DNA of 64,000 nt from Thermoanaerobacter wiegelii Rt8.B1. GTDB lineage: Bacteria > Bacillota > Thermoanaerobacteria > Thermoanaerobacterales > Thermoanaerobacteraceae. A program made the translations under genes and the position numbers. Shown here in pieces: positions 1 to 64,000 of this stretch. The stretch covers positions 846,501 through 910,500 of the forward strand of contig NC_015958.1 in NCBI RefSeq assembly GCF_000147695.2, read 5' to 3'. Under the pieces are notes generated by a model. The model did not search any database. It was not told the origin of the DNA and saw only the letters and a program-made list of their open reading frames with translations. The first letter of the stretch is position 1; each line of letters opens with the position of its first letter.

Positions 1-602
1 GCGCCCATCCACGCCTTGTACGAGATGAAGGTGAAGTGAATACCTTTCAACTTTTAAGTGAGTCAGGGAAACTTCAACGCCTTATAGAACTTTTAAATGA
101 GATAAAGCGTAGAGGTGAAAAGGCGGTTATATTTACCCATTATATAAAAATGCAGGCGATATTGAGAAAAGTCATCATGGATGTTTTTGGCATAAATTGT
201 CCTGTGATAAATGGCAACATTAAAGGCGACAGGATGAGCATTATTGACAGGTTCAAAGAATCTTCCGGCTTTGGCGTTATTATTCTCTCTACAAGAGCTG
301 CTGGCGTGGGTGTTACCATAACTGAAGCCAATAATGTGATTCATTATACAAGGGATTGGAATCCAGCTGTTGAAAAGCAGGCTACAGATAGGGTTTATCG
401 AATAGGACAGACCCGCGAAGTAAATATATATTACCCTATATGCATAAGCAGCAGAGGAAAAACAGTGGAAGAGCGTTTAAATGAGGTATTACAGAAAAAG
501 CTTCAGCTTCTTAACGAAGTGATTGTACCATCGAGATGTTTGAGCATAACAGAAGAAAATTATGACTATTTATTGCAGGATTTTTCCGATTGGTCCGCAT
601 GA
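1..602 (+). CDS. SNF2-family DEAD/DEAH helicase, C-terminal part (truncated by window edge)
   Basis: The reading frame is open from base 3, so the start lies outside the window and the GTG at 36 is not the true start. What remains is the second RecA-like lobe of a superfamily 2 helicase. AVIFTHY fits motif IV, STRAAGVGVTITEANNVIHY (about 110 residues before the end) fits motif V, and the arginine-finger segment ATDRVYRIGQTR is the typical SNF2/RapA motif VI. Members remodel protein-DNA complexes using ATP; in accessory regions they often belong to restriction or defence loci. The next genes are decayed, so whether this one still works in a system cannot be told. The family call is firm; the role is inference. 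Confidence 0.85.
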   Translation, partial: AHPRLVRDEGEVNTFQLLSESGKLQRLIELLNEIKRRGEKAVIFTHYIKMQAILRKVIMDVFGINCPVINGNIKGDRMSIIDRFKESSGFGVIILSTRAAGVGVTITEANNVIHYTRDWNPAVEKQATDRVYRIGQTREVNIYYPICISSRGKTVEERLNEVLQKKLQLLNEVIVPSRCLSITEENYDYLLQDFSDWSA

Positions 603-944
603 AAAAAGTGTACAAAATATCAAAAATAGGTATGGGAAGTACATTGAAATTCGGAGTAGTTTAGCTTCTATGTTTCTTACTGGTTATAATCCCTCTTTTC
701 TCGATGGCACGGATATAGGGTCTTTGAGAAGAGACAAAGTTTTATAACCTGAAGGCTTATCAGTATAAGGTTTAATATCGACTTTAAAATGCTTTGAAGC
801 AAAAAGAAAAATTTTTAAGCAAAAATTTAATAAAAAACCTTCTTTTTTCTCAAATCTTTTTGTATCAACGATTGTAAGATTTGATAACCCTTAAAATTAG
901 GGGCTTATCTGACATAACTTAAACTATGGATAGGGGCGAAGGAA

Positions 945-1179
945 ATGACTGAAAACGAATTAGGTTCAATATTATGATCAATGTATGACAATGCACCCGC
1001 CGGTTATAAAGTGGCAAATATTCATTTGTTTGGAATCAAATATGCATCAATTATAACTGAAAATGATTTTAAGGTGATGGATATTATTCGCGCTTCTGGG
1101 TTAAATCAATATAAATCAATAATATGCAACAGAAGTTAGCAAAGGTATTAAGCTGTCTAGATATGTTATACCGAACTAA
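945..1179 (+). pseudogene. Broken small HTH-like domain gene
   Basis: An ATG at 945 behind a GGCGAAGGAAA ribosome binding site opens a frame that meets TGA at 975-977 after ten codons. The frame then continues as SMYDNAPAGYKVANIHLFG and stops near 1138. Near the end of the remnant a shifted frame reads EVSKGIKLSRYVIPN and stops at 1177-1179. Joined, these pieces make a coherent protein of about 75 residues, similar to small HTH-like proteins seen beside helicase/restriction genes. The nonsense codon plus frameshift show true decay. The family identification is from memory and moderate; the pseudogene status is seen directly. Confidence 0.6.
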
Positions 1180-1383
1180 AAGAAAACAGAATTAAGGCAC
1201 TTTTCAAAGTGAGTTTACTGGTTTAAGTTCCTTGTGAATTTCGTTTAAATGGAGTTTTTTACATTATTATCAAAGTCTTTATATAAAAGGAATTTTTTAT
1301 ATTCTTTCTGTGAATAAGACCCTTTTATATTTGAATTTTATGCTTATAAATACAGTGAATAAGACCTTTTTGGGAGGGATTAA

Positions 1384-2322
1384 TTGCTTAATAATAGAGA
1401 AATTGCTATTTTGTTATGGTCTGCGGGTTTTCTTATTTTTATGCTGAAGGACAAAAAAGTTCGTAACAGTTTTTTAGATGTACTTAGAACTTTCGCTTCA
1501 AAAACTTTTATAGTATTATTTTTTTCAATGTTCATATGGATATCATTTATTATCTACATCTTATACAAAGTCGGATTTTGGGAATTTAGTTTAATCAAAG
1601 ATACTATTATTTGGATTATTTTTATTCCTGTTCCAATGTTGTTTGATTCAACTGACAAAGCAATGAAAGAAGAATATTTTAAAAAGAAAATTAAAGAAAA
1701 TTTTAGTTTTAACATGGTTTTAGAATTTATTATAAATAGATATACATTTAGTTTAATATGTGAATTAATAATTGTTCCCATAATAGCATTGTTAGGAATG
1801 GTTCTAGTAATAGCTAGTAGAGAAGAAAAGTACAGTTCCGTTGAAAAAGTAACATCATTTATATTAGGTGTATCTGGCATCTTTATATTATTGAATGCAA
1901 CATGCCTGGTAATTAAGGATTTAAAGTCCTTTGTATGTATAGAAACTTTAAAATCCTTTTTATTGCCGGTCATTTTGACAGTCTTGTATTTGCCTTTTGT
2001 TTATCTTTTCGTACTGTATTTAGTATATGAACAGGTATATAGTAGGCTAAAGATGAAAAAATATATCGACAAAGAACTTAGAACATATATTATGAAAAAG
2101 CTATTTTGTAAATTTAACTTTAAACTATATGATTTGAGGAAATTTGTAACTAAAAATATAACGAACTTGACATGCTTAGATAATAAAAAGGAATTAAAAA
2201 CCTTTTTAAAAACTTTTAGATATAGAAAACGTAAAAAATTTGATTGTTTAATTTCATCAAAGAGAAAATCTTTTTTTCAAATTGTAGGCCAAGCGCTATC
2301 TCCCTTATTGTATTTTATTTAG
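1384..2322 (+). CDS. Multi-pass membrane protein, function unknown
   Basis: A TTG start follows the binding site GGGAGGG. The 312-residue product has hydrophobic segments near residues 8-20, 40-62, 68-85, 118-145, 155-178 and 192-215, then a basic soluble tail rich in Lys and Arg. It resembles an uncharacterised Firmicute membrane family whose N-terminus reads NREIAILLW; I know no function for it. Base composition is more AT-rich than the metabolic genes to the right. It is followed after 170 bases by another membrane protein with an enzymatic-looking tail, and the two could be a functional pair, but nothing in the sequence proves co-transcription. Confidence 0.7.
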   Translation: MLNNREIAILLWSAGFLIFMLKDKKVRNSFLDVLRTFASKTFIVLFFSMFIWISFIIYILYKVGFWEFSLIKDTIIWIIFIPVPMLFDSTDKAMKEEYFKKKIKENFSFNMVLEFIINRYTFSLICELIIVPIIALLGMVLVIASREEKYSSVEKVTSFILGVSGIFILLNATCLVIKDLKSFVCIETLKSFLLPVILTVLYLPFVYLFVLYLVYEQVYSRLKMKKYIDKELRTYIMKKLFCKFNFKLYDLRKFVTKNITNLTCLDNKKELKTFLKTFRYRKRKKFDCLISSKRKSFFQIVGQALSPLLYFI

Positions 2323-2495
2323 TAGATGGTGTTGTTGCACTAATCACGGTCATAGATTTATCAATTCTTTATTTAGCCTGAAAATGATTTAATTTGTTTT
2401 TCCTTGTGTAAAAATACATAATAGCTGCTATCATATTAGCTCTAGTTAAGTTGGCCTAAGGCTTTGTTTAAATAAGGAATATTAACTCTCAAAGG

Positions 2496-3620
2496 ATGGT
2501 GTTAGTAGTGTCCACTATATTGCCCACTATATATCGATCAGATTGGAACTATATTCTAATAGTTGCTTTAATATATATAGTTTTTATAAAATTTCATAGA
2601 GTTTTAATACCTCGCAAGTATTTTTCTATTCAAGAGCTTATATATGAGGGTGACGTTAAGAAAACAGTAAATAGCTCGGCAACAAGAATTCTTATAATAG
2701 TGGTTTTAAGTATAGTTTTTTATCATGTTTTGGGTTACAGTGAAAAACAGATTAAAACAGGAATTTTTATTGGAAGTTTTTTAATTGTCTGGCCTGCTTT
2801 AGTTCAATATAAATTGCTTTCGTTTTATAAAAATCGTCTTAAAACTGCATATTTAGCGGGATATCTTGTTTTTATTATATTTTCGGTTATAATAGCACAT
2901 ATGACTATTAGATATCTATGCCCCATGATTTTTGATGGAGAAGAATTCGTATTAGTATCAAATGATGGAATTGCAATTCTATATACTTTAATGTCATATG
3001 CATTTCCAGTTACTTTTGAAGGGTTAGTTTCAAAAAACATTGTTACGTCTATTTATAAGGATATCGATACGTTTCATGAAGATTTGAAAATAGTAAAATA
3101 TCAATTAGAGTTAGAATATCCTACTATTAATGCTTATTATTATGAGATTAGTGAAGCTGCAAAGGAGAATAACATAAATGTAGATTTATTAACAACTATA
3201 TTGACGCTAGAATATATTAACCGAGGTCAGTGGTATAATCGTTTGATGGAAACTATATTGTGCAAATATTTTCCAAGCATTGCTATAAGAAAAGATATCT
3301 CAGCAGGATTAGCTCAAATAAAAATTTCAACGGCTAAGGATGTTCTCAGACAAAGTCCGTTTAAATTTGTAAAAAAGTTAGTTAATACAGAATTCAATAT
3401 ATCTCTTTGTGCAAAATATCTTAAGAAAATATATGATGGGTATTATAAAGATCTAAATCAAGCTAATGATGATCTCTATACTTATGTGACTGCTGAGTTC
3501 TTGAGCGGGACTAAAGCATCAAGAGAGAAGAACGTTATGCTTTATTCTGCCATAATAAGAGATCAATGTAAAGATGGATTTGAATTTATCTCAGATAAAG
3601 AAGAATGTTGGGATGTATAA
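2496..3620 (+). CDS. Membrane protein with a C-terminal lysozyme/transglycosylase-like domain
   Basis: The N-terminal half (residues about 15-175) contains five or so membrane-spanning stretches. The C-terminal half (about 210-374) looks soluble and carries three features of a lytic transglycosylase fold in the right order. These are a candidate catalytic Glu in LTLEYINRG, then SAGLAQIKISTAKD, which matches the family pattern G-L-x-Q-I-x-x-x-T-A, then NISLCAKYLKKI, which matches the N-I-x-x-G-x-x-Y-L helix. This is my pattern match, not a database result. The enzyme would cleave peptidoglycan if active. The start is uncertain: AAAGGA lies almost on the ATG at 2496, so the in-frame GTG at 2508 may be used instead. 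Confidence 0.65.
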   Translation: MVLVVSTILPTIYRSDWNYILIVALIYIVFIKFHRVLIPRKYFSIQELIYEGDVKKTVNSSATRILIIVVLSIVFYHVLGYSEKQIKTGIFIGSFLIVWPALVQYKLLSFYKNRLKTAYLAGYLVFIIFSVIIAHMTIRYLCPMIFDGEEFVLVSNDGIAILYTLMSYAFPVTFEGLVSKNIVTSIYKDIDTFHEDLKIVKYQLELEYPTINAYYYEISEAAKENNINVDLLTTILTLEYINRGQWYNRLMETILCKYFPSIAIRKDISAGLAQIKISTAKDVLRQSPFKFVKKLVNTEFNISLCAKYLKKIYDGYYKDLNQANDDLYTYVTAEFLSGTKASREKNVMLYSAIIRDQCKDGFEFISDKEECWDV

Positions 3621-3908
3621 TAATTCTATGGATTTTTTTATTTTGACAAAAAATCAGCATCTAATATCATGCTTCAGATTGAAGACTACCACTTTTTACA
3701 TATATAAAAAGAGGGAATGTTTTATATTTGGATATAATTATATGTAGTTTATAAATATTTGATAAAAATCATGAAAAGATTAAGATGGAATGAAAAATAT
3801 TTTTGAATTAACCCCTTAATTTTGAATAAAAACTTGCTAATTCATTTTTTTATCATAGACTCCCATGCCGCAAATGCGGCACCAGCAGAGGATGAAAATG
3901 CGCTTTTA

Positions 3909-3917
3909 TGATATAAT
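3909..3917 (+). promoter_or_regulatory. Extended -10 promoter of the IS110 noncoding RNA
   Basis: TGATATAAT is a perfect extended -10 element (TGn plus TATAAT). No good -35 is visible at the proper distance. A start near 3923-3925 would place the 5' end of the transcript on the first stem described for the downstream RNA. In IS110 elements the promoter for the guide RNA lies in this part of the left end. Confidence 0.5.
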
Positions 3918-3923
3918 CAGTAT

Positions 3924-4072
3924 AGCGGCTGGCGAAGGGAGGTCGTTTTTACCTTGGTGCTTCGAGCCCGACTCATAGACAGACCCCAACGACCAGGTGC
4001 ACCACAGATTGTTGCTCCCTTTGCGGGAAGCACGCAGGATAGAATAACCCTTTATGGTTGTTGCACCAGCCC
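3924..4072 (+). ncRNA. Candidate bridge RNA of the IS110 element
   Basis: The roughly 150-base stretch between the promoter and the transposase folds well by eye. GGTCGTT (3941-3947) pairs with AACGACC (3988-3994). GGTGCA (3996-4001) pairs with TGCACC (4062-4067). TGCTCCC (4013-4019) pairs with GGGAAGCA (4025-4032) with one bulge. GGCTGG (3927-3932) can pair with CCAGCC (4066-4071) as an alternative outer stem. IS110-family elements encode a bridge RNA with two internal loops that base-pair to target and donor DNA, of about this size and place. The octamer TCATAGAC inside the first loop (3973-3980) also occurs at 3853-3860, as expected if a loop reads the element end. Confidence 0.6.
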
Positions 4073-4124
4073 TTCAATATTAAAGTCGCTATCGTACAAA
4101 TATTAAAAAGGAGTTGGTTCTTTT

Positions 4125-5335
4125 ATGGATTTAGTTTATTCTCACGTTTGCGGATTAGATGTCCATAAAAAGACCGTCGTGGCGTGTATAATAACACCAT
4201 AAGGTAAAGAAATCCGCACTTTTTCAACCATGACCGATGACCTTATTGCATTAAAAGAGTTTATTAAAACCAAAGGTTGTACTGTTGTTGCTATGGAAAG
4301 CACCGGTTCTTACTGGAAACCTATCTACAACCTGCTGGAGCTTGAGAATCTGAAGATTCTACTTGTCAATGCAAAGCATATTAAGAATGTACCAGGTAGA
4401 AAAACCGATGTTAAAGATGCTGAATGGATAGCAAGTCTTTTGCAATACGGCCTCTTACAAGGCCCGACCGTGAACAAAGGGAGCTTCGCGAACTTGTTCG
4501 TTATAGAAAAAGCCTCATTGAAGAAAAATCAAGAGAGCTTAACCGCATACAAAAGGTTTTAGAAGGAGCTAATATCAAACTGTCTTCTGTTGTCTCTGAC
4601 ATAAACGGTTCATCCAGTCGTTCCATACTTAAGGCTATGATAAATGGTGAAGACAATCCTGAGTCCCTCGCAGAACTTTCTCAGGGTAAGTTAAAAAGTA
4701 AAAAGGAAGAACTAAAGCGTGCTTTAAAAGGGTTGATCAATGATCACCAGAGGATGCTCCTGGAAATACAGCTCAGACATATTGATTACCTCGATGAAGA
4801 AATAGCAAAATTGGATGAAGAAATTAAAAATCGTATGCTCCCTTTTGAAAAAGACCTGGCACTGTTGGATACAATTCCCGGAGTAGGTAGAAGAACTGCA
4901 GAACAGATAATTGCCGAAATCGGCACGAATATGGAGCAGTTCCCATCTGCTGCTCATTTGTGTTCTTGGGCAGGACTGTGTCCAGGTCAAAACCAAAGTG
5001 CTGGTAAGAAAAAGTCTGCCAGGACTCGAAAAGGTAACCAAAAATTGCGAAGCTCTCTTGTAGAAGCTGCCCGGGCCGCCTCTAGAGCAAAAGACACCTA
5101 TCTTTCAAGTCAATACCACCGCATCGCTGCTCGAAGAGGAGCAAACCGAGCAGCAGTTGCAGTGGCACACAGCATCTTAACTATAGTTTATCATATTCTC
5201 AAGCGAAAGCAACCTTATATTGAACTAGGCCCTACTTATTATGAAGAGAAAAGGCGCAACATGGTCATCCGGCAGTCTTTGAAAAAGCTGGAGTCTTTAG
5301 GACTAAAGGTCACGGTTGAAGAAGTAGCGTCGTAA
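4125..5335 (+). pseudogene. IS110-family transposase, inactivated by a stop codon and a frameshift
   Basis: The ATG at 4125 follows AAAAAGGAG. The RuvC-like DEDD domain is recognisable: GLDVHKKTVV (first Asp), ESTGSYWKP (Glu), then TDVKDAEWIA (last Asp pair). The C-terminal Transposase_20 domain has GVGRRTAEQIIAEIG and the serine region SAGKKKSARTRKGN. Two lesions are seen. The first is TAA at codon 26, in line with the downstream frame. The second is a shift near 4460, where GLLQG jumps to PDREQRELREL in another frame and a few expected residues are missing. The fragments are 4230-4562 and 4424-5335. This is genuine decay, not a one-base homopolymer artefact, so the copy cannot move by itself. 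Confidence 0.9.
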
Positions 5336-5871
5336 CTTTTTATATTTATTTATATAGTTATATTTATATAGCTTCATATTTATCCCATATTTTTACATTA
5401 AGTATGGGCTTAGTTTTTTATTGCCTTTTTGAGGATCATTATTTTCAGGATAGTATTATATCTTCAATTTATTATATATTAAAGTTTACTACCTATTTTT
5501 GGCGGTTCCCTCATAACTTTTTGGTAATATTCTTTAAGGTGAAATATAACTATGGCACTATGAATCCTTGCCTGAGCTGGTGCCTTTATTTTTTATGGAA
5601 GATTATCGACAATGAGTATTCATTTAAAATTTTAGGAACTTTTAATTCGTCTTACTTCTCCTGGAATTATAGACGGGAGACAAATTTAAAAGAGGATTTT
5701 TAATAAATTTGTAGAATATGTTTTTGAAATGGTTATTATAGTAGAATTGGAAAGTCGTTAAGGTTAAAAATTGGGGAATTTTTATGCTTACTAAGAATTT
5801 AAGGGTATAATAACATTTATATTATGGATTAGTTAAAGAAAGCAATTTATATTTTTACAGGGGGTCTTGAA
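5336..5871. other. AT-rich gap between IS110 and the McrB remnant
   Basis: An open frame of 99 codons (5404-5703) lacks a ribosome binding site and shows no family features, so I do not call it. TATAAT at about 5810, upstream of the McrB remnant, is a plausible -10 box. Otherwise nothing recognisable is seen. Confidence 0.4.
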
Positions 5872-6486
5872 ATGAGGATTGAGGATTTGAGAGGAAAATT
5901 ATTTGAAGATAATTATATCGACATTGCTATTTAGGAGTATTTAAAGTTTAAAGAAACTGATGATTATGGTGAAGGATATAAGAAAGAAGTTTTAAGTGAA
6001 CTGAATAATTATTTGAAGGATGAAAGAATTACTTCTAAAAATGTTAGCAAAATAATAAAATATTTCCAGGGAAAAAATCCTCCAACGGGTAGTTTTGTCC
6101 ACTGGAGCAATTTGGATGACCTATATAAATATGCTAAAGAAAGACTGGTTGAAGTAGCTGAGTTATTAAATTATTTATATGAAGAATCGGTGAGTCTAAG
6201 CGACAGGATAGGAAGATTTATAAATACTGCAAAAAGTTACAATCCGTCAATTAGCTTAGGTACTCCTCTCTTTGGGTACTTATTAGCAGGATTTAATATG
6301 GAAAAATACACTTTATACAAAGATAGCATATTCAAGACTTTTTAGATTCTTTTGGGATTAAGAAAACTTTTACTGATATACCCACTAAATATTCTGACTG
6401 CTACAATCTTTGACATATTTACTTGATTATTTCAAAGAAAAGGATTATAAAAAATCCTAACATGCTGGATGCTCAGGACTTCTTAA
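5872..6486 (+). pseudogene. McrB-like AAA protein, N-terminal remnant
   Basis: ATG at 5872 follows a good GGGGGT binding site and reads MRIEDLRGKLFEDNYIDIAI before TAG. The same frame continues through 6013-6345 with TGSFVHWSNLDDLYKYAKER and SISLGTPLFGYLLAGFNMEK, which I recognise as the N-terminal region of large McrB-like restriction ATPases. After the stop at 6345 the similarity runs on in other frames (FLDSFGIKKTF, then NPNMLDAQDFL) with at least two more shifts. The AAA motor domain is absent. This is the wreck of a modification-dependent restriction gene; the family name is moderate confidence, the decay is certain. Confidence 0.65.
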
Positions 6487-6580
6487 GCCGTTAAGAGAAG
6501 ACATTGTAAGAGTTTATCAAACTAACGCCGTAAATATAGCATTAGAAAGGAATTTGGCGAGGGAGATTGAAAGAGTGTAG
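6482..6580 (+). pseudogene. C-terminal tail of an unidentified deleted gene
   Basis: Directly after the McrB remnant a 32-codon frame reads LKPLREDIVRVYQTNAVNIA and ends at TAG 6578-6580. It has no start of its own. It looks like the end of another protein joined to the McrB remnant by a deletion. I do not recognise the family. Confidence 0.4.
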
Positions 6581-6591
6581 GGAAAAGGAAA

Positions 6592-7530
6592 ATGTATAGG
6601 GGGAGAAAAATGTTAGCCAGTTTTGTAGAACAAGATAAAGAAATAAAAAAGCTCTTTTATCAGAAAATCAAAGAAAAAGAAGAAAGAGAGAAACAAAAAC
6701 ATCTAGACAAAATTAGTGAAGGCTTTTTTGGATGGCTGTTAGAACCTATTGCAGATGTTGCTTATACATGGAGACGCATTTCTGAGAAAGAGCAAGGAAA
6801 CAGTGGTGAGAATTCGGTAGGCTGGGCATTACATCTTTGGCTTCCAAGTAATGCGGTTATTGTAAACGATCTTGTTTTGGAAGTAGAGCCTGACGAATTT
6901 ATACAAGTCGATCACCTTGTGTTGAATACAAATGGGATTTTTGTATTAGAGACAAAGTCATGGGACGGGGCTTTTTTAGGGACAAAAGATAAATGGCGCA
7001 TGAAACAAGGTAGTAAGTGGGTTGAAGTTCAAAGCCCTACTAAGCAAAATGAAAGGCATGTTAGATTGTTCAAAAAATGGTTAGAAGAAAATTTGCCTGA
7101 TTTGCATGAGAGAGTTAAAGGTCATATATATCCAATTGTAATATTTAAACGGGCTAAATGGGTGAAAGCTAAAGATTGCAGCATGCCTGTTGTTATTGGC
7201 GGAATGGAAGCTGTTGGAGAAATTAGAAAAGTAAAAGGAGAAAATATATGTGAAGAGGATATTAATTTGATTATTGAAGCTGTAAAAAATGCTAAACCGT
7301 TAGATCATGAAGAATGGAAGAGAAAGCATAGTAAAAGGAAAGAAGAGGATGAAAAAAGATACCAAGTTACAACAGGAAAAACTTCAAGTGGTAAAATGTA
7401 TGTAAGGATTTTGGGAACAAAGGAAGATGCCCAAAAAGTTGCAGAGGAGTATAAAAACCAAAATTATACAATAAGCGAAATAAGGCAGGATAAGAAAGAT
7501 AAAAATGTGTGGTTTTTTTATTATTCTTAA
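6592..7530 (+). CDS. NERD (nuclease-related) domain protein
   Basis: After a charged N-terminal helix (residues about 15-40), the segment from about 70 to 170 has the NERD pattern: SGENSVGWAL, then IQVDHLVLNTNGIFVLETKS with the Asp and the E-x-K pair of the PD-(D/E)xK nuclease fold, then AFLGTKDKWR. A short C-terminal domain follows. NERD proteins are presumed DNA nucleases or DNA-processing factors, often in accessory regions. The start is ambiguous: ATG 6592, or ATG 6610 behind AGGGGGAG, which I find slightly better spaced. The gene is intact although both sides are decayed. Confidence 0.8.
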   Translation: MYRGRKMLASFVEQDKEIKKLFYQKIKEKEEREKQKHLDKISEGFFGWLLEPIADVAYTWRRISEKEQGNSGENSVGWALHLWLPSNAVIVNDLVLEVEPDEFIQVDHLVLNTNGIFVLETKSWDGAFLGTKDKWRMKQGSKWVEVQSPTKQNERHVRLFKKWLEENLPDLHERVKGHIYPIVIFKRAKWVKAKDCSMPVVIGGMEAVGEIRKVKGENICEEDINLIIEAVKNAKPLDHEEWKRKHSKRKEEDEKRYQVTTGKTSSGKMYVRILGTKEDAQKVAEEYKNQNYTISEIRQDKKDKNVWFFYYS

Positions 7531-7786
7531 AGCTTGAAAAATAGTAAAGATGTTAGGTGAAGCTAAGTTATTAATATTATCCTCAGGGCTTTGCTGTGTT
7601 ACACATTTTCATTTTTGTCGATATATGTCGAAATATTTTTAATATTTGTATTGGTCTTTAGGAAATAAAATGGTAAAATGAATACAGAATGAAAATTATT
7701 TAGAGACTTAGTAACAGCAATTATAAATTGTTATTCAAAACTTATCATTTATGAGATATAATAATATTAAGAAGGAGCAAAATGTC

Positions 7787-8869
7787 ATGGATGATAAAAA
7801 TGTAAAGGAAGCTATTTACAATCAGCATGACAAAGGGTATAAATTTTTGTTATCCAGTAAGCGAGTGTTTATAGAGTTATTAAGAAGTTTTGTAAAACAT
7901 GAATGGGTAAATGATATAGACGAGGCAAATGTAGTTAAAGTAGATAAGTCATTTGTATTACAAGACTTTGCAGATAAAGAAGCAGACTTAGTTTACAGAG
8001 TAAAATTAAAAGAAAAAGAAGTTATATTTTATATATTGATGGAATTACAATCTACAGTTGACTATCAAATGCCCTACAGATTACTTTTATATATGGTAGA
8101 GATATGGAGAAGCATACTAAAAGACATACCAAAAAAAGAATCAAGAAGGAAAGATTTTAAATTACCAGTTATAGTACCGATAGTATTGTACAACGGAGTC
8201 CGTAAATGGACAGCAAAAACAAGCTACAAAGAAACACTAAATTCCTATGAAACCTTTGGAGAATATACAGTAGATTTCAAATATATACTAGTAGATGTAA
8301 ATAGGTATACAAAAGAAGAATTATTAAAGTTAGAAAACTTAATAGCTTCTGTATTTTTATTAGAACAAAAAGTAGAATTTGAAGAAATAATGAAAAGGCT
8401 TAAGGAATTATCAGAGATATTAAATAACTTGGATAAAGATGAAATATTATTATTTAAAGCATGGTTTAAAAAGATATTACTAGCTAGATTGCCGGAAGAA
8501 GAGCGAGAAAATATAGAGAGGATAATAGATGAAAACAAGGAGGTGAAAATAATGATATCAAATCTTGAAAAAACCATATTGCAAGAGATGAAAGAGCGCG
8601 AGAAAAGGGGTATTGAAAAAGGGATAAAAAAAGGTATAGAAAAAGGAATAGAAAAAGGAATAGAAAAAGGAATAGAAAAAGGAATAGAAAAAGGCATGGA
8701 GAGGGGAATAGGAGTAACTGTTATTAAGTTATTAGAGAAGAAATTTGGAAATGTTCCTGAAGAATATGTAAAGAAAATAGATGGTGCAAACAGAGAAACA
8801 TTGATGGCTATTGTTGATAATATATTTGAGATAGATAAAATAGAGGATTTAGATAAGTTCTTGAAATAA
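7787..8869 (+). CDS. Rpn/PD-(D/E)xK family recombination-promoting nuclease (putative transposase)
   Basis: The start is ATG 7787, behind GAAGGAG; an upstream in-frame ATG at 7751 has no binding site. The product (360 residues) opens with HDKGYKFLLSSKRVF, typical of the Rpn/Transposase_31 family. The nuclease core shows DFADKEADLVYRV and the FYILMELQSTVDYQMPYRLL motif with the catalytic E-x-Q variation, then LPVIVPIVLYNG. Such proteins cut DNA and promote RecA-independent recombination in E. coli. Residues about 270-310 are a run of KGIE repeats encoded by a 12-base tandem repeat. A 40-base piece of this gene is duplicated at 12878-12917. Confidence 0.85.
   Translation: MDDKNVKEAIYNQHDKGYKFLLSSKRVFIELLRSFVKHEWVNDIDEANVVKVDKSFVLQDFADKEADLVYRVKLKEKEVIFYILMELQSTVDYQMPYRLLLYMVEIWRSILKDIPKKESRRKDFKLPVIVPIVLYNGVRKWTAKTSYKETLNSYETFGEYTVDFKYILVDVNRYTKEELLKLENLIASVFLLEQKVEFEEIMKRLKELSEILNNLDKDEILLFKAWFKKILLARLPEEERENIERIIDENKEVKIMISNLEKTILQEMKEREKRGIEKGIKKGIEKGIEKGIEKGIEKGIEKGMERGIGVTVIKLLEKKFGNVPEEYVKKIDGANRETLMAIVDNIFEIDKIEDLDKFLK
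8608..8712 (+). repeat. 12-base tandem repeat encoding KGIE units
   Basis: About eight copies of a 12-base unit close to GAAAAAGGAATA lie in frame in the Rpn gene. The central five are perfect; the outer ones carry substitutions that give KRGIE, KGIK and KGME. Twelve-base units keep the frame, so copy number can change without breaking the gene. A linker of this kind is common in the Rpn family. Confidence 0.9.
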
Positions 8870-9094
8870 AGGTACTATGAAAAGTAGTGTCTTTATTTTT
8901 TTGGTAACAGATCTATATTAGAATTTGAAGGAAGAGTTAATGGTGGTAAGCTTTGCAACAGTAACTGTTAAATCTTTTTTGCCAAGAAGAGTTTATACGT
9001 ACACTTATTGTAACACTTGGCATAGTGTCATTTCTCAAATTAATTCAGCCCAAAACCGATAAAATTTTTCAGATTAAATAATCTTGTGATAAAA
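8870..9094. other. Noncoding gap left of the transposon
   Basis: AT-rich sequence with no start codon plus binding site that opens a convincing frame. It probably contains the left boundary of the transposon that follows, but no terminal inverted repeat could be matched by eye to the right side near 12050. Confidence 0.3.
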
Positions 9095-9144
9095 TTAATG
9101 CTAAAGGAATGTGAAAAAAATTCATCACATTCTTTTAGCATTAA
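9095..9144 (+). repeat. Near-perfect 20-bp inverted repeat (strong hairpin)
   Basis: Arms at 9095-9114 and 9125-9144 are complementary at 19 of 20 positions (the exception is a G-T pair), with a 10-base loop, followed by six T residues. It could terminate transcription ahead of the next gene. A diverged copy of the right arm (18 of 20) lies at 9743-9762 on the end of that gene. Confidence 0.8.
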
Positions 9145-9168
9145 TTTTTTAATTGGAGATGTTGTTTT

Positions 9169-9750
9169 ATGCAAATAATTTTTCATGTTGATAACATTGA
9201 AGAATATTTGCAAAAAAGTAAAGATTACAATTTCCCTGACCCACCAGATAGATGCCCTCATCCTGACTGCAAATGTAGAGTAAAACTAAAAAAGCACGGT
9301 TTTTACTACCGTTACTATTTAGATGGAACCATCTGCACAAAAATAGCCATAAGAAGATATATATGCCCTGTGTGCAAAAGGACTCTTTCCTACCTCCCTG
9401 ATTTCTGTATTCCTCATTTTCAGTATTCTTCCAATATGATTGTAAAGTCTTTAAAAGAGACACTTACAAGAGAAAAAACTCTCAGTTCTTTCATAAATGA
9501 CTTAAAAAGAAACTTCCCTACCATACTATTTTCAAGACAGCATATATATTTTTACACCAAAAGGATAATGAATAATTTAAGTTTTATCATATATGGATTA
9601 AGGCAAATAGACCCTTACATAAAGTTATTCGAGGTTAGTTCTCAAAGAGAGAGGGCCAGAGAGATTTTGGACATAATAAACATTGTACCACTCTTTTCCC
9701 AACGGTTTTATGCCCATTGCCAAAAATCATTTCTGGCCCCTCTCACATAA
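9169..9750 (+). CDS. DUF6431-type zinc-ribbon protein of the transposon
   Basis: ATG 9169 follows TTGGAGATG. Residues about 25-70 hold a paired Cys motif: CPHPDCKC, then YICPVCKRTLSYLPDF, a zinc ribbon of the type found in DUF6431 proteins that accompany rve transposases. The rest is helical with QYSSNMIVKSLKETL. It probably binds DNA or helps the transposase; no catalytic residues are apparent. The stop codon sits inside the 9743-9762 repeat, so the natural C-terminus may have been altered. Confidence 0.65.
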   Translation: MQIIFHVDNIEEYLQKSKDYNFPDPPDRCPHPDCKCRVKLKKHGFYYRYYLDGTICTKIAIRRYICPVCKRTLSYLPDFCIPHFQYSSNMIVKSLKETLTREKTLSSFINDLKRNFPTILFSRQHIYFYTKRIMNNLSFIIYGLRQIDPYIKLFEVSSQRERAREILDIINIVPLFSQRFYAHCQKSFLAPLT

Positions 9751-9762
9751 TTTTAGCATTAA
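9743..9762 (+). repeat. Third copy of the 20-base hairpin-arm sequence
   Basis: Matches 9125-9144 at 18 of 20 bases and is inverted relative to 9095-9114. The DUF6431-type gene is thus bracketed by inverted copies, about 650 bases apart. Confidence 0.7.
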
Positions 9763-9886
9763 ACATGAAAGATTTAAATAAAAATTTTGATTTTTTCTTA
9801 GCAACATAGCTTTTTCCTTTAATGTCCCCCAGATATGAGCTAAAATTACGATTAAGAAATCAAAAAAGTGAAGGGGGAACATATAA

Positions 9887-10813
9887 ATGCTTGATGAAAA
9901 AGCGAGAGAAGCTATAGCATTAAAGAGATTTTCACTGATAAGTCCGGTGTTAAACGGACAGGTAAAAAATCAGAAAGAATATTTTGATGCTCTTTCCGAT
10001 AAACCTATTGAGATACCTTATCTTGGAATGAGAAGATATACTCCTAAGACACTTAGAGGGTGGCTGTATCAGTATTTAAGAGGTGGTATAGAAGCGTTAA
10101 AGCCGGGTTATCGAAGTGACAGAGGCAAATACAGAAAGATAGACTTTGAACTTTCAGAGAGAATAAAGCAAAAGAAGCTTGAACATCCTGAAATGCCCAA
10201 CAAACTTCTTTATGAGACATTGATAGGAGAAGGAATAATATCACCGGATAAAGTATCCCTTTCGACATTCTATAGGTTTTTGAAAAACATTCCTGTAAAA
10301 TCTCTAGATAAAGAAAAAGAGGGTAAAACAAAGAGGTTTTCCCATGAATACATCAATGAACTGTGGCAAACTGATGTCATGTATGGGCCATATATTAAAG
10401 AAGGTAAAACAAAAAGACAAACGTACCTTATTGCATATATAGATGATGCTTCAAGGCTTTGTACCTATGCTCGCTTTTACTATACCCAGAATTTTTTAGC
10501 TTTAAGAGACTCATTTAAAGAGGCGGTGCTAAGAAGGGGGATACCCAAAATGCTTTACACTGACAACGGAAAGATATATAGAAGCACTCAATTGGAATAT
10601 ATCTGTGCTTCACTAGGCACATCTCTTATTCACGCTGAGCCTTTTTCACCTCATTCAAAAGGAAAAATAGAAAGATTCTTTCATACGGTGAGAATGAGAT
10701 TCTTAAGCACAATAGATCCTACCTCCGTAAAGAGTATAGATGAACTCAACATGATGTTTTTAAATGGCTGGAGGAAGATTACAACAGAAAAGAACACAGC
10801 AGTATTGGCATGA
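9887..10813 (+). CDS. rve-type DDE transposase, N-terminal and catalytic part (frame A)
   Basis: ATG 9887 follows GAAGGGGGAAC. The N-terminal 110 residues form helix-turn-helix DNA-binding units (GWLYQYLRGGIEALKPGYRS). The integrase core follows with the DDE triad: LWQTDVMYGPYI (first Asp), LYTDNGKIYRS (second Asp), and HSKGKIERFFHTVR (Glu). The frame then runs ITTEKNTAVLA and stops, whereas the expected continuation WLEEDYNRKEHSSIG is in the -1 frame. At the crossing point (10759-10765) the sequence is T TTA AAT in frame, a possible slippery site; a lost base is the alternative. So the catalytic part is intact and only the C-terminal domain is shifted. Confidence 0.85.
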   Translation: MLDEKAREAIALKRFSLISPVLNGQVKNQKEYFDALSDKPIEIPYLGMRRYTPKTLRGWLYQYLRGGIEALKPGYRSDRGKYRKIDFELSERIKQKKLEHPEMPNKLLYETLIGEGIISPDKVSLSTFYRFLKNIPVKSLDKEKEGKTKRFSHEYINELWQTDVMYGPYIKEGKTKRQTYLIAYIDDASRLCTYARFYYTQNFLALRDSFKEAVLRRGIPKMLYTDNGKIYRSTQLEYICASLGTSLIHAEPFSPHSKGKIERFFHTVRMRFLSTIDPTSVKSIDELNMMFLNGWRKITTEKNTAVLA

Positions 10814-11199
10814 GTCCTTTAGATTTTTTCATGTCACAAATATCAAGAATAAATATGTGTAACATAGATATGTTGAATGAATGTTTTCTCATAAGAGTAA
10901 ATCGTAAGGTAAATAAGGATGCTACACTTAAAGTGGAAAATATACTTTATGAAACAGAAGAAAAGTTTAAAAATATGCACTTAGAAGTCAGATATGACCC
11001 TGAGTGGCTTAAGGATAATACACCGCTTCTACTTTATTATGAGGGCAAAAAAGTGGGGGAAGCGTATAAAGTGAACTTTCATGAGAATGCTAAAATTCCT
11101 GCTGCGTATATAAAAGGCAAAAATGACGTAAACGAAAATGAAGAAATAAGTGATTTTACCAAGCATAAAGTAATCTCTTTTAACGATATCATTGATTGA
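10810..11199 (+). CDS. rve-type transposase, C-terminal Mu-like domain (frame B)
   Basis: This frame continues the transposase: coding similarity starts at TGG 10765, before the ATG 10810, with WLEEDYNRKEHSSIGMSPLD. It ends in a beta-barrel-like C-terminal domain (EVRYDPEWLKDNTPLLLYYE) of the Mu transposase C-terminal type, which helps bind the transposon ends. It overlaps frame A by four bases (ATGA), so re-initiation could also yield a separate small protein. It overlaps the ATPase gene start region. Confidence 0.8.
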   Translation: MSPLDFFMSQISRINMCNIDMLNECFLIRVNRKVNKDATLKVENILYETEEKFKNMHLEVRYDPEWLKDNTPLLLYYEGKKVGEAYKVNFHENAKIPAAYIKGKNDVNENEEISDFTKHKVISFNDIID

Positions 11200-11216
11200 A
11201 AGAGAGGTGCCTTAAA

Positions 11217-12017
11217 GTGTTTACCCAATATTTTGGAATGAAATTTAATCCATTTTCTAAAGAGATAAGTGTAAACGACCTTTACATAAGTGAAGACATT
11301 GCTGAATTAAATGCCAGGTTAAAATATTTACAAGAAACAAGGGGTATAGGACTTATCGTTGGGGAGGCCGGTTCAGGTAAATCTACTGCATTAAGAAGAT
11401 ATGCTGAAAGCCTCAACCGTTCTACATTTAAACCATGTTATTTCGCTTTATCTACACTTACAGTGAGAGAATTCTATCAAGCATTGGCTATGATTTTAGG
11501 CGAAACACCCTCATACAAAAAAGTAACGCTCTTTTACCAGATACAAAGAGCGATAACAGAACTTTACTATAGCCAGAAAATAACTCCTGTCATAATATTA
11601 GATGAAATACAACTGGTTTCTAATGATGTTCTTGAAGATTTGAGAATAATATTTAACTTTAATATGGATTCTCAAAACCCGTATATATTGATACTTTCAG
11701 GACAACCACACATAAGAAACAAACTAGCTCTCAATGTAAACAGTGCACTAAGGCAAAGAATTTCTATAAAGTATGTGATGCAAGGGCTAAAAAAAGAAGA
11801 AATTCAAGATTATATAAAAACAAGAATGAAAATAGCCGGAATGATGGATGATATATTTACACCATCAGCATATGAAGCAATATATTCCCTAACAAAAGGG
11901 CTCCCAAGGATAATAAATAACCTGGTAACAGCTTCTTTACTCTATGCGTATTCTAAAAGGCTAAGAGAAATAGACGAAGAAGTAATATACCAGGCACAAA
12001 ATGAAATCAGTTTATGA
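11217..12017 (+). CDS. ExeA/TniB-like AAA ATPase of the transposon
   Basis: GTG 11217 sits seven bases after GAGAGGTG; the upstream TTG at 11196 is less well placed. The 266-residue product starts FTQYFGMKFNPFSKEI, the usual ExeA-family opening, followed by Walker A GEAGSGKST, Walker B VIILDEIQ, a sensor in LILSGQPHIRNKL, and the arginine-rich sensor 2 region GLPRIINNL. In Tn7/Tn5053/Mu relatives this ATPase selects target DNA and activates the DDE transposase. It is intact and directly downstream of the split transposase. Confidence 0.9.
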   Translation: MFTQYFGMKFNPFSKEISVNDLYISEDIAELNARLKYLQETRGIGLIVGEAGSGKSTALRRYAESLNRSTFKPCYFALSTLTVREFYQALAMILGETPSYKKVTLFYQIQRAITELYYSQKITPVIILDEIQLVSNDVLEDLRIIFNFNMDSQNPYILILSGQPHIRNKLALNVNSALRQRISIKYVMQGLKKEEIQDYIKTRMKIAGMMDDIFTPSAYEAIYSLTKGLPRIINNLVTASLLYAYSKRLREIDEEVIYQAQNEISL

Positions 12018-12052
12018 GAGTAGCACTTTTTGTGTTACTCTCAATTTTATTA
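12016..12052 (+). terminator. Intrinsic terminator after the transposon ATPase
   Basis: GAGAGTAGCAC (12016-12026) pairs with GTGTTACTCTC (12032-12042) with one wobble pair, loop of five, then AATTTTATT. It starts on the stop codon of the ATPase gene. Confidence 0.8.
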
Positions 12053-12392
12053 TATATTAATTAAATAAAATTTCAATAACAGATATTAACATATTTTGGC
12101 GGTAATGCTCTTGGAAAGTGAAAAAAATTTTTAATCAGGCTGTAATAATTTGAGAAAAAATACTTTTATGCACTTAAAAAATGCCATTATAATTTGAAAA
12201 TCTTTGGAGATTTAATTTGAGAATTGACAGCATAGAAAAGAGCAGGTTGATAGTACAAGTAATAAATGGAAGTTAGGAGATGTGTGGAAGCTTATGGATG
12301 AATTAGCTGATGAATGGATAAATACATGATATCTTGCAGAATAATAATAGATAATTTGGTAGACATGAAAAAACAAATCTGTTGCTATAATA
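12053..12392. other. Degenerate AT-rich gap
   Basis: No intact gene. A short in-frame stretch near 12266-12330 (KWKLGDVWKLMDELADEW) looks like a leftover of a coding sequence but is too short to name. Confidence 0.3.
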
Positions 12393-12429
12393 TTACTAAC
12401 TCTAAAGTTAGTAACTTTAGAGTTAGTAA
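12393..12429 (+). repeat. 37-bp perfect palindrome
   Basis: The 18 bases at 12393-12410 are the exact reverse complement of 12412-12429, with a single G between them. It lies 25 bases before the ATPase remnant. It could be an operator for a dimeric or tetrameric repressor, a cruciform, or a weak terminator (it lacks a T-run). Confidence 0.9.
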
Positions 12430-12454
12430 TTTATAAGTTAATGAGGTGAATTTA

Positions 12455-12851
12455 ATGTTTATTGGTAAGAGAATATGAACTTGAAACATTAAACAAACTT
12501 GAAGACGTGTAGGAAAAACTACATTACTGACCGAGTTTTGTAAAGATAAACCATCAATATGAATCACGGGAAAAAGCGTTTCTCTTTTTGGCTCAACAGG
12601 CGAAGGACAAGCGGCTAGTTGTTGTAATTGACGAATTTCCTTATATTGTTAATTCAAATAAAAGTATTCTATCACTTTTGCAAAATTTAATAGACCATCA
12701 TCTAAAGGATACTAAGCTTTTTTTAATTATTTGGGGTTCTTCTGCAAGTTTTATTGAGGAAGAGGTTTTAAGTTATAAAAGCTCCCTTTATGGGAGAAGA
12801 ACCGCTCAGTTGGTAGTGGAACGCTGTCGAGATGTGTTGAAATCTTCTTAA
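12455..12851 (+). pseudogene. Archaeal-type ATPase (ATPase_2/DUF234 family) remnant
   Basis: ATG 12455 begins MFIGKR, then in a shifted frame YELETLNKL, then RKTTLLTEFCKDKPSI, a worn Walker A region. The best preserved part (12588-12851) has LVVVIDEFPYIVNSN (Walker B) and LIIWGSSASFIEEEV (sensor 1), then SSLYGRRTAQL. Intact members are 400-470 residues of the STAND/MNS AAA clade; here the Walker A glycines and the whole C-terminal half are lost. The remnant ends next to a 40-base fragment of the Rpn nuclease gene, pointing to illegitimate recombination. Confidence 0.75.
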
Positions 12852-12877
12852 ATGTTTAGTGTAACATGCTCTACCAG

Positions 12878-12917
12878 ATGGAGAAGCATACTAAAAGACA
12901 TACCAAAAAAAGAATCA
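12878..12917 (+). repeat. Exact 40-bp copy of an internal piece of the Rpn gene
   Basis: Identical over 40 of 40 bases to 8104-8143 in the Rpn nuclease gene, with unrelated bases on both sides. It ends one base before the stop region of the opposite-strand Uma2 gene. It is a recombination scar or the last trace of a second Rpn copy. Confidence 0.9.
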
Positions 12918-12919
12918 CT

Positions 12920-13495
12920 TCAATAGTTGAAGACATCTTTTAAGTCTATTACAAGGTCTTCAAAAATAGAAACTTTAATTTTATCTTCTTCGGTATAAAC
13001 TTCTGGTCTGCCATATTTACCATTTTCCTGAAGCAAAAATACTGTTACCAATTTTACTTCTGGTTCTACTATCCAGTATTCTTTCACTCCATGTTTTTCA
13101 TATAAGTTAAATTTTTCTACCTTATCTTTTCTTGCAGTTGAAGGTGATGTGATTTCAACAATCAGATCAGGAGCTCCTTTGCACCCTTCATCATCTAATT
13201 TTGATTTATCGCATACCACCACAATATCAGGTTCCACAACAGTCTTTATTTCTTTATCGCTTTTTTCATCCCCTGATGGAAGCCTTACTCCAAGACGTGC
13301 AAAATAAACTTCACATTCTTTATCTTTTAGGTAATTAAAGAATTGATAGACTATTGTTCCAGAAATTTCTTGATGTATTCTAGGTGGAAGAGTGTGTAAA
13401 TAAACTTGCCCGTCAATTAATTCTATTCTCTGTTCATCCGGCCAGTTTAAATAATCTTCATAAGTATAAACTTCTTTTCTTTTTGGCAAAGACAT
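12920..13495 (-). CDS. Uma2-family (DUF820) putative endonuclease
   Basis: Read on the minus strand from ATG 13495, eight bases after GAGGAG; the in-frame GTG nine bases upstream overlaps that site. The 191-residue product has the Uma2 pattern: TYEDYLNWPDEQRIELIDGQ, then HQEISGTIVYQFFNYL, the PD-(D/E)xK core VVEPDIVVVCDKSK with APDLIVEITSPST (Asp and Glu), and LYEKHGVKEYWIVEP. These are restriction-like nucleases of unknown biological role, spread widely in thermophiles and cyanobacteria. Its upstream region is repeated near lemA together with a small piece of a second Uma2 gene. Confidence 0.9.
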   Translation of the reverse strand: MSLPKRKEVYTYEDYLNWPDEQRIELIDGQVYLHTLPPRIHQEISGTIVYQFFNYLKDKECEVYFARLGVRLPSGDEKSDKEIKTVVEPDIVVVCDKSKLDDEGCKGAPDLIVEITSPSTARKDKVEKFNLYEKHGVKEYWIVEPEVKLVTVFLLQENGKYGRPEVYTEEDKIKVSIFEDLVIDLKDVFNY

Positions 13496-13521
13496 AATTG
13501 GCACTCCTCATAATTTTTCCC

Positions 13522-13700
13522 ATACTAAGTTTGACATTTTAATAGCTTTTATATTCTGTACTTTCATAGAGAAATTCCTTCTTGATTTCATTATATTATA
13601 CATATACTATACATGCAACAGAATATAGTTTTGGTATCCGGTGTTCCAAAATGGGCTTACATTATTTTTGTCAGGACGTGTCGAATTTTCTTAATATTTG
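13522..13700 (-). repeat. 180-bp dispersed repeat, copy 1 (upstream of Uma2)
   Basis: Aligns by eye with 16443-16620 over the whole length with scattered mismatches and small gaps; landmarks present in both are TTTGACATTTTAATAGC, TATAGTTTTGGTATCCGG and TTTCTTAATATTTG. The last part also resembles 7615-7665 upstream of the Rpn gene. It holds no protein gene; it probably contains the Uma2 promoter (reading leftward). Confidence 0.85.
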
Positions 13701-13858
13701 CACAGGAAAAAGATAGGGGGACGTTTGGCCTATCTTATAACTGTATTAAGATATATCCATATATACCCATCACTCCGCCGTACCACCTTGCTAAATACAA
13801 TTTCAGCAATATCATATATTACCTTGAAAATAAGTAAGAGCAGATAAAATCCTGCTCC
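13701..13858. other. Short noncoding gap
   Basis: No gene or clear signal; the run GCAGATAAAATCCTGCTCCC near 13842-13860 holds a short inverted repeat (GAGCAG/CTGCTC) that may terminate transcription. Confidence 0.3.
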
Positions 13859-14872
13859 CTATCTAAAGTTTATAAATTCTTCTATGAAATAATCAATCGC
13901 ATTTAATCGGCTCTTTATATACAAACCAATTTTAGTCCTTTCACACAAATCAACCAATAAATGAAATAAATACTCATCTCTTACAAATATTTTCTTTGGT
14001 TTACCCATATTTAAAATATATGGAATTACCATATCAAAAACATATTGTACTTCATTATCTTCTGGAGAAAGAATATGTTGATCTATTATCATCCCTGATT
14101 TAGAATCAGCAAGAATACAAATTCTCCCTGCAATTGGTCTATCATATTCTTTATCTCTAATTATGGTATTCAAGTACGCTATATCAACTTCTATTTCGGC
14201 AGAAGTAGTTGGTTGCTTTGCCATTCTTGATAAAAGAAGCTCATCTTTTAATATAGGGATTAAATATTTTCTTTGGGGTAACAAAAGGGGAGCTGCTAAA
14301 GTAACCCATTGATTTTTTTGCTCATCGTATTTATGAACTAAAGTTTCTCCCTCTTCGAAGTTAACTACAATATCTTCTTCAATGTAATTTTTTAGTGCTT
14401 GTGATAAATGTCTCATTATTGCTGTCTGTTTTAATACTTCTTCTTTATTCAAAATATAAGGAGCATATCCTTTCTTGAAAGATCTAAAATAGATCCAGTT
14501 ATTCCTACCTCTAAACTTCAATCCCAGGTCTTTTACAATTTGCAATTCTTCTTTAAACAACTCTTCTCTATCCCCAAAATAGCATATAATTACATTATCT
14601 TCTTGAAATCGCTGAATTTGCTGTGGTGGCATATCGGTAACCTCAATAATTTTGTAAAAATTATCCAAAGCATCAAACCCAAAATAAAAACCTATACCGT
14701 AAAATTCTCCTCCTCTTCCCATTACACTACAATATACTGGTTCTTCATTTTCTGGCAAAATTAGTGTTATTATATCTACATCCCAAAAATATTTCCAAGG
14801 ATTTAATTCCTTTATTTTAACAGTTACCTCATACAATTCTTTCCACTCTTCTAATGTCGCTTTTTCTTTCAT
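13859..14872 (-). CDS. DUF7309/DUF6930 two-domain protein of unknown function
   Basis: A 337-residue soluble protein in the lemA-htpX direction, starting 40 bases after the htpX stop, so probably co-transcribed. The first half (EEWKELYEVTVKIKELNPWK, FYGIGFYFGFDALDNFYKI) matches DUF7309 as I remember it. The second half (VDIAYLNTIIRDKEYDRPIA, GRICILADSKSGMI, PKKIFVRDEYLFHLLVDLCE) matches DUF6930. No catalytic motif is evident. Proteins with this pair are found scattered in Firmicutes; I know no assigned function. Confidence 0.75.
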   Translation of the reverse strand: MKEKATLEEWKELYEVTVKIKELNPWKYFWDVDIITLILPENEEPVYCSVMGRGGEFYGIGFYFGFDALDNFYKIIEVTDMPPQQIQRFQEDNVIICYFGDREELFKEELQIVKDLGLKFRGRNNWIYFRSFKKGYAPYILNKEEVLKQTAIMRHLSQALKNYIEEDIVVNFEEGETLVHKYDEQKNQWVTLAAPLLLPQRKYLIPILKDELLLSRMAKQPTTSAEIEVDIAYLNTIIRDKEYDRPIAGRICILADSKSGMIIDQHILSPEDNEVQYVFDMVIPYILNMGKPKKIFVRDEYLFHLLVDLCERTKIGLYIKSRLNAIDYFIEEFINFR

Positions 14873-14912
14873 TACTATTTACACCCTTCCTTATAAAATT
14901 TTCTTATGTCTT

Positions 14913-15811
14913 TTACATTGTAAGGCTCTTCAACCTCTTAATTCTCTCTTCAATTGGTGGATGAGTTGCAAATAACTTTTCCGCTCTTCCGAAAGGATTT
15001 GATATAAACAAATGAGCTGTTGCGTCAGAGGTAACTCTCATGGGTCTAGTATAACTACCTATTTTTTCAAGAGCTGATGCAAGACCATAGGGATCTCTTA
15101 CAATATAGGCACCAGTTGCATCTGCCAAATATTCTCTTTGTCTTGAAATTGCAGACCTTATAATTAATACAATAAGAGGAGCAATAATAGAAAAAATAAG
15201 CCCAATAATGAGGAGAATTATAGCTCCATTGTCATTTTTATCTCTTCTTCTGCTTTCTCCCATTCCCCACCACATACTTCTTAGCATTACATCCCTGAGT
15301 AAAATTATAAGTCCTGCAACAACTGCAACAACCGTCATCAAAAGTATATCTCTATTTCTGATGTGAGATATTTCATGAGCTATTACTCCTTGGAGCTCTT
15401 CTCTATTCATCATTTGAAGTAGACCGGTTGTGACACAAACAGAAGCATGCTTTGGGTCTTTGCCCGTAGCAAAAGCATTAGGTTGGGATTCTTCCATTAT
15501 ATAAACATTGGGCTTTGGTATACCTGCTGCGAGAGCGACTTCTTCCACAATATTATGAAGAACATAATACTCCTCTGGATTTGCCGGAATGGCTCCCACC
15601 GATGCGAGAGCTATTTTATCTGACTGCTCATACGCTATCCAATTATACAGCACAATAAAAATTGCTAAAAGAACTATTCCTGTAAGTCCCCAGTTGAAAT
15701 ACCATACAAAAAATAACCTATAGCAAAAAGTATAAGAGAAAATGTAACTATAAATAGATAAGTTTTCCTTACATTTTCTGCTTGAAGTTCATATAGAGTT
15801 TTTCTAGACAT
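14913..15811 (-). CDS. htpX: HtpX-like M48 membrane metalloprotease, frame broken near the N-terminus
   Basis: HtpX degrades misfolded membrane proteins with a zinc active site facing the cytoplasm. The true start is ATG 15811 ([20 protein letters not shown]), 20 bases after the lemA stop. The frame goes out at a run of six A (plus strand 15708-15713); one more base would give [18 protein letters not shown] and join the rest. The remaining frame (from 15653) carries [10 protein letters not shown] with the zinc His pair, two later membrane segments, and the third ligand region [12 protein letters not shown]. Without a correction only a protein lacking the first two membrane helices could be made. 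A homopolymer sequencing error is a strong alternative. Confidence 0.85.
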
Positions 15812-15831
15812 TACACTCACACCCTCGTTAA

Positions 15832-16377
15832 TCAAAATTGAACATTAATAGGCCCTCTTTCACCTTCATCAACAGGATAATATTCCTTGGGTGTCAATCT
15901 CATCATATTTGCAACAATAGAAGCAGGAATTCTCTGTTGTGCTGCATTGTACTGCATGACTATATCATTATAAAACTGTCTTGCAAAAGCAATTTTATTT
16001 TCTGTATTAGTTAATTCTTCTTGGAGTTTTAAAAAATTCTCATTTGCCTTTAGTTCTGGATAATTTTCTGCAACAGCAAAAATTGTCTTAAGAGCTTGTG
16101 TAATCTGATTATTAGTATTTCCTACTTCTTTTACTGATTGAGCTCCCATTGCCTTAGCCCTTAATTCTCCTAAATTTTCAAAAATCTCTTTTTCATGAGC
16201 AGCATATCCTTTTACTGTATTCACAAGGTTAGGTATAAGGTCATATCTTCTCTTTAACTGTACATCTATTTGCGCCCAAGCATTTTCTACTCTGTTTTTC
16301 AAATTAATAAAACCATTGTAAGTCACAATAAACCACAAAACTATAACTGCTACGATACCCAAAATTATCCATGTCAT
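15832..16377 (-). CDS. lemA: LemA family membrane-anchored protein
   Basis: The start is ATG 16377 ([18 protein letters not shown]), eight bases after AAGGAGG; the longer frame to 16422 runs into a leftover of another gene. The 181-residue product has one N-terminal transmembrane helix followed by the LemA coiled-coil domain: [54 protein letters not shown], and the C-terminal FPxxxV-like tail FNxxV replaced by a longer end. LemA is commonly encoded directly before htpX, as here, and is thought to work with the protease at the membrane. Confidence 0.92.
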
Positions 16378-16387
16378 TTTGTGTTCC

Positions 16388-16427
16388 TCCTTCATATTCA
16401 TTATAAATTTCTGGCTTACCATATTTG
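16388..16427 (-). pseudogene. Sliver of a second Uma2 gene
   Basis: On the minus strand the bases read KYGKPEIYNEYE, close to KYGRPEVYTEED of the intact Uma2 gene at 12920. It lies just ahead of lemA and just inside the repeat copy at 16443, so almost all of a duplicate Uma2 gene has been deleted. Confidence 0.6.
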
Positions 16428-16442
16428 TTCCTTTAATTTTCT

Positions 16443-16620
16443 TACACTAAGTTTGACATTTTAATAGCTTTTATATTCTGTGTTTTCTTAAATCTTTCTT
16501 AGTTTCATTATATTATACATCTATTATACATGCAACAGAATATAGTTTTGGTATCCGGCGTTCCAAAATGGGTTTAGATTATTTTTGCCAGGGTATGTCG
16601 AAATTTTCTTAATATTTGTG
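16443..16620 (-). repeat. 180-bp dispersed repeat, copy 2 (upstream of lemA)
   Basis: Second copy of the 13522-13700 repeat in the same orientation. It now forms the region upstream of lemA and may serve as its promoter. Confidence 0.85.
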
Positions 16621-16697
16621 TTGGAATTTGCTTTATAAAATGATAAAATTAAAATTAAGGTGAGACGTTAAGTCACATAAGACAAGGGGAGAAGGAG

Positions 16698-16863
16698 ATG
16701 GGAACACTCGTTTTGATGGTCTGATTGCCGGGGGTGAGGAAAGATACTACAACCTCCCGTGATAGAAGAGGGATTTGCTATTAAGGTAGAGCAGGTGGAT
16801 GATAGTGCACTGAAGAATGTTCTTATAGTAAATAGCTTTAGAATAGGTAGAAAGGTAGGGTGA
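16698..16863 (+). pseudogene. Unidentified gene remnant with frameshifts
   Basis: ATG 16698 follows GGGGAGAAGGAG, an excellent binding site, but the frame ends after eight codons. Two shifted frames (RFDGLIAGGEERYYNLP and PVIEEGFAIKVEQVDDSALK ending at TGA 16861) make one plausible protein of about 55 residues. It ends just before the phosphodiesterase gene. I do not recognise the family. Confidence 0.4.
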
Positions 16864-16869
16864 TATTAT

Positions 16870-17451
16870 ATGAAAATTGGTGTTATAAGTGACACTCATG
16901 GAGATTATAAATCATGGGAAAAGGCGTGGGATTTTTTAAAGGATTCGGATATTATTTTACATGCAGGGGATGTTTTATATCATGGACCCCGTAATCAAAT
17001 TCCTGAAGGATATGACCCGAAAAAACTTGCTGATGCTGTAAATGCCTCTCCCGTTCCAATTTTGATTGCAGAAGGGAATTGTGATGCTTATGTTGACCAA
17101 ATGATGCTTGATGTACCTATACAAACACCGTATGTCTTTGCTTTCATTGAGGGGAAGAGATTTATGATTCAACATGGCCATAATATTTCTGATGAAGATA
17201 TACATAAGTTGATTAAGAAGTATAAATTAGATTATTTTATAATTGGGCACACGCATATTCCTTTAATAAAAAAGATTGAAAATTGTGTGATGATTAATCC
17301 TGGTTCTACATCCATTAGCAAACGGGAAGATAAGATTAATTCGGTAGGATTTATTGAAGTTGAAAGTGGAAGTGTTCATATAATTGATTTGGAAAGCGGA
17401 AAAGATATTTTGTTTTTAGATGGTAAAGTTAATGTGGTAAATGTCTATTAG
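16870..17451 (+). CDS. YfcE-type metallophosphoesterase
   Basis: A 193-residue calcineurin-like phosphodiesterase. The metal ligands are all present: ISDTHGD (residues 6-12), LHAGDV, EGNCD, QHGHN and IGHTHIP. YfcE/UPF0025 proteins hydrolyse small phosphodiesters in vitro; the cellular substrate is not settled. The ATG is preceded only by a weak binding site from the remnant upstream. A 25-base stretch 60 bases after its stop resembles the region coding NPGSTSI in this gene, hinting at a former duplicate. Confidence 0.9.
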   Translation: MKIGVISDTHGDYKSWEKAWDFLKDSDIILHAGDVLYHGPRNQIPEGYDPKKLADAVNASPVPILIAEGNCDAYVDQMMLDVPIQTPYVFAFIEGKRFMIQHGHNISDEDIHKLIKKYKLDYFIIGHTHIPLIKKIENCVMINPGSTSISKREDKINSVGFIEVESGSVHIIDLESGKDILFLDGKVNVVNVY

Positions 17452-17499
17452 TATTTTTATTTTTTCTTACCCCACCTAAAGAAATTGCTAAATGGATTG

Positions 17500-17562
17500 C
17501 TGGACAATGGGAGATTAATCCGGGCTCTACATCTATTATTATAGCTAAAATTATTAGAACAT
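17500..17562 (+). repeat. Decayed partial copy of the YfcE-type gene
   Basis: The bases around 17511-17540 read EINPGSTSI, like INPGSTSI in the gene just upstream, with about 22 of 25 bases identical. No longer coding. Confidence 0.45.
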
Positions 17563-17692
17563 AAAATAGCTAAAATATGATATAATAGTTATAGACAATA
17601 TGGAGGCTTTTTGATATAATAAAGATATTTCTCTTGTTTAGAAATTTTTGCTGTATGTTATAATAAAAGCAAAAAGTTAAGAGGTGTTTTAA

Positions 17693-18610
17693 ATGAGGTA
17701 TATCAATATTGGTAATGGGGAAATAAAGGCCTCGGCAATTGCATTGGGTTGTATGAGGATTGCTGATAAGCCTGTAAAGGAAGTGGCGGAACTTATAAAT
17801 ACGGCTCTGGAGGAAGGCATAAATTTTTTTGACCATGCTGATATATATGGCGGTGGCAAATCTGAAGAAGTTTTTGCTGAAGCCATAGAAATGAAGCTAA
17901 GTATCAGAGAGAAAATAATTATTCAAACTAAATGTGGTATAAGGCATGGATATTATGACTTTTCAAAGGAGCATATTTTAAAATCTGTCGATGGAAGCTT
18001 AAAAAGGCTCAAAACTGACTACATAGATGTTCTGTTATTACACCGTCCTGATACTTTGATGGAACCAGAAGAGGTTGCAGAGGCTTTTTCAATACTTCAC
18101 AGCAGTGGCAAGGTTAGAAATTTCGGTGTAAGTAATTTTAATCCGATGCAGATAGAACTGCTTAGTAAGTATTTAAACCAAAAGCTTATCATAAATCAAT
18201 TGCAGTTTAGTATTATGCATACAGGTATGATAGATTCTGGTTTTAATGTGAATATGAAAGTAGATCAGTCTATAGATAGAGATGGCAGTGTTTTGGAGTA
18301 TTGCAGGTTAAAGAATATTACGATACAGGCGTGGTCACCGTTCCAATATGGATTTTTTGAAGGCACTTTTTTAGGTAACGAAAAATTTAAAGAACTTAAT
18401 GACAAAATTGACGAAATTGCTGCTAAAAAGGGTGTGCCAAGTATTGCTATACCTATTGCATGGATTTTAAGACATCCAGCAAAGATACAACCTATTGTTG
18501 GTACGACAAATCATGCTCGATTGAAAGATATATGCAAAGCATCAGAGATTGAACTTACAAGAGAGGAATGGTATGAGTTATATAGGGCTGCAGGGAATAA
18601 ATTACCATAA
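17693..18610 (+). CDS. Aldo/keto reductase
   Basis: The ATG follows AAGAGGTGTTTTAA. The 305-residue TIM barrel matches the YdhF-like branch of NAD(P)H-dependent aldo/keto reductases, which reduce aldehydes and ketones in the cytoplasm. The tetrad residues are visible: Asp and Tyr in FFDHADIYGGG, Lys in IIQTKCGI, His in LLLHRPD. The NADPH-binding end is represented by IAWILRHPAKIQPIVGTTN. It stands alone between its own promoter region and a terminator at 18623. The physiological substrate cannot be inferred. Confidence 0.93.
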   Translation: MRYINIGNGEIKASAIALGCMRIADKPVKEVAELINTALEEGINFFDHADIYGGGKSEEVFAEAIEMKLSIREKIIIQTKCGIRHGYYDFSKEHILKSVDGSLKRLKTDYIDVLLLHRPDTLMEPEEVAEAFSILHSSGKVRNFGVSNFNPMQIELLSKYLNQKLIINQLQFSIMHTGMIDSGFNVNMKVDQSIDRDGSVLEYCRLKNITIQAWSPFQYGFFEGTFLGNEKFKELNDKIDEIAAKKGVPSIAIPIAWILRHPAKIQPIVGTTNHARLKDICKASEIELTREEWYELYRAAGNKLP

Positions 18611-18622
18611 TTATACATGAAT

Positions 18623-18652
18623 AAAGGTACCGAAAATGGGACCTTTATTTTT
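18623..18652 (+). terminator. Intrinsic terminator after the aldo/keto reductase
   Basis: AAAGGTACC pairs with GGGACCTTT (one mismatch) around a short loop, followed by ATTTTT. It can also serve the opposite gene ending at 18664. Confidence 0.7.
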
Positions 18653-18663
18653 GCTTATTTAAG

Positions 18664-19785
18664 CTATAATAAAGCCAAGGGATTTTGTGTACCTTCTCGG
18701 GCATCAACAGGGATGACTTTTTCTACAATACCTTTTCTGTGTCCTACAAGGTAACTTGTCATATTGGCAGTGGAGCAGGCATGGTTTGGTATTATTTCAA
18801 TTTTATCACCCACTTTTATATCGGTTGGAGCAGTGACTTTTACTTTTCCAACCTCTTCTGAAAGGCTTTCTACTACCAATTCAGGATAGCCTTTTACAAT
18901 CCCATAGCCATTAATCAAGGAAACACCATGGGCACCTTTATCTAAACCAAAACATTTACTTCCAGCGTCTATGATAAATAAGTCTTCTTTAGGATGAGCT
19001 ATTACTGTAGCTAATACAGTAAGAGCACATTTTTCTAAAGGAGAAACCCCTAAGGCTACTTGTATAGCATCATAAAATACATAATTTCCTGGCCTAAGGA
19101 TGTTAATAATTTTACTGCTTACTACAAATGCTGCCGTAGGAGTGCTGCCAGTTGCTACAATGTCAACAGAATAACCTTCTTTTTTCAAAATATTTGCAGC
19201 AGTTGTCAATGCTTCCACTTCTTCTTGAGCGACTGCTTTAATTTCTTCAATGTTTCTTTTTGCATATGTATGTCCTGGGTGGGTGGCTATACCTTTAAAT
19301 TTTAAGTGCGTAAAACTTTTCAATTTTTCTGCCAGTTCAAGTACTTTTTCAGGCACTACTCCAAAGCGGTGTAATCCAGAATCAATTATTATAAGGTAAT
19401 CCATAGAAAGTCCAATTCTATTGCAAGTCTCTTCTACTTTGGCTGCAGCTTCAACGCCATCAAAGCTTAGAATAACATGGGCTTTTTGTGCAAGGGTTAA
19501 TATTCTTTCAATGTTTTCTTTTGAGGCTACAGGGTAGGCAATCATTATTTCTTTGAAACCGTTTTCTGTTAATTTTTCTGCTTCATCAATTGTCCCCACT
19601 AAAAAACCTTTTGATCCATAATTCTGTTGCATTTTTGCTATAGCAGTACTTTTATGAGTTTTAACCATTGGCCACAATTCTTTTCCATTTTTTCTACACG
19701 TATCAGCCATTTCTTTTATGTTTGATTCTAGTTTGTCTAAGTCAACAAGGAAAGAAGGGGTTGGCAATTCAAAAATGGTTGTCAT
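18664..19785 (-). CDS. D-threonine aldolase / D-serine dehydratase-like PLP enzyme
   Basis: Start ATG 19785 behind GGGAGTG; a longer frame to 19845 has no binding site. The 373-residue product is a fold-type III PLP enzyme: ELPTPSFLVDLDKLESNI, the PLP lysine in PMVKTHKST, LHRFGV, ATHPGHTY, and GSTPTA for phosphate binding. The C-terminal domain has the metal-ligand pair in IPNHACSTAN, typical of DSD1/D-threonine aldolase relatives that act on beta-hydroxy D-amino acids. Whether it is an aldolase or a dehydratase cannot be decided from sequence by eye. Single gene on this strand. Confidence 0.88.
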   Translation of the reverse strand: MTTIFELPTPSFLVDLDKLESNIKEMADTCRKNGKELWPMVKTHKSTAIAKMQQNYGSKGFLVGTIDEAEKLTENGFKEIMIAYPVASKENIERILTLAQKAHVILSFDGVEAAAKVEETCNRIGLSMDYLIIIDSGLHRFGVVPEKVLELAEKLKSFTHLKFKGIATHPGHTYAKRNIEEIKAVAQEEVEALTTAANILKKEGYSVDIVATGSTPTAAFVVSSKIINILRPGNYVFYDAIQVALGVSPLEKCALTVLATVIAHPKEDLFIIDAGSKCFGLDKGAHGVSLINGYGIVKGYPELVVESLSEEVGKVKVTAPTDIKVGDKIEIIPNHACSTANMTSYLVGHRKGIVEKVIPVDAREGTQNPLALL

Positions 19786-20157
19786 AATAGGTACACTCCC
19801 TTTTTTTGTTTTTAAAGGATTGTAAGCCAATAAAGGTAAACACAATTATATTTTAACATGTTATTTGAAATTTTAAAAAAGTTACAAAAAGGGGCTGAGA
19901 TTTTTTACAGACCTTTCTGCAAACCCTTTGCTTAGCTCAGAGCGTTGCTTTAGGATGAGACCTTCGGTTTCAAGACCTAATGACAACAGAGGGGATGTCA
20001 TTCTGAACCGTAGCGTAAGCGGAGGTGAAGAATCTCAGACCATAGGGGCATACTTAATGGCAAACAAAGTATGATATAATGGAATTGAAAGAAAAATGGC
20101 AATGGAGTGAATAATACGGGAGATTATACGAGATAGTTTTTTAATTTATGGGAATTA
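19786..20157. other. Intergenic region holding a dispersed REP/MITE-like element
   Basis: Apart from the repeat listed separately (19890-20042), this region includes TATGATATAATGG near 20070, a plausible -10 for rtcB. Confidence 0.4.
19890..20042 (+). repeat. REP/MITE-like intergenic repeat
   Basis: The stretch is GC-richer than its surroundings. It contains the often-seen bacterial intergenic motif around GTCATTCTGAACCGTAGCG followed by GAAGAATCTCAGACC. Its two ends are roughly inverted (GGCTGAGATTTTTTACA versus GTCTGAGATTCTTCACC read backward). It has no coding capacity and looks like a non-autonomous repeat of the REP type. Confidence 0.55.
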
Positions 20158-21621
20158 ATGAAAAAAGGAGTGAATCCCTATGGGGTAGAAGTTATACAGG
20201 GGTATACAGTTGTAAAAGATGGGATTAATCGATGGTGCATTCCTAAGTTTGGGAAAATGAAAGTGGATGCTGTTATTTATGTGAATGATGCGTTAAAAGA
20301 GTTTTTGCATGAAGACCAGTCTTTGAGGCAGCTTGTCAATGCTGCTAGTCTTCCCGGAGTTGTGGAACCTGTTATAGGCATGCCGGATATCCATGAGGGG
20401 TTTGGGCTTCCCATAGGAGGAGTTATGGCAATAGATGAGGGAGGTGTCATTTCAGCTGGAGCGGTAGGGTATGATATTAATTGTGGTGTAAGGCTTTTAA
20501 GAACTAGCCTTGAAGCAGCGTATTTTAATAAAGAGCTTTTATATAAGCTTATAGAACGGATTGAGTATTATGTTCCAACAGGCATAGGGAAAAAGGGAAG
20601 ACACAAGGGTATTACACGGGTAATTTTTAATGATGTAGTGCACAATGGGGTAGAAGCCGTGATTAAAGCTGGTTTTGGAAAAAAATCAGATCTGGAGTAT
20701 ATTGAGGAAAATGGTAGACTTTCAGGTGCTGATCTTTCTGCGGTATCAAAGGAAGCACGGGAAAGAGGCGAAGAACAACTTGGCACTTTAGGAGGAGGCA
20801 ATCACTTCATAGAGATTCAGCGAGTTGATTCTATTTTGGATGAAAAATTGGCAAAACAATTTGGGCTTTTTAAAGGGCAAATTGTCATTATGATTCACAC
20901 GGGAAGCCGCGGATTTGGCCATCAGATCGCTACAGATTATACAAAGATTTTGTGGGAAGCGGCGAAAAAATATGGAATTGAGGTACCTGAAAAAGGGCTT
21001 GCAGCAGCCCCTATAAAGTCAAAGGAAGGGCAGAATTACTATAAAGCGATGGCAGCTGCAGTGAACTTTGCTTTTTCAAACAGGCAGATAATCATGTTTG
21101 ATGTAATAAGGGCTTTTGAGGATGTTTTGAAAAAGTCTGAGGAGTCTATGGGGTTCCAACTTGTGTATGACGTTGCCCACAATATTGCTAAGTGGGAAGT
21201 ACATGGCGGTAAGAGACTTCTTGTTCACAGAAAAGGAGCCACAAGGGCTTTACCATCAGGACATCCTCAAAATCCTTCTTTTTACAAAGAAACTGGGCAT
21301 CCTGCTCTTATTCCCGGCAGTATGGGTACGGGTTCTTATGTGGTGGTTGGCACAGAAAAAGCGGCAGAGACCTTTTATTCTGTAAATCACGGAGCAGGAC
21401 GAAGGCTTTCACGAAATAAGGCTAAAAAAATCAGTAAAGAGGAATTTGAAAAGGCTATGGGGGATGTAATATACAATGTTCGGTCTTATAAAGATATCGC
21501 TGATGAGTCGCCACTTGCTTACAAAGACGTAGAAGAGGTTGTGTCTGTTCTTGAGAAAAGAGAAATTACTATACCTGTTGCTCGATTTGTGCCTCTTGCA
21601 GTTGTAAAAGGCGCAGATTAA
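20158..21621 (+). CDS. rtcB: RtcB-family RNA ligase
   Basis: RtcB joins 2',3'-cyclic phosphate (or 3'-phosphate) and 5'-OH RNA ends using GTP and Mn2+. The 487-residue product has the full set of motifs: MPDIHEGFGLPIG, GAVGYDINCGVR (Asp and Cys metal ligands), GTLGGGNHFIEIQ, IHTGSRGFGH, and the guanylated histidine in SVNHGAGRRLSR. The start is uncertain: ATG 20158 has a weak binding site, while AAAAAAGGAG lies just inside the gene without a well-spaced start. Bacterial RtcB usually serves RNA repair after stress, here close to several RNase-type toxins. No archease gene is seen nearby. Confidence 0.93.
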   Translation: MKKGVNPYGVEVIQGYTVVKDGINRWCIPKFGKMKVDAVIYVNDALKEFLHEDQSLRQLVNAASLPGVVEPVIGMPDIHEGFGLPIGGVMAIDEGGVISAGAVGYDINCGVRLLRTSLEAAYFNKELLYKLIERIEYYVPTGIGKKGRHKGITRVIFNDVVHNGVEAVIKAGFGKKSDLEYIEENGRLSGADLSAVSKEARERGEEQLGTLGGGNHFIEIQRVDSILDEKLAKQFGLFKGQIVIMIHTGSRGFGHQIATDYTKILWEAAKKYGIEVPEKGLAAAPIKSKEGQNYYKAMAAAVNFAFSNRQIIMFDVIRAFEDVLKKSEESMGFQLVYDVAHNIAKWEVHGGKRLLVHRKGATRALPSGHPQNPSFYKETGHPALIPGSMGTGSYVVVGTEKAAETFYSVNHGAGRRLSRNKAKKISKEEFEKAMGDVIYNVRSYKDIADESPLAYKDVEEVVSVLEKREITIPVARFVPLAVVKGAD

Positions 21622-21725
21622 TGGGTAAGTTTGCAAATACATCGCTTTATAAGGTATTGTTGTGGACTATAGGAATTATAGTGACGGTTTTAAATGTGAT
21701 GCTTCTTATGAGCTTTGTTGGATGA
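21621..21725 (+). pseudogene. C-terminal fragment of an NRAMP-type Mn2+ transporter
   Basis: A 34-codon frame starts on the rtcB stop (TAATG) and codes for GKFANTSLYKVLLWTIGIIV plus VLNVMLLMSF, which I recognise as the last transmembrane helix of NRAMP transporters. The rest of the gene is missing. A related 20-base tail sequence recurs near 22555-22577. Confidence 0.5.
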
Positions 21726-21822
21726 TTGATACTTTTTTAATTAAATGTTAAAATTAAAATGTAAAGATATAAATATTTTGTTTAAGAAAGTTTAATTGAA
21801 GTGAAAGCTGAGGTGAGTGATA

Positions 21823-22038
21823 ATGAAATCAAATTTGAATGAAATACTCAATCTGATAGATAATTTATCATTTGCAGAGAAAAAAATCATTTATAAAAAG
21901 ATGCAAAACGAGATAAACAGCAAATTGCTTGATATATTAGAAAAAACTAATGAAAGAGCCGAAAAATACCCCATATCATTAGAAGAAATAACTGAAGAAG
22001 TAGAGTATATTAGAGGGAAAAGATATGAAAAAAATTAA
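21823..22038 (+). CDS. Putative antitoxin of the PIN toxin
   Basis: ATG 21823 follows GAGGTGAG; an in-frame GTG at 21817 overlaps that site. The 71-residue protein is helical and charged, with SNLNEILNLIDNLSFAEKKI and an acidic end EEITEEVEYIRGKRYEKN. It overlaps the PIN gene by 14 bases, the usual translational coupling of antitoxin and toxin. Short antitoxins of this sort typically bind their promoter and wrap the toxin; no DNA-binding motif is obvious here. Confidence 0.75.
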   Translation: MKSNLNEILNLIDNLSFAEKKIIYKKMQNEINSKLLDILEKTNERAEKYPISLEEITEEVEYIRGKRYEKN

Positions 22039-22444
22039 AGTAGTTATTGATACAAATATTTTTATTAGTGCTTTTCTAGGAAGTAAAAATGCAAAATTTT
22101 TAATGAAAGAAATTTTTAACGATGAATATATACTCATAATGTCAGCTGAACAATTGCTAGAAATAAAAGAAGTATTGAATCGACCTAAGTTTAAAAAGTA
22201 TGTTTCTAAGTCAGAAATTGATGCACTTATTGAATTGCTTTCTTTGAAAATAGTTGAGCCTGTTATATATCAAAAAATCACAGATTGTAGAGATGAAAAA
22301 GACAATATGATTCTTGAAGAAGCTGTATATGGAAATGCGGACTATATAATAACTGGTGATGATGATTTGCTTGTATTAAATCCTTATAGATGGATAAAGA
22401 TTGTTGAACTAAGAAGTTTCTTAAAAGAAATGTATGATTTGTAA
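22025..22444 (+). CDS. PIN-domain toxin (putative RNase)
   Basis: A 139-residue PIN-domain protein of the branch usually named putative toxin component, PIN family. The four acidic residues are seen: VIDTNIFISAFLG (Asp), EQLLEIKEVLNRPKF (Glu), DCRDEKDNMILEEA (Asp) and DYIITGDDDLLVL (Asp). Such proteins are Mg2+-dependent ribonucleases that stop translation when the antitoxin is lost. It starts inside the antitoxin gene. Confidence 0.88.
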   Translation: MKKIKVVIDTNIFISAFLGSKNAKFLMKEIFNDEYILIMSAEQLLEIKEVLNRPKFKKYVSKSEIDALIELLSLKIVEPVIYQKITDCRDEKDNMILEEAVYGNADYIITGDDDLLVLNPYRWIKIVELRSFLKEMYDL

Positions 22445-22631
22445 AGTAGAGATATTTATTTAAGAAAATAAGAAAATGATGATAAATTATGAGAGGGGAC
22501 CGGTGAGATACCCTTGATTTTTTTATTAAAAAATTGAGGTATACTAGTGTTTTGCAAAGTTTTGTTGGGTGATTGATATAAATGCTATAAAATGGTAGAA
22601 TATATGTAAAGAATTTTGTGTGGTGAGAAAG

Positions 22632-23009
22632 ATGAGTATCACTGATGAAGAGAAAAAGAAAATACGTGAAAATTGGCGGTTAAAGAGTGAAAAAGAGAAA
22701 GAAATGCTAGAAATACGAAAAAAGGATGCATTAGATAAAGCGTATAAGATTGCTAAATTTTTGAAAGAAAAATATAATGTAAGTAAAGTTGTCTTGTATG
22801 GATCACTGGCAAGGGGATTTGATTTTTGGGAATTTTCGGATATTGATATTTTTGTAGACGATTGGGATGATGATAAGTTTAACTACTGGACAATGTTTGT
22901 TGAGATAGAGAATATTGCAAGGCCTTATAAAGTGAGTATAGTTACACAACGAGATGCTACGGAGGCTTTGTTAAAGGAAATAGAGAAAGAGGGGAGGGAA
23001 ATAGGGTAG
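22632..23009 (+). CDS. Orphan MNT-type nucleotidyltransferase
   Basis: Start at ATG 22632 (in-frame GTG 22620 overlaps the probable binding site GGTGAG). The first 45 residues are a charged helix. Then comes the minimal nucleotidyltransferase core: VVLYGSLARGFDFWEFSDID, with G-S and the D-x-D pair, and SIVTQRDA. MNT proteins usually pair with a HEPN partner that they AMPylate. No HEPN gene lies beside this one, so it may be an orphan antitoxin or act on a distant partner. Confidence 0.8.
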   Translation: MSITDEEKKKIRENWRLKSEKEKEMLEIRKKDALDKAYKIAKFLKEKYNVSKVVLYGSLARGFDFWEFSDIDIFVDDWDDDKFNYWTMFVEIENIARPYKVSIVTQRDATEALLKEIEKEGREIG

Positions 23010-23072
23010 TGGATGTGGGTAAGGTAAATAATACTAATTGTGTTAAAATAAGAATTTTGGTGGGGTGATAGT

Positions 23073-23279
23073 ATGAAAGTTAAGTTTACTGTAGTTATTC
23101 AAAAAGAAGAAAATTGGTATGTAGCAAAGTGTATTGAAAACAGTGTTGCATCTCAGGGGAAAACTTTAGAGGAGGCATTAGATAATCTAAAAGAAGCATT
23201 AGAGTTGTATTATGAAAATGGAGAGCTTGACCTGGAAGAGAAACCGCTATTTATAACAACAGTGGAGGTAGCAATATAA
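23073..23279 (+). CDS. hicB: HicB-family antitoxin
   Basis: A 68-residue partial RNase H-like fold: VKFTVVIQKEENWYVAKCIE, ASQGKTLEEALDNLKEALEL and a short beta tail. It lacks a separate DNA-binding domain. It overlaps the HicA gene by one base (TAATG). HicB neutralises the HicA mRNA interferase by direct contact. The order antitoxin-toxin here is the reverse of the classical E. coli hicAB but common in clostridia. Confidence 0.9.
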   Translation: MKVKFTVVIQKEENWYVAKCIENSVASQGKTLEEALDNLKEALELYYENGELDLEEKPLFITTVEVAI

Positions 23280-23500
23280 TGGGATCGAAATATCCAGTTC
23301 TGCCGCCAGACAAAATTTTGAGAGCACTAGAAGAATTTGGATTTGAGAAGGTTTCTCAAAAAGGTAGTCATATAAAGCTTAAGAACCCAGATGGTAAAGT
23401 AGTTATTGTACCGTTCCATTATGAGATAGCTAAAGGAACGTTAAAAAGTATTCTCGAACAGGCAGGAATATCATTGGAGGAATTTAAAAAACATTTATAA
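23279..23500 (+). CDS. hicA: HicA-family mRNA interferase toxin
   Basis: A 73-residue double-stranded RNA-binding-like fold: PPDKILRALEEFGFEKVSQK, then GSHIKLKNPDGKVVIVPFH with the catalytic His, then GTLKSILEQAGISLEEF. HicA cleaves mRNA when not bound by HicB. Translationally coupled to hicB and directly followed, with one-base contact, by the frame of the next gene. Confidence 0.93.
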   Translation: MGSKYPVLPPDKILRALEEFGFEKVSQKGSHIKLKNPDGKVVIVPFHYEIAKGTLKSILEQAGISLEEFKKHL

Positions 23501-23529
23501 TGGTTTATTATTGGAAAGGAGTGAGATTT

Positions 23530-23880
23530 ATGCCAATTGTAAATTTAATTACAAAAGAAAAGATTGCATCAGAAAAGAAAGAAATTTTAAAGAAAGAATT
23601 TGCAGATATGATGTATGAAGTCGCAGTCAAAAGTGAAAATTGGCTTATGGTGAGATTTACTGAGGGAGAAGATATATTTTTCCGGGGTAAGCCCTTAGAT
23701 GACGGAGCAATTATGGAGATACAGCTTGTAGGCAAGCTTCAAAATAGCCAAAAAGAAGAAATATCGAAAAGAGTTTGTGACGTTTTAAATAAAGTTTTAA
23801 ATTATAGAAAAGACAATATTTACATAGTCATACAAGAGATAGAAGGGCAGAATTGGGGTTATAATGGAAGCACTTTTTAG
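23530..23880 (+). CDS. MIF/tautomerase-superfamily-like protein
   Basis: ATG 23530 follows GGAAAGGAGTGAG; the frame upstream to 23500 is only read-through. The product (116 residues) begins MPIVNLITKEK, giving an N-terminal proline after Met removal, the catalytic base of the tautomerase superfamily. The length equals the MIF/DOPD trimeric branch rather than the 60-residue 4-OT branch. The middle has WLMVRFTEGEDIFFRG, where MIF relatives carry a conserved beta strand. Substrate unknown. It ends the hicBA transcription unit before a strong terminator. Confidence 0.65.
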   Translation: MPIVNLITKEKIASEKKEILKKEFADMMYEVAVKSENWLMVRFTEGEDIFFRGKPLDDGAIMEIQLVGKLQNSQKEEISKRVCDVLNKVLNYRKDNIYIVIQEIEGQNWGYNGSTF

Positions 23881-23901
23881 AATTAAATTGTCAAAAAACT
23901 T

Positions 23902-23946
23902 AAAACCCTTATTATTCCACTAATCGTGAGAAATAATAAGGGTTTT
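23902..23946 (+). terminator. Strong intrinsic terminator
   Basis: A perfect 15-bp stem (AAAACCCTTATTATT with its complement at 23932-23946) closes a 15-base loop and continues into TTTTGTTTT. It separates the hicBA unit from the jet operon. Confidence 0.9.
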
Positions 23947-24031
23947 TGTTTTAAAAAGTCAAAAAATAAATTGAAATGAGGGAGTATTAAGTTTACAATA
24001 TATATGAAATATAAATGCAAGGTGAAGTGTT

Positions 24032-25519
24032 ATGGAAGATAAACTTGATTTGAATGTGATAAAACCGATTGAAGAGGTAAAGTATTTGTCTGCGGAAAAT
24101 GCTTCGCGATATCGCCTCATCATGAGGTATTTTTATGAACAGTACCAGAAATTTAAATATTGGCTGTACAAAGAGGATGTATATGAATATGTAAGTCAAT
24201 TTGATATGTTTGCTGACTATACAATGGAAAAATGTGAGCAGGACTTAAAAGCACTTACTGAATGGAAAAACCTTATTGCGACACAAGATACCAGTAAAGC
24301 TTCTACGATTGACGAATTTAAAAACAAAAAATTCAGGTATCAGCTGAGTCCATATTCTATTGAGATAGAAAGAATGACCATAAGGCTGGAAAGCATCGTC
24401 GGTTATGGTGGGTCACTACAGCCGTCTTTATTTGAAAGGATTTACCGCAATTTAATAAAGATAAATGAAATGGCGAAAAAAGAGGATTTACAGGAAATAA
24501 ACAGATGGTGGGAAGACCTCAATACCGACTTTGAAAATATATATCACAATGCGACAGATTACATTGCAAGTCTTCAAAGCTCTAACGCTGATGAACTTAT
24601 GAAGTCAGAGCAGTTTATAATTTACAAAGACAAGCTTATAGAATATTTAAGAGATTTTATAAAAGACCTTCAGAGATTTTCTGTTGCCATAGAGAGCTTT
24701 TTGAAAAAGGTGAGTCCGGAGGTTGTCAATTCCGTTGTAGATAAGTTATGCCAATATGAAATGAGTATCCCAAGAATTGACAGGGTTTTAAATGAAGAGG
24801 AAGTAAAAGAAGATTTGATGGATAAGTGGAATAACATATCTTTTTGGTTTACAGGTCATAATTTTGAAGACAGCGAGGCAGTAAGGCTTCTTAATATATC
24901 AAATGAAATAATCAGAAAAATAACAATGTATGCGGCGAGAATAGCAGAAAACAGGATGAAAGCTGCCAGCAGAAAGAATGAATATATTGCTCTTTCTAAA
25001 ATGTTTGCAAAAGCAAGCAATATAAAAGAAGCACACCTTTTGTCTGCGGCGGTTTTCGGTTGCTTTTACACAAGGCACATAAAAGGTGATTTTGAAAGAA
25101 AGACAGAAAGTGTAAACCAGAGCGTGTGGGAAGAACCGCCCTTTAAAGTGATTATAAAGCCAAAAACAAGGAGCTACAGTAATTATGTTAAGACAAATGC
25201 GATTATTGATAAAAGTGCTGACAAGACGGAGATGCTGATGGACTATCTCAATCAGAAAAATATAGAAGATGAAATAATAGCAAGTTGCATTGTTGGCAAT
25301 AGAATAAGGATAAAGGATTTACCTGTTGTAAAACCTTTTGTGAGGGCAACGATACTTAAATGGATAGGAAAAGCGATGGCAAGAAATAGCTTTACAGGAA
25401 AGACAGAAGATGGAAGAACATACAGGCTTCATATGCCAAAGAATGGTGAGAGGGCAATACTAAAATGCACAGATGGTAATCTTGATATGCCTGATATTGT
25501 AATTGAGTTTGTTGATTGA
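24032..25519 (+). CDS. jetA: Wadjet anti-plasmid protein JetA (kleisin-like subunit)
   Basis: First gene of a four-gene Wadjet system, which uses a condensin-like complex to find and cut small circular DNA. The 495-residue product begins with a winged-helix-like region (YLSAENASRYRLIMRYFYEQ) and LTEWKNLIATQDTSKASTID, which I recognise from the TIGR02677 family, the JetA branch usually called type II. JetA is the kleisin that bridges the SMC heads. The C-terminus ends in a winged-helix segment (KWIGKAMARNSFTGKTEDGR). It is 10 bases ahead of jetB. The type name is from memory. Confidence 0.88.
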   Translation: MEDKLDLNVIKPIEEVKYLSAENASRYRLIMRYFYEQYQKFKYWLYKEDVYEYVSQFDMFADYTMEKCEQDLKALTEWKNLIATQDTSKASTIDEFKNKKFRYQLSPYSIEIERMTIRLESIVGYGGSLQPSLFERIYRNLIKINEMAKKEDLQEINRWWEDLNTDFENIYHNATDYIASLQSSNADELMKSEQFIIYKDKLIEYLRDFIKDLQRFSVAIESFLKKVSPEVVNSVVDKLCQYEMSIPRIDRVLNEEEVKEDLMDKWNNISFWFTGHNFEDSEAVRLLNISNEIIRKITMYAARIAENRMKAASRKNEYIALSKMFAKASNIKEAHLLSAAVFGCFYTRHIKGDFERKTESVNQSVWEEPPFKVIIKPKTRSYSNYVKTNAIIDKSADKTEMLMDYLNQKNIEDEIIASCIVGNRIRIKDLPVVKPFVRATILKWIGKAMARNSFTGKTEDGRTYRLHMPKNGERAILKCTDGNLDMPDIVIEFVD

Positions 25520-25529
25520 AGGTGAAAAA

Positions 25530-26681
25530 ATGGAAGAACTTCAGATGCTTCTTGAAAATTTTTGGATACTGAGAGAGGATAGAGAAAATTTCAACAAAAT
25601 AAGAGATGCTGAGAATAAAATAAAACCTTTTGTTGAAGAAAAATTAGGATATAGATTGATTATAAACCCATATATTGTTAAGTTAGAAAAAGTGCCGTCA
25701 GATGTTGAAGAGTGGATGGGGATAGATGCATTTCAAACGCCTATGGATTATGCATTTTTGTGTTTGCTCTTAGCTTTTTTGGAGGATAAAGGACCAGAAG
25801 ACCAGTTTGTGTTGTCTAATATAACGGAATACATAGAGGCACAGTATGATGGACCTGATAAAGTAGATTGGACGCTTTTTCAGCACAGAAAGTCACTTGT
25901 GCGGGTGCTCAATTTTGCTGTAGATATTGGCATAATTAAAATAGATGATGGTGACCATGAGAGGTTTTCAGAAAGTGAAGATACTGAAGTTCTTTACGAA
26001 AACACAGGTATTTCAAGGTATTTTTTGAGGTCTTTTAACAGAGAAATTACAGAAGACATGAAGATTGAGGATTTTTTGCAGGAGGATTTAAATCTTTCAA
26101 ACCCCAAAGATGCGGTTATACAGAGAAGACACAGGGTGTACCGAAAACTTATTCTTTCACCTTCTGTGTATAGTGAAGGACCTGATGACCAAGACTTCAT
26201 GTATATAAAAAATTACAGAAATACTATAGCGAAAGATTTAGAGGAGTATCTTGATGCAAAACTTCACCTCCACAAAACTTCTGCTTTTGTTCTCTTTAAT
26301 GACAACAAATATTTAAAGTCCTATTTTCCCGACAAAAACAAAAACATATCTGATATAATGCTGCAGGTAAATAAAATTATAAGACAAATGATTGAAGATG
26401 GAAAACTCGCCTATAATCCTGATGATACTATAGATATAACTGAAGCAGAATTTATAAATATTATTTTGAAAGTAAAGGAAAGATTTAGTGATGGTTGGTA
26501 TAAGTCTTACAGGGAAATGAGTGAAAAGCAGCTTATAGAAGAGGTCATTGAAAACATGGAAAGCTTTAAGATGATAAAAAGAGTTGAGGAATTGCATTCT
26601 ATTAAAATATTGCCTATGGCGGCAAAGTTAATTGGGGAATATCCTCCAGATTTTGAAAAAGGAGAAGGTGCAGATGAGTGA
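25530..26681 (+). CDS. jetB: Wadjet protein JetB (KITE-like subunit)
   Basis: Start ATG 25530 behind GAAGGTGAAAAA, 10 bases after jetA; the longer frame overlaps jetA without a binding site. The 383-residue product matches TIGR02678/DUF2398: ENFWILREDRENFNKI, EEKLGYRLIINPYIVKLEKV, DYAFLCLLLAFLEDKGPEDQ, FQHRKSLVRVLNFAVDIG and EVLYENTGISRYFLRSF. In Wadjet complexes this KITE-type tandem winged-helix protein binds the kleisin JetA and the DNA. It overlaps jetC by eight bases, indicating translational coupling. Confidence 0.9.
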   Translation: MEELQMLLENFWILREDRENFNKIRDAENKIKPFVEEKLGYRLIINPYIVKLEKVPSDVEEWMGIDAFQTPMDYAFLCLLLAFLEDKGPEDQFVLSNITEYIEAQYDGPDKVDWTLFQHRKSLVRVLNFAVDIGIIKIDDGDHERFSESEDTEVLYENTGISRYFLRSFNREITEDMKIEDFLQEDLNLSNPKDAVIQRRHRVYRKLILSPSVYSEGPDDQDFMYIKNYRNTIAKDLEEYLDAKLHLHKTSAFVLFNDNKYLKSYFPDKNKNISDIMLQVNKIIRQMIEDGKLAYNPDDTIDITEAEFINIILKVKERFSDGWYKSYREMSEKQLIEEVIENMESFKMIKRVEELHSIKILPMAAKLIGEYPPDFEKGEGADE

Positions 26682-29600
26682 AAAATTAGCTGAAAGATGG
26701 ATGATTAACAGGATTGGGCTTCTTAATTTTTGGTATTATGATGATGAAATATTTGAGTTTGCAGATGGAAGGCTTCTTTTAAGAGGTGCTAATGGTTCTG
26801 GAAAGTCAGTGACAATGCAGAGTTTCATACCTTTAGTATTAGATGGCAACAAAAGTCCTGAAAGACTTGATCCCTTTGGCTCAAAGGCGAGAAAGCTTGA
26901 GGACTATCTTCTTGGGGAAGAAGAGGTAAGTGGGCTTGATGAAAGAACTGGCTATCTTTTCATGGAATTTAAAAAAGAGAAAAAAGACAGCTACATTACA
27001 ATAGGCATGGGACTAAAGGCGAAAAGGCATCAAAATATGGACTTTTGGGGCTTTGTAATACTTGACGGCAGGCGTATAGGTATCGACTTCTTTTTATACA
27101 AAATGGAAATAGGCGATGACGGCAAAAGAGTAAAAGTCCCACTTACCAAAAAAGAACTTAAGAATAGAATAGGTGAAGGCGGAGAAGTAGTTGAAAGCCA
27201 AAAAGAGTACATGGAAATGGTCAATAAATACATTTTTGGCTTTAGTTCTATCGAGGAATACGACGAGCTCATAAAACTGCTGATACAGCTTAGAAGTCCA
27301 AAGCTTTCCAAAGACTTCAGGCCTACTGTGATATATGAAATTATGAAAGCTTCACTGCCTTCACTCACAGATGATGATTTGAGGCCTCTTTCAGAAACCA
27401 TAGAAAACATGGACCAGATTAAGATGCACCTTGATGTTCTTTACAGGAATATGGCTGCAGTAAAAAAGCTTAAAAATGAGTACGACAACTATAACAGATA
27501 CATTCTTTATGAAAAGGCTGGGGATTTAGTAAAGGCATACAGCGATTTATACGCATCAAAAAAAGAATACGATAATTTAACTAAAGATATTGAAAATTAC
27601 AGAAGTACAATAGCAAACTTAGGAAATGACATCATTTCTCTTGAAAGTGAAAGAGAAGCCTTAAAGAAAAAGGAAGAACAGCTTTCAAGTGGTGATGCTA
27701 AAAGAACCCAAAAGGAGTTATTAGAAGAAGAGGATCGATATAAGCAGTATTTGGAGGATAAGTCTAAAAAAGAAGAAGAACTCCGGAATAAACAAGATAA
27801 ATATTATGGTTTAGAAAGAAAGATAAAAAACACTGAGGAACAAAAATACAAACTGGATAAAGAACTACAGGATAAATTAGAGGATATATCTTCAATTGCA
27901 CAGGATGTAGATTTCATGGAACATGAGTTTTCTGTAAGTGAACTTAAAAAAGTGTATGGAAAAGAATTTGATTTTACTTATTGGAAAAATGAATTAAAAA
28001 AGCATAAAGATAAAATAAAGCGTGCCATCAATGCATTGAGAGAAGAAATAGAAGCAAATAAAAGGTATGATGCCGCACTTAAAGAGCAGGAAAGGCTTAA
28101 AAAAGAAAGAGAAGACAGGGCTAAAAAGCTTAATGAGGCAGAAAGGCTTTTTGACGAACAAAAAAGAGAATACGTTGAAAGAGTTTATAGTTGGTCGCAG
28201 GGCAATGCAGAGCTTAAGCTTTTAAGTAGCCAACTGGAAGGCTTAAGCCGTGTCATACTGGCGTATGGAGAGGATAAAGGATTTGACGATATTTTGGCTT
28301 TTGTGAGAAAACCCTATGAGGAAATACTAAATGGAATTCAGCAAGAAATTTTAAGATTAGAAAATCAAAGAGAGGTAAAAGAAAATCAGCTTCATGAGAA
28401 AGAAAAGTTATTGGAGGAATGGAAAAACAAAAAAGATCCTGAGCCTGAAAGAGATGAACAAGTCATAAACAACAGAAAAAGGCTTAAAGAAGCTGGAATT
28501 CCTTACATTCCTCTTTACATGGCGATTGATTTTAAAGAGGATGTGGATGAAGAGACAAGAGGCAATATAGAAGCTGCGATAGAAGACATGGGGCTTTTGG
28601 ATGCTCTTATCGTCCCCAAAGAATATTTTGAAAAAGCTCTTCAAATGGACAGCAATATGGCGGATAAATATGTTATGCCTGGAAGCTTTAATATGATGTT
28701 AAATGTATCTCAATATTTTAGAGTAGTTGACAATGAAGAAGGGGTTTCACCAGAAGATATTTCAGACGCTTTAAGCAATATATTTGTATCCGAAGAAAGC
28801 GGAACAACCTATATTGATTCAAATGGCACATATGGAATAGGAGTAATAAAAGGGAAAGCACGGGATAAAGTTAAATCAAAGTACATCGGGAGTGAGTCTA
28901 GAAAGCGCTACAGAGAAGAGCTTATTAAATCTATACAAGAAGAAATACAGGCTATAAAAGCTGAAATATCTGCAATCGATGAGGAAATAAATGCAAAAAA
29001 ATTAAGGATACAGAGGCTGGATTACGAATATTCGGCATTTCCCGGGAAAGAAGACATTGAAGAAGCATATAGATATTTAAAAACGGCAAAGGCTGATTAT
29101 GAATACACCTCTCATAAACTGGATGAACAGCTTTTTACAGTTAAAAACTGTTTTGAGGACCTTCAGAAAAAGAAAGCTGTTGTAAGAGAATTGACATCTG
29201 GCATAAACATACATCCAGATATTGATACCTATTCTTCTGCGTATGAATATGCGGAAGAATACGCTTCAGGGCTTAATGAAGTAGAAATACTATACAACAA
29301 ATATGTTTTGCACATTTCAAACGAAGAAATGTTATTGCAGCAAAAACAAGATTTAGAATACGATATTGATAACTTAAAGTACGAAATAGACGTACTGGAA
29401 AACAAAATACAGAGTTCTGTTAAGAAAATTGAGATGCTAAAAGAGACATTAAAAGAACTTGGACTTGAAGAAATTGAAAAAGAACTGGAGATTTGCCTAA
29501 AAAGGCTGGAGGAAATACCTAAAGAGATTACAAATAAATCAGCCGAAAAAGCAAAACTTGAGGAGCGGCTACAGAGAAGCTTAAAAGACCTTTTAAACAT

Positions 29601-30840
29601 TGAAGAAGAGATTAATCTTAAAGAGAAAATTTACAATATTGTTGAAGAGGGTTTAAAAAGGGAATTAGCACTTGGCTTTGTCAAGCAAGAGGTTGAAATG
29701 GAGGATATGTTAAAATTAAGTAAAAGCATTCTTTCTGAATACAAAGGCTTTTTTGACAAAGCGGGCTTTGACAGAGAAAAGTTTACAGAGAGACTTCAAA
29801 ATGTGTATTTTGAAACTCGCAACGAACTTTTGGAATATGGGCTTTCAATTGGCAATATCTTTGACGAAGCTTGTGAGGGAGACAATGAAAGAATAAAAGA
29901 AGCAAAAAGTAAGCAGAGAAGACTTAGTATTACTGCAAATATTAATGGTAAAGTCGTTTCATTATATACACTTTATTCTAATATTGAAGAGGATATAATG
30001 GCGAATGAAAGCCTTTTAAGAGAGACTGATAAGATTCTTTTTGAAGAGATTATAATGCACAATGTGGGAATTAAGATAAGAGCAAAGATTTTTAAAGCAG
30101 AAGAATGGGTAAAGAAAATGAACAAACTCATGTCTGAAAGGGATACTTCCAGCGGACTTAAGTTCTCTATTGAGTGGAGAAGCATTCCTGCTTCTAATGA
30201 AGAAGAACTTGATACAAAGGAACTTGTGGATATTTTAAAATCCGATGCTGATATGCTGAAAAAGGAAGTCTTCGATAAAGTTGTAAATCATTTTAGGTCA
30301 AAAGTAGAAAGAGCCAGGAGGGCAATGGAGGAAAAAAACAATACAGAAACTTTTCACAAGATTATGAAAGAAATATTAGATTACAGAGATTGGTTTGAGT
30401 TTAAGCTTTACTACCGAAAAGAAGGGGAAAGCCGCAAGGAGCTTACTGATAATGCCTTTAATAAGTTGAGCGGTGGAGAAAAAGCGATGGCCATGTATAT
30501 ACCTTTGTTTTCCGCGGTTTACTCAAGATATGAGGGAGCATCGCCGACTGCACCTCGCATAATATCTCTAGATGAAGCATTTGCAGGAGTTGATGACACA
30601 AACATAAGGGATATGTTTAAACTGATTGAGGATTTAAGATTTAATTATATAATGAATTCGCAGGTTTTATGGGGAGATTATGACACTGTCCCCAAGCTTT
30701 CAATTTATGAACTTGTAAGGCCAAAAAATGCAAAGGCTGTATTGGTCATGAAGTATTTGTGGGATGGAAAAGTAAAGCATCTTATACTTCCTGAAAAAGA
30801 GGAGGTTGCCGCTACAGAAGTGGGTGCTGTAAATGAATAA
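26674..30840 (+). CDS. jetC: Wadjet SMC-like ATPase JetC
   Basis: Start ATG 26674 behind AAGGAGAAGG; the frame from 26632 overlaps jetB. The 1388-residue protein has Walker A GANGSGKS at residues 38-45, two long coiled-coil arms (about 270-600 and 760-1100) around a hinge-like globular stretch near 600-740, the ABC signature NKLSGGEKAM near 1264 and Walker B IISLDEAFAGVDD near 1296. It matches the TIGR02680 SMC/MukB-like branch. As a dimer it extrudes DNA loops with ATP and lets JetD cut plasmids. The jetD ATG lies inside its last codons. Confidence 0.95.
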   Translation: MSEKLAERWMINRIGLLNFWYYDDEIFEFADGRLLLRGANGSGKSVTMQSFIPLVLDGNKSPERLDPFGSKARKLEDYLLGEEEVSGLDERTGYLFMEFKKEKKDSYITIGMGLKAKRHQNMDFWGFVILDGRRIGIDFFLYKMEIGDDGKRVKVPLTKKELKNRIGEGGEVVESQKEYMEMVNKYIFGFSSIEEYDELIKLLIQLRSPKLSKDFRPTVIYEIMKASLPSLTDDDLRPLSETIENMDQIKMHLDVLYRNMAAVKKLKNEYDNYNRYILYEKAGDLVKAYSDLYASKKEYDNLTKDIENYRSTIANLGNDIISLESEREALKKKEEQLSSGDAKRTQKELLEEEDRYKQYLEDKSKKEEELRNKQDKYYGLERKIKNTEEQKYKLDKELQDKLEDISSIAQDVDFMEHEFSVSELKKVYGKEFDFTYWKNELKKHKDKIKRAINALREEIEANKRYDAALKEQERLKKEREDRAKKLNEAERLFDEQKREYVERVYSWSQGNAELKLLSSQLEGLSRVILAYGEDKGFDDILAFVRKPYEEILNGIQQEILRLENQREVKENQLHEKEKLLEEWKNKKDPEPERDEQVINNRKRLKEAGIPYIPLYMAIDFKEDVDEETRGNIEAAIEDMGLLDALIVPKEYFEKALQMDSNMADKYVMPGSFNMMLNVSQYFRVVDNEEGVSPEDISDALSNIFVSEESGTTYIDSNGTYGIGVIKGKARDKVKSKYIGSESRKRYREELIKSIQEEIQAIKAEISAIDEEINAKKLRIQRLDYEYSAFPGKEDIEEAYRYLKTAKADYEYTSHKLDEQLFTVKNCFEDLQKKKAVVRELTSGINIHPDIDTYSSAYEYAEEYASGLNEVEILYNKYVLHISNEEMLLQQKQDLEYDIDNLKYEIDVLENKIQSSVKKIEMLKETLKELGLEEIEKELEICLKRLEEIPKEITNKSAEKAKLEERLQRSLKDLLNIEEEINLKEKIYNIVEEGLKRELALGFVKQEVEMEDMLKLSKSILSEYKGFFDKAGFDREKFTERLQNVYFETRNELLEYGLSIGNIFDEACEGDNERIKEAKSKQRRLSITANINGKVVSLYTLYSNIEEDIMANESLLRETDKILFEEIIMHNVGIKIRAKIFKAEEWVKKMNKLMSERDTSSGLKFSIEWRSIPASNEEELDTKELVDILKSDADMLKKEVFDKVVNHFRSKVERARRAMEEKNNTETFHKIMKEILDYRDWFEFKLYYRKEGESRKELTDNAFNKLSGGEKAMAMYIPLFSAVYSRYEGASPTAPRIISLDEAFAGVDDTNIRDMFKLIEDLRFNYIMNSQVLWGDYDTVPKLSIYELVRPKNAKAVLVMKYLWDGKVKHLILPEKEEVAATEVGAVNE

Positions 30841-32127
30841 AGAAGAACTTAAATATTTTAAAGAAAAAAAGGATACAAGAGGATTTTTGAAGGTATACGG
30901 GAAAAGTACAGAAGTTTAGGACGTCTTGGAGGCGTTGTAAAGCTTGATAATCTTACGGAAGATGAAAAAGAAGTACTTACAAACCATTTTAAAAAAGACT
31001 ATAGGACAAAAAAATCTGCATCCATTGATGTGGCAAAGTTTGAAGAGTCGCTAAAAAATACGCGATTTGAGGAGTATACGCTAAAAGACATACTGGAATA
31101 CTATTTTGGCGAAAAACTCACCAGCAAAAAAGAGGATATGGAAATATTGGCAAAAGAAAGAGAAGAGTTCTTTAAAGAGCTCTTCTCTAAATACCAGGAA
31201 TGTAAGTGCATTGATTGGCTAAAAAGTTTGTATGAGGGAACCGCTGTAGGGGTAAGGACAGTAAATCAGAGGTATTTAAATGATAAGGCCGGATTAAAAA
31301 AAGATATAATATACGTATGCGATGCCATAAACAATTTGCCTGTTTATAAAGGGGAAAAGAAAAGACTGCCGGTGTTTTCTTCCCAGATTGCACGTAATCC
31401 TCACTATTTTGATTCAAATACAGAAGCTGGAAGTATGTTTATAAACGCTTTATGCACTTTAATGGGGCTGAATGAAGTAAAAGGAAGTGAAGAAATATCA
31501 GAACTTTATTACAACGTTGGCATTTTGATAGATGAAATATCCAATTATGTCACACTCTCAGGACTTTTGGCATATGAGGGCGATACGGAAAATCAAGTAT
31601 TTAAGGCTGCTTATGAAAGCAATCAAGTCTTGCAAGTTCCTCTTTTAAATTTGAGTAAAATTGAGAGGGTCATAAGCCCTTCTAAGAAAGTGTATGTTGT
31701 AGAGAATCCTTCAGTTTTTACATCTTTAATAGATGCTACAAATAAAGTATTTCCTCTTGTATGCACATATGGCCAGCCAAAACTTTCTTCTCTCCTGCTC
31801 TTGGACATGCTTTATAAAGAAGGGACAGAGATATATTACTCGGGAGATTTTGACCCAGAGGGGCTTATGATAGCAGATAGATTGTACAGAAGGTATAAAG
31901 ACAAGTTTCACTTTTTAAGGTACGGTGTAGAAGATTATTTAAAATCTCTTTCAAATGAAGTCATAAATGATGTGAGGCTTAGTAAGCTAAATAAGATTGA
32001 ATCACCTTTACTCTTTGATGTGGCAAAGGAGATGAAAATAATAAAAAAAGCAGGGTATCAGGAGCTTATAATAGATGATATTATAAATGATATAAAATTG
32101 ATTGAAGAAGGTAAGGGGGAGTGGTAA
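30833..32127 (+). CDS. jetD: Wadjet nuclease JetD (TOPRIM), frame broken after codon 13
   Basis: JetD is the topoisomerase-VI-like TOPRIM nuclease that cuts plasmid DNA. The start ATG 30833 overlaps the jetC end. After codon 13 the zero frame soon stops (TAG at 30917), while the true protein continues in the -1 frame (GYKRIFEGIREKYRSLGRLG) to 32127. The switch point is exactly A AAA AAG (30865-30871) in the correct phase. Either recoding or one more A would restore the same 431-residue protein. Catalytic acids are intact: Glu in VVENPSVF and the D-x-D of YSGDFDPEG, with FSSQIARNPHYFD earlier. Family TIGR02679 (DUF3323/DUF2399). A start at GTG 31030 would lose about 65 residues. Confidence 0.88.
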
Positions 32128-32168
32128 AATTAAGGTAATAAGTATGCCTTCTTAAAGAGGTGTCTGTA

Positions 32169-32609
32169 GTGGTTCAGAGAGATTTAAAAGAAGTGGAAGA
32201 AATATTTAAGAGAAATTTGCAATATTTAAAGGGTAAATATGACATAAAGTTGATATATGTTTTTGGCTCATATAGTAAAGGCACTAATACAAAAAATAGT
32301 GATCTTGATATTGCGGTACTTTTAGGGAATGGATATGATCCTATGGACAAACTTGCTTTAATTGGCGATTTGGTTTCAATATTTAAACGAGATGATATAG
32401 ATTTGGTAGTATTAAATTCTGCAAATCCAGTGTTAAGGCATCAAGTAATAAAGCACGGCAAACTTATTTTTGAAGAAAATGAAGATGTAAAGGTGGAATT
32501 TGAGGTTAAAACTCTAAGAGAATATATGGACATGGAATATTTTAGAAAAGTGCAGATGGATGTTATTAAAGAATGGGTAAAAAGTGTTGTAGGTGATAAT
32601 AGTGACTAA
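32169..32609 (+). CDS. mntA: MntA nucleotidyltransferase antitoxin
   Basis: GTG 32169 lies eight bases after AGAGG; the frame from 32160 starts inside that site. The 146-residue product has the MNT signature YVFGSYSKGTNTKNSDLDIA, i.e. G-S-x10-D-x-D, and a third Asp in DDIDLVVLN. MntA silences HepT by adding AMP units to a tyrosine of the toxin. The gene overlaps hepT by eight bases and follows jetD after 41 bases on the same strand, so it may share the jet transcript. Confidence 0.9.
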   Translation: MVQRDLKEVEEIFKRNLQYLKGKYDIKLIYVFGSYSKGTNTKNSDLDIAVLLGNGYDPMDKLALIGDLVSIFKRDDIDLVVLNSANPVLRHQVIKHGKLIFEENEDVKVEFEVKTLREYMDMEYFRKVQMDVIKEWVKSVVGDNSD

Positions 32610-33041
32610 AAGTATAATAGAAACAATAAATTCTAAAATAAAAGAGTTACAAAAAATTTAATATTGTTAAAAAAAGTATCGCAAGAAGTAACTAAAGAAA
32701 ATATAAAAGAGGATATGCTCAAATATTGGGGAATAGAAAGAGGAATTCAAATATCTATAGAATGTGTTATTGATATAACCAATATAATTATTTCTTCTCT
32801 TGGTTTAGAAAAACCCGATACCTATAGAGAAACGGTTTTATTATTAGGTAAATCAAACATTTTGCCAGAAAATTTTGCCAAAAATATTTCTAACATAGTT
32901 TCTTTTAGAAATATACTTGTACATGATTATATGAAAATTGATGAGAAGGTGATTGTTGACATATTAAAGAACCATTTGGATGATTTTGTTAAATATATAC
33001 ATTATATAAATAAATGGATCGAAGAAAATTATTATTCCTAA
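32602..33041 (+). CDS. hepT: HepT-type HEPN toxin, frame broken near codon 18
   Basis: GTG 32602 overlaps the mntA end. The zero frame reads MTKSIIETINSKIKELQK and stops at TAA 32659. One more A in the run at 32651-32656 would continue into NLILLKKVSQEV and the 125-residue frame starting at TTG 32664. The RNase motif of HEPN toxins, R-x4-H-x-Y, is present as RNILVHDY, with the tyrosine that MntA modifies. If the break is real the toxin would lack its first helix; if it is a sequencing error the pair is intact. DUF86 family. Confidence 0.85.
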
Positions 33042-33060
33042 TATGAAAGGAGACGTTATT

Positions 33061-34689
33061 GTGAAAATAAGTTTTTTGGGAGCTGCTAAAGAGGTTACAG
33101 GCTCATGCTATTTAGTTGAGACGGAAAAGACTAAGTTTCTTGTTGACTGCGGAATGTTTCAAGGGGGAGAAGTTGAAGACGAGCTAAACTATCAAGAATT
33201 TATTTTTGATGTAGCCGATATCGATTTTGTGCTTTTAACTCATGCTCACATAGACCACAGCGGAAGAATTCCTCTTTTGTACAAGAGGGGATACAGAAAA
33301 AGGATTTATGCTACAAAAGCTACCGTGGATTTATGCAGATATATGCTTCCAGACAGTGGGCATATACAAGAGATGGAAAGTGAATGGAAAAACAGAAAAA
33401 GAAAAAGGGCAGATAAGCCTTTGAGGGAACCTCTTTATACTGCTGATGAGGCGAAAGATTCTTTAAGCATTTTCTATGGAGTAGATTATGGAGAAATAAT
33501 TGAACCAGCGCAAGATGTAAAAGTGCGATTTAATGATGCAGGACATATGCTTGGCTCATCTATAATCGAAGTTTGGGTAAATGAAAAAGGCAAAGAAACT
33601 AAAATTGTATTTTCAGGGGATGTGGGGAATAAAAAAATTCCTCTTTTAAAAGAAGTTACACCGATTAAGAGTGCGGATTATGTTTTGTGTGAGTCCACAT
33701 ATGGCAATAGGCTTCATGAAGATATTGGAGATAGGGCAAAAAAACTTATGGAGATTATCATAAAAACCGTAAAGAGAGGCGGAAATGTCATAATACCTTC
33801 TTTTGCTGTCGGAAGGACTCAAGAACTTTTATATGAATTACATAAAAACAGAGAATTGTACAAAGACGAAATAGAGTTTTTAAACAACGTACCTGTTTAT
33901 GTAGATAGTCCACTTGCAACTTCTATAACAGATGTTTTTACTAAACATCCTGAATATTTGGACAGTGAAGCTCAAGATTATATTAAAAGAGGGGATTTAC
34001 CCCTTGACTTTCCTAATTTGCACTTTACTCACAGCGTGGAAGAATCAAAAGCGTTAAATGAAATTAAAACACCTGTCATAATCATATCAGCCAGTGGAAT
34101 GTGTGAAGCTGGGCGAATTAAACACCATTTAAAACACAATTTGTGGAGGCCAGAATGCACGGTTTTGTTTGTGGGGTATCAGGCAAAAGGGACCTTAGGA
34201 CGTAAACTTTTGGAAGGAGAAAAAAATGTCAAAATATTTGGTGAGGATATTAGCGTAAAAGCTGAAATAGAATATATTGAAAGTTTTTCTGGGCATGCAG
34301 ACCAAAAGGGTATATTAGATTGGCTTTCTCAATTTACGGATAAGCCAAGGAAAATATTCATTGTACACGGGGAAGATGAAGCACAGGAAGAACTAGCAGA
34401 TAAGATTGAAAATCAACTAGGCATAGAGACTTTGATACCCTCGCGATATGATACATATAATTTTGAAGAAGATAAACTTTTTACTGCAGAAGCTGAAGAT
34501 AAAGTTAAGCTGAGCGTTGAACTTACTAACAAGATCGAAGAAATGAAATTAAGAAGTGACAAAGCATTGAATAAACTTCAAGAGTTAATATACAGTAAAG
34601 ATATAACAAAAGATTTAAGTCCTATTGTAAGTGAGTTAAACAATATAAATGAAAGTTTAATGAAATTGTATAGAGAACTTTTGGATTAG
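33061..34689 (+). CDS. Beta-CASP metallo-beta-lactamase ribonuclease
   Basis: GTG 33061 follows AAAGGAG by eight bases; the ATG at 33043 overlaps that site. The 542-residue protein has the MBL motifs DCGMFQGG, LTHAHIDHSGRIPLL, DAGHMLGSS and SGDVGN, then the beta-CASP inserts with VPVYVDSPLA, ISASGMCEAGRIKHHL and FSGHADQKG (RMMBL), then VHGEDEAQ. A C-terminal coiled tail follows. Relatives (COG1236) are exo/endoribonucleases for RNA processing in the cytoplasm. No KH domains are seen, unlike archaeal aCPSF1. Confidence 0.92.
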   Translation: MKISFLGAAKEVTGSCYLVETEKTKFLVDCGMFQGGEVEDELNYQEFIFDVADIDFVLLTHAHIDHSGRIPLLYKRGYRKRIYATKATVDLCRYMLPDSGHIQEMESEWKNRKRKRADKPLREPLYTADEAKDSLSIFYGVDYGEIIEPAQDVKVRFNDAGHMLGSSIIEVWVNEKGKETKIVFSGDVGNKKIPLLKEVTPIKSADYVLCESTYGNRLHEDIGDRAKKLMEIIIKTVKRGGNVIIPSFAVGRTQELLYELHKNRELYKDEIEFLNNVPVYVDSPLATSITDVFTKHPEYLDSEAQDYIKRGDLPLDFPNLHFTHSVEESKALNEIKTPVIIISASGMCEAGRIKHHLKHNLWRPECTVLFVGYQAKGTLGRKLLEGEKNVKIFGEDISVKAEIEYIESFSGHADQKGILDWLSQFTDKPRKIFIVHGEDEAQEELADKIENQLGIETLIPSRYDTYNFEEDKLFTAEAEDKVKLSVELTNKIEEMKLRSDKALNKLQELIYSKDITKDLSPIVSELNNINESLMKLYRELLD

Positions 34690-35004
34690 AATGCGTTATG
34701 CATTCTTTAGACTGTAGACAAACCTCTTTTTTTCATATAGAGGAGGCATTTTGCATAGGTGAAGCGACTTGTTACAAAGCGGCAACTAAACTTAGCGAGA
34801 CCAAGGAACGGAGGCAGGGCCGAAGCCAAGGACGGCGGAGGCGGGCACCTGAGGCATGGATGCCACCTGACGTAGGAACCCTGCCGGAGTCCGGGGTCGA
34901 GCTTATGTTTAGTCGCTTTGTAACTCTGGAGCGAACAATGCAAAATGCCTCCTTAAGAGAAAATAACTTTGTCAACAAACTGAAGAATGCGTTATGCATT
35001 CTTT
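34688..35004 (+). repeat. 317-bp element of nested inverted repeats between two copies of a terminator-like hairpin
   Basis: A 21-base sequence at 34688-34708 recurs exactly at 34984-35004; each copy is itself a hairpin (GAATGC-GTTAT-GCATTC). Between them lie perfect inverted arms: 34741-34756 with 34938-34953 (16 bp), GTTACAAAGCG 34771-34781 with 34914-34924, ACTAAAC 34785-34791 with 34907-34913, and GGCAGGG 34813-34819 with 34879-34885. The centre is much more GC-rich than the flanks. No protein is coded. It is either a structured noncoding RNA or a non-autonomous mobile element that inserted in a terminator. Confidence 0.8.
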
Positions 35005-35026
35005 TTTTGTATCTATAATGTTCCGA

Positions 35027-35055
35027 TTGACTTGTTATTATTTAATAGATACAAT
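35027..35055 (+). promoter_or_regulatory. pdxS promoter
   Basis: -35 TTGACT (35027-35032) and -10 TACAAT (35050-35055) are separated by 17 bases. The direct repeat GATACAATT at 35048-35056 and 35081-35089 may be an operator. Confidence 0.65.
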
Positions 35056-35107
35056 TGATATTAAGATACATACAAATACCGATACAATTATAAGGAGGAG
35101 TAGAACA

Positions 35108-35986
35108 ATGAATGAAAGGTATGAACTAAATAAAAATCTTGCCCAAATGCTAAAGGGTGGAGTCATAATGGATGTGACAACACCAGAACAGGCGGTTATT
35201 GCTGAAAAGGCAGGGGCTGTTGCAGTTATGGCTTTAGAGAGAGTGCCAGCTGATATTAGGGCAAGAGGCGGAGTTGCAAGAATGTCAGACCCTAAAATAA
35301 TAAAGGAGATAAAGGCAGCAGTATCAATCCCTGTTATGGCAAAAGTTAGAATTGGGCATTTTGTGGAAGCACAGATTTTAGAGGCACTCGGGATAGATTT
35401 TATTGATGAAAGCGAAGTTTTAACCCCTGCAGATGAGATGTACCATATAAACAAATGGGATTTTAAAGTGCCGTTTGTATGCGGTGCGAGAAACCTCGGA
35501 GAGGCTTTAAGGCGCATAGGAGAAGGAGCTTCAATGATAAGGACAAAAGGAGAGGCAGGGACTGGAAATGTAGTAGAGGCTGTAAGGCATATGAGGACGA
35601 TAAATGCCGAAATAAAAAGGCTTACAACTTTAAGGGAAGACGAACTTATGGCTGCTGCAAAAGAACTTCAGGCGCCCTATGACCTTGTAAAATATGTTGC
35701 ACAACACGGAAGACTTCCAGTTGTGAATTTCGCAGCGGGAGGTATTGCCACACCGGCAGACGCGGCACTTATGATGCAACTGGGTGCAGATGGAATTTTT
35801 GTGGGTTCAGGAATATTTAAATCGCAAAACCCTGAGAAAATGGCAGCTGCTATAGTAAAAGCCACAGCATATTTTGATAGGCCGGAAATAATTGCGGAAG
35901 TTTCAGAAGGGCTAGGAGAAGCGATGGCCAGCATAGATATAAGGCAACTGGAAGAAAAAGATTTATATGCAACAAGGGGATGGTAA
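35108..35986 (+). CDS. pdxS: Pyridoxal 5'-phosphate synthase subunit PdxS
   Basis: Start ATG 35108 behind AGGAGGAG. PdxS (292 residues) builds PLP from ribose 5-phosphate, glyceraldehyde 3-phosphate and ammonia in a TIM barrel. Key parts are seen: [17 protein letters not shown] with the first Asp, [19 protein letters not shown], the first Schiff-base lysine in [10 protein letters not shown], the second lysine in [12 protein letters not shown], and the phosphate site [11 protein letters not shown]. PdxT starts one base after its stop, so the two are translated together as the 12+12 synthase. PLP is needed by both lysine aminomutases encoded downstream. Confidence 0.97.
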
Positions 35987-35987
35987 T

Positions 35988-36551
35988 TTGCGCGTAGGAG
36001 TTTTGGGAGTTCAAGGCTCTGTTAAGGAACATATGGATAAATTAAAGCTTATAAAAGGAATTGAAGCGGTAGAGGCAAAGAACAGGGACACTATCTTAAC
36101 TCTCGATGCCCTCATTATTCCAGGTGGCGAAAGCACTGCAATAGGAAAAATACTTGTAGATTTTGGGCTTAAAGATGCCATTTTAAAGTTAAACGAGAGG
36201 AAAGTTCCTATATGGGGTACTTGTGCAGGCATGATACTTATGGCTAAACATATAGTTAATGATGAGAGGATACACCTTGGAATAATGGATATTACTGTTA
36301 GACGAAATGCTTACGGAAGTCAGATTGACAGTTTCAAGACGCGGCTTATGATACCAGCGGTATCTGAAAATGAGATAGAAGCGGTGTTTATAAGAGCGCC
36401 GTATATAGAGAGTGTAGGGGATGGTGTTAGGATACTTGCAAATTATGAAGGTAAAATTGTTGCGGCACAGCAGGACAATTTACTTGCTACAGCATTTCAT
36501 CCAGAACTTACAGATGATTTGAGCTTTTACAAATACTTTTTAGGGCTTTAA
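35988..36551 (+). CDS. pdxT: Pyridoxal 5'-phosphate synthase glutaminase PdxT
   Basis: TTG 35988 behind AAGGGGATGG opens RVGVLGVQGSVKEHMDKL, the usual PdxT N-terminus. The 187-residue class I glutaminase hydrolyses glutamine and channels ammonia to PdxS. The catalytic triad is visible: nucleophile Cys in WGTCAGMILMA, and His and Glu in FHPELTDD; GGESTAIGK forms the oxyanion region. It ends in the terminator at 36543. Confidence 0.97.
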   Translation: MRVGVLGVQGSVKEHMDKLKLIKGIEAVEAKNRDTILTLDALIIPGGESTAIGKILVDFGLKDAILKLNERKVPIWGTCAGMILMAKHIVNDERIHLGIMDITVRRNAYGSQIDSFKTRLMIPAVSENEIEAVFIRAPYIESVGDGVRILANYEGKIVAAQQDNLLATAFHPELTDDLSFYKYFLGL

Positions 36552-36570
36552 CTTGTTAAAGCCCTTTTTT
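36543..36570 (+). terminator. Intrinsic terminator of pdxST
   Basis: GGGCTTTAAC pairs perfectly with GTTAAAGCCC around a two-base spacer, followed by six T. The stem overlaps the pdxT stop. Confidence 0.92.
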
Positions 36571-36591
36571 ACAAAAATTTTTGATATTGTA

Positions 36592-36621
36592 TTGTCAAAA
36601 ATTTTTTGGGTGTGATATAAT
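36592..36621 (+). promoter_or_regulatory. Promoter of the lysine-fermentation operon
   Basis: TTGTCA at 36592-36597 and TATAAT at 36616-36621 are 18 bases apart. Transcription would start near 36628, about 45 bases before the riboswitch P1 stem. Confidence 0.75.
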
Positions 36622-36669
36622 ATATTATAGATGATAAGCTTTACATTAATTTTGAAAACTTAATAGCTT

Positions 36670-36887
36670 TTAATAGCATAAATAGAGGAGCGGGCAAGCA
36701 GGTACCTACAGGGTGTTAAGGAGAAGAACCTCCAATACTTGTGGCGAAGGTTTGTCTGCCGAAAGGGTATACTTGTTCTTGAGTATATCCTTGGGGGTGA
36801 GAACAAAACTCATCACTGTCATGGGTGAGGGCCCATGGAGCGCTATTTATGCAGTGAAAAGATTTTCATTGCATAAATAGCGCTTTT
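36670..36887 (+). promoter_or_regulatory. Lysine riboswitch (L box) with terminator, predicted ON switch
   Basis: The L-box core is recognisable: AGAGGAGCG after the 5' P1 strand, CTGCCGAAAGGGTATAC, CCTTGGGGGTGAGAAC, ACTGTCATGGG and CCCATGGAGCGC. P1 is GCATAAATAG (36676-36685) with CTATTTATGC (36843-36852). The same 36843-36852 strand is the 5' arm of a long terminator hairpin whose 3' arm is GCATAAATAGCGC (36871-36883), followed by TTTT. P1 and terminator therefore exclude each other: a lysine-stabilised P1 should allow read-through. The downstream genes degrade lysine, which fits activation by substrate. The aptamer call is from the family consensus; the ON logic is inferred from pairing. 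Confidence 0.88.
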
Positions 36888-36909
36888 CTTTGTCAAAAAG
36901 GCTATTTAG

Positions 36910-36940
36910 GCACTGAAAATCTTTCAGTGCTTTTATTTTT
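36910..36940 (+). terminator. Second, separate terminator-like hairpin before kal
   Basis: GCACTGAAA (36910-36918) pairs with TTTCAGTGC (36922-36930), then TTTTATTTTT. It does not share sequence with P1, so the operon has two hairpin-T-run signals in tandem before the first gene. Confidence 0.7.
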
Positions 36941-36968
36941 ACAAAGAAAAAGTAAAGGGGGGATTGGT

Positions 36969-37355
36969 TTGAAGGCAATAATAAGAGTGCGGATGAGTAT
37001 GCACGATGCCCACTATGGTGGAAATCTTGTTGATGGGGCAAGAATTTTAAACCTTTTTGGGGATGTTGCAACAGAACTTTTGATACGGCATGATGGAGAT
37101 GAAGGACTTTTTAGAGCCTATGACAATGTTGAATTTCTCGCACCAGTGTATGCAGGAGATTTTATAGAAGCTACAGGTGAAATAGTAGAAGTGGGCAATA
37201 CTTCGAGGAAAATGGTGTTTGAAGCCAAAAAGGTGATAGCAGCAAGACCTGACATTAGCGATTCGGCGGCAGAAGTTTTAGATAAACCAATCGTTGTATG
37301 TAGAGCCAGTGGTACATGCGTAGTTCCAAAGGATAAGCAAATGTATAAGAAATAA
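36969..37355 (+). CDS. kal: 3-aminobutyryl-CoA ammonia-lyase
   Basis: TTG 36969 follows AAAGGGGGGATTGG; the ATG at 36927 lies inside the hairpin region. The 128-residue hot-dog-fold protein ([39 protein letters not shown]) removes ammonia from L-3-aminobutyryl-CoA to give crotonyl-CoA in lysine fermentation. The conserved region [10 protein letters not shown] is diagnostic. It is the first gene of the operon; the last ammonia-releasing step of the route therefore comes first in gene order. Confidence 0.92.
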
Positions 37356-37373
37356 AGATGGGGGGGATAGGCA

Positions 37374-38210
37374 GTGGAAAAATTGATAATAACTGCTGCC
37401 ATATGTGGAGCAGAAGTCACAAAAAAACACAATCCAAATGTACCATATACAGTAGAAGAAATTGCAAGAGAAGCGGAATCAGCGTACAACGCAGGGGCAA
37501 GCATTATTCATTTGCACGTCCGTTATGATGATGGAACACCTACACAAGACAAAGAGAGATTTAGAGAGTGTATCGAAGCCATAAAGGCGAGATGTCCAGA
37601 TGTGATAATTCAGCCCTCAACTGGTGGAGCTGTTGGTATGACCAGTGAAGAAAGGCTTCAACCTATTTATTTACAGCCAGAAATGGCATCTTTAGATTGT
37701 GGTACTTTAAATTTTGGTGGAGATGAAATATTTGTAAATACTGAAAATATGATAATTGAGTTTGCACTTAAAATGAATGAGTTGTCAATAAAGCCTGAAC
37801 TTGAGGTATTTGACAAAGGTATGATTGATACAGCAATAAGGCTTCACAAAAAAGGATACATAAAAGCGCCTATGCATTTCAATTTTGTGATGGGAGTAAA
37901 CGGTGGAATATCGGGCGAAATGAGAGACTTCCTGTTTTTAAAAGAAAGTATTCCAGAAGGCAGTACTTTTACTGCAACTGGGATAGGAAGATATGAATTT
38001 CCAGTTGCCACAATGGCTATACTGACTGGTGGGCATGTAAGAGTTGGTTTTGAAGATAACGTATACATTTCTAAAGGAGTCCTTGCTAAATCCAATGGAG
38101 AATTAGTAGAAAAAGTTGTAAGGATTGCAAGAGAATTAGGAAAGGAAATTGCAACCCCTGATGAGGCAAGAAAGATATTGGGATTAGGGGTAAAATACAT
38201 GGAGGTTTAA
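37374..38210 (+). CDS. kce: 3-keto-5-aminohexanoate cleavage enzyme
   Basis: GTG 37374 behind GGGGGGATAG. The 278-residue BKACE-family TIM barrel condenses 3-keto-5-aminohexanoate with acetyl-CoA, giving acetoacetate and 3-aminobutyryl-CoA. The zinc ligands appear in IIHLHVRYDDG (His-x-His) and ELEVFDKGMI (Glu). Substrate residues are in QPSTGGAVGMT and VRVGFEDNVYIS. Located between kal and kdd, as in other lysine-fermenting Firmicutes and fusobacteria. Confidence 0.96.
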   Translation: MEKLIITAAICGAEVTKKHNPNVPYTVEEIAREAESAYNAGASIIHLHVRYDDGTPTQDKERFRECIEAIKARCPDVIIQPSTGGAVGMTSEERLQPIYLQPEMASLDCGTLNFGGDEIFVNTENMIIEFALKMNELSIKPELEVFDKGMIDTAIRLHKKGYIKAPMHFNFVMGVNGGISGEMRDFLFLKESIPEGSTFTATGIGRYEFPVATMAILTGGHVRVGFEDNVYISKGVLAKSNGELVEKVVRIARELGKEIATPDEARKILGLGVKYMEV

Positions 38211-38238
38211 TTTTAAAGGAAGGTAGGAGGAGTTATAT

Positions 38239-39279
38239 ATGATGGGATGTAAATATGGAACACATCGCGTAATTGAACCAAAAGGGGTTTTGCCACAAGC
38301 GGCATACAAGATTTCCAACGATATGGATACAATTTATGATAATGAAATTTTAATAGATGTGATGGCATTGAATATAGATTCTGCAAGTTTTACACAGCTT
38401 AAAGAAGAAGCTGGCGGAGATGTGGAAAAAATCAAGGCAAAAATTTTTCAAATTGTAAATGAAAGGGGAAAAATGCAAAACCCCGTTACAGGCTCTGGGG
38501 GAATGCTTATAGGCCGTGTTGAAAAAATAGGAGATGCACTACTCGGCAAGAGGGACTTAAAAATAGGGGATAAGATAGCGACATTAGTTTCTCTTACACT
38601 TACTCCTCTTAGAATAGATGAGATTTTATCCGTCAAACTCGATATAGACAGAGTTGAAATAAAGGGCAAAGCAATACTTTTTGAAAGCGGAATTTATGCT
38701 AAACTTCCTGATGACATGGAAGAAACATTAGCTTTGGCTGCTTTAGATGTAGCAGGAGCGCCTGCTCAAACTGCAAAACTTGTAAAACCAGGTCAGAGTG
38801 TTTTAGTGCTTGGAGCTAATGGGAAGTCAGGAATGCTTTGCTGTTATGAGGCTAAAAAAAGAGTAGGACCGACTGGCAAAGTTATAGGAGTTGTGAGAAG
38901 AGAAGAAGCAAAGAAAAAATTAGAGGAATTAGACATTTGCCATGAGATTATAATCGCTGATGCGCAAAAACCAGTGGAGGTTCTAAATAAAACTCTAAAA
39001 GCAAACGGAGGAAAAGAAGTAGATATTGCTATAAACTGTGTAAATATCCCAAACACAGAGATGTCCACTATTTTGCCTGTAAGAGATGAAGGAATTGCCT
39101 ATTTCTTCTCAATGGCGACAAATTTCACAAAAGCAGCTTTAGGTGCAGAAGGCGTAGGAAAAGATATCACGATGATAATAGGAAATGGCTATACAAAAGA
39201 TCATGCAGAAATCACTCTGCAAGAATTGAGAGAGAATGAAAAGCTGAGGAAAGTTTTTGAAGAAATGTATGCTAAGTGA
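38239..39279 (+). CDS. kdd: L-erythro-3,5-diaminohexanoate dehydrogenase
   Basis: Start ATG behind GGAGGAG; ATG codons at 38239 and 38242 are both possible. The 346-residue NAD-dependent enzyme oxidises 3,5-diaminohexanoate to 3-keto-5-aminohexanoate with loss of ammonia. It has a Rossmann domain in the C-terminal half (VLVLGANGKSGMLCCYEAKK) and the family-specific NPVTGSGGMLIG. It is followed by kamA after 34 bases. Confidence 0.95.
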   Translation: MMGCKYGTHRVIEPKGVLPQAAYKISNDMDTIYDNEILIDVMALNIDSASFTQLKEEAGGDVEKIKAKIFQIVNERGKMQNPVTGSGGMLIGRVEKIGDALLGKRDLKIGDKIATLVSLTLTPLRIDEILSVKLDIDRVEIKGKAILFESGIYAKLPDDMEETLALAALDVAGAPAQTAKLVKPGQSVLVLGANGKSGMLCCYEAKKRVGPTGKVIGVVRREEAKKKLEELDICHEIIIADAQKPVEVLNKTLKANGGKEVDIAINCVNIPNTEMSTILPVRDEGIAYFFSMATNFTKAALGAEGVGKDITMIIGNGYTKDHAEITLQELRENEKLRKVFEEMYAK

Positions 39280-39313
39280 GGCAGAGGTAAATTAAATGGG
39301 GGGATTTTTAAAA

Positions 39314-40567
39314 ATGAGAGTTAATAGGAGATATGAGCTTTTCGGCCATGTGTCGGACGAAGAGTGGAACGATTGGAAGTGGCAAATTAGAAACCGAATA
39401 GAGACAGTGGAAGAGCTTAAAAAGTATTTGCCTTTGACACAAGAGGAAGAACAAGCGATTTCTAAGACTTTGCAGACTTTGAGAATGGCTATAACGCCAT
39501 ATTACCTTTCTTTAATAGATCCAAACGATCCAAATGACCCTATAAGAAAGAGAGCGGTTCCTACTATAAATGAACTTTACAGGGCTTCCGAAGATTTGGT
39601 AGATCCACTTAGTGAAGATGTAGATTCACCAGTGCCGGGGCTTACTCACAGATATCCTGATAGGGTGCTGCTTCTTATAACAGACCAATGCTCTATGTAT
39701 TGCAGACATTGCACGAGGAGAAGATTTTCAGGACAAACTGATGCGCCACTTCCAATGGATAAAATAGAGAGGGCCATCGAGTACATTGCTAAAACTCCGC
39801 AAATACGAGATGTACTTATTTCGGGGGGAGATCCACTTACTCTTTCAGATGATAGGTTAGAGAGGATTATAAAAAGGCTAAGAGAGATACCTCATGTAGA
39901 GATAATAAGAATAGGTTCCTCAACTCCTGTTGTGCTTCCACAAAGAATAACGCCCGAACTTGTTAATATGCTCAAAAAATATCATCCAATATGGTTAAAT
40001 ACTCATTTTAATCATCCTCACGAAATAACAGAGGATTCTAGGAGGGCCTGCGAAATGCTGGCAGATGCGGGAATTCCTCTTGGAAACCAGACGGTTCTTC
40101 TAAGGGGAGTAAATGATTGCGTACATGTCATGAAAAAACTTGTTCATGAATTGGTGAAAATAAGGGTAAGGCCCTATTATATTTACCAATGTGATTTGTC
40201 ATTAGGGCTTTCCCACTTTAGGACTCCTGTTTCAAAGGGAATTGAAATTATTGAGGCTTTGAGAGGTCATACATCAGGATTTTGCGTTCCTACCTTTGTG
40301 GTAGATGCACCAGGCGGAGGAGGGAAAATTCCAGTAGGCCCCAATTATGTAATATCTCAAAGCCATGACAAAGTAGTTCTTAGAAATTATGAAGGAGTTA
40401 TCACCACATATATAGAGCCACAAAATTATATGCCAGGTCCTTGTGTATGCGATGAGGAAAGACCAGAAGAAATAACTGGTGTTGCGGGTCTTCTCCAGCA
40501 AGACAAAATTGCTACAATAGAGCCTCAAGAATTAGAAAGGAAAAAGAGAAGGAGATTAGATGAGTAA
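39314..40567 (+). CDS. kamA: L-lysine 2,3-aminomutase
   Basis: ATG 39314 is preferred because GGGGGGA lies between it and the upstream in-frame ATG 39296. The 417-residue radical SAM/PLP enzyme converts L-lysine to L-beta-lysine. CSMYCRHC binds the [4Fe-4S] cluster, SGGDPL is the SAM motif, and the PLP lysine is Lys338 in the stretch GGGGKIPV. The C-terminus carries the zinc-cluster cysteines (PGPCVCDEE). It overlaps kamB by eight bases. First step of the fermentation. Confidence 0.98.
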
Positions 40568-41582
40568 AATACTTGAATTGCTGAAGGACTATCGTACTAT
40601 TTCTATAATAGGTATGGCGAAAAATGTAGGGAAAACCACTGTGCTAAATTATATTTTGAGTAAGGCCAGGGGTAAATATACCCTTGGTCTTACCTCAATA
40701 GGAAGAGATGGAGAAGAGTATGACCAAGTAGCTTTTTTCCCCAAACCTCGAATTTACATAGCTAAAGGTAGCTATATAGCGACAGCGAAAGAGGCTTTGC
40801 TAAACAGCGATATTACTAAAGAAATAGTTGCAACTACAGGATTTGATACTCCAATGGGAGAAATAGTAATTGCTAAAGCATTAAGCGATGGTTATGTAGA
40901 TTTGGCAGGACCATCTATAAATAGTGAAATGGCAAAAGTATGTAACCTTCTTTTGAAATTGGGTTGTGATAAAGCTATTATAGATGGAGCTTTAAGTAGA
41001 AAAACTCAGGCTTCTCCTTCTGTATCTGAAGCTACAATACTGGCTACAGGAGCAGCTTTGTCCTATGATATGGAGGAGACGATTAGAAAAACAGCTTTTA
41101 CTGTGAAACTTTTGTCTATAGAGGCAGAAAAAGATAAAGAAATTTTAAAATTGGCGCAAAATATTTTAGATAACTCTCGTTTGGGTTTTATATACAAAGA
41201 CAAGCGTTATAAAACGATAGAACTACCTACAGCTATAGATTCTTCTAAAGAGATTGTTGAAAATTTAGAAAGGGCCACTCATGTAGTTATAAAGGGAGTG
41301 GTCTCTGATAAATTAATTGAAGATGTGATGAGAGGTACAGATAAGTATAAAGGAGTAGTGTTTCTTGCAGAAGACTCTACAAAGCTTTTTTTACAAGAAG
41401 AAACATTTTTAAAGTTTCAAAAGGGTGGTGGCATTTTAAAAGTACTAAAACCAGTAAATTTAGTTTGCGTTACTATAAATCCTGTCTCCTCTTTAAATTA
41501 TCAGTATGACAAAAAGGAGTTTTTAGAGAGATTAAAAAGAGAAATCTCTATCCCTGTATTTGATGTAATGGGTGGTGATTAA
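40560..41582 (+). CDS. kamB: KamB, P-loop accessory protein of lysine 5,6-aminomutase
   Basis: ATG 40560 overlaps the kamA end. The 340-residue product has a Walker A motif [10 protein letters not shown] at residues about 18-27 and [24 protein letters not shown] later. It is the conserved KamB protein of lysine-fermentation clusters. Together with KamC it has been proposed to reactivate the B12-dependent aminomutase by exchanging damaged cobalamin; I recall this from the literature but cannot check it. It overlaps kamC by 11 bases. Confidence 0.88.
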
Positions 41583-43053
41583 TATTAAATTTTTGACAGA
41601 AAAAGAAAGAGAGCAAATAGGCTTTAACTATATAATGGCTAAATTGCAGGTTATAACTCCTTATGGGAAAGAAGAGATGAAAAATGTAAAACCTTTTAAA
41701 AGAGAGGAAAAAGAAAAAGTTATAAAAGAGTATGACTATATTGAATTAATGAGAGGGAGTTTAGAAAAGGACAAAGAGTTGTTTTATAAAATTTTAAAAA
41801 TACTTTTTAAGATAAAAGATATAAGAAATAGTGTAAAAAAGTGTAAAACTGGCGAAATTTTAGATGAAGTGGAGCTATACGAAATAAAAATATTTTGCCT
41901 TTTGAGTGAAGAACTGCGCACTTTTATAGAAAGATTAAAGATTGACATAGAAGATATAAAGCTAAAATCAGTAAAACCTATTTTAGATTTACTTGACCCT
42001 CAAAAAAAGAGGATTGCTACTTTTCACATTTATGATGAATACTCACAAAGGCTTAAAGAAATAAGAGAGAAAAAAAGGGAAATTGAAAGACAAATATTTT
42101 TAGAGACAGAAAAGGAAAAAATCGAAAAGTTAAAGGAAAAAAGATTAGAGATAGTGGTTTTAGAGCAACAGGAAGAGTTAGAAGTTAAAAAGAGGATTTC
42201 TAAAGAGTTGTTTAGCTACATCAGTATATTAGAAGCTAATATAAAAGCTATAGGTCGTTTTGATTTTTTGATGGCAAAAACTAAATTGTCAATGGAATAT
42301 GGAGGAATAAAACCCAAGATAAATGAAGACTTAGAGATTAACTTTGCGAATGTAATAAATCCTCAGGTTTCAGACATTTTAAAGGCTCAAGGCAAAAAAT
42401 TTACTCCAATAAGTTTAAAGATAAAAAATGGAACTACTGTTATAACAGGTGCCAACATGGGAGGAAAAACTGTAGCATTAAAAACTATCACTCTTAATCT
42501 TTTATTAGGCATAATGGGGTTTTTTGTATTTGCTGAGGAAGCTTCCTTTCCTATTGTAGATTTTATACATTTTGTTTCTGAGGATTTACAGTCTGTATCA
42601 AGAGGATTAAGTAGTTTTGGAGCGGAAGTTATTAAATTAAAAGAAATAATAGAGGATGTAAAAAAAGGGAGTGGGTTTATTGCATTGGATGAGATAGCGA
42701 GGGGAACAAATCCAGAAGAGGGATTGTACATTGTAAAAGCTATTTCAAAGTATTTGAATAGTTTTCCTTCTATAACCGTATTAGCCACCCATTATGACGG
42801 TGTGGTAGAGGAAAATATGATTCATTATCAAGTAGTGGGGCTGAAAAATGTTGACTTTGAAATGCTAAAACAAAAAATTAGCATGAATAGAAGCAATTCG
42901 ATAGAAATTCTTCAAGAATATATGGATTACAATTTGGAAAGGGCAGATTCTTTCTATGAAGTTCCAAAAGATGCTTTGAACATTTGTAGAATATTGGGCT
43001 TAGAAGAAGAAGTTATAAAACTTGCAGAAAAGTACTATGAGAAGGAGGAGTGA
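41572..43053 (+). CDS. kamC: KamC, MutS-like ATPase accessory protein of lysine 5,6-aminomutase
   Basis: A 493-residue protein with a MutS-type ABC ATPase at its C-terminal half: Walker A GANMGGKTVALKT, the signature around SRGLSSFGAEVIKLKE, Walker B GFIALDEIARGTNPEEG, and the His switch LATHYDGVV. The N-terminal half is coiled coil (REKKREIERQIFLETEKEK), resembling MutS core/clamp. Mismatch-recognition domains are absent, so it is not a repair protein. Its fixed place between kamB and kamD points to aminomutase maintenance. The start may be 41572 or a few codons later. Confidence 0.9.
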   Translation: MVINIKFLTEKEREQIGFNYIMAKLQVITPYGKEEMKNVKPFKREEKEKVIKEYDYIELMRGSLEKDKELFYKILKILFKIKDIRNSVKKCKTGEILDEVELYEIKIFCLLSEELRTFIERLKIDIEDIKLKSVKPILDLLDPQKKRIATFHIYDEYSQRLKEIREKKREIERQIFLETEKEKIEKLKEKRLEIVVLEQQEELEVKKRISKELFSYISILEANIKAIGRFDFLMAKTKLSMEYGGIKPKINEDLEINFANVINPQVSDILKAQGKKFTPISLKIKNGTTVITGANMGGKTVALKTITLNLLLGIMGFFVFAEEASFPIVDFIHFVSEDLQSVSRGLSSFGAEVIKLKEIIEDVKKGSGFIALDEIARGTNPEEGLYIVKAISKYLNSFPSITVLATHYDGVVEENMIHYQVVGLKNVDFEMLKQKISMNRSNSIEILQEYMDYNLERADSFYEVPKDALNICRILGLEEEVIKLAEKYYEKEE

Positions 43054-43056
43054 TAT

Positions 43057-44616
43057 ATGAAAAGCAAGCTCAATTTAAATTGGGATATAGTCAATAAGGC
43101 GAGAGAGTGCGCAAGAAATATTGCAGAAAATACACAAAAATTTATTGATGCCCATACTACTGTTGCAATTGAAAGAACAGTATGTAGGCTTTTAGGAATA
43201 GATGGAGTAAATGATATGGGAGTCCCTCTTCCTAATGTTGTGGTTGACAACATAAAAAATGGAGGGGGACTTTCACTTGGAGCAGCTTTCTATATAGGTA
43301 ATGCTATGCTTTATACAGGACTTACTCCTCAACAGATAGCTGAAAAAGTGGGTAGAAATGAACTTGACCTTACTAAAATACCAATGGCGGATTTGTTTGA
43401 TATAAAATTAGCTGTTCAAGAGGTTGCGGTAAAAACTGTTGAAAAGATAAAAGAAAATAGAAGGAAAAGAGAAGAACTTTTGAAAAAATACGGTGACAAA
43501 GAAGAACCACTTCTCTATTTGATTGTGGCAACGGGTAATATCTATGAAGATATTGTGCAGGCACAGGCTGCTGCAAGGCAGGGAGCAGACGTAATTGCGG
43601 TAATTAGGACTACAGGACAAAGCCTTTTAGATTATGTACCTTATGGAGCAACTACTGAAGGATTTGGAGGTACTTACGCTACACAAGAGAATTTCCGCCT
43701 TATGAGAAAAGCCCTTGATGAGGTTTCTGAAGAGGTAGGGAGGTATATAAGGCTTTGCAATTATTGTTCTGGCCTTTGTATGCCCGAAATTGCGGCTATG
43801 GGGGCTTTAGAGAGATTAGATGTTATGCTAAACGATGCATTGTATGGGATTCTTTTTAGAGATATAAATATGAAGAGAACTCTTGTAGACCAATATTTTT
43901 CAAGAATTATAAATGGTTTTGCAGGAATTATTATAAACACTGGAGAAGACAATTATTTGACAACTTCTGATGCTTATGAAGAGGCTCACACAGTTTTAGC
44001 TTCCCAGCTTATAAATGAACAATTTGCTCTTTTAGCAGGAATTCCTGAAGAGCAGATAGGATTGGGGCACGCTTTTGAAATGAATCCTGACCTTAAAAAT
44101 GGATTTTTATACGAACTTGCGCAAGCGCAAATGGCAAGAGAGATATTCCCTAAAGCTCCTTTAAAATACATGCCACCTACAAAGTACATGACAGGGAATA
44201 TTTTTAAAGGGCATGTGCAAGACGCTTTATTTAATATTGTGACTATAATGACAAAGCAAAAGATTCACCTTTTGGGTATGCTTACAGAAGCTATACACAC
44301 GCCTTTTATGTCTGATAGGGCTTTGTCTATTGAGAGTGCAAAGTATATATTCAACAATATGGCAGATATAGCAGATGAGATATACTTTAAAGAAGGTGGA
44401 ATAATCCAACAGAGGGCTAATGAAGTTCTTATTAAGGCTTATGAGCTATTGAGGGAAATTGAAAAGGAAGGACTCTTTAGAACATTAGAGCAAGGTAAGT
44501 TTGCAGGAATTAAAAGGTCAATGAATGGAGGAAGAGGTTTAGAGGGAGTTGTAGAGAAAGACCCAAACTATTTTAATCCTTTCATAGACCTTATGCTAAG
44601 AGGTGATAGACAATGA
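43057..44616 (+). CDS. kamD: Lysine 5,6-aminomutase alpha subunit
   Basis: ATG 43057 behind AAGGAGGAG. The 519-residue subunit forms the TIM barrel of the B12- and PLP-dependent enzyme that moves the terminal amino group of beta-lysine (or D-lysine) to carbon 5. Diagnostic stretches are VPLPNVVVDNIKNGGGLSLG, GADVIAVIRTTGQSLLDYVP, GATTEGFGGTYATQENFRLM and YCSGLCMPEIAAMGALERLD. It overlaps kamE by four bases (ATGA), coupling the two subunits. Confidence 0.97.
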   Translation: MKSKLNLNWDIVNKARECARNIAENTQKFIDAHTTVAIERTVCRLLGIDGVNDMGVPLPNVVVDNIKNGGGLSLGAAFYIGNAMLYTGLTPQQIAEKVGRNELDLTKIPMADLFDIKLAVQEVAVKTVEKIKENRRKREELLKKYGDKEEPLLYLIVATGNIYEDIVQAQAAARQGADVIAVIRTTGQSLLDYVPYGATTEGFGGTYATQENFRLMRKALDEVSEEVGRYIRLCNYCSGLCMPEIAAMGALERLDVMLNDALYGILFRDINMKRTLVDQYFSRIINGFAGIIINTGEDNYLTTSDAYEEAHTVLASQLINEQFALLAGIPEEQIGLGHAFEMNPDLKNGFLYELAQAQMAREIFPKAPLKYMPPTKYMTGNIFKGHVQDALFNIVTIMTKQKIHLLGMLTEAIHTPFMSDRALSIESAKYIFNNMADIADEIYFKEGGIIQQRANEVLIKAYELLREIEKEGLFRTLEQGKFAGIKRSMNGGRGLEGVVEKDPNYFNPFIDLMLRGDRQ

Positions 44617-45422
44617 GCAGTGGGCTTTACTCTACAGAGCGGAAAGATTACGATAAAACCCTTGATTTGACCAAAGTTAAACCCTATGGAGATACGATGA
44701 ATGATGGAAAAGTTCAATTAAGCTTTACTTTACCTGTACCAGATGGAGAAAAAGCAGTGGAGGCGGCTAAGCAACTAGTAAAGAAGATGGGACTGGAAAA
44801 TCCAATGGTGGTATATCATACACCTTTGGACAAAGATTTTACCTTCTTCATAATATACGGAAGCCTTATTCACACTGTAGACTATACTTCTATACATGTA
44901 GAGACTATAGATATCAAAACTATGACAATGGAAGAAGTCAATAAATACATCAAAGAGCACATAAAGAGGAAAATTGTGGTAGTTGGTGCCACAACAGGAA
45001 CAGATGCCCACACCGTCGGACTGGATGCCATTATGAATATGAAGGGATATGCAGGTCATTATGGGCTTGAGAGGTATGAGATGATAGAAGCCCATAATCT
45101 TGGGAGCCAAGTTCCCAACGAGGAATTTGTTAAAAAGGCGATAGAACTGAAAGCAGACGCGCTTTTGATTTCTCAAACAGTTACACAAAAGGACATTCAC
45201 ATAAAAAATTTGACTCATCTTGTAGAGCTTCTTGAAGCAGAGGGAATAAGAGATAAGGTGTTATTAATATGTGGCGGCCCTAGAATAACTCATGAACTTG
45301 CAAAGGAATTGGGGTATGATGCAGGTTTTGGACCAGGTAAATATGCTGATGATGTGGCGACGTTTATAGTAACTGAAATGGTCAAAAGAGGAATAAAAGG
45401 TTTAAGAGATTTACAAAAGTAG
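44613..45422 (+). CDS. kamE: Lysine 5,6-aminomutase beta subunit (cobalamin and PLP binding)
   Basis: The 269-residue subunit carries the base-off/His-on cobalamin motif D-x-H-x-x-G at residues 131-136 (TDAHTVGLDA) and the PLP lysine at 144 (IMNMKGYAGHYG), both at the positions known for this enzyme. The Rossmann-like domain continues with LLICGGPRITHELAKELGYD and GFGPGKYADDVA. Last gene of the operon, ending on a terminator. Confidence 0.98.
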   Translation: MSSGLYSTERKDYDKTLDLTKVKPYGDTMNDGKVQLSFTLPVPDGEKAVEAAKQLVKKMGLENPMVVYHTPLDKDFTFFIIYGSLIHTVDYTSIHVETIDIKTMTMEEVNKYIKEHIKRKIVVVGATTGTDAHTVGLDAIMNMKGYAGHYGLERYEMIEAHNLGSQVPNEEFVKKAIELKADALLISQTVTQKDIHIKNLTHLVELLEAEGIRDKVLLICGGPRITHELAKELGYDAGFGPGKYADDVATFIVTEMVKRGIKGLRDLQK

Positions 45423-45455
45423 GAGGCTGTTTTTTGCAGCCTCCCTTATTTTTGT
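45422..45455 (+). terminator. Bidirectional terminator between kamE and the permease gene
   Basis: GGAGGCTG pairs with CAGCCTCC around a loop TTTTTTG, followed by CTTATTTTTG. It lies between convergent genes and can end both transcripts. Confidence 0.88.
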
Positions 45456-46825
45456 GTATTTAGCACGCTATGGTATCTGCCATAAGCAAAATATATTATC
45501 AAGCCTACTAACATCCATATTCCAAACCTTGCCCATGTAACCCAAGGTAGACTTGCCATAAGGTATAAGCTGAAAGCCATTGTAAGAGGTGCTACTACCC
45601 AAACAAAAGGAACTCTGAATTTCCTTTCAACATTAGGCATTTTAACTCTTAAGACTAATATTCCTATTGATACAATTACAAATACAGACAGAGTACCTAT
45701 ATTGCAAAGCTCAATAATTATATCAAGTGGCAAAAATCCAGCAATAATAGCTGCTACTACACTTGTAATTATAGTGTTGATATGGGGTGTTCTATATTTG
45801 GGATGAACATGGGAGAAAACTTCTGGTAAAAGCCCATCTCTTGCCATAACCATAAATATTCTTATTTGACCGTAAAGAGTTACAAGGAGTGTGGATATCA
45901 TACCTACGGCAGCACCAGTAGCTACTAATGCAGAACCCCAGTTAATTCCAATGCTCATTAATGCACCTGGGAGAGCATTATCCGGAATAATCTGTTTATA
46001 AGGTACCATACCTACTAAAACGACGGCAACTGAAATATAAAGTGCTAATATTACAATCATTGCCATTACAAGTCCTAACGGTACATTTCGAGTTGGATCT
46101 TTTGTTTCTTCCGCTGCGGTAGATACGGCATCAAACCCTATATATGCAAAGAATATAATAGCTGCAGCAGACATTATGCCTTTCCAACCGTAAGGTGCAA
46201 AAGGTGTTAAATTTGACAATTTTACATGGCTAAAGCCTAAGAACAGGAACAAAAGGATTACCCCTATTTTTAAGAGCACTATAATGTTGTTTGTCATTGC
46301 ACTTTCTCTGACACCAATGTACAAAATCCAAGCGACAAATGCTGTTACTAAAATTGCGGGCAAATCCATTATTCCTCCCGAAATAGGAGGTTTTGTTATA
46401 ATTTCTGGCAAAGTTATACCAAAAGACTTTAAAAGTCCTACAAAAGTACCAGACCATCCAGAAGCTACTGCGCTGGCTGAGACTAAATATTCCAAAAGTA
46501 AGTCCCAACCTATTATCCAAGCGATAATCTCACCAAAGGCAACATAAGAATAAGTGTAAGTACTTCCAGCAACAGGGAACATTGTAACCAATTCGGCGAA
46601 TATAAGGGCAGCTAAAGCAGCAGTTATACCGCCTATAACATAAGAAATTATAACGGCTGGACCAGCTCTTAATGCGCCTTCGCCAGTTGTGACAAAGACA
46701 CCTGTACCTACGACAGAACCTATTGCCAAAGCGGCAAGGTCAATAGCGGTGAGTTTTTTGTTTAAACCTGTCCGTTCAGCTGCTTCCAGCAGCTGGTCTG
46801 CTGATTTTTTTCTAAATAAGTCCAT
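45446..46825 (-). CDS. APC-superfamily amino-acid permease (cationic amino-acid type)
   Basis: A 459-residue protein with twelve predicted membrane helices. The substrate-binding helix 1 motif is AIGSVVGTGVFVTTGEGAL, helix 6 has FFAYIGFDAVSTAAEETKDP. These are typical of the CAT/YfnA branch that takes up cationic or broad amino acids by symport. It converges on the lysine operon, so uptake of lysine is a natural guess, but the specificity cannot be read from the sequence. The start ATG 46825 follows AGGAGGATTTTAG read on the minus strand. Confidence 0.9.
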   Translation of the reverse strand: MDLFRKKSADQLLEAAERTGLNKKLTAIDLAALAIGSVVGTGVFVTTGEGALRAGPAVIISYVIGGITAALAALIFAELVTMFPVAGSTYTYSYVAFGEIIAWIIGWDLLLEYLVSASAVASGWSGTFVGLLKSFGITLPEIITKPPISGGIMDLPAILVTAFVAWILYIGVRESAMTNNIIVLLKIGVILLFLFLGFSHVKLSNLTPFAPYGWKGIMSAAAIIFFAYIGFDAVSTAAEETKDPTRNVPLGLVMAMIVILALYISVAVVLVGMVPYKQIIPDNALPGALMSIGINWGSALVATGAAVGMISTLLVTLYGQIRIFMVMARDGLLPEVFSHVHPKYRTPHINTIITSVVAAIIAGFLPLDIIIELCNIGTLSVFVIVSIGILVLRVKMPNVERKFRVPFVWVVAPLTMAFSLYLMASLPWVTWARFGIWMLVGLIIYFAYGRYHSVLNTQK

Positions 46826-47224
46826 CTAAAATCCTCCTAATCCGAAATTTAAAATCACACGCTTAAATATTTTATCAAAAATTTTGCCTCATGTCTCCAC
46901 ATTTTTGTGAATGTTTTAATGTTATAAAGCTTTAAAAATTTACAGCAATAATTTTTTAATATAACTTAAACTTATGCTTTCACCTTGATGGATTTACTAC
47001 TCCTGCAGGATCGTCACTAAATTCTTTGCTTGTAAAAGCATCGACAATAAAAATTTGCATGAAAAGTCCCCCTTTAACCGTTAATTTGTTTCGAATAATT
47101 ATAATATAACACAATAGCTGAGTTTTTCAAGTTTCCATTTGTATAATCATTTATATAAGAATTAGAAATTATATGTTGAATTTTGTAAAAATAAGAGATA
47201 AAATTATTAAATGGGGGTAGAAAA
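46826..47224. other. Intergenic region with a PhzF remnant
   Basis: Contains the PhzF fragment listed separately and, further right, AAATAAGAGATAAAATTATT near 47190, a weak -10-like region for loaP. No other signal is evident. Confidence 0.4.
46980..47060 (-). pseudogene. N-terminal remnant of a PhzF-family isomerase
   Basis: On the minus strand ATG 47060, behind AAAGGGGGACTTTTC, reads MQIFIVDAFTSKEFSDDPAG then VVNPSR and stops. The opening Q-I-F-x-V-D-A-F-T with N/D-P-A-G is the signature of PhzF epimerase-like proteins (normally about 260-300 residues). Only 26 codons are left. Confidence 0.75.
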
Positions 47225-47767
47225 ATGAAAAAATGGTATGTTATTTTTACTCGAAGTGGTTATGAGAACAAAGTTAAAGATATTATTGAAAATTGCTTTA
47301 AACAAGAGGAAGTGAAATTGCTTATTCCGAAAAGAAAAATTATAGAGAGAGTAAAAGGACAACCAGTGGAAAAAATTAAACTTTTGTTTCCAGGATATGT
47401 TTTTGTAAATGCAGAGATGAGCGATGATTTATATTATAAAATATCTGAAGTTTTAAAAAGAGGTATTTTTCTGAAAGAAGGGAAAAGGCCTGCTTTTGTA
47501 AAAGAAGAAGAGATGAAAATAATTTTGGCTCTTACTAAAAATTCTGATTTAATAGATTTGTCAAAAGGTATAATGGAAGGAGAAAGAGTAAAGATAATTG
47601 AAGGACCATTGAAAGGGTATGAGGGGCTTATTAAGAAAATAGACAAAAGGAAAAAGAGAGCAAAAGTTATGCTTAGTATAGCGGGGGAACTGAAAAGTGT
47701 AGATTTAGCTATTGAAGTAATTGAAAATGTATCTGAGCAGCAAAGGAGTCTGGTTTACGCTTGTTGA
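47225..47767 (+). CDS. loaP: LoaP, NusG-type processive antitermination factor
   Basis: The ATG follows GGGGGTAGAAA. The 180-residue protein has an N-terminal NGN domain (KKWYVIFTRSGYENKVKDII, KLLFPGYVFVNAEM) and a C-terminal KOW domain (EGERVKIIEGPLKGYEGLIK). It is a specialised NusG paralogue, not the housekeeping NusG, which sits beside secE and ribosomal genes. LoaP binds a leader RNA hairpin and lets RNA polymerase pass terminators in long exopolysaccharide operons. It heads precisely such a locus here. A short hairpin-capable stretch lies at 47785-47810, but I cannot confirm it as the LoaP recognition element. Confidence 0.88.
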   Translation: MKKWYVIFTRSGYENKVKDIIENCFKQEEVKLLIPKRKIIERVKGQPVEKIKLLFPGYVFVNAEMSDDLYYKISEVLKRGIFLKEGKRPAFVKEEEMKIILALTKNSDLIDLSKGIMEGERVKIIEGPLKGYEGLIKKIDKRKKRAKVMLSIAGELKSVDLAIEVIENVSEQQRSLVYAC

Positions 47768-47874
47768 TATATTTGTGGAAAGTCAAGAAACAATTTTGTG
47801 AAGATTGTGTATTGAGGATTTTCAGTATTATCTATATAATTAAATTGTATGACATAAAAAGGAGGTTGAGACAA

Positions 47875-49242
47875 ATGAAGTTGAATGAAAACATGTTTAG
47901 GATGTATGATATTAGAGGGGTGTGGGGTGAAGATTTAACTGCTGAGACCGCAGAAATAATAGGAAAGGCTTTTGGTACATATGTGAGACAAAAAGGAATT
48001 AAGGATGTGCTGGTAGGCAGAGATAATAGATTATCATCAAGGCCTATACGAGATGCTTTGATTAAAGGACTTACTTCTACAGGCTGTGATGTATTAGATG
48101 TAGGGGTTTTGACAACTCCAGCTTTTTACTATTCTAATGTCCTGTACAATTATCAAGCAGGGATGATGATTACTGCAAGCCACAATCCGCCACAATTTAA
48201 TGGTTTCAAAGTTATGGTAGGACCTTCTACTATTTATGGCGATGAACTTAAAAAACTATACTATATAGCAGAAAAAGGCGAATTTGAAAAAGGTACAGGG
48301 AATGTGAAGTATGCTTATCCTATTAATTCGTATATTAACATGATAAAAGAAAAGGTTAAATTAGGTGACAGAAAGCTTAAAGTTGTTGTCGATTGTGGGA
48401 ATGGCACAGGTTCATATTTTTATCCTGATGTTATATATAACTTAGGTTGTGAAGTATATCCTCTCTATTGTGAATCTGATCCTACATTTCCAAACCATTT
48501 CCCAGATCCAGTAAAAGAAGAAAATTTAAAAGATTTAATTGAAGAAGTAAAAAGAGTGAAGGCTGATTTGGGTATAGCTTTTGATGGTGACGGTGATAGA
48601 ATTGGCGTTGTGGATGATAAGGGGAATATAATTTGGGGAGATATGTTGATGATTCTTTATTGGAGAGAAATAATGAAAAAACATCCCGGTGCCGATGCCA
48701 TTGTAGAAGTGAAATGTTCTCAGGCATTAGTAGAAGAAATTGAGAGATTGGGAGGCAAGCCTATCTTCTTCAAAACAGGACATTCCCTCATAAAAGCAAA
48801 AATGAAAGAATTAGGTACTGTGTTTACAGGAGAAATGTCTGGTCATATGTTTTTTGCAGATGAGTACTATGGATTTGATGATGCGGCATATGCTGCGGCA
48901 AGGCTACTTAGAATACTCTCTAACACAGATAAATCTTTGTCTGAGCTTTTAGCTGATGTCCCTAAATATCCTGCAACACCTGAAATAAGGTTAGAATGTG
49001 ACGATGAGAAAAAATTTGATGTGGTAAAAGGTGTGACTGAGTACTTTAAAGAAAAAGGATACGACATTATAGATGTTGATGGCGCAAGAGTGTTGTTTGA
49101 CGAAGGATGGGGACTGGTTAGAGCTTCTAACACAGGACCAGAGCTTATTGTGAGATGTGAGGCAAAGACAGAAGAGAAACTTGAAGCAATTAAAAAAGAG
49201 CTTTCAGAAGCTTTAGCTAAATTTGGTGTGAAATTTAAATAA
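47875..49242 (+). CDS. Phosphomannomutase/phosphoglucomutase
   Basis: ATG 47875 behind AAGGAGGTTGAG; the frame upstream is only read-through. The 455-residue enzyme swaps phosphate between C1 and C6 of mannose or glucose. The phosphoserine loop TASHNPPQFNGFK, the metal loop FDGDGDRIGVVD, the sugar loop GEMSGH and the phosphate loop RASNTGPELIVRCEA are all present. It supplies mannose- or glucose-1-phosphate for the polysaccharide; the next gene uses the latter. Confidence 0.94.
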   Translation: MKLNENMFRMYDIRGVWGEDLTAETAEIIGKAFGTYVRQKGIKDVLVGRDNRLSSRPIRDALIKGLTSTGCDVLDVGVLTTPAFYYSNVLYNYQAGMMITASHNPPQFNGFKVMVGPSTIYGDELKKLYYIAEKGEFEKGTGNVKYAYPINSYINMIKEKVKLGDRKLKVVVDCGNGTGSYFYPDVIYNLGCEVYPLYCESDPTFPNHFPDPVKEENLKDLIEEVKRVKADLGIAFDGDGDRIGVVDDKGNIIWGDMLMILYWREIMKKHPGADAIVEVKCSQALVEEIERLGGKPIFFKTGHSLIKAKMKELGTVFTGEMSGHMFFADEYYGFDDAAYAAARLLRILSNTDKSLSELLADVPKYPATPEIRLECDDEKKFDVVKGVTEYFKEKGYDIIDVDGARVLFDEGWGLVRASNTGPELIVRCEAKTEEKLEAIKKELSEALAKFGVKFK

Positions 49243-49272
49243 GCTGTAAAACTTACATGGGAGGAAAAAACA

Positions 49273-50181
49273 GTGAAAATAAAAAAGGCGATAATTCCAG
49301 CTGCAGGCCTTGGTACCAGGTTTTTACCTGCTACCAAGGCTCAGCCTAAAGAGATGCTTCCAATTGTGGACAAACCCACTATTCAGTACATAGTTGAAGA
49401 AGCGATACAGTCGGGGATAGAGGACATTCTTATAATAACTGGCAGAAATAAAAGAGCAATAGAAGACCATTTTGATAAATCTGTGGAGTTGGAGCTGGAG
49501 TTAAAAAAGAAAAAGAAGGAAAGCCTTTTACACCTTGTAGAAGATATTAGCAATATGGTAAACATTCACTATATAAGGCAAAAGGAACCAAAAGGTTTAG
49601 GACATGCTATATACTGTGCGAGAGCATTTGTGGGCAATGAACCCTTTGCTGTTCTTTTAGGGGATGATATAGTAGATGCGGAAGTCCCTGTTTTAAAGCA
49701 GATGATAGAACAATACGAAAGGTACAACTGTTCTATTATTGGGGTACAAGAAGTGCCGTATGAGGATGTAGATAAATATGGTATTGTTGATTCTACACCT
49801 ATTGAGGACAGATTGTATAAGGTGAATAATCTCGTAGAAAAGCCTAAAAAAGAAGAAGCTCCATCAAATATAGCTATTCTGGGAAGATATATAATAACGC
49901 CAAGAATATTTGAAATATTAGAAAACACGCCACCAGGAACAGGTGGGGAGATACAGCTTACAGATGCTTTAAAAACTCTTTTAAATTATGAAGCAATTTA
50001 CGCCTATAATTTTATTGGCAAGAGATATGATGTAGGGGATAAATTAGGTTACCTTATGGCAACTGTTGAGTATGCTCTGAAAAGAGAGGACTTAAGGGAA
50101 CCTTTTAAGAGGTATTTATTAGAACTTGTTGACAATTTAACAGCTATCGAAAAGGAGGCTGCGGTTACAAAAGTAAAATAG
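49273..50181 (+). CDS. galU: UTP-glucose-1-phosphate uridylyltransferase
   Basis: GTG 49273 follows GGGAGGAAAAAACA. The 302-residue nucleotidyltransferase makes UDP-glucose. The nucleotide loop [20 protein letters not shown] and [13 protein letters not shown], the metal Asp in [10 protein letters not shown], and [11 protein letters not shown] are standard for GalU. It lies 30 bases after the mutase that provides its substrate and shortly ahead of the chain-length genes. Confidence 0.96.
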
Positions 50182-50259
50182 CAAAAAAGTTTAAAAAGAA
50201 CTGAATTTTGCTTTTATAGCGAATTGTATACAAAGGAAAAGATAAAAGGGGGTTTAAAA

Positions 50260-50943
50260 ATGGCAGAAGAGGAAATTGATTTGCGCGAAATTTTCCTGAT
50301 TATGAGAAAAAGGGCAAAAGTGATAGTAATTATTACCCTTTTAGCTATGATAGTGAGCGGGATTTTTTCATATTTCATTGCTACTCCTGTGTATAAGGCG
50401 AGTACTTCTTTGATAGTCAGCAGAACACAAAGTTCTGTGCTTACCAATAGCCAGATACAAGTTCAAGATATACAAACTAGTAGGATGTTAGCTGCCACTT
50501 ATAGTGAAATTGTTAAAAGTAGGAGGGTTCTGCAGCCAGTAATTGAGAGACTGAGGTTACCTCTAACAGTTGACCAATTAAAAAATAGTGTTGATGTAGC
50601 AGCTAAAGATAACACAGAGATTATTGAGATAAGCGTAGAAAATAGTGATCCTAGTAAAGCAGCAGAAATGGCAAATGCCATTGCAGATTCGTTTATGGAA
50701 AATATTGTAAAAATAATGAAAATTGATAATGTGCAGGTAATTGATAAAGCTATTCCACCAACCTCTAAAATTAGCCCGAAAACAAGTTTGAATATTGCAG
50801 TAGCAGCTATTTTAGGCCTTATGGTAAGCATTTTTGTTGTATTTTTATTGGAATATATGGACAGGACTATAAAAAGCCCAGAAGATATAAAGAAGTACTT
50901 GGACTTACCTGTATTAGGTGTCATTCCCGAAATAAAAAATTAA
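50260..50943 (+). CDS. Wzz/YveK-type polysaccharide co-polymerase (kinase activator)
   Basis: ATG 50260 behind AAAGGGGGT; the upstream frame has no start signal. The 228-residue protein has two transmembrane helices (about residues 22-42 and 175-197) around an extracellular domain, with the family motif PxxP-like stretch AIPPTSKISPKTSLNIAVAA just before the second helix. It sets polysaccharide chain length and its cytoplasmic tail activates the tyrosine kinase encoded next. Confidence 0.9.
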   Translation: MAEEEIDLREIFLIMRKRAKVIVIITLLAMIVSGIFSYFIATPVYKASTSLIVSRTQSSVLTNSQIQVQDIQTSRMLAATYSEIVKSRRVLQPVIERLRLPLTVDQLKNSVDVAAKDNTEIIEISVENSDPSKAAEMANAIADSFMENIVKIMKIDNVQVIDKAIPPTSKISPKTSLNIAVAAILGLMVSIFVVFLLEYMDRTIKSPEDIKKYLDLPVLGVIPEIKN

Positions 50944-50967
50944 ATTTAGGTAAGGATGTGAAAATGA

Positions 50968-51681
50968 ATGGTAGCAGCAAGAAATCTAATTGTAGCAGAT
51001 CCAAAATCGCCTTTTGCTGAGGCTTTTCGTGCTTTAAGAACTAATTTGCAATTTACAAGTGTAGATAAAAAAGTTAAAAGTATATTAATTACCAGTTCAC
51101 TACCTAATGAGGGAAAGAGTACTGTTGTTAAAAACTTAGCTTATTCTGTAGCTTTGACAGGAAGTAAAGTTATTGTAATAGATGCAGATTTAAGGAATCC
51201 CACAGTTCATAAAACTTTTAATTTGCCTAATAGTAGAGGCTTAACAAATTTATTGATAGATGAAGGGGACTATGAGGCTTATTTAAATATAGATAACAGC
51301 TACAATAATTTACATATATTAACTTCCGGACCGATTCCACCTAATCCAGCAGAGTTATTGGGTTCGAATAAAATGAAAAAATTATTAAGTAATATTCAAA
51401 AAGATTACGACTATGTATTTATAGATAGTCCTCCTGTTGTAACTGTTACAGATGCAGTAGTATTAGCGCCAGTGGTTGACGGAGTAATACTTGTTATACA
51501 AGCTGGGAAAACAGAAATTGAAGCAATCAGCCGAGCAAAAGAAATTTTAGAAAGTGTAAAAGCTAATATTCTTGGGGTTGTACTAAATAGAGTAAAAGAA
51601 AGCCATAGAGGATACTACTATTACTATTATTATTATTATGATGATAATAAACCACAACATAAGAAAAGAAGGAAAAGATAA
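50968..51681 (+). CDS. CpsD/YwqD-type bacterial tyrosine kinase
   Basis: A 237-residue BY-kinase. Walker A is SSLPNEGKSTV, Walker A' VIVIDADLRNPTVH, Walker B DYVFIDSPPVV. The C-terminus has an autophosphorylation tail of nine consecutive tyrosines followed by basic residues. The kinase phosphorylates itself and other proteins and controls polysaccharide export with its Wzz-like partner upstream. It overlaps the phosphatase gene by one base. Confidence 0.94.
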   Translation: MVAARNLIVADPKSPFAEAFRALRTNLQFTSVDKKVKSILITSSLPNEGKSTVVKNLAYSVALTGSKVIVIDADLRNPTVHKTFNLPNSRGLTNLLIDEGDYEAYLNIDNSYNNLHILTSGPIPPNPAELLGSNKMKKLLSNIQKDYDYVFIDSPPVVTVTDAVVLAPVVDGVILVIQAGKTEIEAISRAKEILESVKANILGVVLNRVKESHRGYYYYYYYYYDDNKPQHKKRRKR

Positions 51682-52460
51682 TGGTGGACATACATTGTCA
51701 TATATTACCTAACCTTGATGATGGTGCTGAGTCCTTGGACATTTCGAAGGAAATGGCACTTATTGCAGTACAAGATGGTATAAAGTCAATTGTAGCGACA
51801 CCTCATTATATAGAATATGAGCATGAAATATCAAAAGAGAGTATTTTAAATACTTGTCAGCAGGTAAATGAGTTTTTAATTCAAAAGCGCATAGATTTAA
51901 AGATAATTCCAGGGTGTGAAGCTTTTGTTTCTCCTACATTAGTGAAAAGTTATAAAAAAGGGGAAGTTATGTCAATAAATGATATGGGTAAATATATTTT
52001 GATAGAATTACCAGTAGCTAGTTATCCGGAATACATAGAGGATGTAATATTTGACTTTAAGGTGATAGAAGTTACTCCTATTATAGCTCACATAGAAAGA
52101 TATTCATATGTTAAAGGAGATTTTGATATAATATACAGGTTAATTAACGAAGGAGCGCTTATGCAAATTAATTCTACAAGCATTACAGGCTTGTTTGGAG
52201 ATGAGATAAGGTATAAGTCATTAGAGCTTATAAAACACAATATGGTGCATTTTATAGCTTCTGATGCTCATACAACAAGGGGGAGAGCGCCTAAGATATC
52301 AAAAGCTTTAGAGACTTTAAAAAAAGAAGGAATTGAAGATGCCTACATAGACTATTTGATTAGTAACAGTCAAAAAGTGATTAATGGCGAAGATATTGAA
52401 GTGATAGAACCAATAAAAAAGAAACTAAGTTGGTTTCACAAAATAAAGAGACGCTTCTAG
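51681..52460 (+). CDS. YwqE/CpsB-type PHP-fold tyrosine phosphatase
   Basis: A 259-residue manganese-dependent phosphatase of the PHP family. Metal ligands are seen in VDIHCHILPNLDDGAE, ATPHYIEYEHE, IAHIERYSY and IASDAHTTRGR. It removes phosphate from the tyrosine tail of the kinase encoded just before. End of the exopolysaccharide leader genes; no glycosyltransferase or flippase follows in this window, so the locus is short or continues elsewhere. Confidence 0.93.
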   Translation: MVDIHCHILPNLDDGAESLDISKEMALIAVQDGIKSIVATPHYIEYEHEISKESILNTCQQVNEFLIQKRIDLKIIPGCEAFVSPTLVKSYKKGEVMSINDMGKYILIELPVASYPEYIEDVIFDFKVIEVTPIIAHIERYSYVKGDFDIIYRLINEGALMQINSTSITGLFGDEIRYKSLELIKHNMVHFIASDAHTTRGRAPKISKALETLKKEGIEDAYIDYLISNSQKVINGEDIEVIEPIKKKLSWFHKIKRRF

Positions 52461-52477
52461 CTGCGTCTCTTTATTTT
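52441..52477 (+). terminator. Bidirectional terminator between the phosphatase and LCP genes
   Basis: AAATAAAGAGACGC (52441-52454) pairs perfectly with GCGTCTCTTTATTT (52463-52476). Both ends run into T or A tracts. The stem covers the ends of both convergent genes. Confidence 0.88.
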
Positions 52478-53382
52478 GTGAATTCTTGAAGCACCTCGTT
52501 TAATTTTTCTATATCTGGTTTCCAATAACTTATTCCATTTAAATCATAAAAGTCTCCTGGCACTGTGAATTTTTCTATCGAATCTGGTGATACGTCTTTA
52601 ACGAAGTATATTAAGGCAAGTATTTGCTCATAATTGAGATTAGTGTACAACTTTCCTTTAAAAGTATTGTATAAATTTATATAAGTAGAAACATCTTTTG
52701 CTTTACTCTTAAGCTGGCTAGCAAAGGCAATTATAAACTTTTGTTGCCTTTTAACTCTGTTTATATCTCCCATGGGGTCATATCTCCATCTTACATACTG
52801 ATAAGCCTTTTGCCCATCCAAAATTTGGTATCCTTTATCTAGGTTGGCTCCATGGCTATGCATGTTTACTTCTACATCGAGAGGTACACCACCGATTGCG
52901 TCTACAATATCTGGTATTGTTTGCATGTCTATTGAAATGTAATAAGGCACATTGATACCTAAAAAATCACTTATGGTTTTTAAGCTAAGAGCATAACCTT
53001 TTTCTCCCATACCGCCATATACATATGCAGCATTTATTTTGTCTTTATAAAATCCGGGAATATCTACATATGTATCTCGCGGAATAGAAAGAACTTTTAC
53101 GACTTTACCATTAAAATCAATTGAAAATATCATTATAGTATCAGTCCTAAAATTTCCTATGGTGTGTACTCTTTCATCATCTTTGTCTAAGCCTAAAAAG
53201 GCAATATATATTTTACTTTTAGATAATGCCTGTTCAGAATTGGAAATATTATTTTTGTTATCATTATTAAATGCAGATTCTGGATGTTTTGTTATATGGA
53301 TGTATTTATAATATACAAAAAAGGCACATGAAGCTATAATAGCTACTATTAAAAAGAAAATAAACCATTTTCTTTTTTTCAT
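52471..53382 (-). CDS. LytR-CpsA-Psr (LCP) family transferase
   Basis: A 303-residue protein with one N-terminal transmembrane helix (about residues 7-25) and an extracellular LCP domain. Conserved parts are GNFRTDTIMIFSIDFNGKVV, LSIPRDTYVDIPGF, KINAAYVYGG and YQYVRWRYDPMGDINRVKRQ with the arginines that bind the polyprenyl pyrophosphate. LCP enzymes attach secondary polymers or capsule to peptidoglycan, which fits the facing exopolysaccharide genes. Confidence 0.93.
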   Translation of the reverse strand: MKKRKWFIFFLIVAIIASCAFFVYYKYIHITKHPESAFNNDNKNNISNSEQALSKSKIYIAFLGLDKDDERVHTIGNFRTDTIMIFSIDFNGKVVKVLSIPRDTYVDIPGFYKDKINAAYVYGGMGEKGYALSLKTISDFLGINVPYYISIDMQTIPDIVDAIGGVPLDVEVNMHSHGANLDKGYQILDGQKAYQYVRWRYDPMGDINRVKRQQKFIIAFASQLKSKAKDVSTYINLYNTFKGKLYTNLNYEQILALIYFVKDVSPDSIEKFTVPGDFYDLNGISYWKPDIEKLNEVLQEFTK

Positions 53383-53560
53383 TTGTTTTCACCCTGTTGC
53401 TTGTGTATAAAAAATGTAACGTATTATTAGAATATTTTGTTATGGCACAACTATTATTTTAACTCATTTTATGATAAAAAGTAAATAGTTTTTTACAAAA
53501 GAATAATATTTTTTCTCCCGCCAAAAATATATTTAAAATAGAAAGAAAGGTGGGATTTTT

Positions 53561-54609
53561 TTGATTAGAAAAGAGATTTCGGCTTTTAAAGTTGCTGCAA
53601 CTTATATAGGAACAGTAGTAGGAGCGGGATTTGCTTCGGGACAAGAAATATTGCAATTTTTTGTATACCATGGAATTAACGGAATTATAGGGCTTTTAAT
53701 TGCTATTTTTATGTTTGTGTTTTATGGGTATGTAATTTTGCGATTAGGTAACAGGCTTAATGCCTCCTCCTATAAAAAGGTCATCATGAAGGCTGGGGGA
53801 CCTTTATTTGGAAGGGTGATAGATTTAGTAGTTACATTTTTTTGTTTGGAGCACTATCTGCAATGATAGCAGGTTGTGGGGCAATTTTTGAAGAGCAATT
53901 TGGGCTTTCTTCTGCTTTTGGTGGTGTAGTAATGGCAATATTATCGGTTGTAACAGTATTAACAGGAATTGGAGGAGTTATTTCTGCCATTTCTTTTGTC
54001 GTACTTTTGCTCTTGCTTGCCGTAATTATTGTGAGTATTTTTTCCCTTTTTTATGTACCAGACATTACGGTTATAACAACTGCTGACTTTCCTTTTAAAG
54101 CTGCAGTAAAAAATTTTGCATTGTCGGGAATACTTTATGCTTCCTATAATCTTTTGATGGCAGTTGCCATTCTTGCTCCTCTTGGACAGAAAACCAACGA
54201 CAGGTCAAAACTAAGATGGGGAGCTATATTAGGAGGAATGGGATTAGGATTAGGAGCATTTTTGATATTTTTTACAATTCTTATAAATATGCCTACTGCT
54301 TCTTTATATGAGATACCCATGCTTTATGTTGCTGGTAAAATTTCGCCGGTTTTGAAATTTGTATACAGTTTTATTTTGATTGCAGAAATATATACTACGG
54401 CTGTTGGAAATCTATATGGGTTTGCGGCAAGGTTTACAGAAGTTGGGTCAGTGAAATATAAGATTTTTACTGTTGCCTCGGGGGGAATGGCCCTTATAGC
54501 TAGTGGGTTTGGTTTTGCAAAACTTGTTCATTATTTATATCCTATCGCTGGTTATGGAGGCATTATTATGCTTATTGGCCTTACATATAGAATAATAAAT
54601 CACAAATAA
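53561..54609 (+). CDS. YkvI-like membrane transporter, frame broken in a T-run
   Basis: The family has about ten helices and belongs to the LeuT-like superfamily; function is unknown. TTG 53561 follows AAGGTGGGA and opens EISAFKVAATYIGTVVGAGF. The frame is lost at seven T (53837-53843): zero frame gives TFFCLEHYLQ and stops at 53866, while the -1 frame (TTG 53842) continues as LFGALSAMIAGCGAIFEEQF to 54609. Eight T would restore a normal 349-residue protein. So the gene is either mutated, recoded or mis-sequenced. Conserved AGFASGQEI remains in the first part. Confidence 0.82.
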
Positions 54610-54715
54610 TTTCAATTTTTGAGGTATAGCTAATTTTTTATCTATAGAATGTCGAAAAATGTAGATGAGTATGTTAAAATATTTAATAGGACTAATGTTG
54701 GACGGAGGTGTAATA

Positions 54716-55375
54716 TTGGGGAACAAATATTTGTACGATAAAAAAACTGTATGCCCAGTATGTAAAAAAGAGTTTACATATACCAAAGTAAGATCTTCGC
54801 AATTGAAGGTGGAAGAAAGAGAAAGAGATTTTTATACTAAATATAAAGATGGCATTAATCCTTTCTTTTATGAAGTTATTGTGTGCCCAAATTGTGGATA
54901 TGCTGCTTTGGAATCTGAATTTGACAGAATAACTAATGACAAAAAGGAAAAAATCTTATCACTGGTAACGGCTAAGTGGGTTAAAAGAGAATTTTCTGGT
55001 GAAAGAACACCTCAAAAAGCGTTAGAAGCCTATTTATTGGCTTTATATTGTTCACAGATAAAAGAAGATAAACCCATAGTTTTTGCGAAGACTTGTCTTA
55101 GAATTGCTTGGATATATAGGATTTTAAATGATAAGGTAAATGAAGAAAAATATTTGAAATATGCATTGGATTCTTATATAAAAGCCTATAGTGGTTCGGA
55201 TATATATGAGGAAGAAATACTTCTTATATACATGATAGCAGAACTTAATAGAATGTTAGGCAATAAAGAAGAGGCATTAAAATGGTATAATAAAGTGATA
55301 AATCATCCTGATAGGTCTCGATATAATTTAATAGTCAATCTTGCAAGAGATGGATGGCAAAGTTTAAAAGAATGA
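54716..55375 (+). CDS. DUF2225 zinc-ribbon/TPR-like protein
   Basis: TTG 54716 sits seven bases after GGACGGAGG; the frame upstream to 54665 is unlikely. The 219-residue protein begins GNKYLYDKKTVCPVCKKEFT and has a second pair in VIVCPNCGYAAL, together a zinc ribbon. The rest is helical, TPR-like, ending KEEALKWYNKVINHPDRS. Family DUF2225, function unknown. Expressed alone, with a terminator on its stop. Confidence 0.88.
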   Translation: MGNKYLYDKKTVCPVCKKEFTYTKVRSSQLKVEERERDFYTKYKDGINPFFYEVIVCPNCGYAALESEFDRITNDKKEKILSLVTAKWVKREFSGERTPQKALEAYLLALYCSQIKEDKPIVFAKTCLRIAWIYRILNDKVNEEKYLKYALDSYIKAYSGSDIYEEEILLIYMIAELNRMLGNKEEALKWYNKVINHPDRSRYNLIVNLARDGWQSLKE

Positions 55376-55410
55376 GGGCATGTTTTTTAGAATGCCCTCA
55401 TATTTTATTT
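55374..55410 (+). terminator. Intrinsic terminator after the DUF2225 gene
   Basis: GAGGGCAT (55374-55381) pairs with ATGCCCTC (55392-55399), followed by ATATTTTATTT. Confidence 0.85.
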
Positions 55411-55442
55411 AGAGAGCAAAAAGTTTAAGAAAGGGGATTGGG

Positions 55443-58118
55443 ATGTATTACGGTAAGAAGCAAATGCAACAAACAATTTACTACTTTGATAAAACTGACT
55501 TTACCGGCTTAAATAGTCAAGAAGCGCAAAAAAGGTTATTGAAATATGGGCCGAATATATTGGAGGAAGGGCACAAAGTTAGTCCTTTGCAAATATTTTT
55601 AAATCAGTTTCAAGATTTTATGGTGATGGTTTTATTGGCAGCAACTTTAATTTCTGCTTTGATGGGAGAATTAGCGGATGCTTTGACAATAACGATAATC
55701 GTCATTTTAAATGCTGTATTAGGATTTATCCAAGAATATAGAACAGAGCAGTCTTTGGAAGCTTTAAAAAAACTTGCAGCGCCTATTGCAAAAGTTTTGA
55801 GGGATGGAGAACAAAAAGAGATAGAGGCTTCTCAGATTGTAATAGATGATATTATTATTTTGGAGGCGGGAGATAAAGTTCCAGCAGATGCTGTTTTGAT
55901 AGAAAGTCATAATTTAGAAGTGGATGAATCGATTTTGACTGGTGAGTCAGTCCCTGTCCACAAGGAAGCTGTAAACAATGTAAAAAGAGCGGTAGTAACT
56001 GATAGTAATGTAGTTTATATGGGTACTATTGTTACGAAAGGAAGAGGGAAAGCTATTGTAACTGCTACAGGTATGCAAACAGAAATGGGGAAAATTGCAG
56101 GAATGATTAAAGATATTGAAGGAGATGAAACGCCATTACAAAAAAGACTCAATAAACTTGGAAAAGTATTAGTAGCAGGAGCTCTTGCTATATGCGGTAT
56201 TGTAATAGTATTAGGAATAATAAGAGGAGAGTCTTTGTATTATATGTTTTTATCAGGTGTAAGCCTTGCAGTTGCTGCTATTCCTGAGGGACTTCCTGCT
56301 GTTGTTACAGTTTCTTTGGCCATCGGGGTACAAAGGATGCTTAAAAGAAATGCATTAATAAGAAAATTACCTGCTGTTGAAACATTAGGATGCACTAATG
56401 TAATATGTACGGATAAGACAGGTACTTTGACAGAGAACAAAATGACTGTGACAAAAGTGTTTTGTGATGAAGAAGTTTTTGAAGTAAAAGGTGATAAAAG
56501 TAAAAAATTTACTACAATGAGAAATAAAGAGAGAAGCGCTTTTAGAAAGATGGTGGAGATAGGGGCATTATGCAATAATGCAAAGATTAAGAGGGAAAAG
56601 ATAAAAATTGGCAAAGAAACTTTAGAAGAAGAAAAATACATAGGAGACCCTACTGAAGCCGCTATACTTTCTTTTTCAATGAAATCAGGACTTTCTCTTG
56701 AGTTGGTAGAAAATATTAAAAGAATGGAGGAAATTCCTTTTGATTCAGATAGAAAAAGGATGTCTGTTATTGTGGAGATAAATGGTGAAAAATATGCTTA
56801 TGTAAAAGGTGCTCCAGATGTAATATTGGACCTTTGTACATATAAATATACAGAAGGCAGAGAAGTGCCCCTTACTGTTTTTGATAAAAAGAGAATATTA
56901 GATATCAATGAAAGTTTTGGCAGGGAAGCTTTGAGAGTATTGGCCTTTGCTTACAAAAAGCTTCCTCCTAAATTTCCAATGGCTGCAGAATTTATAGAAA
57001 AAGATTTGGTTTTTGTAGGATTGGAAGGGATGATAGACCCTCCTCGAGGGGAAGTATATGGTGCAGTTTTAAAATGTAAGATGGCAGGAATAAAACCGGT
57101 TATGATAACAGGTGACCACAAGATTACTGCAACTGCTATAGCAAAAGAATTAAAAATATTAGGGGAAAATGATAAAGTGATTACAGGGCAGGATATAGAT
57201 AACATGGAAGATAAGGACCTTGAGAAAGTTTGTACAAATATTAGTGTTTATGCAAGGGTAACCCCAAAACATAAGCTCAGAATTGTCAGAGTCCTTAAAA
57301 ACAAAGGTTTTACAGTAGCAATGACAGGGGATGGGGTAAATGATGCCCCTGCTTTGAAAGAGGCAGATATAGGTATTGCTATGGGAAAAGGAGGAACAGA
57401 AGTTGCAAAAGAGGCTTCCTCTATGATTTTATTAGATGATAATTTTGCCACTATTGTGGCAGCTGTTGAAGAAGGAAGAATAATTTATGACAATATACGA
57501 AAGTTTATACGATTTTTGCTTTCTTGTAATCTTGGAGAAGTTTTGACTATGTTTTTTGCAGCTTTAATGGCCTTAAAATTGCCTCTTGCTCCAATTCAAA
57601 TATTAATGGTCAATCTTGTTACTGATGGGTTGCCGGCTTTAGCTCTGGGGATGGATCCTCCTGAAAAAGATATAATGATGATGAGACCGAGAAATGCTAA
57701 AGAAAGTGTATTTTCAAGATGGTTGGGTATAAGAATCATTATAGTGGGATTTTTAATGGCATTGAGTACTCTTGGAGCATATGTATTTGCATTAAGTTAT
57801 GGGACATTGGAAAAAGCTAGAACTATAGCTTTTGCTACATTAGTGATGGTAGAGCTGATACACGCCTTTGAATGTAGGTCAGAAAGAAATTTAATTTTTG
57901 AGATAGGGATTTTTACTAATCCTTACTTGGTGTTAGCAGTTTTGACATCATTTTTGCTTTTCTTAGCTACAATATATATTCCACCTTTAAGTGTTGTGTT
58001 TAAGACAACAGTGCTTACTGGCTATGATTGGCTGGTCGTGGTGTTTTTCTCTTCAATAGAATTTGTATTTAACAATCTTTATACTGCTTATATAGTACCA
58101 TTAACTAAGGCGAAGTGA
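55443..58118 (+). CDS. Calcium-translocating P-type ATPase (SERCA/PMR1-like)
   Basis: ATG 55443 behind AAGAAAGGGGATTGG. The 891-residue P2-type pump exports Ca2+ at the cost of ATP. The order is: N-terminal cation ATPase domain, actuator loop [12 protein letters not shown], ion-binding [13 protein letters not shown] near residue 280, phosphorylation site [12 protein letters not shown] near residue 323, nucleotide region [10 protein letters not shown] and KGAPD, hinge [20 protein letters not shown], and a C-terminal helix bundle with [16 protein letters not shown]. Full length for the family. Confidence 0.96.
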
Positions 58119-58134
58119 AGTCACTTCGCCTTAT
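58109..58134 (+). terminator. Intrinsic terminator after the Ca2+ ATPase
   Basis: GGCGAAGTGA pairs perfectly with TCACTTCGCC across two bases, then TTATT. It covers the stop codon and probably serves the facing ndk transcript as well. Confidence 0.85.
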
Positions 58135-58163
58135 TAGAGTTTATGCCCTGTCCACAAAAATAT

Positions 58164-58571
58164 TCATGTTAATTCAGGAAACCACAGTGCTATTTCTCTT
58201 TTTGCAGATTCAATACTATCTGAACCGTGAATAATGTTAAAAGTAGTACTAGAAGCAAAATCACCTCTTATCGTTCCAGGGAGGGCCTCTTCCACTTTAG
58301 TAGCACCGTTTAATAATCTAACTATTTTTACGGCGTTTTCTCCTTCTAGTACCATTGCAAAGACAGGACCTGAGGACATGTACTGTATTAAAGGTTTGTA
58401 GTAAGGCTTGCCTTTGTGTTCCTCGTAGTGCTTTTCTAAAAGCTCAATTGTTGGAGTTATTACTTTTGCCGCTTTAAGCCTTAAACCTTTGTTTTCATAT
58501 CTTTTTAATATTTCTCCTATAAGCCCTCTCTTGACACCGTCGGGTTTTACTATAGCAAGAGTGGTTTCCAT
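58164..58571 (-). CDS. ndk: Nucleoside diphosphate kinase
   Basis: The 135-residue enzyme equalises nucleoside triphosphate pools. ETTLAIVKPDGVKRGLIGEI is the standard opening, and the phosphohistidine is in FNIIHGSDSIESAKREIALW. Slightly short, as in other Firmicutes. It starts 5 bases after the MFS exporter stop on the same strand, so the two are likely one transcript. Confidence 0.97.
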   Translation of the reverse strand: METTLAIVKPDGVKRGLIGEILKRYENKGLRLKAAKVITPTIELLEKHYEEHKGKPYYKPLIQYMSSGPVFAMVLEGENAVKIVRLLNGATKVEEALPGTIRGDFASSTTFNIIHGSDSIESAKREIALWFPELT

Positions 58572-58576
58572 TTAAA

Positions 58577-59974
58577 TCAATCCTTTCCTTGTATTAATTT
58601 AACATTATTTCTCACCAGAGAAGTAAAAGCGCATATCAATGAGAAAATTCCTGCAGTTATATAAGCTTCTTTAATCGCAATCATAAAGGCTGCATTAGAA
58701 GAAAATTTTAGAGCTTGATAAACTTTTAACCTGTTGGTAAATATCGCACTTCCTACTGCGATGCCCATTACCATTCCTACATTTCTCATTGTTGCAAGGA
58801 AGGCGGAGGCTACCCCTAATCTGTTTTTTGGTGCACTTCCCATTACTGCACTGTTATTTGGCGTTTGGAAGATAGCATTTCCTATTCCAAAAAGAGCAAG
58901 GCGAGCCATAATGGCAAACATAGTAGATTTTTCCGTTAAAGTTGCCATGAGAAAAAGGGCTGTTGCAGAAATTAGTGCGCCAATAGTTGATAAAATTTGA
59001 GCGCCGTATCTATCAGCTAAAATACCGCTTAAAGGTGCTACGACGAACATGACGAGAGGGAAAGAAGTCATGATTATACCTGCTTTTTCAGTAGTAAATC
59101 CTAGATGCTGAAGGAGGAAAGGGGTTAAAAAAGTCATCGTGTTTTGAGCCATAAAGTTTAGCAGGGTGCTTATGTTTCCAAAAGTGAAAGACCTTATTTT
59201 CAAAAGGGAAAAGTCAAACATAGGAAACTCTACTTTGTTTTCTACGTTGATAAAAATTATCAAAGATGCTATTGATGTAACTAATGCGACTATGCTTGTA
59301 AGAGACGACCAACCCCATGTTCCACCTTCTGAAATAAAAAGCAAAAGGCTTGCAAGAAAAGCAAAGAAAGAAATAGAGCCATAAGGATCGAATTTTTCAG
59401 CTACTCCTTTGTTGTCAGGGACCACAATATGAGCCCATATGTAACCTATTATACCGATAGGTACGTTTATGTAAAATATAGAACGCCAGCCTAAGTATTT
59501 CAAAAGAAGTCCACCTAATGTAGGACCTATCGCGAGACCGATTGATATAGACATAGCGTTGATGCCAAGAGCTCTACCTCTTTCGTTTGGAGGAAACACA
59601 GATGTAATTATGGCGGAAGACATTGACATAAGCATGGCGGCTCCTACTGCTTGAAAAGCTCTCATAATTATCAACATATATATGTTTACAGAAAGACTTA
59701 AAATCGCAGAAGAAATTGAAAAAGTCAAAAGGCCGTACTGATACAATTTTTTGTAGCCTAACATGTCACCAAGTCTTCCAAAAGTCATCATTAAGCTACT
59801 TACAACTAAGAGATATGTCATGGAGACCCAGCTTACTGTTGTTATGTTAGTGTGAAAAATTTTTGTGAATTCTGGCATCGCTATGTTGACAACACTTCCA
59901 TCAATTGGTCCCATAATACTGCCTATGACGACTGCAGAAAGAATTACCCATTTGCTGTAATGTTTTTGTGTCAT
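58577..59974 (-). CDS. MFS transporter, DHA2 (14-helix drug:H+ antiporter) family
   Basis: A 465-residue membrane protein with about fourteen hydrophobic segments. It shows GPIDGSVVNIAMPEF (motif D1 of DHA2 exporters), GRLGDMLGYKKLY (motif A), RAFQAVGAAMLMSMSSAI (motif B) and LGINAMSISIGLAIGPTLGG (motif C, antiporter). It likely expels drugs or dyes; the substrate is unknown. It faces away from amj and precedes ndk. Confidence 0.92.
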   Translation of the reverse strand: MTQKHYSKWVILSAVVIGSIMGPIDGSVVNIAMPEFTKIFHTNITTVSWVSMTYLLVVSSLMMTFGRLGDMLGYKKLYQYGLLTFSISSAILSLSVNIYMLIIMRAFQAVGAAMLMSMSSAIITSVFPPNERGRALGINAMSISIGLAIGPTLGGLLLKYLGWRSIFYINVPIGIIGYIWAHIVVPDNKGVAEKFDPYGSISFFAFLASLLLFISEGGTWGWSSLTSIVALVTSIASLIIFINVENKVEFPMFDFSLLKIRSFTFGNISTLLNFMAQNTMTFLTPFLLQHLGFTTEKAGIIMTSFPLVMFVVAPLSGILADRYGAQILSTIGALISATALFLMATLTEKSTMFAIMARLALFGIGNAIFQTPNNSAVMGSAPKNRLGVASAFLATMRNVGMVMGIAVGSAIFTNRLKVYQALKFSSNAAFMIAIKEAYITAGIFSLICAFTSLVRNNVKLIQGKD

Positions 59975-60028
59975 TTATATCCCTCCGATATCATAGATTA
60001 TACCACGATCTTTGGAAAAAGATAAATG

Positions 60029-60057
60029 TTGAAAAAAAAAGCATTGTACAATATAAT
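60029..60057 (+). promoter_or_regulatory. amj promoter
   Basis: TTGAAA (60029-60034) and TATAAT (60052-60057) are exactly 17 bases apart, a near-consensus vegetative promoter 38 bases ahead of the amj start. Confidence 0.75.
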
Positions 60058-60094
60058 TATAAAGGAATTTAAATAAAGAAACGGATGTGAACAA

Positions 60095-60904
60095 ATGATA
60101 GATGCAAAAAGACTCATAATTGTAGCTTTCTTTACGATGGTTATAAATTTGATTGATACACTTTCTTATTCCATAAGACCTTCTGGTGTAAGAACTCGAA
60201 AGCTTGCTGTTGCTCTTTCGCTTTTTAACATTATGGCTGTGATATCAAGACTATCAAATATGATTCAAGCACCTTTTCTTGGCAGTATTGTAGATATGGC
60301 GATAAAAATGGACAAGGTTCATCTCCTTCAAAATGATATGAGAATTGTACTTTTTTCAGCTACATTAGGGGCATTGATAGGAGCACCCCTGATGCCCACT
60401 TTTGTATCGATTTTTACTGTTGCCATAAATGGAATGGAAGGAGCTGGAACAGTCCCTAAGCTTATTCTTAAGGGGTTTAGATGGAGTAATTTAAAAAAGA
60501 TAAAGAAAAAGATTGTTCTGCCAAGGCTGTCTATGTTAAAAGGTGTCTGGAAGGCTAACATACCAAAAACTTTTTTGATATATAACGTTATTATTACTTC
60601 TATCTACACCACAGGTGTTATATCTTCACTTTACGCCGGAGCTATTATTCCTGAGTATAGAATTACAGCCAGTCAGCTTTCTGGTATTGTAAATGGATTT
60701 GCGACTGTATTGTTTACCGTTGTAGTTGACCCTGTGGCGGCTCTTATAACTGACCAGGCCTTAAGCGGTAAAAGGACCCAACATGATGTGGACAGTATGG
60801 TAGTGCTTCTTGTGTTTGGGAAAATTTTGGGTACATTGCTGGCTCAGCTTATATTTATACCAGCTGCAGATTTGATACTGTTTGTTACAAAATTGATAGT
60901 TTAA
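60095..60904 (+). CDS. amj: Amj-type lipid II flippase
   Basis: The 269-residue protein has six or more membrane helices and the family opening AKRLIIVAFFTMVINLIDTL with SIRPSGVRTRKLAVALSLFN, NMIQAPFLGSIVD later. Amj (B. subtilis YdaH) is an alternate flippase for lipid-linked peptidoglycan precursors, induced in B. subtilis when MurJ is missing or blocked. Monocistronic, with a strong promoter. Confidence 0.93.
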   Translation: MIDAKRLIIVAFFTMVINLIDTLSYSIRPSGVRTRKLAVALSLFNIMAVISRLSNMIQAPFLGSIVDMAIKMDKVHLLQNDMRIVLFSATLGALIGAPLMPTFVSIFTVAINGMEGAGTVPKLILKGFRWSNLKKIKKKIVLPRLSMLKGVWKANIPKTFLIYNVIITSIYTTGVISSLYAGAIIPEYRITASQLSGIVNGFATVLFTVVVDPVAALITDQALSGKRTQHDVDSMVVLLVFGKILGTLLAQLIFIPAADLILFVTKLIV

Positions 60905-61011
60905 CAAAAAATAAAAAATTTTAATACACTTTTTAAGAAAATGGTGTATAATAAAAATTAAAATAAGATTTAATTGCGCTAAGCAATTTGCAGTTAAAGG
61001 AGATGGGGCCA

Positions 61012-61500
61012 TTGTATTTCATTAGCCCAACGAAGGGAAAAATGGATATTGATAAAATGTTCGAAGACATCATGGAATTTGTTGAGGGAGACCGGCAATC
61101 TAATTACAAATTAATGGTGGGCACAGACTCTCAACCAGGTAAATCCGTATGTTTTGTTACTGCTGTAATCATATACCGAGAAGGAAAAGGTGCCAGGTAC
61201 TATTATAGGAAATTTTATAATAAAAAGGTGTTGTCTTTAAGACAACGGATTTTTATGGAGGCTACTTACAGCATTGAAATAGCGAATCAGCTTTTTGAAA
61301 AGATCAATCAGACTGATAAAAAAGATATAAATATACAGATTCATTTAGATGTAGGGGAAAATGGTAAAACGAGAGATATTATAAAAGAAGTGGTTAACAT
61401 GGTGTTAGGATGTGGATTTGAAGCACAAGTTAAGCCTGCATCTTATGGGGCTAGCAAAGTAGCTGATAAGCACACTAAAAGTATGGCTAATATTGGATAA
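61012..61500 (+). CDS. YkuK-like (DUF458) RNase H-fold protein
   Basis: TTG 61012 lies nine bases after AAAGGAG; the TTG at 60988 and ATG at 61003 are before or too near that site. The product (162 residues) reads YFISPTKGKMDIDKMFEDIM, LMVGTDSQPG with an Asp, IHLDVGENGKTRDII with Asp and Glu, and CGFEAQVKPASYGASKVADK with the last Asp, a likely RNase H-like acidic set. In B. subtilis ykuK is a spore/late gene of unknown role. Followed by a terminator. Confidence 0.85.
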   Translation: MYFISPTKGKMDIDKMFEDIMEFVEGDRQSNYKLMVGTDSQPGKSVCFVTAVIIYREGKGARYYYRKFYNKKVLSLRQRIFMEATYSIEIANQLFEKINQTDKKDINIQIHLDVGENGKTRDIIKEVVNMVLGCGFEAQVKPASYGASKVADKHTKSMANIG

Positions 61501-61528
61501 GACCTCTTAAAAAGAAGAGGTCTTTTTT
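61499..61528 (+). terminator. Intrinsic terminator after the YkuK-like gene
   Basis: AAGACCTCTT pairs with AAGAGGTCTT around a short A-rich loop, followed by TTTT. Confidence 0.88.
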
Positions 61529-61618
61529 ATTTAAAAATATTATTGAATAATATTTTTAAAAAGGATATAATGTTTTTAGAAAATAATTATTGTTAAAATA
61601 TTTATGGGAGATGAGCTT

Positions 61619-62806
61619 ATGAAATACGTTTTGATAGGCAATGGTATTGCTGCTCTTAGTGCTTGTGAAAATATACGGAAAAATGACAGAGGAGGTAAAA
61701 TAACCATTATATCAAAAGAACCTTATCCAACTTATTACAGATTGAAATTATCACAATTTTTAGGTAAGGATTTGAATTTTAAGTCTTTGTTGGTCAAGGA
61801 AGAAAATTGGTACACAGATAATAATATAGAACTTATGCTGAACACAAGTGTTAAAAAAGTTGACACAAAAAATAAAAAATTGATACTTTCAAATGATGAA
61901 ATAATAAGCTATGACAGGCTCATAATTGCGACAGGAAGTTCAAGTTTTATTCCTAATGTCTTGGGGAGAGAGAAAAAAGGAGTTTTTGCAATAAGAAGTC
62001 TTGAGGATGTAAAAGACTTAAACGAGTTTATCAAAGATAAGAAAAAAGGCGTTGTAATTGGTGGAGGACTTCTAGGACTGGAAGCTGCCTGGACATTAAG
62101 ACAAAATGGCTATGAAATTACAGTGGTAGAATTTTTCCCAAGACTTTTGCCAAGACAAGCAGATGAAGAAGGATCAATGATTTTGAAAGATATTATAGAG
62201 TCAAATGGGATAAATCTCCTTCTTGGAGCTGAAGTAACAGAAATTACAGGGCAAACTGTAAATGGAATAATATTAAAAGATGGAACAAAAATGGATGCGG
62301 ATTTTGTAATTTTTTCTTCTGGTGTAAAGCCAAACATTGATATAGTAAAAGAAACTGAAATTAAGGTAAATAAAGGGATAATCGTAGATGAGTACATGAG
62401 AACAAATATAGAAGATGTTTATGCAGCAGGAGATGTTGCTGAGTTTAATGGCAAAATATATGGTTTATGGACAGTGGCAATGGCTCAAGGCAAGAATGCA
62501 GGTTTAAATGTTTCTGGCAATAAAACTCTCTATAAGGAAGTTACACCTTCAAGTACACTTAAAATAACAGGTATTGACGTGTTTTCAGCAGGTGATATAT
62601 CGGGCGAAGGAAATATATCAAAAGGATATAGGGGAAATAATGTATATTACAAACTTTACTTTAAAGACGGTATTATTGTTGGTGCAATATTGATTGGAGA
62701 TATTGGGAAAAGTACAAAGTTAAAAAATGCTATTGAATCAAAGCAAGACTTTTCAAATATTTTAAATAAAGGATTTGGAGCAAAAGATATAATTGAAACT
62801 ATATAA
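61619..62806 (+). CDS. FAD-dependent NAD(P)H oxidoreductase (rubredoxin reductase-like)
   Basis: ATG 61619 follows GGGAGATGAG; ATG 61604 overlaps that site. The 395-residue flavoprotein has the FAD dinucleotide fold YVLIGNGIAALSACENI, the second fold for NAD(P)H GVVIGGGLLGLEAAWTLRQN, ATGSSSFIP, and the flavin-binding YAAGDVAEFNG. It lacks the active-site cysteine pair of thioredoxin-like reductases. Best match in type is the NirB/rubredoxin:NAD oxidoreductase group, important for oxygen or nitric-oxide detoxification in anaerobes. The electron acceptor is not encoded beside it. Confidence 0.9.
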   Translation: MKYVLIGNGIAALSACENIRKNDRGGKITIISKEPYPTYYRLKLSQFLGKDLNFKSLLVKEENWYTDNNIELMLNTSVKKVDTKNKKLILSNDEIISYDRLIIATGSSSFIPNVLGREKKGVFAIRSLEDVKDLNEFIKDKKKGVVIGGGLLGLEAAWTLRQNGYEITVVEFFPRLLPRQADEEGSMILKDIIESNGINLLLGAEVTEITGQTVNGIILKDGTKMDADFVIFSSGVKPNIDIVKETEIKVNKGIIVDEYMRTNIEDVYAAGDVAEFNGKIYGLWTVAMAQGKNAGLNVSGNKTLYKEVTPSSTLKITGIDVFSAGDISGEGNISKGYRGNNVYYKLYFKDGIIVGAILIGDIGKSTKLKNAIESKQDFSNILNKGFGAKDIIETI

Positions 62807-62808
62807 AA

Positions 62809-62833
62809 AAGGCATAGATTAATTCTATGCCTT
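62809..62833 (+). terminator. Bidirectional terminator
   Basis: AAGGCATAGA pairs with TCTATGCCTT; A-run on the left, T-residues on the right. It lies between convergent genes and overlaps the end of the PAP2 gene. Confidence 0.82.
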
Positions 62834-63694
62834 AATCGATTTTTCATTTAGTTTAAAAATGTTAAATACATAAGGTGCACCAAGAGAAAGCCACAGTCCG
62901 CAAATTGTATACCTTATAGCGTTAAAAATATTTCCAGAAGGCAACACAAATTTTAATCCCTCTTTAAGTACAAAAAATACAATTATGCCAATTAGTAACT
63001 TCAAAATTTGCTTTTGAAGAGGAGCATGGACAGTAAAATCAAATTTTTCTTTGTCTATAAAATAACCTATTAAAGTACCAGAAATTAAACCCATGTATTC
63101 ATAAATATCCTTGTGAGGGAAAATTAATATAAAAAGCGCAGAGATTAAAATTGACAAAATAATTTTAAAAGATAAACTTATGTTAAAATTGCTTTCTTTC
63201 ACGATGCTATCAATAAGTTCACTTAAAATTATAATTAAAATAGCTATCAATATTCCTCCAGCAATATCCATTGGCCAATGGACTCCTAAGTACATTCTGG
63301 AGAAAGAGACTAGTAACACAATAGCAGTTCCCACATACCACAGCCATTTTTTTTGATAGTGTACCATTAAAGTTCCCCAAACAGTTGTAGAACCTTGTGC
63401 ATGGCCACTTGGGAAAGAATATCCTCCTGCCGATTGTGTAAAAATAGACCTTATTCCTGGATATCCTATAGGTCTTGCTATTTTTGTTATCTCTTTTAAA
63501 ACAGTGTTTACATAGATAGAGCTTATCAATATAAGTCCCAATTTTAGACCAAATCTTTTATCTACACACCAATAAAAGATTGGAATAAAAATAAAATAAA
63601 AACCTGAGCTTCCCAACATGGTTACAGCTATAAAAAAATAATCTAAAAAAGGATTTGAAATTGTTTGAATAGCTTTTAATATTTCTGCTTGCAT
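62825..63694 (-). CDS. PAP2-family membrane phosphatase
   Basis: A 289-residue protein with about six to eight helices. The acid-phosphatase signature is split as usual: KEITKIARPIG (K-x6-R-P), SFPSGHAQGST (P-S-G-H) and SRMYLGVHWPMDI (S-R-x5-H). It dephosphorylates lipid phosphates such as undecaprenyl pyrophosphate or phosphatidic acid at the membrane. The C-terminal helices go beyond the PAP2 core, making it longer than the simplest members. Confidence 0.92.
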   Translation of the reverse strand: MQAEILKAIQTISNPFLDYFFIAVTMLGSSGFYFIFIPIFYWCVDKRFGLKLGLILISSIYVNTVLKEITKIARPIGYPGIRSIFTQSAGGYSFPSGHAQGSTTVWGTLMVHYQKKWLWYVGTAIVLLVSFSRMYLGVHWPMDIAGGILIAILIIILSELIDSIVKESNFNISLSFKIILSILISALFILIFPHKDIYEYMGLISGTLIGYFIDKEKFDFTVHAPLQKQILKLLIGIIVFFVLKEGLKFVLPSGNIFNAIRYTICGLWLSLGAPYVFNIFKLNEKSIKA

Positions 63695-63843
63695 TTTATC
63701 ACCTCAATATATATAATTCACCAAAAAAATTTATTTTCCTTCATGGTTAAAAAATTTAACAAAAATTTAAAGAAAAAAATAAAAAGTGTGGTAAAATTTA
63801 TATAAGCATAATTTTGAATTTAAAAAATTGGGAGGTTATAGAA

Positions 63844-64000
63844 GTGAATTTTTTAGAGAGGTTATATGGGATATTTTTTCAGCCGGTAGAAACTATAAAA
63901 GAGATTGTAAGGGAAAAACCGATTTGGCAAGCTGTTGTTGTCATTATAGTTACAGGACTATTGACTGTGACAAGCAATTATAGGTTTACAATGGTTGGTA
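63844..64000 (+). CDS. Yip1-domain membrane protein, N-terminal part (cut by window edge)
   Basis: GTG 63844 follows GGGAGGTTATAGAA. The visible 52 codons read NFLERLYGIFFQPVETIKEI, a common opening of bacterial YIP1-family membrane proteins, followed by the start of the first helix AVVVIIVTGLLT. The gene continues beyond the window. Confidence 0.7.
   Translation, partial: MNFLERLYGIFFQPVETIKEIVREKPIWQAVVVIIVTGLLTVTSNYRFTMVG

What the first reader, a model, noticed from the sequence alone, without database searches (positions are those of the whole stretch)
3850..4124. Intact-looking bridge RNA module in front of a dead IS110 transposase
The noncoding left end has an extended -10 promoter, at least three perfect or near-perfect stems and two large loops in about 150 bases, matching the plan of IS110 bridge RNAs. 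The octamer TCATAGAC in the first loop (3973-3980) also occurs at 3853-3860, near the presumed element end, as expected for a guide reading its own donor. The transposase has a stop and a frameshift. The module might be mobilised or reprogrammed in trans by an intact relative.
Basis: partly seen in the sequence, partly recalled or inferred. Interest (0 to 1): 0.75.

Follow-up and report, generated by a model that had tools for sequence, protein, structure and literature searches.

The report
Bridge-RNA element aimed at CRISPR repeats
The stretch encodes the guide RNA of a now-broken jumping gene whose intact sister copies, by all sequence evidence, use that RNA to land at one exact point inside the repeats of the host's CRISPR immune memory arrays.

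Summary
The fold is supported by 40 relatives: 97.6% of pair positions paired, 13 compensated pairs, 0/500 shuffles. The octamer was misread. TCATAG is the target guide matching the left target flank, and AC is the element's first two bases. The donor guide is CAGGATAG (4035-4042) in the second loop, matching the right end. Both loops covary with flanks and ends across Bacillota; the target guides also pass on held-out genomes, while the held-out donor test was too small (n=4).

The main finding lies outside the coordinates. In this genus 17 of 23 insertions sit at one exact point in the CRISPR repeat (GTTTCAATTCCTTATAG^GTAGGCTAAAAAC), always in one orientation. The guide reads CT[C/T]ATAG-GTA; about 80% of such sites in the genome are CRISPR repeats. 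The same insertion point recurs in at least two other families. The window copy is an off-array, decayed insertion.

IS110 copies inside Thermoanaerobacter CRISPR repeats were reported in 2016 without mechanism; I found no paper linking them to a bridge RNA. Guide order is IS1111-like although the RNA is in the left end. No RNA or transposition was measured.

The parts
3859..5453 (+). IS110-type element, decayed copy, about 1595 bp including one copy of the AG core
   Evidence: Ends set by alignment to three full copies in the genome
3853..3858 (+).
   Evidence: Flank differs between copies while 3859 onward is conserved; matches target guide 3973-3978
3866..3881 (+). Left-end hairpin TGCCGC-AAAT-GCGGCA, followed by a conserved CAGA..GGATGAAAAT box; role unknown (possible 5' stem-loop or recombinase site)
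   Evidence: Present in nearly all relatives
3909..3917 (+). Extended -10 TGATATAAT, presumed promoter of the RNA
   Evidence: Direct sequence; similar -10 in many relatives but not all
3924..4080 (+). Bridge RNA (presumed limits)
   Evidence: Covariance model R1 and pair counts; 166.7 bits for this copy, which is in the model's seed
3946..3954 (+). Right target guide UUUUUACCU, 5' side of the target loop; complementary to AGGTA of the CRISPR repeat
   Evidence: Covaries with right flank, 0/5000 shuffles, 6/5000 in held-out genomes
3971..3978 (+). Left target guide ACUCAUAG, 3' side of the target loop; like CCTTATAG of the CRISPR repeat
   Evidence: Covaries with left flank, 0/5000 and 0/5000 held out
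4035..4042 (+). Donor guide CAGGAUAG, 3' side of the donor loop; identical to the right element end
   Evidence: Covaries with the right end, 0/5000; held-out sample too small to tell (n=4)
4125..5335 (+). Transposase pseudogene (DEDD_Tnp_IS110 and Transposase_20), TAA at 4200-4202 and frameshift near 4465
5442..5453 (+). Right end TTTTCAGGATAG, core AG at 5452-5453
   Evidence: Conserved up to here in all copies

Best explanation
The region is the left end of a decayed IS110-type element and encodes its bridge RNA. In intact sister copies the RNA is inferred to be bound by the DEDD transposase. The first loop pairs with a target of the form CT[C/T]ATAG-GTA and the second loop with the element's joined ends; recombination occurs at a shared AG core (CT on the other strand). 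The commonest such target in these genomes is the CRISPR repeat, so the element uses CRISPR arrays as a multi-copy landing pad and splits them. The window copy landed off-array at TATCATAG^TATTAT, matching mainly the left guide, and then lost its transposase. Shown: fold conservation, guide-target and guide-donor covariation, insertion at one point of the repeat in one orientation. Inferred: RNA expression, transposase binding, recombination chemistry.
For: Three full copies in the same genome, two with intact transposase, two inside CRISPR repeats. 17 of 23 genus insertions in the repeat (my count), the repeats being about 0.14% of the genome (binomial 2e-44, which ignores relatedness of copies). 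CTNATAGGTA occurs 156 times in the genome, 127 of them CRISPR repeats, 25 for the reversed control. Guide covariation in two sets for the target guides. Same insertion point in CRISPR repeats of G073 and G105, genomes of two other families. The intact transposase matches IS621 transposase (8wt6, E 1.8e-14), with the catalytic residues named for IS621 aligned.
Against: The left guide CUCAUAG has one mismatch to this genome's repeat CTTATAG (perfect to the CTCATAG repeats of G105 and some G182 arrays). G105 copies hit the repeat with a poorly matching left guide and a good right guide. No RNA was measured. The donor guide for the left end was not found. The held-out donor test was uninformative.
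Confidence: 0.87

Rival explanations
1. The bridge RNA is real, but the CRISPR-array enrichment comes from survival: insertions elsewhere are lost, and arrays tolerate insertions or copy them by recombination between repeats.
For: Insertions are biased to the leader-distal end (mean position 0.23, 12 insertions, p about 4e-4), where harm may be least; arrays recombine.
Against: Insertion is always at one base position in one orientation, with different neighbouring spacers; off-array copies of the family also match the guide.
Confidence: 0.08
2. The conserved left-end fold is a transposase-binding or regulatory structure and the guide matches reflect DNA sequence recognition by the protein.
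For: Left end also carries a conserved hairpin and box upstream of the RNA.
Against: Guide loops change together with flanks between relatives with similar transposases (e.g. Neobacillus CCGTTAG versus CCTATAG; target-guide shuffles); compensated stems fit an RNA.
Confidence: 0.03
3. The window module is functional in trans today, guided by its own RNA with transposase from the intact copies (compatible with the best explanation).
For: Ends, promoter and RNA are well kept; intact copies exist in the same genome; three target-loop-deleted copies with one shared deletion at three sites in two species suggest movement without own RNA.
Against: No copy of this exact dead gene elsewhere in the genome; gene conversion can spread a deletion.
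Confidence: 0.2

Closest known systems
IS621 bridge RNA system (PMC11208160, PMC11208158)
   Same: DEDD transposase with a non-coding RNA in the left end, two loops, one reading target and one reading donor, core dinucleotide (CT) shared by both
   Different: In IS621 the left guides are on the 5' side of each loop (LTG 50-58, RTG 77-80); here the order is reversed in both loops relative to the element, and the core reads AG on the element strand. IS621 targets REP sequences (title of the Choi et al. 2003 reference cited in PMC11208158), this one CRISPR repeats
IS1111-type seekRNA elements (PMC11187229)
   Same: Order of the two target-matching segments in the RNA
   Different: IS1111 carries the non-coding region downstream and has subterminal inverted repeats; here it is upstream and no inverted repeat over 6 bp was found
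IS110 copies in CRISPR direct repeats of Thermoanaerobacter (PMC4852346, 2016)
   Same: Same genus, IS110 copies splitting CRISPR arrays; an ATAG duplication noted for an IS in T. italicus
   Different: That report gives no targeting mechanism; ATAG here is explained as the core plus matching neighbours present in both target and right end

Membership tests
IS110 family | DEDD_Tnp_IS110 and Transposase_20 domains | tested here: met
   intact copy matches NF033542 IS110 family RNA-guided transposase, 301 bits against cut-off 140
IS110 family | Catalytic D, E, D, D and S of IS621 in intact copies | tested here: met
   Pairwise alignment to 8wt6; the gene is broken in the window copy
IS110 group (left-end RNA) | Non-coding RNA upstream of the transposase, no long subterminal inverted repeats | tested here: met
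IS110 group (IS621/ISEc21 type) | Bottom-strand (left) guide 5' of top-strand (right) guide | tested here: not met
   Order is reversed by covariation; published order from PMC11208158 and PMC11187229
IS1111 group | Downstream RNA and 7-17 bp subterminal inverted repeats | tested here: not met
Bridge RNA | Two loops matching target and donor | tested here: met
   Loop 1 to flanks and loop 2 to right end covary; target guides confirmed in held-out genomes; guide for the left end not identified
Bridge RNA | RNA is made and bound by the transposase | not testable with these tools
   Needs RNA-seq and co-purification

The most novel reading that the evidence does not exclude
A lineage of RNA-guided transposons in several families of Bacillota has specialised on the conserved core of a CRISPR repeat, so that a guide RNA parasitises the host's guide-RNA memory; guide variants CTTATAG and CTCATAG mirror the two natural repeat variants, and the arrays keep growing after insertion.
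Probability: 0.35. Interest if true: 0.8.

Novelty: new variant of a known kind. Interest (0 to 1): 0.62.

Why it matters
It gives a mechanism for a pattern noted in 2016 (IS110 copies splitting CRISPR arrays), shows a natural bridge RNA whose target is another RNA-guided system, and supplies a large set of natural guide-target pairs plus a guide order not described, in the text I read, for left-end RNAs in the founding papers. It makes testable whether mobile elements use CRISPR arrays as landing pads.

Tried and rejected
Rfam at gathering and at E up to 1: nothing. Single-sequence fold: not significant. An alternative stem GGTCGTT/AACGACC closing loop 1: no covariation beyond shuffles, rejected for the long-range stem. 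Target guides on the opposite sides of the loop: 3' guide to right flank no better than shuffles; 5' guide to left flank slightly raised (4/5000, in a set not collapsed to distinct guides). Empty site for the window copy in nine genus genomes: no syntenic site found. Spacers matching the element: only short chance-level matches in the output I saw, which was cut. Donor guide in held-out genomes: only 4 usable, inconclusive.

Full report
Observation. The element was delimited by comparison with three full copies in the same genome (G000 has 2,785,056 bases in one contig): it runs from 3859 to 5453, flanked by an AG core at 3857-3858 and 5452-5453. The transposase gene starts at 4125 and is broken by a TAA at 4200-4202 and a frameshift near 4465. 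Two of the three sister copies have an open transposase of 429-430 codons. The genus is Thermoanaerobacter: a same-genus genome (G004) shares its contig length with NZ_AVAF01000164.1, Thermoanaerobacter sp. A7A.

RNA. Forty left ends from relatives (58-96% transposase identity, mostly Bacillota) align over the whole stretch. The consensus fold has 36 pairs, 13 with compensatory changes, 97.6% of cells paired, and no shuffle of 500 reaches any measure. An alternative closing stem shows no covariation beyond shuffles. A covariance model of the RNA hits 50 of 398 sampled genomes of the phylum.

Guides. In loop 1, the 3' side is identical to the left flank up to the AG core and the 5' side is complementary to the right flank. 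In loop 2, the 3' side is identical to the right element end. Using one pair per distinct guide, left guide against left flank matches 4.74 of 6 bases (shuffled 2.25), right guide 3.32 of 6 (shuffled 2.24), donor guide 5.53 of 7 (shuffled 3.89); none of 5000 shuffles reaches these. In genomes not used before, left guide 3.03 against 1.85 (0/5000) and right guide 2.90 against 2.24 (6/5000); the donor guide had only 4 cases and is inconclusive. Ends were located by patterns that do not use the guides. The order right guide then left guide, 5' to 3', is the reverse of IS621 (PMC11208158) and ISEc21 and like IS1111 (PMC11187229), yet the RNA is upstream and there is no long subterminal inverted repeat. 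I read the text of those papers, not their figures.

Target. Sister copies sit inside GTTTCAATTCCTTATAGGTAGGCTAAAAAC at the same point and in the same orientation. G000 has 127 matches of the repeat core and G003 has 188, where at least seven copies lie in one array region. Counting insertions in the genus by distinct flanks, 17 are in the repeat and 6 are not (my count). CTNATAGGTA occurs 156 times in G000, 127 of them repeats, against 25 for the reversed control. Six genomes have both the repeat and this element; of the four without this guide type, three lack the repeat and one has three repeat matches. In held-out genomes G073 and G105 the same RNA family is again in CRISPR repeats at the same point, and repeats of this core are abundant there. 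G105 copies match the repeat mainly with the right guide.

Window copy. Its left flank TATCATAG shares TCATAG with the left guide; the right flank agrees poorly, so it is best read as an off-target insertion. No empty site was found in the genus.

Array context. The side of the arrays with AAAAAC is the leader: up to 400 bp beyond it are homologous between arrays. Insertions lie nearer the distal end (mean 0.23), which fits ageing of arrays that grow at the leader, or selection. The crRNA strand would then run against the transposase gene; this step rests on general knowledge of repeats ending in ATTGAAAC.

Prior knowledge. PMC4852346 (2016) reports IS110 copies splitting CRISPR arrays of four Thermoanaerobacter genomes and an ATAG duplication for an IS in T. 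italicus, without mechanism. Seven searches of the held library found no paper that links a bridge RNA or seekRNA to CRISPR repeats; most subscription papers and bioRxiv preprints are not held.

Limits. Relatedness of copies inflates the binomial figure. Guide matches are sequence evidence. No expression, binding or movement was measured.

Noticed in passing
L168:7840-7970 (G000:C1 about 1497840-1497970): A truncated element end plus half repeat is followed by a spacer-length stretch and a second copy of the hybrid ACTATTTTCAGGATAGGTAGGCTAAAAAC (29 identical bases, period 67), as if CRISPR adaptation had duplicated an element-repeat hybrid; the sequence beyond is not the leader.
   Followed up: partly
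L049, L045/L055, L050: Three copies at different sites in two species share one deletion junction (GATGAAAATACCATCCCCTTTACGGG) that removes promoter and target loop but keeps the donor guide; possible trans mobilisation or gene conversion.
   Followed up: partly
L170, L171 (G003): At least seven element copies, most with identical intact transposases, interrupt one CRISPR array region of about 167 repeats.
   Followed up: partly
window 3670-3785: About 110 bp repeat sequence (75-81% identical) just upstream of the element, also in five other genomes of the genus; MITE-like.
   Followed up: no
window 36675-36853: Lysine riboswitch (RF00168, 83.9 bits).
   Followed up: no
window 9169-12017: Gene row of a zinc-ribbon-like ORF, an integrase-like ORF, a small ORF and an ExeA-like ATPase ORF, by eye a multi-gene transposition unit.
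   Followed up: no
window 7751-8869: ORF with a long KGIE tandem repeat near its C-terminus, resembling Rpn/PD-(D/E)XK family proteins by eye.
   Followed up: no
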